Virus record (IMG/VR): IMGVR_UViG_3300044678_000925
Location: 1-28,058 of that record
Source: a virus
Reading direction: 5' to 3' (one strand)
Length of the DNA stretch: 28,058 nt
Under the pieces are notes generated by a model. The model did not search any database. It saw only the letters and a program-made list of their open reading frames with translations, and was not told the DNA's origin. The position numbers were made by a program, and so were the translations under genes. Positions 1 to 28,058 of the stretch are shown piece after piece (the first letter of the stretch is position 1; the number at the start of each line of letters is the position of its first letter).

Positions 1-38
1 TTGAAGACACCCTCGACCACGCTCTTTACGCTTTCCAT
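1..38 (-). CDS. Start of an unidentified gene, cut by the window edge
   Basis: An ATG at 38 opens a frame reading M-E-S-V-K-S-V-V-E-G-V-F that runs off the left edge of the window. No Shine-Dalgarno sequence precedes it. Instead a consensus promoter ends seven bases upstream, so the transcript would begin at or next to this ATG (a leaderless mRNA). Only 12 codons are visible and no function can be given. The main support is the fit between promoter and start codon; chance is the alternative. Confidence 0.5.
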   Translation of the reverse strand, partial: MESVKSVVEGVF

Positions 39-44
39 GGTCGG

Positions 45-73
45 AGTATACAGCCCCACGCGGGGCCTGTCAA
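45..73 (-). promoter_or_regulatory. Consensus sigma70-type promoter P1 with a palindrome in its spacer
   Basis: On the minus strand, TTGACA (73-68) is followed by exactly 17 nt and TATACT (50-45), a perfect -35 and a -10 with one mismatch. The spacer holds a GC-rich inverted repeat: CCCC and GGGG arms around GCGT, extended outwards as a bulged ACAG/CTGT pair (50-70). The expected start point is about position 38, the A of the next ATG. The promoter fills the gap between the epimerase stop and the next gene. The inverted repeat could be an operator or a weak hairpin; no T-run follows it, so it is not a standard terminator. Confidence 0.75.
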
Positions 74-1048
74 TTACAAACGTCCGTCCTGTTCGATGAT
101 CTGCTTTACACGCTGGATACGGGTCGGGTACTCCTCACCCATTGCCTGCGCCGTGCGGAAGACCCTCATGATCTCCTTGTCGTGCTCTAGGTAGGTGAAC
201 GGGTGCCCCTGACCAATGGTCGTCGACATCCGCTGGGTATCTAGCCAGTAGTCCCGGGCGTCAGCATTGCTCTCTGGGCATGGCACAAGGGCCGACTCTG
301 TAGCCCGTGCTACCCTGTCGGCAATCTCGAGCACCGTCGTGTTCTCCGTTGCGCAGTTCACAATGCCACGATGCCGGGTCGTAGCCGCCGCCACCAAAAG
401 GTGGGCAGCATCCTTGACGTGAAGCATTGGTCGCCGTGCGTTCTGGGCAGGGGCCACCTCTCGGTTCTTCGCCGCCTGCCAGCAGAAGGCATTGACTACG
501 ATGTCTCGGCGCATGTTCGGGCTCCAACCCCACAGCGTACCGAAGCGTAGGCAGATGGCGTCATACTCGTCTGAGGTCTTGTCGGGTGAAGAGATGTACT
601 CGTCGACCGCTACCTTCGCCCGGGCGTATGCCGTCAGCGGCTTAGTCGCATCCCCCTCTTCCGAGAAGTGATACTTGTCCGTCGACCCGTAGACCGACGC
701 CGAGGAGGCGACGACGTGCCGGGCTTCCGGGTATAGTTCCATGAGACGGATCGTCCCGATCACGTTGATGCGCTTGGTCAGGGTGTCGTCGATCTCCGAG
801 AGCGGGTCGTTCGACAGGCCAGCAAGGTGCACCACCACGTCCACGTTGGAAGGAAGCATCGCCTGCTTGTCCGAACGCAGGTCAAGGAACAGTTGCTCGT
901 CCGGTAGATGGTCTGCGTGATCGGTCAGGTCAAAGGTCGGCAGGAACCATCCGGTGTCTAGCCCGACAGTGTGGATGCCTGCATCCTTCATCTGCCGGAC
1001 CACGAGTGGCCCGACGTATCCAAGGTTGCCAGTGATCAGTGCTTTCAT
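74..1048 (-). CDS. NAD-dependent epimerase/dehydratase (extended SDR)
   Basis: This 324-aa protein resembles UDP-glucose 4-epimerase-type sugar-nucleotide enzymes. The N terminus has the dinucleotide-binding TGNLGYVG loop (residues 6-13), with an acidic residue (D31) ending the second strand, as expected for NAD preference. The active site is visible as SSASVYG (115-121, catalytic Ser) and YARAK (141-145, catalytic Tyr and Lys). Length is normal for the family. It starts at an ATG in an ATGA overlap with the reductase gene upstream, with GGAAGG just before it. It is the last gene of a sugar module (HAD phosphatase, RmlD-like reductase, epimerase) and probably changes a nucleotide-linked sugar for a surface or virion glycan. 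The exact substrate cannot be read from sequence. Confidence 0.85.
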   Translation of the reverse strand: MKALITGNLGYVGPLVVRQMKDAGIHTVGLDTGWFLPTFDLTDHADHLPDEQLFLDLRSDKQAMLPSNVDVVVHLAGLSNDPLSEIDDTLTKRINVIGTIRLMELYPEARHVVASSASVYGSTDKYHFSEEGDATKPLTAYARAKVAVDEYISSPDKTSDEYDAICLRFGTLWGWSPNMRRDIVVNAFCWQAAKNREVAPAQNARRPMLHVKDAAHLLVAAATTRHRGIVNCATENTTVLEIADRVARATESALVPCPESNADARDYWLDTQRMSTTIGQGHPFTYLEHDKEIMRVFRTAQAMGEEYPTRIQRVKQIIEQDGRL

Positions 1049-1839
1049 AGTCCCTTCCTCACATACTCCTGCACTGCCTCTGCCCAGTGTCGGAGTGCCG
1101 GTAGTTTAGTATTCTTTAGGTTGCCCCACATTGGGCGGGTCTTATCCTTGCGCGTTACGGCCATGACCTTTGCCTTGTTCCTTACCTGCTCACGAACGAA
1201 ACTTGCGAACACTGCCCAGTCGGTCGTGCCCTCGTTGGTTACGTGGTAGATCCCGGGATCACCATCGAGCGCAAGGTCGACGATTACAGGCGCAGCGTCT
1301 GGCATGTACGTCGGCTTGAAGTGTTGGTCACACGGCAGTTCCAGATTGTTCTGGCTGCCCATTGCGAAGTCAGCGAACGATGCCTTGAATGGAGACTTAT
1401 GTGGGCCGAACGGGCTACTGATCCGGACGACGATGCCGCCACGATCCAGCACTACCTGCTCGCCGCGCAACTTGCTCTGCCCATACACGGACAGTGCCCC
1501 ATGGCTAGGCTCTTCCTCATGCAACGTCCGGTTCTTTTCGTTGAGGTCGTAGACATAGTCCGTGCTAATGTACACCTGTCGGAAGCCAGCCTCGGAGACC
1601 GCGAGCGGGATGTACACGTTCGCCTCGTCGGCCTCGTGCGGCTTGCTTTCACAAAGCGCAATGTCCCGCTGGGCAGCACAGTTGATGATTGCCTTTGGAT
1701 TGGCATCCTTGATTAGGCCAATCAGTTCCTCACGGTCGGCCCAGTCTTTGCGGGAAAGGAACAGATAGGGGATGCCCCTCTCCCGTAGTGGATCGGCAAT
1801 GTGTTGGGCAGCCTGCCCCGTGCCAAGAATAACAATCAC
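1045..1839 (-). CDS. RmlD-like dTDP-4-dehydrorhamnose reductase family protein
   Basis: This 264-aa SDR enzyme is close in pattern to RmlD, which reduces the 4-keto group of dTDP-4-keto-rhamnose with NAD(P)H. The N terminus has a shortened nucleotide-binding loop (ILGTGQAAQHI). STDYVYD (92-98) matches the STDYVF motif typical of RmlD, and YGQSK (119-123) supplies the Tyr-Lys pair. At 264 aa it is slightly shorter than the usual 280-300. It starts at GTG (1839) in a GTGA overlap with the HAD gene and overlaps the epimerase by 4 nt, so the three genes are translationally coupled. No RmlA, RmlB or RmlC is in this window, so a complete rhamnose pathway is not shown. The enzyme may act on a host precursor or on another keto sugar. 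Confidence 0.8.
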   Translation of the reverse strand: MIVILGTGQAAQHIADPLRERGIPYLFLSRKDWADREELIGLIKDANPKAIINCAAQRDIALCESKPHEADEANVYIPLAVSEAGFRQVYISTDYVYDLNEKNRTLHEEEPSHGALSVYGQSKLRGEQVVLDRGGIVVRISSPFGPHKSPFKASFADFAMGSQNNLELPCDQHFKPTYMPDAAPVIVDLALDGDPGIYHVTNEGTTDWAVFASFVREQVRNKAKVMAVTRKDKTRPMWGNLKNTKLPALRHWAEAVQEYVRKGL

Positions 1840-2228
1840 TTCTTCACTCCCGTCTTTCCGCCAGTCATCTTCACGCCTCTGCGTGCGATGAACCAGTTGG
1901 CAATCTCCGGCCAGTTGTCGTCATATTTTATCGCCTTGTCGTCGATGTATGCAATCGCGGTCGGCTTTCCGAACCCGGTGTGGATCTTGTGGTATGGGAT
2001 GTGGTGCTTGTGCAGCCACTCTGCCATCCAGCGCGTGCGTTCGCCACGGTCGGCGAAGCCCTCCCATGCCCGGGACGAGTGGATCACGATGAGGTACCCT
2101 GCGTTCCAGAGTTTAATCATCGCATCCTTGGCGCCCTTGGTCGGCACGATCTCGTCCATGACCTCGATGGCTAGTGTATCATCGAAGTCAACGGCGATGG
2201 AACGCTGAATGATTTCGTCAATGCTCAC
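1836..2228 (-). CDS. HAD-superfamily phosphatase
   Basis: With the GTG start at 2228 this is a 130-aa protein. That GTG sits in a GTGA overlap with the stop of the metallophosphoesterase and follows the coupled pattern of its neighbours; an ATG at 2276 would overlap the previous gene by 52 nt and add an unrelated N terminus. All four HAD motifs are visible: DFDDT (14-18; nucleophile D14, acid D16), Ser at 51 in IHSSR, Lys at 88 in GKP, and the acidic pair D96-D97 in YIDDK. The cap is minimal, as in small sugar-phosphate or polynucleotide 3' phosphatases. Its place before two sugar-nucleotide enzymes suggests a sugar-phosphate substrate, but nucleic-acid end processing remains possible given the phosphoesterase next door. 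Confidence 0.8.
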   Translation of the reverse strand: MSIDEIIQRSIAVDFDDTLAIEVMDEIVPTKGAKDAMIKLWNAGYLIVIHSSRAWEGFADRGERTRWMAEWLHKHHIPYHKIHTGFGKPTAIAYIDDKAIKYDDNWPEIANWFIARRGVKMTGGKTGVKK

Positions 2229-3361
2229 TTGCCTTCGTACCTGCGTCCACGCCATGCGAGTGCAGATCCCGTCCACGAAGCGAAGTCAGCCTGCCACTCG
2301 CCTGCCTGCTCACCCCAGAGTTCAATGACTGAGAAGCCAGCCGACCATCGGCTGACCTGATGTTGCGCAAGGTACCCAAGTTCCGTGCGCTGGCACATCA
2401 TGCCCGTCGAGATGGCAACGATCTTTTTCTCTGGCAAGTCAGCAAATCCACCCACCGTTCGGAATGCCATACCCTGTGAGTGATCGTGCCCGCCGACAAC
2501 CGACACGCCCGCCGCTTCAGCGATAGGCAGGATCGATGCAGCGCCGCCCGAGTTGCGTGAGTACGTGCCATGCGTGGCGATAAGATCTGTCGTGATCTTG
2601 TAGTACGAACGTAGATGCTCTGGTCCGTTGAACACTGGCTGTTCGTCGAGGCACGACTGGATCCCCAGTGTGTCGAAGCGCAGCAGATTGGCCAACGAGA
2701 GCAACTCTACGCCATTGGCATCGACAAGGCCTACCAATTCAGGAGCCTTCTTTGCCAGCCACTTAGAGAAGCGGGCCTCGTGGTTTCCGTAGACAAACAA
2801 AATGCTCGCCTCTTTCCCAGCAGCAGCGCGGATTTCCGCGAGCCTTAGGTGAGCGCGAGCGAGTTCTTTCTGAACAGGGAGGCCGAGTCGTGGGTCCTTG
2901 TCGTACGAGGATACGCTAGTCAGGTCGAGGATATCTCCAGTGAGTACGATGCGGTCCGGACGCTCCGTTGCAAGGAACGTTAGGAATGCAGCGAAGACAT
3001 CACCGTCCTCGAATGGGAACTGGAAGTCGCCTGCGGCAACGACCAACTCGCCTCGGGTCAAGGAGGTAGGCTTCCCAACACGGGACAGGTACTTAACCTT
3101 CACAGGCTCCACTGGCTCAATGACATGTGGCACCCTTCCTAAGGAAGTATATATATTTCTATTATTAGAATTATCTACTTCCTTAGGAAGTACTCCCTTT
3201 GGAAGACTTCCAAGAGTATAACTGTTTTTTAACTGCTTGTCAAATCGTACGAAACGCTTCTGGGCTGCGTCCTTGGTCATGCCCAGCATCTTGCCAATCT
3301 GTGAGAACGAGAGGCCTTTGCCTCGGAGCATGGCGATATCGTTGTCGATATCTGAAGCCAT
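2225..3361 (-). CDS. Metallophosphoesterase with N-terminal helix-turn-helix
   Basis: This 378-aa protein has two parts. Residues about 5-40 form a helix-turn-helix of the kind in which a GKGLSFSQIGKMLG helix pair precedes a recognition helix (TKDAAQKRF). Residues about 105-300 are a calcineurin-like phosphoesterase: DFQFPF (112-117, where the family has DxH), GDILD (142-146), GNHE (192-195), H264 and GHDH (291-294). The first metal-binding His is Gln here. The 45-85 linker is low-complexity and Asn-rich; its DNA is AT-rich and holds a promoter and palindromes (separate entries). Start: ATG with AGGAGG 5 nt upstream. It heads the sugar-enzyme set. The substrate is unknown (nucleic acid, nucleotide or phosphoprotein). 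The HTH suggests DNA binding, possibly of its own gene. Confidence 0.8.
   Translation of the reverse strand: MASDIDNDIAMLRGKGLSFSQIGKMLGMTKDAAQKRFVRFDKQLKNSYTLGSLPKGVLPKEVDNSNNRNIYTSLGRVPHVIEPVEPVKVKYLSRVGKPTSLTRGELVVAAGDFQFPFEDGDVFAAFLTFLATERPDRIVLTGDILDLTSVSSYDKDPRLGLPVQKELARAHLRLAEIRAAAGKEASILFVYGNHEARFSKWLAKKAPELVGLVDANGVELLSLANLLRFDTLGIQSCLDEQPVFNGPEHLRSYYKITTDLIATHGTYSRNSGGAASILPIAEAAGVSVVGGHDHSQGMAFRTVGGFADLPEKKIVAISTGMMCQRTELGYLAQHQVSRWSAGFSVIELWGEQAGEWQADFASWTGSALAWRGRRYEGK
3133..3213 (-). repeat. Cluster of three GGAAG/CTTCC palindromes (putative operator)
   Basis: Three related inverted repeats lie inside the linker codons of the HTH-metallophosphoesterase. Site A is 3199-3213 (TTGGAAG, one base, CTTCCAA). 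Site B is 3176-3192 (TACTTCC, TTA, GGAAGTA). Site C is 3135-3147 (CTTCC, TAA, GGAAG). Centres are at 3206, 3184 and 3141, so the gaps of 22 and 43 nt are close to two and four helical turns. Sites B and C are also reverse complements over 15 nt (3135-3149 with 3176-3190), so the RNA could fold into a long hairpin around an AT-rich loop. Site A covers the predicted start point of promoter P3. An operator array or a structured 5' leader are both possible. Confidence 0.6.
3215..3243 (-). promoter_or_regulatory. Consensus promoter P3 inside the metallophosphoesterase gene
   Basis: On the minus strand, TTGACA (3243-3238), a 17-nt spacer containing six A residues, and TATACT (3220-3215). The -35, the -10 and the spacing are identical to P1. 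The predicted start is near 3208, at codon 52 of the gene and inside palindrome site A. It could drive the HAD, reductase and epimerase genes, or a shorter phosphoesterase lacking the HTH from an internal GTG or TTG. An exact match to another promoter in the same genome makes chance unlikely, but being within a reading frame lowers certainty. Confidence 0.65.
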
Positions 3362-3370
3362 TAGTTCCTC

Positions 3371-3616
3371 CTAGTTGCCTATCCCAAGGACCTTCAAGAC
3401 GACTGTAACAATCGCCCCGGCAGCACTTACTGCGATCCCCACACGCCATCTTAACGCCAGCGCATCTTTCTGTCTATTCTCATCCACAGCCTCGGCGCGA
3501 TGTTGAAAACTTTCTACCTCGCGCAGGCGATCCTCGATGCGGTCTAGGCGCTCAGAAAGATCTGAGCGTACCTCACGTATTGCCTCAAGGAGCGAGTGGA
3601 AGTGGGACGAGGTCAT
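3371..3616 (-). CDS. Small coiled-coil membrane protein (XhlA/holin-accessory-like)
   Basis: This 81-aa protein has a long charged amphipathic helix (about 5-50, many Arg/Glu/Asp with hydrophobics at heptad-like spacing) followed by one hydrophobic segment (about 58-78, VGIAVSAAGAIVTVVLKVLG). This is the layout of small phage proteins such as XhlA or Rz-like/holin-accessory proteins; the similarity is architectural only. It starts at an ATG in an ATGA overlap with the preceding tail gene and has no strong ribosome site of its own, so it is probably translated by coupling. It lies far from the main lysis genes (22.7-23.8 kb), so a role in virion assembly or membrane attachment is as likely as lysis. 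Confidence 0.6.
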   Translation of the reverse strand: MTSSHFHSLLEAIREVRSDLSERLDRIEDRLREVESFQHRAEAVDENRQKDALALRWRVGIAVSAAGAIVTVVLKVLGIGN

Positions 3617-6036
3617 CGGCCCAACTTCGTGTAAGAGAAGGTCTTCTTCTTCTTGCCCGTAGTGGTCGTCACCGTAGTGGTTGCACCGACGGTGGTAATC
3701 GTCGTCTTGGACTTAGGCTTGACTGAAATGTTGGCCGACGGCTGTTGCGGAATGTCCGTAGGGGTTCCGTCCTTCCCTGGTGCGGGCGGCGGTACGTTCT
3801 GGTCTTGCGGCTGAGAAGGCGTCTGTGGGCTAGTTTCCAACTGTTCAGACCCACCGCTGATAAACGGATCGCTAATCGGCACGGCAGACAGGTGCTCTGG
3901 CCCAGCATCAGTTGTAGGCTCGAAGACTGCGGTCTCAACGGTGATCTTGGAGATGGGGCTCTCTTCTCGGTAGGGTACCAACTCAAACTCGCGCTGGCTT
4001 CGGTTGTAGAAGTCGAACGACAACTCTTCGGAGCCGTCCTCGCGTCCTACCCACTGCTGCCCACGCAATGTTACATTGGTGTCGATGTTGACGAGGCCGC
4101 GCTTGATGACCACGCGCACATCGTCGCCGAGATTGTAGTTCTTGTAAGGGATGATGGCGCCGTCTACGACTGCAAGGTTGATAACCTTGAGGCGCTCGGG
4201 ACTTGACTCGTTCAGGTTGTACGCTGCCCGTGCAGAGACAGACTCCTGAGAGATCAGGTCCTCTTGGATGTCTACGCGGTCAATGCTGCCGTAGGTAGAG
4301 GCGAGGGCTGAGGTCGCGTAGTCTGACCAGATCTTGGAGGAGGAGGTCCCAAAGATGCTTGTCGCAATCAAGACGGCTCTTGTCCGGAGGTTGCGGAAGT
4401 TTGGGCTGTACGAGAACCGCTTGACATTCCACCCGTAGACTAGCCGCACGCTGTTGTTTGGCGTGGTAGCATAGTTCATGTCAAGGAAGAAGGAATCGTA
4501 ACTTTGGGTTGACGACTCAACCCTGTTGCCGAAGACGACCTTGCTAGTCGTGCCCTCCTGGGCAATAGCAGCCATGTTGAACAGGAACTCGCCACGCTGC
4601 TCGCCGGCGGTGAAGATGTCGTATGTCTTTGTGGCAGCATTGATCGTCCCCTCGACGGTAATAAAGCCAAGTCGGGAGTTGGTGCTAGTCCGGGCGGCGC
4701 TAAGTTCAGACTGCCAGATCTCGGAGATCGTTTTGTTGTCGTATGTTACAGTTGTTGACGGGTTGGAGATTACGGCAGACACGTCCGTCAGCGTCTGGTT
4801 TAGGGCCGCCATGTAGTCGATGCCGTAGAACACCGTCTCGTTGTCGGTAGCCTGATAGTCCTGAAGGATGCCCGTGCCGACTGTGCGGTACACGGCGTCC
4901 TCTTCATCCCATCGGTCGATCCGGTAGTGACGCTCAAGTGGCAAGCACTCGGCGATCTGGGGGTGGTTGTATGGCAGCGTGAAGAACGCCTCGCCGCCTT
5001 CGTTGAGATACGATGAGACACCGATGTACTTTGCGTCCGAGATCACGGCCCTAACGGTACCTCGACCGCGGCCCGATCCTGTCGTGTCCCACAGGGTAAT
5101 GCGGAACGGAGACTGGGAGAACCAACGGCCCTGTGCGCCAGAACCCGTAACCCTTGGGGCGCTGGTAATCTCGAGCACCTGCGTGTCAGAGATGGCACTG
5201 GTAGCGGCAGCGGTGATGGTTAGCGGGCCCACTGTGTTGCCCGTAACGAGGCGCGAAGCGACGCCGTTGAGGGCGGTGGCTGCGCCGATGTTTGACAGGG
5301 TACCAGTGCCAGCCTGGGAGAATGTTACAGAGGCGCTGCTAGACGTCAGTACAGACAGCGAGACGTCGCGCACCTCTGCCACAAGGACGAGGTTGCTACT
5401 TGACGGTAGCGGGGTACTTGACGACGTGATGACGATGTGATATGGTTGGATTGTGAAGGTGGTTGATCCACTCGTGACCGTCGAGTTGTAGGCGCCGGTA
5501 ATGGTGATCGCCCCCCCTGTGGTCGCCGTTACTGCCGCAGAAATAATGCCAGCAGCGGCGGTAACAGTGGTCAACCCCGTCACACCACCTGCCCCAGTTT
5601 TGGTCAGGGTGATTGGAGTTGTAGAGTCGTCGGTCATGATCGCGCCGACGCTGTCTCGAAGTTGGGCGGTCAACGTACGGGCAAAGCCTGCGGCAATCTC
5701 CGCAGTGCTGGAGGTGAAATGAACTTCTCGTGGTGTTACGCTAAAAGATTGCGTGCCGTCAGTGGTAGCGGTACCGTAGAAGGCTCTGATGTCCAGTTGG
5801 CCAACACCGGTGGCTGTGATGGTTGTCTGTGCTATGCCGGCTACCGCGGTGGCGCTGGAGATGGCGATAGCGATATCACCAATGGAAGTAGTGTCCTCAC
5901 TGAAGACAATGACGCCAGTGAAGGAAGTGTCGACAGCACTAGTGGCGCTGTCGTACACAGCCGCTGAAATTGTCCGTGTTCTGGTAAGGGTTAGATCAGC
6001 AGTGGAACTACTAAATTGAATGTAGTTAAACGCCAC
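3613..6036 (-). CDS. Tail/hub protein with three N-terminal Ig-like repeats
   Basis: This 807-aa protein has three parts. Residues about 6-101, 105-197 and 201-291 are three tandem beta-rich repeats, each opening with a version of (I/V)xF/ITSSST and ending before a short linker; they look like bacterial Ig-like (Big/invasin) domains. Residues about 300-690 resemble siphovirus hub or ReqiPepy6 Gp37-like tail proteins (GILQDYQA, VFYGIDYMAAL, and a C-terminal stretch of the type LRGQQWVGREDGSEELSF). The last 110 residues are low-complexity, Pro/Gln- then Thr-rich, with KKKK near the end. Start: GTG directly after the stop of the Dit-like gene (TAAGTG). Ig-like domains on virion proteins commonly bind surface carbohydrate weakly. 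Having them at the N terminus of the hub is the unusual point. Confidence 0.65.
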   Translation of the reverse strand: MAFNYIQFSSSTADLTLTRTRTISAAVYDSATSAVDTSFTGVIVFSEDTTSIGDIAIAISSATAVAGIAQTTITATGVGQLDIRAFYGTATTDGTQSFSVTPREVHFTSSTAEIAAGFARTLTAQLRDSVGAIMTDDSTTPITLTKTGAGGVTGLTTVTAAAGIISAAVTATTGGAITITGAYNSTVTSGSTTFTIQPYHIVITSSSTPLPSSSNLVLVAEVRDVSLSVLTSSSASVTFSQAGTGTLSNIGAATALNGVASRLVTGNTVGPLTITAAATSAISDTQVLEITSAPRVTGSGAQGRWFSQSPFRITLWDTTGSGRGRGTVRAVISDAKYIGVSSYLNEGGEAFFTLPYNHPQIAECLPLERHYRIDRWDEEDAVYRTVGTGILQDYQATDNETVFYGIDYMAALNQTLTDVSAVISNPSTTVTYDNKTISEIWQSELSAARTSTNSRLGFITVEGTINAATKTYDIFTAGEQRGEFLFNMAAIAQEGTTSKVVFGNRVESSTQSYDSFFLDMNYATTPNNSVRLVYGWNVKRFSYSPNFRNLRTRAVLIATSIFGTSSSKIWSDYATSALASTYGSIDRVDIQEDLISQESVSARAAYNLNESSPERLKVINLAVVDGAIIPYKNYNLGDDVRVVIKRGLVNIDTNVTLRGQQWVGREDGSEELSFDFYNRSQREFELVPYREESPISKITVETAVFEPTTDAGPEHLSAVPISDPFISGGSEQLETSPQTPSQPQDQNVPPPAPGKDGTPTDIPQQPSANISVKPKSKTTITTVGATTTVTTTTGKKKKTFSYTKLGR

Positions 6037-7005
6037 TTAGTACCACGCCTCACGGTAGGACACATTGATGAGACCGAGCGTGCTACCGGAGTACGTCGTT
6101 GTCAGCGTGGTTGCTGCATCATCAACGGGTGGGATAGATCCAAAGTTATAGACCGCAGTATCGATCACGTCCTGTCTCAGGGTCGTGACGTACGACCCGC
6201 CGGCAGTGGAACGGAGCCCTCGGAGAACCGTCTGGTTCTCGAAGTTGACATACCAACGGACCTCGTTCGTCGTGGTCTTGTCGATAAAGTCAAGGCTGTT
6301 GAGTTTGAGAACCTGAGCGTCCATAGTGAACGTGACCGACGCTACGGTCGCAGCCGCATAGGAGACAGCCGAGGAGTAGATCAACTCAAAGGTTGGGAAA
6401 GCGATAGCCGAACCCAGGTTGGGAAAGGACGTAGTCGCCGAAGACGCGGTAATGGCGATGCTCCGCTCGGTGGCTGAGAACCGATACGGCGTCTTTGCGA
6501 GCAGCGTGAATCCTACCGTAGCAGCAAAGCCTTTGGCGGATACGCCGATAGACTGCGATGATGTGAGTGTTACCGTGGGCAACGTGGCAGGACGAACGAG
6601 CATCATCATTGGCACGAACCCTGTTGAGTAGTTAGCGGTATCAATGGTCGCCTGTGAGAAGGCCAACTGGCGGAAGCCATAGTCAGCCTCGTATGATCGT
6701 GGGATGGGACGCATGGCATCAAGGAATCCCTGGATCTTGTCGCCAAGGTCTCCGCTCGATGTACCGAATACGCCGCAGACGATAGAGAGCGTACGAGTTC
6801 CGAGGTAGGTATCGGCTACGTCAGCCCCATCACGGAGCGCCCGCTTGTCGATGTACCCAACCAAGGGAGCCTCGTTGAACCGAACAGACAACACCTTATA
6901 CCCGCCCCGTGGGGCAGGAGTCGTTACGTCTGAGGCACCGATGCTATTGAAGTCAATGGTGTTTCCGCCAGCCGTCTGGTAGGTAATCGGTCGATTAAAA
7001 TCCAT
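6037..7005 (-). CDS. Distal tail protein (Dit)-like
   Basis: This 322-aa protein is beta-rich, with an N-terminal region (1-140) carrying the LGTRTLSIVCGVFG and LDAMRPIPRSYEADYGFRQL type segments seen in Dit/siphovirus tail-component proteins, a middle region of Thr/Ser strands, and a C terminus ending LINVSYREAWY, like the final strand of Dit. Dit forms the ring joining the tail end to the hub. It overlaps the upstream adaptor by one base (TAATG) with GGAGG nine bases before the ATG, and the next gene is the hub-like protein, the usual Dit-Tal order. In most phages Dit follows the tape measure protein; here it follows a head-tail adaptor directly. Identification is from pattern and position, not from an alignment. 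Confidence 0.6.
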   Translation of the reverse strand: MDFNRPITYQTAGGNTIDFNSIGASDVTTPAPRGGYKVLSVRFNEAPLVGYIDKRALRDGADVADTYLGTRTLSIVCGVFGTSSGDLGDKIQGFLDAMRPIPRSYEADYGFRQLAFSQATIDTANYSTGFVPMMMLVRPATLPTVTLTSSQSIGVSAKGFAATVGFTLLAKTPYRFSATERSIAITASSATTSFPNLGSAIAFPTFELIYSSAVSYAAATVASVTFTMDAQVLKLNSLDFIDKTTTNEVRWYVNFENQTVLRGLRSTAGGSYVTTLRQDVIDTAVYNFGSIPPVDDAATTLTTTYSGSTLGLINVSYREAWY

Positions 7006-7640
7006 TACCCAATCCTCCGCATCTTGCGGAGACGGGTTTCCTCTCGCCTCACGCGCTGTTGATTAGACAGTGCGATCTGGTTCATGGATAGGGCGGACAC
7101 GTCGGAGTTGCCCGACTGGACCTGCCACTGCTGGAATGCCACACGGTCAGAGAGCAGGCGGCTGAATGCCTCGGCCTGAGCCCACACGCGCACAGCGTTG
7201 ATTGCGGTTACATCCATGTCCGTCGTGGATGTGGACGAAGCGAGTTGGATGAATGTGCTATACCCAAAGATGCGCATCGTACCGGGCGATGAGAGCGTGT
7301 AGTGGGGCGGGAAGAAGATAATGTTGTTGTGCACTTCCCACCCTGAGTTCGGGCCGTCCGAGGTGGACGGGAAGACGGTCTCCTTGTACTTGCCGCCGCT
7401 GTCGTAAGAATCCACGCGGAACGGCCACGACACATCGGTAAGCGCAACGGAGAACACTGACCCGGAGACCGGCTGCGTAAACGCAGTCGTCTGGATAGCA
7501 TCCTTCGGATAGAACCCATTGACCCAGTCAATGCCTGAGTTGATGAGGTCATCGACCTCGCTGTCGGTCCAAGTCGCCCCGTTAGGGTCACGTAGGTCCC
7601 GACGAACCATTGTCCGTAGACTGCTAAGTGTTTCTGCCAT
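7005..7640 (-). CDS. Head-tail adaptor/connector-like protein
   Basis: This 211-aa protein has the usual start of phage adaptor proteins: an N-terminal helix LSSLRTMVRRDLRD followed by WTDSEVDDLINSGIDWV (about 22-40), then a beta-rich centre (45-135), and C-terminal helices rich in Gln/Arg (145-211). Such proteins dock on the portal ring and form the upper tail interface. The C-terminal 20 residues are strongly basic (RVRREETRLRKMRRIG). It overlaps the end of the glycosyltransferase gene by 17 nt and is followed by the Dit-like gene with a one-base overlap. GGAAG lies five bases before the ATG. Confidence 0.6.
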   Translation of the reverse strand: MAETLSSLRTMVRRDLRDPNGATWTDSEVDDLINSGIDWVNGFYPKDAIQTTAFTQPVSGSVFSVALTDVSWPFRVDSYDSGGKYKETVFPSTSDGPNSGWEVHNNIIFFPPHYTLSSPGTMRIFGYSTFIQLASSTSTTDMDVTAINAVRVWAQAEAFSRLLSDRVAFQQWQVQSGNSDVSALSMNQIALSNQQRVRREETRLRKMRRIG

Positions 7641-8862
7641 TCTTCCAAATCCCCTTATTCTCTACTGCCCACTTAAAGGCGTCTGCCCACTCGACTGCTC
7701 TGTCCTTGTAGTTGTATTCCTTGAGCACCCGTTCCTTCGCAGCGCCTGCCAGTTGCTCTCGTAGATCCTTGCTTCGCACGACTGCCTTGACGGCGTCGAA
7801 CCATTCCTGTCGCCCCTTGGCGAGCATTCCGTCCACCCCGTGGCGGACCATGGAATACGGGGCCTCCCCGTACTTGAATCGTTCACCGATAAATGCCGCT
7901 CCGACCATTGCGTACTCCAACCAGTGGAGTTCCGACTTGCACTTGTCGAAGGAATCCCCGCCAAGTGGGGCAATGCCGACGTCTGCGTGGCTGCCTGTAA
8001 GCGTCTCCGCAAACCCTCGAATGTTTTCAACGTATGGGTAAGCCTCGTCAAAGAACGGAGCAATGACGTGCTCCGTGCCCGGGTTTACTCCGATGAAGAC
8101 GTTCCAGAGTTCCTTGCGGAGGTCTTCAATCGCTTTGCCGGCGTATCCGCCTTCCCACTTACCGCCAACCCCGCTGGGATATCCTGCGTAGTCCCGCATT
8201 CTCGCGGTGCTACCGTAATAGACCACGCGAGGGCGTTGGCCGCCATGCTCGGGGCGAGGACGACTTGACGTATAAATCGAAGGATCGATTGCATTTCTAA
8301 TTACCTTAATGTTATTGTTTAGATACCCGTACGCATCCTTGATGGGACCGGTACTAGTTGTCATGAGGTCTGCTCGCTTTGCCATCCGCTCAATGAGCGG
8401 TCGCTCTGCGGCGACATCCGGTGAGTAACCATTCCACGAACGGATCTGAAAGTGATTGTCGTCCGTCTCGTAGATCATCGCCTTCGTGTTGCTCTCGCTC
8501 TCGAAGGCCGGCCACATCCACTCAGTGATTGAGTCCCGGATCTTCATCTCGTGCTCATGGCCCGTGATGAACTGTGGGTCCTTGCTCGCTGCGCCGCAGG
8601 TGTCGCACTTGGCGGAGCAGTTGTAGTATCGGCGGAACATGATAACGTCCGCCCAGTCAATGTCGCTGGTATCAACGGAGAGCAGGCCCTTGGCCATCGC
8701 CTCCTGTTGACTCATGCCCTTTGCTTCGTCTTTAGCAATGAAGTTGACTTTGTCGATGTGGCGGACTTCGATGCCCATCTTCTTCCACTCTTCATCGAAC
8801 ATATGCCCACGGAAGTAGGCGCAGGGCCCCTGCTCAGCAGTGCCCCATACTAGGACTTTCAT
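7624..8862 (-). CDS. GT-B fold glycosyltransferase (GT4-like)
   Basis: This 412-aa protein begins MKVLVWG as a Rossmann strand, with FRGHMFDEEWKKMGIEV as the first helix of a GT-B domain. The C-terminal half has a second Rossmann domain starting at RVVYYGST and the donor-site region KSELHWLEYAMVGAAFIGE, where family-4 transferases keep an acidic residue before a helix. It ends with the typical helix-rich tail (VKAVVRSKDLREQLAGAAKE). An insert with three cysteines (C82, C86, C89 in NCSAKCDTCG) is unusual and may bind metal. It is the first gene after promoter P2, directly downstream of the capsid gene and before the head-tail adaptor. This suggests it modifies virion protein or a sugar made during assembly; its acceptor is unknown. 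Confidence 0.75.
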   Translation of the reverse strand: MKVLVWGTAEQGPCAYFRGHMFDEEWKKMGIEVRHIDKVNFIAKDEAKGMSQQEAMAKGLLSVDTSDIDWADVIMFRRYYNCSAKCDTCGAASKDPQFITGHEHEMKIRDSITEWMWPAFESESNTKAMIYETDDNHFQIRSWNGYSPDVAAERPLIERMAKRADLMTTSTGPIKDAYGYLNNNIKVIRNAIDPSIYTSSRPRPEHGGQRPRVVYYGSTARMRDYAGYPSGVGGKWEGGYAGKAIEDLRKELWNVFIGVNPGTEHVIAPFFDEAYPYVENIRGFAETLTGSHADVGIAPLGGDSFDKCKSELHWLEYAMVGAAFIGERFKYGEAPYSMVRHGVDGMLAKGRQEWFDAVKAVVRSKDLREQLAGAAKERVLKEYNYKDRAVEWADAFKWAVENKGIWKNGRNT

Positions 8863-8870
8863 ATTCCTCC

Positions 8871-8900
8871 AGTCTGGATTAGGCTATACTTGCCCAGACT
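8871..8900 (-). repeat. Inverted repeat in the leader of the glycosyltransferase gene
   Basis: AGTCTGG (8871-8877) and CCAGACT (8894-8900) form 7-bp arms around 16 nt. On the minus strand it lies between the -10 of P2 and the GGAGGA ribosome site at 8865-8870, covering the predicted start point (about 8895). It could be an operator, or part of a leader hairpin. The arms are short, so chance is possible. Confidence 0.4.
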
Positions 8901-8901
8901 T

Positions 8902-8930
8902 ATTCTACCTGACTTTCCCCCCGGTGTCAA
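8902..8930 (-). promoter_or_regulatory. Consensus promoter P2 for the glycosyltransferase-tail operon
   Basis: On the minus strand, TTGACA (8930-8925), exactly 17 nt, and TAGAAT (8907-8902). The expected start is near 8895, giving a leader of about 33 nt with GGAGGA three bases before the ATG at 8862. It lies in the largest intergenic gap of the window, after the capsid gene, and so would allow the glycosyltransferase and tail genes to be expressed separately from the head genes. The -35 shares bases with the arm and loop of the strong hairpin at 8918-8943. Confidence 0.8.
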
Positions 8931-8943
8931 ACGACACCGGGGG
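8918..8943 (-). terminator. Strong 11-bp hairpin after the capsid gene (terminator-like)
   Basis: CCCCCGGTGTC (8918-8928) pairs perfectly with GACACCGGGGG (8933-8943) around a 4-nt loop, starting 20 nt after the capsid stop codon. In minus-strand RNA it is followed by GAAAGTCAGG, with no U-run, so it is not a classic intrinsic terminator. It could be a partial or factor-dependent terminator, a 3' end that protects the capsid mRNA, or a DNA operator, since P2's -35 lies within it. Confidence 0.55.
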
Positions 8944-8962
8944 TACTCATCTGCCTAAAGGC

Positions 8963-9934
8963 TTAGACTGCGACCGTAGCCTGAGTCTTCAAGACACGGT
9001 ATCGAGCGCCCGCTGCGTCAAGCAGGAGGGAGCCGAAGCGCATCTTGTAGCCAACCAGCGCCTTCTGGGCGAGTGGGTCGGTGTGATCACCACCCGGAGC
9101 CACGAAGTACGACTGGAGCGTCTGGCTATCGCCAATCGTGTAGGCGTCTGGTCCGAGGAACAGAGCGTTGTACACGTTGCCGCTCGAAGCACCAGCGGTC
9201 GCGTAGACCTTGGCGTCCGAGGAGACGATGAAGCGCACGCCAGCGAACATACCAATCTCATTCGTGAGAAGCGGCATGTTGTTGACGTACTTGTTCGCCT
9301 CGATCCAACCATTCACGCTGGTGTCTGACACAAGGTCATACTCCTGTGAAGGGTGGATGATGCAGCGGTACGTGCCGTCAGCGAACTGAGGAACGTTGCT
9401 GCCCTTAAGGCGAGCAACCATGTTCTTAACAAACGCACCCGTAAGCACGCCCGCCGTAGCAACTGCGCTGTTCGCCGTGTTGGCGGTCAGCGTGGTTGCG
9501 CCCGTGGCGCCAAACACTGCGGAGGTAAGAACGTTTGCGTGAATGTTGTCGCGGACAAGAACGTCCATCGAGCGGGTCGCATTATAAGCAATGCGCTCTG
9601 CTGCGATTGAGATCAGGTCATGCGGCGAGTCGATCTGCGCGAGGTCAGAGACTGCAACCGTTGCACCATACTGTGCAGCGGTGAAGAACTCGGACGAAAT
9701 CGTCAGTTCGTTATCGGTTGGCGCGGTACCTTCCGAGAGTGCCGTTGTGTTGACCGCGAGGTCAGCGTAACGTGCATAGCGGAGGGTGTTCGTGCCCTTA
9801 ATGAAGCGAGCAGGGACATAAAGACCCGGCATCGCGTGAACGGCTCGTGCTCGCAGTTCCTCTTGCGCTCGTGCAGAAACAAGTTCCTGTACTAGATCAG
9901 AAAAACCGGAGGTAGCCGTAGTGGTGGTAGCCAT
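8963..9934 (-). CDS. Major capsid protein, N4-gp56-like (HK97 fold)
   Basis: This 323-aa protein has the N4-gp56 capsid pattern: a helical N arm (FSDLVQELVSARAQEELRAR), then strands around TLRYARYADLAV, the LSEGTAPTDNELTISSEFF segment, an AAQYGATVAVSDLAQIDSP loop, and a long spine helix with ERIAYNATRSMDVLVRDNI. The C-terminal half has the DPLAQKALVGYKMRFGSLLLD strands. Length is normal for the family. The start is ATG with AAGGAG about nine bases upstream. It follows the scaffold gene immediately, the standard order, and a strong hairpin and a new promoter come after it, fitting the need for high expression. Calling the precise subfamily from memory is less certain than calling it the capsid protein. 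Confidence 0.85.
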   Translation of the reverse strand: MATTTTATSGFSDLVQELVSARAQEELRARAVHAMPGLYVPARFIKGTNTLRYARYADLAVNTTALSEGTAPTDNELTISSEFFTAAQYGATVAVSDLAQIDSPHDLISIAAERIAYNATRSMDVLVRDNIHANVLTSAVFGATGATTLTANTANSAVATAGVLTGAFVKNMVARLKGSNVPQFADGTYRCIIHPSQEYDLVSDTSVNGWIEANKYVNNMPLLTNEIGMFAGVRFIVSSDAKVYATAGASSGNVYNALFLGPDAYTIGDSQTLQSYFVAPGGDHTDPLAQKALVGYKMRFGSLLLDAAGARYRVLKTQATVAV

Positions 9935-9949
9935 CTACTGTACTCCTTT

Positions 9950-10510
9950 TTATCGACTAAATGGATTCCCCAAGGCCTTCATCCTTTCAGAGATGTCTGC
10001 ACTTGTGGCTTTCTTGACTTCCACTGCTGGCTCACGCCGTGGATTATTTGGATCAATGCGAGGCGCCGACTCAACCTCAGTGACGCGGGAGTCAAGGAAC
10101 TTCTCGAAGGCGGCCGCTTGGGCCTCTTCATCAAGGTTCGCAGTGTCCTTGCGGAACTGTGCGTAGAGTGGGTGCTGCCTTGCGAGCCGCTCCTGTCGGG
10201 CTTCCTCTTGCTGCGTAGCAAGGGACTCCTCTAGTGCCTTGATCTTGAGTTGAGCCCTTTCGTATTCCGAGAGGTTCTTCTCTTCGATCTCAGCCTTCCA
10301 CCTCTTTAGGTCCTCAGCCTCCTTGCGGATAGCATCAAGTTCCTTCTTGGTGGCGGTCAAGGCTTGGTCCTTACCAGCCAGCCGCTTCTTGTAAGTGGCG
10401 ACGTCCTCGCCCTCGACCTGAGTGGGCGTATCCTCAACAGGGGCCGTAGCCTCTACTGCTGGGATCTGAGCCGACTCGGCGGGAGCCTGAGTCACGACTT
10501 CATCCGGCAT
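9950..10510 (-). CDS. Capsid scaffolding protein
   Basis: This 186-aa acidic-to-mixed protein has a disordered Ala/Pro/Glu N terminus (1-40), a long coiled coil (about 42-115, dense in Lys/Glu/Ala/Leu) and a basic C-terminal helix ending ISERMKALGNPFSR. This is the usual layout of phage scaffold proteins, whose C-terminal helix binds the inner capsid face. It sits directly upstream of the major capsid gene (15-nt gap). The start is ATG with AAGGAG seven bases before it. No protease domain is visible, so release rather than self-cleavage would be expected unless a protease lies elsewhere. Confidence 0.8.
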   Translation of the reverse strand: MPDEVVTQAPAESAQIPAVEATAPVEDTPTQVEGEDVATYKKRLAGKDQALTATKKELDAIRKEAEDLKRWKAEIEEKNLSEYERAQLKIKALEESLATQQEEARQERLARQHPLYAQFRKDTANLDEEAQAAAFEKFLDSRVTEVESAPRIDPNNPRREPAVEVKKATSADISERMKALGNPFSR

Positions 10511-10535
10511 TACTGTTCTCCTTCTTTACTTCCTC

Positions 10536-10552
10536 CCACGGAACTTCCGTGG
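10536..10552 (-). repeat. Small hairpin between the 1204-aa gene and the scaffold gene
   Basis: CCACGG (10536-10541) and CCGTGG (10547-10552) form a 6-bp stem, extendable to 8 with a one-base loop. It begins directly after the stop of the upstream gene and ends just before the purine-rich scaffold ribosome site. No T-run follows it. It may be an mRNA processing or stability element that lifts scaffold and capsid levels. Confidence 0.45.
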
Positions 10553-13500
10553 TTAATTTTTAATTTCAATTGCATCGCTTGGTTCCTGCGGAACGTCACC
10601 AATGAACGGAATCTTTAGATCCAGGTTCACACCGGTTATTTCCGTAACACCCCTCAATGCAGCCTCCGTTTGCCCACCAATTGAGCCTCTCCAAATTTGC
10701 TCCTTTACACCGTCCATGAGCCCAAAGATATCAACTCCCTCACCCTCAAGACCTGGCTTGATAATGTTGGAGCGGATATTTGCCGGGACGCTAAAGCCAA
10801 GTTGGCTTGGGATTCCCGGGAATAGCATGTTGATGAAATAGGCAAAGTCTGGGTTATCTTTGAAGAACTTCAAAAGACCGCCATCGCCGTATTCCATCTC
10901 CATGATCAACTGTTCGGAGATGTTTTCGTATGCGTTGTATCCGACACCGATACGCTCGGCTCCGACAAACGGGACTCTAGTAAACAACGCCTGAGCAAAC
11001 TCCGGGATCACCTTTGTTACCATGTAGGACAACGGATAGATCAGGAGGAATGGGTGGTTCAGGGATCGGACCCAGTAGGGGACCTCGTCCTCGTAATAGA
11101 TCGAACGTCGAGCAGTCTTCGCACCCTTGAAATACGCATACTTATACGCCTCTACAGCGTTATAGTACGCATTTTTCATTTCTGGGGATGCGTTAGCGAG
11201 TCTGGTTGCAATAGCCTGACCAGTAAGGTCGTCCATGTACTTTATTGCCGCAAGCGGGTCGTCACGAAGGGCAATGTCAAGAGACAACTGATACCCGATC
11301 TCGTGGGGATCCGCGGTATTGTAGAACCTTGTTAGTTCCTCAAATAGACGAGGACTATTGGCGGACATGTCTTTGGTAAAGTTGATCGCCGCCTCACGCG
11401 GGACGATTTCGTTAAAGGAAGAACGCTTTCTTCCACTGACATCAAGAAGGGAACTCTTGTTAACCCTTGACCACTCTTGGATCCGTTCGAGGTACCCCTT
11501 GTTTCTAGTCGCAACTGCGGCGGTAGCGTATAGGTTGGCCCTTGTCATAGATACCTGCGCGTCGCCAAACTCACGAATAACAGATCTATTGCTTACCATT
11601 GCGCGAGCAATGATTGTGGACTTCGTCTCGTCAAGGATAAGGTCTCTCTTGCTTTTGTAGGCTCCTCGGAGGATCCTAAAGAACTCGGGCTCAATGTTTT
11701 CTTGTACATATCTAAAGAACGGATTGAGAACTCCGAATCTTACGAGTGGGTACATGTAATCCGTGACAACCATGATTGAGGGCATCTTGTCTTTAATGGA
11801 AGCAGAAATCTTAGGAGCAAATCCAATCTGTGAGAGGTCTCCGTTAAGGGACTTAAGTAGCATCTTAAGCGCCGCACGGTCATCGTATGCCCCGCCAGCC
11901 CTTGCAAGCCTATCGTACGCCTCCTTGCCGATAGTACCTCTGGCAACCTCGTCAATGCTTGACTTTCCAAAACGAATTGCCTGCATGCCGATAGCGCCAC
12001 GAAGGCTTACCTCCTGGCTCCTTGCATAGTTATTTAGCGCGACCCAAAGATCCCTCGATTCTCCACGGGATAGGCCACTGTTTACCCCGGTAAGCGCAAA
12101 TCTTTCGTAGGAACGCTGAAGAATGTTTTGCGTCGACGGGCTGCTTGTCAGTACGTCAAATCTCCTCATCATAGCGGACTGCCTTGTTGCAGCGGACCCT
12201 GAAGCATTTAGCGCAGTTCTGACGGCAAAGTCATCAGTCAGGTCAGCAAACGGTGTAACGAGTTGGGCAACAGTATCAAGTCCATCAAGGCTTGGCGCCA
12301 CATCAATGACCTCCCTGAACCCCTGCTCGGGCGCGAGCGAGATCTCGTATCCTGCCGCCTTTAATTTTGCCGCCATCGATTGTACGGCAGACGGCATCTT
12401 TGAAATGAGTCCGTCTGGGATTCTCGTAATCTTGACGTTAGAATTTTTGATGTAATCTAGCACCTTAGACGCGACTAACTCGTCATCCGGGGTTGGTCCA
12501 AACCTAGCGTAGAGTTCGTCATACTTATTGATGTACGTTCGAAGGATACCCTGAACTGCGTCCGGGGTTGCACTTTCAAGTTCAGCCTTTAGACGTGCCT
12601 CGACCGCATCATCGAGTGACCTTTGGGATGCGATTGTTAGACGGGCAACGAGACCCTGGATGTCCTCCGGGAAGTCCCCAGCCGAGTTCCTAAGCGCAAT
12701 CATTTGTCTTCGGTATGACCCGAACCCCTGCTGTCGTGCAAACTCCAGGGCCTCTAGAGCGGCTTGTCGATTCCCCCCCTTAACAGACGACATGATGTCA
12801 TCAATAAGTGGCCTTGCGGCATCAATGGAAATATTCAATCCATCTGATATCCAACTGGACACAAGTCGCTCAGCCTCGTCGGTGCTCTTAATAAGGTAGT
12901 CAAGGTCCTGCATGGAGTCCCTGATAACCTTAGCAGCGGCCTCCTCCAACTCCTTGGCGATAGTATCAACTTTTACCTTGAGGATATTGGACGCACCTCG
13001 CTCTGCAATTTCTCGCTTCGCGTTCTGGTTTTGAAGTTTAAGTGCAGTAGTTTTCTTAATTGCATTAATCTCATCATCGGAGATACCAATGCGCAACTTA
13101 CGGATGACTTCCTCAACATACTCTGGGCTGTCGGGGAAAACTGATTCCATTGCTCGCCTCAACTGCGGGAGTGCCGCGGCCTCTCTGGCTGGGCTACCAA
13201 TCTTTGGGCCGATGGTCATAGCAATTTTGTCGATAATTGAGTTGGCAATTTCTTGGGCACTAAGAAACGATTCAGTTGCATATCGGCTTTGAGCAGCAGA
13301 TCCTACGGTTGCAGACATTGTGCTATTGATGTTGTCAAGAACGTTTTGCTTTCCAACGGCAAGCGTTTTACCATCTGGTGCAGTCTTCATTAATCCGGAA
13401 GCAACTTCAATACGGCGATCCAACTCCTTGGTGTCGAAGGCATTCCTAATAACACGCTGCCCAGACTCGTGTGCCAACTTGACGTTTTTCTGGGCCTTCG

Positions 13501-14167
13501 TTGCACCAATCCCAAACTTCGCAGCACTTGCAGCAGCCTTGAACGGAGTGGTTACAACCTTTGACACAACTGCACCAGGAACATACGTGAGTGGGTCAAG
13601 GGCAAAGTCGAGGACGAGGGCCTGGATGCCCGTTCCGTAAGTTGTCCCAGACTTAAAGAGCAAGTCTCCTGCCTGCACGTAGTCGCCACGATTCATGGCT
13701 GTCTTGACGTCGCTTGGCAAATCCTTAAACGAATCACCACCGCTCGTCATAACCCGACCCTGTGCAACACCTCGCTCGACCACGTCACCAAGGAATCCAA
13801 GTGCATCTAGCGCAAGATTTCCTGCTCCCTCAAGACCCTTAAGTGGGATGTTGGCGAGATCCTTAATCTTTGGTCCGCCTTCGAACCCGATCTCAGAAAT
13901 TCCCGTAGCCACACCACCAACGGCCATACTGATAGGCTTTCCAATTACCGGAATGCTTTGCGCAACTCCAGCAGTAAATCCTACGGCGGCCTGCGCAAGA
14001 CTTCCTGCGGCACTAATAACCTCTTCTGGCTTTTGCTCAAGCCCAAAGGTAAACTTTCCAACGTTAGGATCGACACCACCCCCAGGAGTACCGAGAGTAA
14101 CCCTCGGTGCTTTATAGCGAGGTGCGCTATAGGAAGATCCGCGATTTGGGTTTGTCAGCGTTGGCAT
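10553..14167 (-). CDS. Giant virion-associated protein of unknown function (1204 aa)
   Basis: I do not recognise this protein. It is 1204 aa and mostly helical. Residues 48-95 are Gly/Ala-rich and hydrophobic (IPVIGKPISMAVGGVATG) and look membrane-active. The middle (about 230-900) is a long series of charged helices. Near residue 1037 the segment HPFLLIYPLSYMVTKVIPEF is strongly hydrophobic and aromatic, and 1105-1204 is rich in Gly and Ile. The N terminus is basic and Pro-rich. It lies between the 1006-aa protein and the scaffold, inside the head module, with a full AAGGAGG site before its ATG. Size, helicity and two hydrophobic segments fit an internal or ejection protein that leaves the head with the DNA, or an unusually placed tape-measure-like protein. 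Base composition is richer in A/T than the portal region. Confidence 0.6.
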   Translation of the reverse strand: MPTLTNPNRGSSYSAPRYKAPRVTLGTPGGGVDPNVGKFTFGLEQKPEEVISAAGSLAQAAVGFTAGVAQSIPVIGKPISMAVGGVATGISEIGFEGGPKIKDLANIPLKGLEGAGNLALDALGFLGDVVERGVAQGRVMTSGGDSFKDLPSDVKTAMNRGDYVQAGDLLFKSGTTYGTGIQALVLDFALDPLTYVPGAVVSKVVTTPFKAAASAAKFGIGATKAQKNVKLAHESGQRVIRNAFDTKELDRRIEVASGLMKTAPDGKTLAVGKQNVLDNINSTMSATVGSAAQSRYATESFLSAQEIANSIIDKIAMTIGPKIGSPAREAAALPQLRRAMESVFPDSPEYVEEVIRKLRIGISDDEINAIKKTTALKLQNQNAKREIAERGASNILKVKVDTIAKELEEAAAKVIRDSMQDLDYLIKSTDEAERLVSSWISDGLNISIDAARPLIDDIMSSVKGGNRQAALEALEFARQQGFGSYRRQMIALRNSAGDFPEDIQGLVARLTIASQRSLDDAVEARLKAELESATPDAVQGILRTYINKYDELYARFGPTPDDELVASKVLDYIKNSNVKITRIPDGLISKMPSAVQSMAAKLKAAGYEISLAPEQGFREVIDVAPSLDGLDTVAQLVTPFADLTDDFAVRTALNASGSAATRQSAMMRRFDVLTSSPSTQNILQRSYERFALTGVNSGLSRGESRDLWVALNNYARSQEVSLRGAIGMQAIRFGKSSIDEVARGTIGKEAYDRLARAGGAYDDRAALKMLLKSLNGDLSQIGFAPKISASIKDKMPSIMVVTDYMYPLVRFGVLNPFFRYVQENIEPEFFRILRGAYKSKRDLILDETKSTIIARAMVSNRSVIREFGDAQVSMTRANLYATAAVATRNKGYLERIQEWSRVNKSSLLDVSGRKRSSFNEIVPREAAINFTKDMSANSPRLFEELTRFYNTADPHEIGYQLSLDIALRDDPLAAIKYMDDLTGQAIATRLANASPEMKNAYYNAVEAYKYAYFKGAKTARRSIYYEDEVPYWVRSLNHPFLLIYPLSYMVTKVIPEFAQALFTRVPFVGAERIGVGYNAYENISEQLIMEMEYGDGGLLKFFKDNPDFAYFINMLFPGIPSQLGFSVPANIRSNIIKPGLEGEGVDIFGLMDGVKEQIWRGSIGGQTEAALRGVTEITGVNLDLKIPFIGDVPQEPSDAIEIKN

Positions 14168-14176
14168 TAATCCTCC

Positions 14177-17100
14177 TTAACGGTTCGTGTTCCTTTGGAC
14201 GGACGACTGTCCGCCAAGGGATGGGGTCTTAGCGGTTCCGCCCACGTTAGGCATTGAGAACCCGGGGACATTCAATGCGCGAAGTTGACCAAGCAACTCG
14301 GCCTGGGTGTCGCCTTCAGATACCCCGAGCCCAGCCTTTTGGGCTGCCGCTACGGTTGGCATTGTTGGGGCGGTAAACCTAGGAATTGCAAGGGTCAAAG
14401 GCGTAGCGAAATCACGCCCAGTGCTTACAGAAATCTGGTTTGGATTTGCGTACCCTGGAAGCGATGGCGTTGTGGATACGCGAGGTGCTGTACCTCCCGT
14501 GGCCATAGCCGCCCTTGATGCCCCGAGGGCCTCAGAACGAGTGTCGCCTGCATATCCAGTGAATCCAACCTTCCTAAAGAAGTAATTCATTGACGAGTCC
14601 GCCGGCTTGACGTCTTTCTTATCAAGGAACGTTGACCCAAGGTATGGCTTTATCTTTGGATCATTTATTGATTTACGAACATCGATCACACCAGGGAACG
14701 ACTGTCCTGACTCATCAATTGGCTTTCCAAAGGATGAAACCTCAGTTGCTTCTTTCTTTCTGACAAACAGTCCAGGCTCCTGCTCAATGTATGCGTCCCT
14801 GTATGGGATTGCACGCCATTCAGGCCTTCCATTTCGAATAACGAGAACTTCCTTTTTGTACTGCTTGCCTTGGAAATTAGAGTTTTGACCAAGGAACGTA
14901 TCGAATGTGGTAACAGCGTCGCTAACGCTTTGTGAATCCATGTTCCTTTCTCCGGCGCGGAACTGGTTATATAGTTCCTGACCCTGTTGATAAAGGGTAA
15001 GTGATTCCTTAAATTTATTTGCCTTATCCTCCGGAAGAGTGTCAATGACTGCCTTCAGGGCGCCACTACTGCCAATTCCACCCGGCCTAAATCCGCTAGA
15101 TACAGTCATCTGTGAGCCAAGAAGAATTGCGTCAGTATATTCAATGGTTTTAGAACCTACTTCTTTTCCCTGACCATCAGTTGCTTTTCCGTTAATTGGG
15201 GTCCATAAAGTTTCTGGGTCGTTAAGAACAGATTCATCTTGGTCTACGCGGATTCGCTGCTGACCGTCCGGTCCTATTTCAATCTTATTCCCATTTGCCC
15301 CAGAAAACGGAGGAACTGTGTATGTTTCACCGCTGTCGTTGTCCACCCAAATTCCCTGATCCGGGTAATAGAATCCCCATACCCTTGTCGTTTGGCCCCT
15401 TGCCACGCCTTCGACTGGGATTCCCTGAACAATAGTTGCCCTAGGAACTCCGTTATCGTCTTTGGTAATAAACATAAATTCGCCACGGCTTTGATCTGCC
15501 GGCCGTGTGGGAATTGTCGCCTGGAAACCGTCTGGCCCCGGTCCAACAATCATCGTTCCATCCACCAATCCCTTTGCGTTCTTGGCGGTGTCGATTACAT
15601 TTTGTGCCTCAAGATCCTCAAAGGTTCCGGTGTACCCCTCAGGAAGTTTTACGTCCCTATTGTAGTACCCAGCCATGGTTGCGCCATATCCGGTTGCCGG
15701 AACTCCATCCGCCGTTCCGCTGTAGATCGCCTTCTCGTTAGCAACTAGTTGCTGCGTGAAGCCATCCTTTGGGGCGGCCATTCCCTTGCCGAAGTATCGT
15801 GTATTATTACCAGACAGGAACTTTAGCCACTCATCATTAATGATCTTTAGGCTGGCGTCGTTACCGTTTGCCTTGGCCACGAGGTCCAGTCGTACGTCAT
15901 AGGCGTCCTCGTAGTCCTCCATGGCCGTGTCGAGACCAGTCATGTTACGCAACTGCTTTGACTTATCCTTGTAGAACTTTGCCTCGGAGGCAGCGCCGTT
16001 AGAAGATGCGTAATTGTATAGGTCGGCCGACGCACCCCGGTATGCCTCCATCAAGGAGTCATACTGGTCTCGTAGTTCTGGGTTTACATCGAGATACCTG
16101 ATCAACTGAACCGCTGTTCCGATGGAGTCGGTAACGCTCGTGCCATAGATCTGGTCGATGCTAAATACCTTGGTCTCCCCACCGATAACAAGAGGGACGT
16201 TGCGCATCATCTCGTTGATGCTGGCCTCAATGGACTGGATCTCTTCAACGCGGTTTGTGTATCCAGCATTATAGGCTGCAACCTGAGCAGCCTTCAGATC
16301 TCCACGCTTACTTTCAATGTCAACCTTGATCTGGTCTGCAAAATTAGATTCACCAAGTCCAGCGTCTTCGAGTTGCTGGAGTTGCGTCTTGGCCCATTCG
16401 ATCCAGTTTTTGTTGGAGTTGATCTTGGCGGTGTATCCCTTGTTTTTCGCCTTGGCCAGGGCGACGTTGTACTTGTCGATCTCCTTGTTCCAGATCGCTG
16501 CCTGAATTCCAACGCCGATGTCGAAAGCCGCAGGGCTTCCCTTGGTAATTCCACGCATGGCAACATCTGCCATGCTACGGAACATTGCGACATCGATTGC
16601 ACCAGATTCTAGGGACGCTGTTTCCCGTGAGACAATGCTGCCTGCTCGGTCAAGAAGAGCGTTCTCCTGGTTCTGCCCGGTTAGGCGACCAATCGCAACA
16701 TCCGTCCTTGAAATAAGTTCCTCAAACGAGGTGATGCCAGCGGTGTACTCTGAGGCAACGATGCCAACATAGTCTCTAGTCTTCTGTGTTAGGAGGGCTT
16801 CAAATTCAACTCGCTCCTCCGCGCTCAGGTCTCCGCTACTAAGTAGCCCAGAGATCTGTGAGTAGAATTCATCGTATGATTCACCGCCGCTTGCGTTAAA
16901 CGCCGTCGATGCGGCGCTAACAGTGCGCTGTCTCTCTTGTCGCTTTGCATTCTCCAGCATGTTCTGGTAATAGGCAAACTCGGATGAGTTGGGATCAAGT
17001 CCGGCAGTGCGCGAGTTTACGTAGTCCTCAATGTCAAGTGCGGTCGGTACAGACCCACCGAACATTGTCTGGTCACTGAACGCATTGAGCAACGCACTTT

Positions 17101-17197
17101 CGTTACGCTGAATACTGTTCTGGATCAGGTTGCTGATGAACGAACTTAGGTTGGCTGACCCTGAGGTTGCCCGACCGAATCTACCTCGACGTGCCAT
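14177..17197 (-). CDS. Giant virion-associated protein of unknown function (1006 aa)
   Basis: I do not recognise this protein. Residues 1-20 are Arg/Gly-rich. Residues about 30-470 are long helices with coiled-coil-like spacing. Residues 520-660 are mixed strands rich in Gly/Asp/Pro (a short beta domain near WGFYYPDQGIWVDNDSGETY). The last 130 residues are disordered, Ala/Pro/Thr-rich, with a repeated motif: GDTRSEALG (884-892) and GDTQAELLG (962-970), each followed by two or three residues and RA. The ATG overlaps the portal stop (TAATG) with GAGGAG before it, so it is coupled to the portal. Together with the 1204-aa neighbour it probably forms an internal or portal-associated structure. The repeated C-terminal motif may be a short docking peptide. 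Confidence 0.55.
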   Translation of the reverse strand: MARRGRFGRATSGSANLSSFISNLIQNSIQRNESALLNAFSDQTMFGGSVPTALDIEDYVNSRTAGLDPNSSEFAYYQNMLENAKRQERQRTVSAASTAFNASGGESYDEFYSQISGLLSSGDLSAEERVEFEALLTQKTRDYVGIVASEYTAGITSFEELISRTDVAIGRLTGQNQENALLDRAGSIVSRETASLESGAIDVAMFRSMADVAMRGITKGSPAAFDIGVGIQAAIWNKEIDKYNVALAKAKNKGYTAKINSNKNWIEWAKTQLQQLEDAGLGESNFADQIKVDIESKRGDLKAAQVAAYNAGYTNRVEEIQSIEASINEMMRNVPLVIGGETKVFSIDQIYGTSVTDSIGTAVQLIRYLDVNPELRDQYDSLMEAYRGASADLYNYASSNGAASEAKFYKDKSKQLRNMTGLDTAMEDYEDAYDVRLDLVAKANGNDASLKIINDEWLKFLSGNNTRYFGKGMAAPKDGFTQQLVANEKAIYSGTADGVPATGYGATMAGYYNRDVKLPEGYTGTFEDLEAQNVIDTAKNAKGLVDGTMIVGPGPDGFQATIPTRPADQSRGEFMFITKDDNGVPRATIVQGIPVEGVARGQTTRVWGFYYPDQGIWVDNDSGETYTVPPFSGANGNKIEIGPDGQQRIRVDQDESVLNDPETLWTPINGKATDGQGKEVGSKTIEYTDAILLGSQMTVSSGFRPGGIGSSGALKAVIDTLPEDKANKFKESLTLYQQGQELYNQFRAGERNMDSQSVSDAVTTFDTFLGQNSNFQGKQYKKEVLVIRNGRPEWRAIPYRDAYIEQEPGLFVRKKEATEVSSFGKPIDESGQSFPGVIDVRKSINDPKIKPYLGSTFLDKKDVKPADSSMNYFFRKVGFTGYAGDTRSEALGASRAAMATGGTAPRVSTTPSLPGYANPNQISVSTGRDFATPLTLAIPRFTAPTMPTVAAAQKAGLGVSEGDTQAELLGQLRALNVPGFSMPNVGGTAKTPSLGGQSSVQRNTNR

Positions 17198-19440
17198 TAG
17201 ACAATCTCCTCAGCGACTGGCGCTGCGTTCTCGGCTAGGGCGTTGGCCGGGGTGGCCTCTGCCGGTACCTGTGACTGGTTCTCTGCTTGGTTAAGCGACT
17301 GCGTACCAGCCGCTGGTGCTTGTAGTGTACGTGCCGTATTTGCTACGCTGGCCTGCTGCTGAGCGAACTGCTCGGCCGCTGCCTGCTGCTGCTGAAGTCC
17401 CATCTGCTGGAACATCTGCATCAGGTTGGCCATCGCCATCACGGACGACGGGTTGAGGGTTGCGTCGGTCTGCTCCTCGCGGATGACCATCATCTCGCCC
17501 TCTGGGTCCTCTACGCCCACACGGTCCATTGCGCGCTCCGCGCTCCAGACTCGGTTCTGGACGAGGTTGATTGCTGTCTGTGCCAGTTCGAGCGTGTCTC
17601 GTGGCGTCAGTTCTGGCGGGGTGATGTCGAGTCGGTAGTTGCCGTTGAAGACAAGTCCGACCTCTGGTTGCTTCTTCTCCCAGATCTGTGCGCACATCTT
17701 CCACGTCTGCTTGATCCACGAGTAGAGCAATTTGCGCTTTGGCGCAATGCGTGCCTCGTAGTTGGCAACGAGAGAAGCAATGGCACGAGACGATCCGAGC
17801 ACTCCCGACGGCGCAAGGCCGAGGAGGAGATCGTTCAGGCCCGTTACCACCGCGATCTCACGGTCGATACGGCGGTTGTAGTCTTCGATCTGGAACTGTG
17901 GAATGAACGGGGAGATCGGACGGATCTCGTTGCCAGGGCCAGGTGTTGCCATCTTGCCGGGCTTCGGGATTGCGTTTGGTGGTACCTCGTCAGGTGCCTC
18001 TGGCCCAACCAACTGGAACATCTGTCCGCCGATGACCGAGTGGATCATCTGCGCTTGGTTGGTGATACGCTCGTCCTTCTCGCGGAGCAACTGCTCCACG
18101 TCGTAGAGTTCTGGCTTGCCGTATGGGCTGCCAGGAACCTTAGCGTTCGCAAGGAGGACGTACGGGATCTCGCCATTGAACTCAGGGTGCGAGGTGTTCT
18201 TGACAACCGTGTTGCCGACGAGGATTGCATTGTAGACCGTCGGGGCCTTGCCCGGGGCTCCCGGAACCTTGTACCAGTAGTCGAACACTTCGACCTGCTG
18301 CATCTCGTATGGGGTCTCGCGTCGGAGCGGGTTGCGCTCGAACTGATTCTGGTAGACGTTGGCAATCGGGTCATCGTGTGTCGAGGCCGTGTAATTGTAC
18401 CACTTGCCGCCCTGCTGGGTGGCGACGACCTTGATGCCGTAGTCCTCTTCGACCGCCTGCGGGCTCATGCCGTAGGTGTAGAGAGCCCAGTCCAGTCGGC
18501 TGAAGTCGGACATGCCGAAGCCGAGATACAGGTTCTCTGGGGTCTGGACGATGCGGATGCGAGGAAGTTTTGCCTCGGCATCCCAGTAGATCTTGCCTGC
18601 GGTGTAACCGTAGAGGGACTTGATGAAGCAGGCATCTTCGAGCATGAGATCAAACTCATTCTCTTCTGCCCATCGGAAGAAGAGTCGCTCGGCATCAGCC
18701 GCAGCATCACGGTCCTCTGGGGCCTCACCGGCAGGGACGTAGTTGATAACCGGCATAACGGCTTGGAGCGATGCCGGGATGTTGACGTAGGCGGCGTGCA
18801 CGTTGACCGAGACGTGTGCTCGTCCCGCCGTGCGTGCCGTGGCGTCATCGGCCCAGTGGTCAGGACCACCGATGGTGATGACATTTGGGTGATAGAGATT
18901 GTCGAAGCGTCGGAACAGTGCTCGGAGTCGGTTCTGTTCTGGCTCTGCCGTCTGCTTTCGCATCAGCACTTCGCCGTAGAGCAGGTAGTTCTCGTCCTGT
19001 TCGGCTGGGATGTTCTGCATCGACAGCGACGTCTCAAGCAACTTGACCGATACGGCCTGAGCCTCAGTCAACTTCTTGACATCGAGTTTCTGGAATCGCT
19101 TGGCAAGCGGCTTACCCTGTCCGCCAGCGGAGGCGTTAACACGGGTCGGGCTAGTAGCAATAGCGGGGCCAGTAGCAGCAATGCCGCTGGTCGCCCCGGC
19201 TGGGGCTCGACGGGAGGAAGCGCCGGAAACCCCAGCCGGGGACGTAGAAGTCTTAAGTGGCGCACCACCGCCGAGCGGCTCATAAACCCGCTCTCCACGG
19301 CCAATTCGCTTGGCCTTATCAACAGCCTTGCCGATAGAGGCAATCTGTTCTGGGGTCGCTACATCTGGGTCAGTGGTGTACTGCCCCGGAATTGCTCGTG
19401 TCCCCTGAAATGCGCGGGGAACGCCTCGTACCTTAGCCAT
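17197..19440 (-). CDS. Portal protein
   Basis: This protein is 747 aa from the ATG at 19440, which overlaps the terminase stop (TGATG) with GGAG ten bases upstream; a TTG one codon earlier is less likely. The first 110 residues are Ala/Pro/Gly/Ser-rich and basic, probably disordered. The core (about 125-660) has the portal pattern: an early RALFRRFDNLYHP helix, VSVNVHAAYVNIPASLQAVMPVINYVP, an acidic-aromatic DAERLFFRWAEENEFDLMLEDACFIKSLYGY helix pair, and GYTAGKIYWD. Later come DVEQLLREKDERITNQAQMIHS and the LLLGLAPSGVLGSSRAIASL region typical of the stem and crown. The C-terminal 80 residues are Gln/Ala-rich. It is larger than the common 450-550-aa portals and nearer podovirus-type sizes. 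Position between terminase and head proteins agrees. Confidence 0.85.
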   Translation of the reverse strand: MAKVRGVPRAFQGTRAIPGQYTTDPDVATPEQIASIGKAVDKAKRIGRGERVYEPLGGGAPLKTSTSPAGVSGASSRRAPAGATSGIAATGPAIATSPTRVNASAGGQGKPLAKRFQKLDVKKLTEAQAVSVKLLETSLSMQNIPAEQDENYLLYGEVLMRKQTAEPEQNRLRALFRRFDNLYHPNVITIGGPDHWADDATARTAGRAHVSVNVHAAYVNIPASLQAVMPVINYVPAGEAPEDRDAAADAERLFFRWAEENEFDLMLEDACFIKSLYGYTAGKIYWDAEAKLPRIRIVQTPENLYLGFGMSDFSRLDWALYTYGMSPQAVEEDYGIKVVATQQGGKWYNYTASTHDDPIANVYQNQFERNPLRRETPYEMQQVEVFDYWYKVPGAPGKAPTVYNAILVGNTVVKNTSHPEFNGEIPYVLLANAKVPGSPYGKPELYDVEQLLREKDERITNQAQMIHSVIGGQMFQLVGPEAPDEVPPNAIPKPGKMATPGPGNEIRPISPFIPQFQIEDYNRRIDREIAVVTGLNDLLLGLAPSGVLGSSRAIASLVANYEARIAPKRKLLYSWIKQTWKMCAQIWEKKQPEVGLVFNGNYRLDITPPELTPRDTLELAQTAINLVQNRVWSAERAMDRVGVEDPEGEMMVIREEQTDATLNPSSVMAMANLMQMFQQMGLQQQQAAAEQFAQQQASVANTARTLQAPAAGTQSLNQAENQSQVPAEATPANALAENAAPVAEEIV

Positions 19441-20933
19441 CAATCACTCGCTCCATAATAGGTGAACACCGGATCTTGCACTGGCTTCTCCGGGTTCCTT
19501 GCCGCGTACCATACGGCGAGGGCTAGTGCCATCACCGCGTCTGTTTCAAGTTTCTTGTCCATTAACTTGTATGAGAGCAACTGCCTCCGAAGGTCGTCCC
19601 ACGGTTGCCCACGAGGGATGACCAGTGTTCCGTGATCCATCATGGACTTTAACGTCGAGAGCAAAGCCAACTTCTTGGACTTGGTCCCACCAAAGTCATA
19701 GCCACGGAGTGGCTTGATCACGTTAAACTCTTGACGGAACAGGCGTCCTCCGAGCCCCGTTTCGTCTACAATGGTGGTGCAGAAGGCTCCATCCTGCTGA
19801 TACAGGAGAGAGTTCTCCCGCACCATGTTCACCACGGCTGGAATAGTTTGCTTTCCAGATCGTCTTCGTGCTCGTACTCCCACGATTCTGTTGCGATCTG
19901 TGTAATCGAGTACGATTGTCCACGTAGCGTCAGAAGAAATACCGGGGTCACATCCTTGAACGTATCGGTGTCCCCTCTGTGGCGGGACATCCCCACTAGC
20001 GTCAGGATCAAAGGCTCCTTCGACTGACTGGGATGCGAAGTAGGCGTCCCTTGCTTCGATGAAGTACCCGTCGACGTTTTGCGGGATGAGATATTCCGCT
20101 TGCTGGCGGATGATGGCGTCGAAGTTGACTGGGTCAAGTCCGTATCCAACATTGTCGCGGGTTGAAAGTCTGAAAGAAATGAATTGAGAGTCACGGTTGG
20201 GATTCTCTGGGTTCCCCATTTCCCAGAGGTCGGAGTAATCTCCGATTCCTTCTGTTGGGGTTCCGATGAAGTGGAGCGGTCCGCCCGTCGAGAGCCTTCG
20301 GAGGTTGAGGACCTCTTGGTAGATCTCCACCAAGTGTGGTTCGAATGCCGCCTCGTCGAACGAGATCCCATTCATGTCCTTCCCGAGAAGCGACTTCGCC
20401 TTCTCCTGTGTCGTCCTAAAGTGGATATTGGCTCCGCCCACAATTGGGTGGAACTTAATCCAGAGATACTCGCCACGATACTTCTTGTCTACCGATGCGA
20501 TATCCCCGAGGCTCTTTGTGATTGGACATCCCCTGCCCTTCTGGGCCGGGTGGTTCCCTGAGAGGATTGATGAGATCTCGCGGTGAACGAGTTCAGCGGT
20601 CTCCTGCTGAATTCCTACGTGGTACCATTCGTACGGGGTGTTCGACCACCTGCGCGCATCCGAGGGATCGTCAGGTTTCGGCTGCTGAACTCCCATTTTG
20701 TACAAGGCGTGGTGAATGCAGACGACCGCCATCGCCAACGTTTTCCCTGCACGATTCCCGGCTGATACGACGGTCGTGAGGTACTTCGGCCGATATCCTG
20801 TTTCATCGCGCTCTGCACAGGCGTTCCACCAGTTGACTTGGCCGGGATTTCCCTTGATACCAAGCCAGCGTTCAGCAAAGAACTCGATGTTATCGCGGCC
20901 GAGAGCCAGATCTCGTGCAATTTCATTTTGCAG
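19440..20933 (-). CDS. terL: Terminase large subunit; start codon unclear
   Basis: The reading frame encodes an ATPase-nuclease packaging motor of about 497 aa. Walker A is SAGNRAGKT (residues 57-65 from the CTG at 20933), Walker B is GISFDEA (DE at 193-194), and the nuclease acids are D329 in GCDPG, D390 in TIVDET and D465 in ETDAVMALALA. The first conventional start in frame is a TTG at 20738, after Walker A, which would destroy the ATPase. Upstream the frame stays open (EIARDLALGRDNIEFFAERW is clearly terminase-like) back to a TAA near 21021, with no ATG, GTG or TTG. Options are a CTG at 20933 preceded by AGGGGA, an ATT at 20921, or an ATG at 20926 plus a -1 shift (or a missing A) at the AAA of codon 2. 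The portal gene follows with a one-base overlap. Confidence 0.85.
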   Translation of the reverse strand: MQNEIARDLALGRDNIEFFAERWLGIKGNPGQVNWWNACAERDETGYRPKYLTTVVSAGNRAGKTLAMAVVCIHHALYKMGVQQPKPDDPSDARRWSNTPYEWYHVGIQQETAELVHREISSILSGNHPAQKGRGCPITKSLGDIASVDKKYRGEYLWIKFHPIVGGANIHFRTTQEKAKSLLGKDMNGISFDEAAFEPHLVEIYQEVLNLRRLSTGGPLHFIGTPTEGIGDYSDLWEMGNPENPNRDSQFISFRLSTRDNVGYGLDPVNFDAIIRQQAEYLIPQNVDGYFIEARDAYFASQSVEGAFDPDASGDVPPQRGHRYVQGCDPGISSDATWTIVLDYTDRNRIVGVRARRRSGKQTIPAVVNMVRENSLLYQQDGAFCTTIVDETGLGGRLFRQEFNVIKPLRGYDFGGTKSKKLALLSTLKSMMDHGTLVIPRGQPWDDLRRQLLSYKLMDKKLETDAVMALALAVWYAARNPEKPVQDPVFTYYGASD

Positions 20934-21237
20934 AGGGCTTCCCCTTATTCCGGCTGCTAATCGCTGCGGCCTTCCTCTTGGCGTCAGCCTTGCTGCTTGC
21001 TCCCCACGCTTGGAGACTTAGCAGCAGTCGGGTTGGTCGACCCTTCTCGTCCCGCTCTGGTCCGGGCATACCTCCCATGCGAGCGAGGAATGATGCGCGT
21101 CGTGGGTTATCCCCACTCTTGACAGGAGCCTTAAGTGTCCCACCAGTCTGTGACTTGTAAGATGCGCGGCCCTTGGCATTGAGACCACCCTTTGGGTTCT
21201 GTCCCTCTTTGCGCTGCCACGCTGCGGTCTTCGTCAT
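20923..21237 (-). CDS. Small basic DUF6321-like phage protein
   Basis: This is a 104-aa protein from the ATG at 21237 (GAGGT six bases before; a GTG one codon earlier is also possible). It is very basic and Gly/Ala-rich. The segments EGQNPKGGLNAKGRASY, PRRASFLARMGGM and KGRPTRLLLSLQAWG match what I recall of DUF6321, a short family from phage and environmental genomes with no known function. Its positive charge suggests nucleic-acid binding. It ends in an ATGA overlap where the terminase frame begins, and its last 30 codons overlap the open terminase frame. That raises the question of whether the two are joined by a frameshift. It could alternatively be a packaging accessory. Confidence 0.6.
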   Translation of the reverse strand: MTKTAAWQRKEGQNPKGGLNAKGRASYKSQTGGTLKAPVKSGDNPRRASFLARMGGMPGPERDEKGRPTRLLLSLQAWGASSKADAKRKAAAISSRNKGKPSAK

Positions 21238-21776
21238 CACTTCACCTCGTTGTGGTAATACATGGTCCCCTTGAGGAATTCAATAGATTGGGTGACGGCG
21301 GCAATCCTGTTGATGAAGGTGCCGTCTGCTTCGTAATGGCGGTCAGTATACCCAGCCTTCCGGGCAACCTCGACTTTGACGATATAGTTGCCAGAGGTGG
21401 AACTGCTATGGGAGAACTTGGGGGTCTGGTTTTTAGACCAACCGCAGTATACCACATCACTGCCCAACTCTGCAAGCCACATCATCTCGGCGATATAGTG
21501 GGGGTCGTAGGAGTCGTCGTGGTTGAACCAGCCAATGTAGTCTTTGGTGGCTAGGTCCAGCCCCTTGGCCCGCTTGTCATGGCCCCAATCGTTGAGGTTT
21601 GGCTCAGCGTAGAAGATCACCCCGGTATGCTTCTTGCGTACCTCTTCGAGGTCGATGTCGCTTGCCAGGACGATGACTTCGTCCGGCTTTCTACTCTGCG
21701 CGAAGAGCGCGGTTAGCGTGCGTTCCATTCCCGCTGCATCCGCATGAGCAGTCACAATCGCTGTGAACGTTGCCAA
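21237..21776 (-). CDS. GT2-family glycosyltransferase (GT-A fold)
   Basis: With the TTG start at 21776 the protein is 179 aa. GGGAGG lies about four bases upstream, and the product starts on the first GT-A strand (TFTAIVTAHADAAGMERTLT). An upstream start at 21875 would add 33 unrelated residues. Family features are SRKPDEVIVLASD (28-40), the donor-binding NLNDWGHDKRAKGLD segment, the metal-binding DD at 87-88 in FNHDDSY, and EADGT (149-153) at the acceptor/catalytic-acid position. At 179 aa it is short: a core catalytic domain without a C-terminal extension. It overlaps the cytidylyltransferase gene by 86 nt in another frame. The two genes may act on the same activated sugar or polyol. It ends at the GTGATG junction with the DUF6321-like gene. 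Confidence 0.75.
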   Translation of the reverse strand: MATFTAIVTAHADAAGMERTLTALFAQSRKPDEVIVLASDIDLEEVRKKHTGVIFYAEPNLNDWGHDKRAKGLDLATKDYIGWFNHDDSYDPHYIAEMMWLAELGSDVVYCGWSKNQTPKFSHSSSTSGNYIVKVEVARKAGYTDRHYEADGTFINRIAAVTQSIEFLKGTMYYHNEVK

Positions 21777-22197
21777 TGACCCTCCCAATGATATCGCTGG
21801 TTGAAATGCCGCCTGTGTAAGGAACGTAAAGCATCTGGATCGCCCGATCCTGTAGCCACTGGTCGGTGATTCCAAGTTGGTTTAGAAGGGCTTCCCCTGC
21901 CCAGTCATCCCCATGAGCGATGTAGGCGATCTCTCGGTCTGTAATGCGGTCGATAGTAATCCCGCTGTTCTCGTCGCCGATGTTTACGCAGACATCGTCC
22001 ACGTACTTGCATCCCGACAGGGCTTCCATCCGCTCGCCGAGCGAAAGGATGGGTTCCCGTTTGTATCGTGAAGCAAAGTCATCAGTGTTTAGGGAAACGA
22101 TCACCGGTCCATACTCTCGGCACTGCTGAAGGAACTTCATGTGCCCGTAGTGGAAGAGATCGAACGTCCCTCCGACATAGACCCATTCGTTCTTCAT
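21691..22197 (-). CDS. Cytidylyltransferase-like protein (TagD/HldE-type) with a Cys-rich tail
   Basis: This 168-aa protein has the nucleotidyltransferase signature GGTFDLFHYGHMKFL (HYGH at 16-19), RYKREP (44-49), and ISTSDII (131-137), matching the ISTS/T motif of glycerol-3-phosphate and related cytidylyltransferases. Such enzymes form CDP-glycerol, CDP-ethanolamine or ADP-heptose-type donors; the substrate here cannot be fixed. The core ends near residue 142. After it come 26 extra residues with four alternating cysteines (C148, C150, C152, C154) in the 86-nt overlap with the GT2 gene, so this tail may exist mainly because that DNA also encodes the next start. The ATG overlaps the previous stop (ATGA), with GAGG close upstream. 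Confidence 0.8.
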   Translation of the reverse strand: MKNEWVYVGGTFDLFHYGHMKFLQQCREYGPVIVSLNTDDFASRYKREPILSLGERMEALSGCKYVDDVCVNIGDENSGITIDRITDREIAYIAHGDDWAGEALLNQLGITDQWLQDRAIQMLYVPYTGGISTSDIIGRVIGNVHSDCDCSCGCSGNGTHANRALRAE

Positions 22198-22685
22198 GAT
22201 GCCTCTGCCACTTCGTGGACGGGCTTGGCCTCGATGACTTCGTAGGTTGTAGATACCCCTCCTAGGATCTGGGCAAGCGAGACGACAAGGTCGCGGTCTG
22301 CGGTCTTATCGTTTCGTTTATCCAGCATCTCCTGTGCCCGAAGGCCCTCAGAGAGTGACGGCGTCATGCTGCCGGACTCTACCTCGGAGAAGACGTAATC
22401 CCTCACGAGGGTGGCGAGGTCGCGGTGCGGGGCCTTGATGGTCCGCTGCGCCTGCTCCATCTTCTTCACGGCGGCAATGCGAGCCGTCTCGTGAGGGGTC
22501 GTCAGATGTTCACGCTTGTGCTTGCCGAGCGTGTTTCGGCTGATGTAGTATCCTTCATCCTTGAGCCACAGCGAGATCTTCAGGTCGGCCATGCCTTCCT
22601 TCATCCTCTTGTTAATCAACTCAACAATTGGACTTCTGCATACGTGGCACCCAGTTAGAACTGGGGCAAGGTCGGATACGTTCAC
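22194..22685 (-). CDS. Zn/HTH-type small protein, candidate small terminase subunit
   Basis: This 163-aa protein begins with CxxC (C13, C16), followed by a helix-turn-helix (about 33-61, ISLWLKDEGYYISRNTLGKH) that ends HKREHL (H56, H60). A C-x2-C plus H-x3-H pattern around an HTH recurs in phage proteins often annotated as small terminase or DNA-binding. Residues 65-110 are a charged helix, and 110-163 an acidic helical tail. GTG start directly after the holin stop (TAAGTG), without a clear ribosome site. Its position in the packaging half of the operon, DNA-binding look and size favour TerS, which recognises the packaging site. A transcription regulator is the main alternative. Confidence 0.55.
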   Translation of the reverse strand: MNVSDLAPVLTGCHVCRSPIVELINKRMKEGMADLKISLWLKDEGYYISRNTLGKHKREHLTTPHETARIAAVKKMEQAQRTIKAPHRDLATLVRDYVFSEVESGSMTPSLSEGLRAQEMLDKRNDKTADRDLVVSLAQILGGVSTTYEVIEAKPVHEVAEAS

Positions 22686-22979
22686 TTAGATGTCGAACTG
22701 CTTGTCTGCCGCAGCCTTATCTTCAGGGGACTTCTCCTTGATCCCGAACGCGCTGTTCTTTGGGTCAAGGAACTTGATGAGTACCTGAAGGCCTGATGCT
22801 AGTCCCGCGGAAAGCACTGTCCTAAAATCTCCCCCAGTGATGTCGAGTAGGGGGATTCCGAGACCGAGTGCAACTGAGATTGAAACCGTAATAAAGGTAC
22901 GGCCAAACTCAATGAGGGCCTCGTCTACGCCAGTGTTGTCAATAACCCAGCGGATGCCCGCCTTGATGTCGCTATACAT
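22686..22979 (-). CDS. Holin, r1t-like
   Basis: This 97-aa protein has two hydrophobic segments (about 27-46, TFITVSISVALGLGIPLLDI, and 55-70, TVLSAGLASGLQVLIKFL) separated by a short GGDF turn, then a charged, soluble C terminus (KEKSPEDKAAADKQFDI). The GGDFRTVLSAGLASGLQVL region followed by a xAFG motif is the pattern of r1t-type holins of Gram-positive and actinobacterial phages. It lies 9 nt after the endolysin candidate. AAGGAG stands five bases before its ATG. It would form membrane lesions that release or trigger the endolysin. Confidence 0.7.
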   Translation of the reverse strand: MYSDIKAGIRWVIDNTGVDEALIEFGRTFITVSISVALGLGIPLLDITGGDFRTVLSAGLASGLQVLIKFLDPKNSAFGIKEKSPEDKAAADKQFDI

Positions 22980-22988
22980 TGAGACTCC

Positions 22989-23597
22989 TTACTTCCATTC
23001 CACGATGGCAACGTGCTTGTAGGCCGCGCTGCCCGTGATCTTCTTCTTGCTTGCAGCGATCTGCTTGAGTTGCTCCTCCGTTACAACGACGCCGAACTTT
23101 TCCTTACCCTTGCCCGAACGCGTGGGGCATGCCCACTGCCATCCGTCAACGGCATCCCACCCACCGGCAGTCATGTGTCCATATCCCTGAGAAATGTGCT
23201 TTTTATCTTTCTTAATCCAGTAGTTCTGCCACTTCTTATGCCATTCGCTGATCTCCACGGCTGGGTAGTCCACAGCCTGCTGGACCCAGATAATAAGTCC
23301 GGCACCGCGATGTGCGGAAATGACGACGTCATCCCACGACTTGGCGTATCGCGCCTTGGCACCAAGTTCCTTGGCTGTCTTAATCAGGTCGCCGAGGGAG
23401 GAGCCATTGTCGCTCACGCCCTCTTTCTCCACGAATCCTGTTGCTTTCGCCTTTGCCTTGATGCCATCTCCAGCGGACGGGTCAACGGTATACTTGGACG
23501 CCCACGCGACGGCGGCTGCCGTACTAGAAGGACCGCAATCGTCGAGGATGCCACCCTTCTCTACGTGATCCAGTTGCGACTTGACTTTGAACTTCAT
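22989..23597 (-). CDS. Endolysin candidate, C39-like cysteine peptidase
   Basis: This is 202 aa from the ATG at 23597, which has GGAAGGA before it and lies one base after the preceding stop; an earlier start at 23699 would overlap that gene by 100 nt. The N terminus has DDCGPSSTAAAVAW (nucleophile C21), as in C39-like and NlpC-like cysteine peptidases. GYGHMTAGGW (H141) with D148 or D151 would complete the triad. The end (about 160-202) is basic and may bind the cell wall, although no known repeat domain is visible. No signal peptide, so holin-dependent release is expected. It lies between two small membrane proteins, a typical lysis setting. Bacteriocin-type leader processing is unlikely, given no transporter. 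Confidence 0.7.
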   Translation of the reverse strand: MKFKVKSQLDHVEKGGILDDCGPSSTAAAVAWASKYTVDPSAGDGIKAKAKATGFVEKEGVSDNGSSLGDLIKTAKELGAKARYAKSWDDVVISAHRGAGLIIWVQQAVDYPAVEISEWHKKWQNYWIKKDKKHISQGYGHMTAGGWDAVDGWQWACPTRSGKGKEKFGVVVTEEQLKQIAASKKKITGSAAYKHVAIVEWK

Positions 23598-23598
23598 G

Positions 23599-23769
23599 TT
23601 ATTCCTTCCAGCGTAGTGGCCCAGTGACGAGCCATCCAATTGTGAGGAGAACGAATAGTGTTGCCATCGTGGTCTGCGTCTGCCCCTCTGGCAGAACAAC
23701 TACGGCAAAGAGGAGTCCAAGGATAGTCCAGGCTCCACCAATAAGATCAAGAATAATATTTTTAAACAC
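23599..23769 (-). CDS. Small two-TM membrane protein (holin/antiholin candidate)
   Basis: I choose the GTG at 23769, giving 56 aa, because AAAGGA lies nine bases upstream and the earlier start would overlap the previous gene by about 150 nt. The protein has two hydrophobic helices (about 8-27, DLIGGAWTILGLLFAVVVL, and 34-51, MATLFVLLTIGWLVTG), a short polar turn (PEGQTQ), and a positively charged end (RWKE). It overlaps the preceding gene by 8 nt and directly precedes the endolysin. Two holin-like proteins flanking one endolysin suggest a holin/antiholin pair. Length and topology, rather than sequence, support this. Confidence 0.6.
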   Translation of the reverse strand: MFKNIILDLIGGAWTILGLLFAVVVLPEGQTQTTMATLFVLLTIGWLVTGPLRWKE

Positions 23770-24916
23770 GGCGGGTTTCCTTTCGGCTGCTACGGGGTTT
23801 GCCCATTCCATCGCCGCCACCCCCTCCACCACCACCTCCGCCGCCGCTGGGTGTGCCACCCATTGATCGGACCGCTGATGCTGCCGCTGAACTAGCAATC
23901 TGACTTGCGACAATTGCCGCCGCGACTGGCTGCGCTTCTTCTTTTTCTTCTACGTCGAGATCGTTACCAATCTCTGTGATTGCCGCGAGGTTATCAAAAA
24001 CCTCTGCAACTGCTTCTGCCGCTGCCTCGGCTGCTTCCCCAAACGCTTCCGCAACTGCCTCAACGGCCTCGTCTACACTTGGCAGTTCGTCAGTTGGCTC
24101 AGGAGAAGGGTCAATGCTAGGCTCAGGCTCAGGACTAGGCTCGTCAGTAGGATCAGGACTCGGCTCAGGTTCCTCTGAAGGCTCTGGCTCGGGCGTCTCT
24201 TCGGGCTCGGGGGTCGGCTCTGGTTCTTCACTTGGCTCCGGCTCTACCGAGGGCTCAGGTTCTGGAGTCGGTTCAGGAGTTGGATCAGGAGTTGGCTCTG
24301 GCGTAGGCTCCGGAGTCGGCTGAGGCGTCGGAGTAGGTTCCGGCGTCGGCGTCGGCTCGGGCGTAGGCTCTGGCGTTGGGCTCGGCTCTGGAGTTGGATC
24401 AATTGGCGGCTCCGAACTTGGCTCTGGTGTGGGTGCTGGCGTAGGACCTACGACCCACGTGGTGTTGTTGATTTGGAGGAATCCTGCTCCACAACAAGAG
24501 TCGATGCTTATAATTCGGAATCCAAAGATACCGCCAGCGGCGATATAGACAGTCTGCACGCCACTCTGCTGGAGAGGGTTGTATCCGCCCTGATTCCAAA
24601 TAGCAAGGTCAATCCAACTCTCGTCAAGCAGCATCTGTGCCTTGTCGTAAAACACGCCGTCGGTTGTCCAGTATGACCAGTCAAACGATACGGTTTCTCC
24701 AAGGGATGAGTCTGTTGTTAGTCCAGTTACCGTGTTCTGCCACGGGTACCCTGGACCTGCGTTGTTAGATCCTTGAATTAGGATGGTCCCATCGGTTAGT
24801 GTGATGGTCCCGTTGCTGTCGATCTGCTGATCCCACTCGTCCGTGTCCTCAAGGGCGAGTGCGCCCATCGGAGAAAGAAGCAGTGTCAAGGCTAAAATGG
24901 CTGCAAGCCTTACCAC
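23762..24916 (-). CDS. Exported modular protein: beta domain, Pro-Glu rod, hydrophobic helix, Gly tract
   Basis: This 384-aa protein is not a family I recognise. Residues 1-22 are a signal peptide (RLAAILALTLLLSPMGALA, likely cleavage after an Ala near 20-22). Residues 25-155 form a probable beta-sandwich with many aromatic and Thr/Ser residues and a CC pair (141-142). Residues 158-278 are PTPEP/PEPS-type repeats, a stiff rod. Residues 280-330 are an acidic Ala/Glu helix. Residues 330-352 are hydrophobic (PVAAAIVASQIASSAAASAV). Then come a run of Gly (358-368) and a basic tail (RSSRKETRRV). GTG start with AAAGGAG six bases upstream. It lies between fibre and lysis genes. It could be a surface-exposed protein anchored by its C-terminal helix (exclusion, aggregation) or a late envelope-lysis factor. 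Confidence 0.7.
   Translation of the reverse strand: MVRLAAILALTLLLSPMGALALEDTDEWDQQIDSNGTITLTDGTILIQGSNNAGPGYPWQNTVTGLTTDSSLGETVSFDWSYWTTDGVFYDKAQMLLDESWIDLAIWNQGGYNPLQQSGVQTVYIAAGGIFGFRIISIDSCCGAGFLQINNTTWVVGPTPAPTPEPSSEPPIDPTPEPSPTPEPTPEPTPTPEPTPTPQPTPEPTPEPTPDPTPEPTPEPEPSVEPEPSEEPEPTPEPEETPEPEPSEEPEPSPDPTDEPSPEPEPSIDPSPEPTDELPSVDEAVEAVAEAFGEAAEAAAEAVAEVFDNLAAITEIGNDLDVEEKEEAQPVAAAIVASQIASSAAASAVRSMGGTPSGGGGGGGGGGGDGMGKPRSSRKETRRV
24083..24445 (-). repeat. Pro-Glu-Pro coding repeat tract
   Basis: About 120 codons of imperfect 6-12-nt repeats encode P-T-P-E-P, P-E-P-S and P-E-E-T units. On the plus strand the text reads as repeated GGCTC/GGTTC/GGAGT blocks. The first half favours Thr-Pro units and the second half adds Ser and more Glu. 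Such a tract is prone to length change by replication slippage. Confidence 0.85.
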
Positions 24917-24969
24917 AATTGGCTCCTTTCTAGATTAACATCCGCAATCCTGCTCTACTTCTTCCATCG

Positions 24970-25239
24970 TCACTCAGGCGTCTCTTCTGGTGCTGGTGGA
25001 GGCGCGGTGACTACCTCTTGATTTGGGTTTGAGAACGTTGTCCCGTCCCAGTCCCAGCCTTCTGCTGGGTTCTGCCCAGGATATTCAGAAAGATCTACTA
25101 GGGTAAAGTCGTTTCCGAACTTCGCCTTGACCGATCCGTCGTAAGACGCTGGCAGATCAAAGAACTCTCTGTCTGCCACGGCGCATAGTTTGACCTTTCC
25201 GTCAACAACTACTGCCCATTCTTTAACTACTCCTGCCAT
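24970..25239 (-). CDS. Small fibre-associated protein with acidic Pro-rich tail
   Basis: This 89-aa protein has strands at the start (VKEWAVVVDGKVKLCAVADREFF), a middle with several aromatic and Asp residues (YPGQNPAEGWDWDGTTF), and a tail of Pro and Glu (APPPAPEETPE). The phrase GWxWDGTxF is common in short proteins next to phage tail fibres, possibly tail-fibre assembly or capping factors. Start: ATG with GGAGGTAAC immediately before it, overlapping the glycine-rich fibre gene by 13 nt. The 85-aa protein at 26752 holds the same place behind the other fibre and has a similar tail, but the two do not look homologous. Confidence 0.6.
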   Translation of the reverse strand: MAGVVKEWAVVVDGKVKLCAVADREFFDLPASYDGSVKAKFGNDFTLVDLSEYPGQNPAEGWDWDGTTFSNPNQEVVTAPPPAPEETPE

Positions 25240-26222
25240 GTTACCTCCAGGTACCCGCTACCGCCGTTTCCTCCTGCTGCAGTTCCTGTGTTGGTGTGCC
25301 CCGCACATGACCCTCCACCGCCAGCACCAGTATTTGCAACTCCATTTGTACCGTTATAAAGTGCGGAAGTTGTTGTAGTAACTAGTGGCGCATGAGCAAA
25401 ATCTATTCTTCCCGCCGAGGGATGAATAAAAGCAGAATTTTCAAATCCTGTATAGTCAGCGAAGTTAGAAGCCAATACAGTGGCTCCCCCAGATCCAAGA
25501 CCCTTCCATGGAAGCCCTGGCAAAAATTGTGTCATGAGACTCATTGCCCCAAAAGGTGATTCATGTCTACGAATTCTTGCATATGCTGTTGTTGCGCTTC
25601 TGGCTGGATAATGAATTCCTGCTACATTGCTTCCAGAGGCTCCGTTATGTGAAACTGCTGGAATTGTAACTACTCCATATCCATTTTGAACCTGCATTGC
25701 AAATACAGTATGACCTCCCGCCGTGGTAAATGTAGTAATGATTGAACTTGCGGCTCCGTTTCCAGGACCTGAACCTGTGGCAGTGCCGTCAGATGCAAAC
25801 CCACCCATAGATCCACCAGGATTTGAAGTTGGCTTTACTGCTGTGCTTGTTGCAGTGTTTAATGTTGACCCACCCTGTCCGCCAGGGGCAGTCATAATTG
25901 AACCAAATGTGGTATCTGTTCCATTTGCTCCAGCGGCTGTTGTGGTGTTGGCGCCTGCTCCGCCAGTACCAATTGTTACGGTGTACGTTGTTCCAGGAAC
26001 AACCTGAAGAAGTTCATCAAAAACTCCACCGCCGCCACCGCCACCGCCGTGAGTAAGGTTGGTGGAAGTGGCAGACCTAGCGGCGCCGCCACCGCCACCG
26101 CCGCCAACAGCAAGTGCCTGGATGCAAAATACTCCAGCAGGTGCGGTCCACGAACCAGATGCGGTAAACCGTGCAACTCGGATCCTTCCAGATCCAGTCT
26201 GTAGATTATTATTAACGCTCAT
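25227..26222 (-). CDS. Glycine-rich tail fibre/adhesin protein, copy 2
   Basis: This 331-aa protein starts with a short N terminus (1-20), then a domain beginning FTASGSWTAPAGV followed by Gly-rich stretches with VPGTTYTVTIGTGGAG and GTDTTFGSIMTAPGG (about 20-125). Residues about 150-290 are a non-glycine insert with many His, Tyr and Phe (IHYPARSATTAYARIRRHESPF). Gly-rich sequence returns at the end (GGNGGSGYLEVTWQE). This resembles Gly-rich adhesin domains at phage fibre tips, where Gly-rich loops form a polyglycine-helix sandwich. It is clearly a paralogue of the protein at 27013: the domain opening, the VxPGTxYTxTIG strand and the final GGSGxxxxTWxE agree. The insert is unique to this copy. 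AGGAG precedes the ATG. Confidence 0.75.
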   Translation of the reverse strand: MSVNNNLQTGSGRIRVARFTASGSWTAPAGVFCIQALAVGGGGGGGAARSATSTNLTHGGGGGGGGVFDELLQVVPGTTYTVTIGTGGAGANTTTAAGANGTDTTFGSIMTAPGGQGGSTLNTATSTAVKPTSNPGGSMGGFASDGTATGSGPGNGAASSIITTFTTAGGHTVFAMQVQNGYGVVTIPAVSHNGASGSNVAGIHYPARSATTAYARIRRHESPFGAMSLMTQFLPGLPWKGLGSGGATVLASNFADYTGFENSAFIHPSAGRIDFAHAPLVTTTTSALYNGTNGVANTGAGGGGSCAGHTNTGTAAGGNGGSGYLEVTWQE

Positions 26223-26232
26223 TATTTATCTC

Positions 26233-26562
26233 CTACGCAATCTCTGATCCGTATGCCGAAAAACTTAGGTCGGCACCAGATTCATATACGGTAATCACAT
26301 CAGCAGCGTTCAAACACAACGCGATGTTGTACACCGTCGTTGTATTTGGGGCGATCACTGTGTCGTATGCAAGGTAGTGCTTGTTCTCAAGTGTTTCCCC
26401 ATCTGGTCGAATTGCAATCCTGTAGGAGAGCGTCGACGTAGAGATGTTTGCCACTACCAGGCAAGAGATCACCGTCTCGGTTGCTGAGGGAACGGTGTAG
26501 AGCGTGGTCGCAGAAGCAGCAGATGGGCTGATCTGTCCAAGAACCTTGTAACTTGTTGCCAT
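26233..26562 (-). CDS. Small phage structural protein of the YKVLGQ...YGSEIA type
   Basis: This 109-aa protein is beta-rich: YKVLGQISPSAASATTLYTVPS, then CLVVANISTSTLSYRIAIRPDG, HYLAYDTVIAPNTTTVYNIALCL, and a final ADLSFSAYGSEIA. I recall such 100-110-aa proteins near the tail fibres of many environmental phages. They are probably virion surface or fibre-base proteins, without a proven role. AGGAG is seven bases before the ATG. It sits directly before the second glycine-rich fibre; the fragment at 28014-28058 ends with nearly the same residues and sits directly before the first. Confidence 0.7.
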   Translation of the reverse strand: MATSYKVLGQISPSAASATTLYTVPSATETVISCLVVANISTSTLSYRIAIRPDGETLENKHYLAYDTVIAPNTTTVYNIALCLNAADVITVYESGADLSFSAYGSEIA

Positions 26563-26563
26563 C

Positions 26564-26755
26564 TTATACTCCTGTCAAAAACATTGGGTTAAATCCAGCC
26601 TGTACTGGCTGGAATGTGGCGTTCCCTGCGCCGTCAGAAGTAAGCACGGTATCTGCCGCCGCTGCCTCTGGGTCAATCTTTGCAGCGGTAACTGCCTTGT
26701 CAACAATCTGTGGAGTGTCGACTAGACTTAGTTCTGATGTTGTGTTAATGCTCAT
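26564..26755 (-). CDS. Short fibre-like protein (63 aa)
   Basis: This 63-aa protein contains QIVDKAVTAAKIDPEAA followed by DTVLTSDGAGNATFQPV, the phrase seen in phage tail-fibre stems (a triple-stranded repeat unit of the type AVTxAKI ... LTSDGAGNxxFQ). It ends GFNPMFLTGV. It may be a complete small collar or fibre-stem protein, or what is left of a longer fibre. The ATG lies in an ATGA overlap with the 85-aa gene, and the stop is one base before the 109-aa gene, so it is firmly part of the operon. Confidence 0.6.
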   Translation of the reverse strand: MSINTTSELSLVDTPQIVDKAVTAAKIDPEAAAADTVLTSDGAGNATFQPVQAGFNPMFLTGV

Positions 26756-27009
26756 TCTGGGACAACCTCTTCAGTTTCTGGCGCTTCTGGCTCCTCTGGG
26801 ATTGGCTGCACAAACACATCGTTTACAGAGTCATAGATGTCTCCGATGCCAGCAAACTTTCCCCTGATCCTTGCGTTGAAACTTGTTTGAACCCACGTGC
26901 CATCAAGTCCAATGGAGTTTAGGAATGCCTCACCATCGTGTTCGTGGTCGTCTCCAACCACAACTACATTCGTAACGATTTCGTTTTCAATTTTTGCAAA
27001 ATGTGCCAT
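26752..27009 (-). CDS. Small conserved phage protein (MAHFAKI... type)
   Basis: This 85-aa protein starts MAHFAKIENEIVTNVVVVGDD, then has FLNSIGLDGTWVQTSFNARIRGKFAGIGDIYDSVNDVFVQP and an acidic Pro/Glu tail. I recall closely similar short proteins in cyanophages and other aquatic phages next to tail-fibre genes. Their function is not established to my knowledge. The YD...DVF ending is typical. GGGAG lies seven bases before the ATG. The next gene is coupled through ATGA. Confidence 0.7.
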   Translation of the reverse strand: MAHFAKIENEIVTNVVVVGDDHEHDGEAFLNSIGLDGTWVQTSFNARIRGKFAGIGDIYDSVNDVFVQPIPEEPEAPETEEVVPE

Positions 27010-27012
27010 TAT

Positions 27013-28014
27013 TTACTCCCACCACGTTAGAAAGACAATGCCAGAACCACCAGATTCACCAGCACGTGCTCCGCCATTCGAAGTTGATCCGCCAGCACCA
27101 CCACCAGTGTTTACAGCCCCAGCAGTTGCGGCAGGTGTTCCATTGCTTCCCGCCCCATCTCCTCCACCGTGGCTTCCCCTGCCACCAACAAGGTTGGCTA
27201 GTTTACCAGGGCTTCCTCCGCCACCACCAAATCCGTTGTATCCAATTCCTCCTCGTGCCGCAGCATTACCTGAAGCCGAGTCTGTTGAAGTAGCACCTGA
27301 TCCACCTTGATTTCCTTTTCCGCCAGAACGAGATGGGTCAAGACCAAACGAGCCAGTTTCTCCATCGCCAAGAGCCCCTCCTCCAGCACCACCAACAAAG
27401 TAACTGCTTCCCCCAACAGCACCACCACCGCAACCGCCGTCTCCTCCGTTTGCGCCAGTTACTCCAGCGCCAAACCCTCCACCCTCGGCGGTAAGAAGTG
27501 CTCCAAATGTTGTATCTGATCCTTTTGACCCATTTGATTTAGTTGCGGAACCGCCTGAACCTCCCGCACCGATAGTGATTGTATATGAAGTTCCTGGCGA
27601 TACTGAAATATAAAGATGTTGCATTCCCCCGCCGCCGCCCCCTCCACTTCCCGACTGGTGTCCAGTAATGTTTGTTCCGCCAGATCCGCCACCGCCACCG
27701 AACGCGAGGACCCTTACGGTCTGAACACCAGTCGGAGCAGTCCACGTAGTTGTTGCAGTAATTTTAATTTGCTTTTGCGTCTTGCCTGATGGCGCTGTCT
27801 GAAGCGCTTGGGCAATAGTTAAAGTGCTACTGACGTTTGTACTGATGGTTGCTAGAGTCGAACTTTGGGAGGATTGATTTGCAGTTACAGTAGAAAGAGT
27901 TGCGCTTTGAGACGACTGGTTTGTAAGAACAGATGTTACATCGGTTTTTACCGTACTGACGTTATTGTCAATATTTACCAGCAGCGTGTTGTTTCCAGTG
28001 GACTCAATTGCCAT
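27013..28014 (-). CDS. Glycine-rich tail fibre/adhesin protein, copy 1
   Basis: This 333-aa protein has a longer N terminus than its paralogue. Residues 1-85 are polar and Ser/Thr/Asn-rich, with a repeated NQSSQSxTLxT unit (two clear copies near 32-55), probably a trimeric stem. Residues about 85-180 repeat the paralogue's domain (TATTTWTAPTGV, SPGTSYTITIGAGGSGG, GSDTTFGALLTAEGG). The rest is almost wholly Gly-rich and ends GGSGIVFLTWWE. The final TWxE matches copy 2. Likely a receptor-binding fibre tip, with Gly-rich loops forming the variable surface. The ATG overlaps the preceding stop (TAATG). Confidence 0.75.
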   Translation of the reverse strand: MAIESTGNNTLLVNIDNNVSTVKTDVTSVLTNQSSQSATLSTVTANQSSQSSTLATISTNVSSTLTIAQALQTAPSGKTQKQIKITATTTWTAPTGVQTVRVLAFGGGGGSGGTNITGHQSGSGGGGGGGMQHLYISVSPGTSYTITIGAGGSGGSATKSNGSKGSDTTFGALLTAEGGGFGAGVTGANGGDGGCGGGAVGGSSYFVGGAGGGALGDGETGSFGLDPSRSGGKGNQGGSGATSTDSASGNAAARGGIGYNGFGGGGGSPGKLANLVGGRGSHGGGDGAGSNGTPAATAGAVNTGGGAGGSTSNGGARAGESGGSGIVFLTWWE

Positions 28015-28058
28015 TATGCTACCTCAGATCCAAATGCTGAGAATGATGTAGATGCGTT
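28014..28058 (-). CDS. 3' end of a second YGSEIA-type structural protein (partial)
   Basis: Only the last 14 codons lie in the window, ending STSFSAFGSEVA and TAA. The ending differs in only a few residues from the SAYGSEIA end of the 109-aa protein at 26233. The stop overlaps the ATG of the first glycine-rich fibre (TAATG). It is therefore probably a paralogue of that protein; its 5' part is outside the window. Confidence 0.65.
   Translation of the reverse strand, partial: NASTSFSAFGSEVA

Follow-up and report, generated by a model that had tools for sequence, protein, structure and literature searches.

The exonuclease gene of an uncultured phage very probably yields a leaderless mRNA: its promoter, P1, would place the first transcribed base on the A of the ATG, and the transcript would continue into the gene for an Erf annealing protein and further small genes. 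P1 lies near one end of IMGVR_UViG_3300044678_000925, a metagenomic phage contig of 28,058 bases, which was analysed over its full length and is called the window throughout; its main genes are encoded on the minus strand. Leaderless initiation at this gene is well supported by sequence comparison. The case is comparative and goes beyond the positional one, since the start geometry is held among relatives while the intervening bases change.

Promoter P1 and the start of the exonuclease gene

P1 is a near-consensus sigma-70/SigA-type promoter that matches the consensus at 11 of 12 positions. On the minus strand it comprises the −35 element TTGACA (68-73), a spacer of 17 nt (51-67) and the −10 element TATACT (45-50), which is separated by six nucleotides (44-39) from the ATG at 38-36. 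As the last base of the −10 element stands at −7, the expected +1 coincides with the A at position 38, the first base of the start codon. This is the layout that a preliminary description of the window had proposed, and the elements were found exactly there. The first T of the −10 element lies 12 bp 5′ of the start codon, and a TANNNT motif about 12 bp 5′ of the start is described in PMC3160421 as a mark of leaderless bacterial genes.

No Shine-Dalgarno (SD) sequence precedes the ATG at 38; the best match within 22 nt is GTG, 18 nt away. By comparison, 13 of 22 gene starts in the window, the exonuclease start counted, carry an SD match of at least five bases at a spacing of 3-8, a provisional count because we picked the 22 starts from the list of open reading frames. 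This agrees with the earlier observation that the gene differs in this respect from most genes of the window. The whole window contains 11 promoter-like sites, three of which score 11/12, all three on the gene strand, as against a mean of 0.1 such sites in 150 dinucleotide shuffles. Sites at 11/12 with an ATG or GTG 5-7 nt behind the −10 element numbered 0.007 on average in the shuffles and one in the window. Because this geometry is so rare in shuffled sequence, P1 is not a chance pattern.

The exonuclease opens a recombination operon

The contig end cuts the gene after its first 12 codons (1-38, minus strand). Extension to the left, which had been suggested as a check, identified it: two longer contigs, which share 96.9% identity with the window across 5,048 bases and do not differ from each other in the 8,972 bases aligned between them, continue past the window end. 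The preliminary description had named two outcomes that would speak against the gene, and neither was found. Instead of closing within a few codons, the frame from the ATG at 38 stays open for 225 codons (5011-5688 in contig L002), and the N-terminus is conserved from this ATG onwards, which speaks against a true start further downstream with its own ribosome site. The frame encodes a predicted Cas4-like PD-(D/E)XK exonuclease, with profile matches to PF12705 (8.8e-7), phrog_1706 (5.2e-23) and the Cas4-domain exonuclease family phrog_1990 (1.7e-13). Residues D98, E112, K114, Q135, Y139, C32, C212, C215 and C221 are invariant in 11/11 alignment rows; we take GNID...EFK...Q-x3-Y to be the catalytic motif and the four cysteines to be iron-sulphur residues. 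No related solved structure was found by sequence, and the only named phage record matching the exonuclease was Roseobacter phage CRP-13, at 26% identity.

The next gene codes for an Erf annealing protein (ERF PF04404, 1.4e-13; phrog_155, 1.1e-25). It adjoins the exonuclease gene with a 4-base overlap, and the two form a predicted recombination operon behind the structural and sugar genes. Phage Cas4-like exonuclease and Erf genes are known as the families phrog_1706/1990 and phrog_155, both of which are matched here; what sets the window's group apart is the probable leaderless start. On the minus strand, structural genes are followed by a metallophosphoesterase gene, sugar genes, a nucleotide-sugar epimerase gene (74-1048, assigned from the reading-frame list and family matches) and the exonuclease start. 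The structural labels are our own reading, except for the capsid gene, which has database matches. The epimerase stop codon (76-74) directly adjoins the −35 element of P1. A frame of epimerase size (more than 200 amino acids) ends just 5′ of the exonuclease in 9 of 10 further loci and in both of the groups described below, the exception being L016; in the distant group, the upstream frames look like epimerase by eye. The gene had been placed at the end of a structural region, which is correct in that the exonuclease opens the recombination module after the structural and sugar genes. In the related contig G001, a helicase-like frame (24233-25549, minus strand), DnaB by our reading, faces the recombination operon, so that two gene blocks seem to converge.

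Database searches pointed to no close phage and to no close host. An alignment search of genome contigs with the exonuclease gave no confirmed relative, and the same search with the epimerase gave a single match, at 28%, to an uncultured Pelagibacteraceae record. Two structural genes, read as terminase and portal, matched no phage record, and the capsid gene matched 40 distant records, mostly of Bacillus, Streptomyces and unnamed phages. No tRNA genes were detected in the window or in the 14 loci scanned, and the literature search yielded nothing that we recognised on this phage group.

The start geometry is conserved while the intervening sequence diverges

The promoter was compared in 11 close loci, the window included, which represent seven distinct sequences. 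Among these relatives, all from viral contigs, protein identity to the window's exonuclease is 67-76%, and L075/L076 are 80% identical to L011. Each of the 11 loci has TTGAC(A/G), a spacer of 17-18 nt, TANNCT, exactly six nucleotides beginning with CC, and then the start codon, which is ATG in ten and GTG in one (L009). Inspection of the sequences revealed no SD sequence before the start in the close loci. In an alignment of six loci, TTGAC, the TA of the −10 element, CTCC and the TG of the start codon are invariant, and not a single column is invariant between TTGAC and that TA. Conservation of the protein begins at the ATG at 38, which aligns with the first codon of orthologues preceded by an SD sequence. 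A leaderless start needs the distance from promoter to start codon to stay fixed even when the intervening bases change, as they do here; a promoter serving an ordinary leader would have no need of such constancy. The proposed leaderless mRNA is thus supported by a geometry kept in 11/11 loci (seven sequences), a diverged spacer and a start that aligns with those of SD-led orthologues. The GTG of L009 is consistent with this reading, as PMC4633059 names ATG and GTG as the only codons at which leaderless translation begins in mycobacteria.

A palindrome, CTCCAT-N2-ATGGAG, spans the expected start point in L006, L008 and L010 (around base 3001), where it is possibly a regulator site at +1. The corresponding bases of the window show no more than CTCC...GGAA.

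The palindrome in the spacer is probably incidental

A GC-rich inverted repeat in the P1 spacer had been proposed as the site of a repressor. The repeat itself is exact (GCCCC-N4-GGGGC at 53-66, five pairs), although modest, as a stem of this length arises in 6.3% of shuffles that keep the composition of the spacer. We compared the seven distinct spacers of the close loci, six by script and the seventh (L075/L076) by eye. Stems of at least 4 bp are present in three of them, with a different sequence in each: besides the window, L010 holds GCAGA-N4-TCTGC (a stem as long in 1.7% of shuffles) and L011 holds GCAG-N4-CTGC (8.1%). The spacers of L006/L007, L008 and L009 contain no 4-bp stem when G-T pairs are disallowed, and none was seen in that of L075/L076. 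The palindrome is most likely incidental to the window's lineage.

Since three of seven spacers hold some stem, a structural role retains a small probability: in readthrough transcripts the palindrome would fold into a hairpin, similar to a 3′ end or terminator, that insulates P1 and is kept in shape rather than in sequence. Such a role would fit the differing stems that three lineages have at this position, and also the RNA of L010, which folds better than most of its shuffles (z −2.05, 9/200 shuffles as good), and the window's other intergenic promoter overlaps a hairpin too. Nevertheless, the fold is unexceptional elsewhere (z −0.76 in the window, −0.02 in L009, −0.27 in L008, +1.11 in L006 and −0.69 in L075), no U-run follows the stem and not all lineages have one, which makes an insulating hairpin unlikely. 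An intrinsic terminator at 53-66 was rejected: the terminator scan did not report one, there is no U-run, and the fold is no better than that of shuffles.

The original proposal, an operator at which the dimer of a phage or host repressor would block polymerase at P1, is rather less probable still. Operators inside promoters are known from temperate phages, and the stoperators of L5-type phages contain TGTCAA. P1 resembles the former in having a palindrome within the promoter and the latter in that the reverse strand of its −35 element reads TGTCAA; it differs from both in lacking repeated copies and in a palindrome that is not conserved. The exact repeat of the window and the inverted repeats in L010 and L011 speak for an operator. 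Against it, each lineage has another sequence, and four of the seven distinct spacers have no 4-bp stem. A search for the palindrome elsewhere, which had been recommended, found one further exact copy in the window, at 19193-19206 inside a coding region, and none at another promoter. As the sequence is not kept, 6.3% of shuffles do as well and no other promoter of the window has a copy, we do not read the palindrome as an operator, and the suggestion that the gene is repressible through it is not upheld. Some regulator may still act on P1. Repeated sites of the stoperator kind were also rejected, as a 15-base stretch of the promoter was found once at up to three mismatches, with 1.04 expected.

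Probable leaderless initiation and its consequences

That P1 is an ordinary promoter with the ATG at +1 by coincidence, translation proceeding from a longer RNA or beginning at a later codon that has its own ribosome site, is very improbable: more distant orthologues do use a leader with an SD sequence, but the 6-nt distance is kept in every close locus, protein conservation starts at the codon at 38, and the shuffles almost never produce such geometry.

For a leaderless start, we envisage that host RNA polymerase would read P1 and begin the RNA at the A of the ATG, and that ribosomes would initiate on this 5′-terminal codon without an SD interaction. The transcript would run on into the gene for the single-strand annealing protein Erf and then into further small genes. 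In readthrough RNA from the upstream genes, this ATG would be internal and have no ribosome site, so that the nuclease would come mainly from P1 RNA. Dependence of nuclease synthesis on P1 would set the recombination genes apart from the structural transcript. The distance from epimerase stop to exonuclease start is 35-42 nt in the close group, and some translation of the exonuclease from readthrough RNA may occur across this gap. P1 illustrates how a phage could tie its nuclease to one promoter. For annotation, it follows that a ribosome site should not be demanded for the exonuclease start.

In hosts that make use of leaderless mRNA, such an arrangement is nothing unusual. Leaderless genes of Actinobacteria, Deinococcus-Thermus and other groups, as described in PMC3160421 and PMC4633059, share with P1 the TANNNT about 12 bp 5′ of an ATG or GTG and the absence of an SD sequence. 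P1 differs from these in belonging to an uncultured phage and in having a nearly consensus −35 element as well. According to PMC3160421, genes that share an ancestor have in some cases switched their mode of initiation. Since leaderless genes are common in several bacterial phyla and such changes have been published, P1 serves well as an example of a phenomenon already known.

Distant orthologues carry a structured leader

Counted against the leaderless reading is that more distant orthologues, with 44-50% identity to the window's exonuclease, are not leaderless: their start is SD-led. In these, a hairpin of 12-14 bp lies just before the exonuclease start. It was examined in 25 loci (L041-L065), of which 18 remained once duplicates in the upstream sequence had been removed; they fall into subgroups of 6 and 11, with L064 fitting neither. 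In one subgroup (five distinct stems), 60/60 cells pair and 8 of 12 positions have changed on both sides; in the other, 65/65 cells pair and 3 of 13 positions have changed on both sides. Because the stems were chosen as the best perfect hairpins, full pairing is given by construction and the two-sided changes alone count as evidence.

The hairpin loop (ACCTCC or GGTCTC) has complementarity to the SD region or to the bases immediately preceding it (GGAGGT or GAGACY). Complementary runs average 8.25 and 6.45 inside the subgroups, as compared with 5.30 and 5.00 across them. Tested against shuffles of their own downstream sequence, 3 of 18 rows (L041, L042 and L043) reach P <0.05, and L064 fails the loop-complementarity test. 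Rfam at gathering thresholds gave no match in the window or in 13 loci, the ten searched from the distant group among them. A pseudoknot controlling exonuclease synthesis in the distant group is plausible from these sequences. Phage T4 gene 32 has a pseudoknot of its own. We regard this gene (PMC535899) as an analogue of the proposed control.

With somewhat more doubt than confidence, we suggest that one gene family has two opposite designs of initiation behind the same epimerase, one without any leader and one with a leader whose hairpin of 12-14 bp presents a loop complementary to the SD region; the latter would be a new regulatory RNA that tunes exonuclease-Erf synthesis. Leaderless and structured-leader orthologues side by side make the change of initiation mode directly testable within one gene family.

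Further promoters in the window and its relatives

The other two strong promoters of the window are also on the minus strand. One, TTGACA-N17-TAGAAT at 8902-8943, stands behind the capsid gene, with its −35 element inside a perfect hairpin of 11 bp, the only perfect stem of at least 10 bp (loop 3-12) in the window. The hairpin is present in all seven close-group contigs that were fetched (G001-G006 and G008) and shows a compensatory G-C/A-T change between the window and G001 on one side and the other contigs on the other. These other contigs mostly have a further C-rich stretch in the spacer, which could compete for the G-run. No U-run follows the hairpin, and the next gene has an SD sequence and a leader of about 33 nt.

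The second, TTGACA-N17-TATACT at 3135-3243, is located within the coding frame of the metallophosphoesterase, where an AT-rich linker contains inverted repeats of the CTTCCTAAGGAAG type. Relatives, too, have promoter-like hexamers and variants of the repeat, and the region may serve as an internal promoter, as an operator region or as an origin.

Promoter sequences matching at 12/12 positions, which are absent from the promoter-like sites of the window, occur opposite the structural-gene strand in contigs G002 (19201, minus strand) and G005 (22405, plus strand), and that of G002 has an inverted repeat in its spacer.
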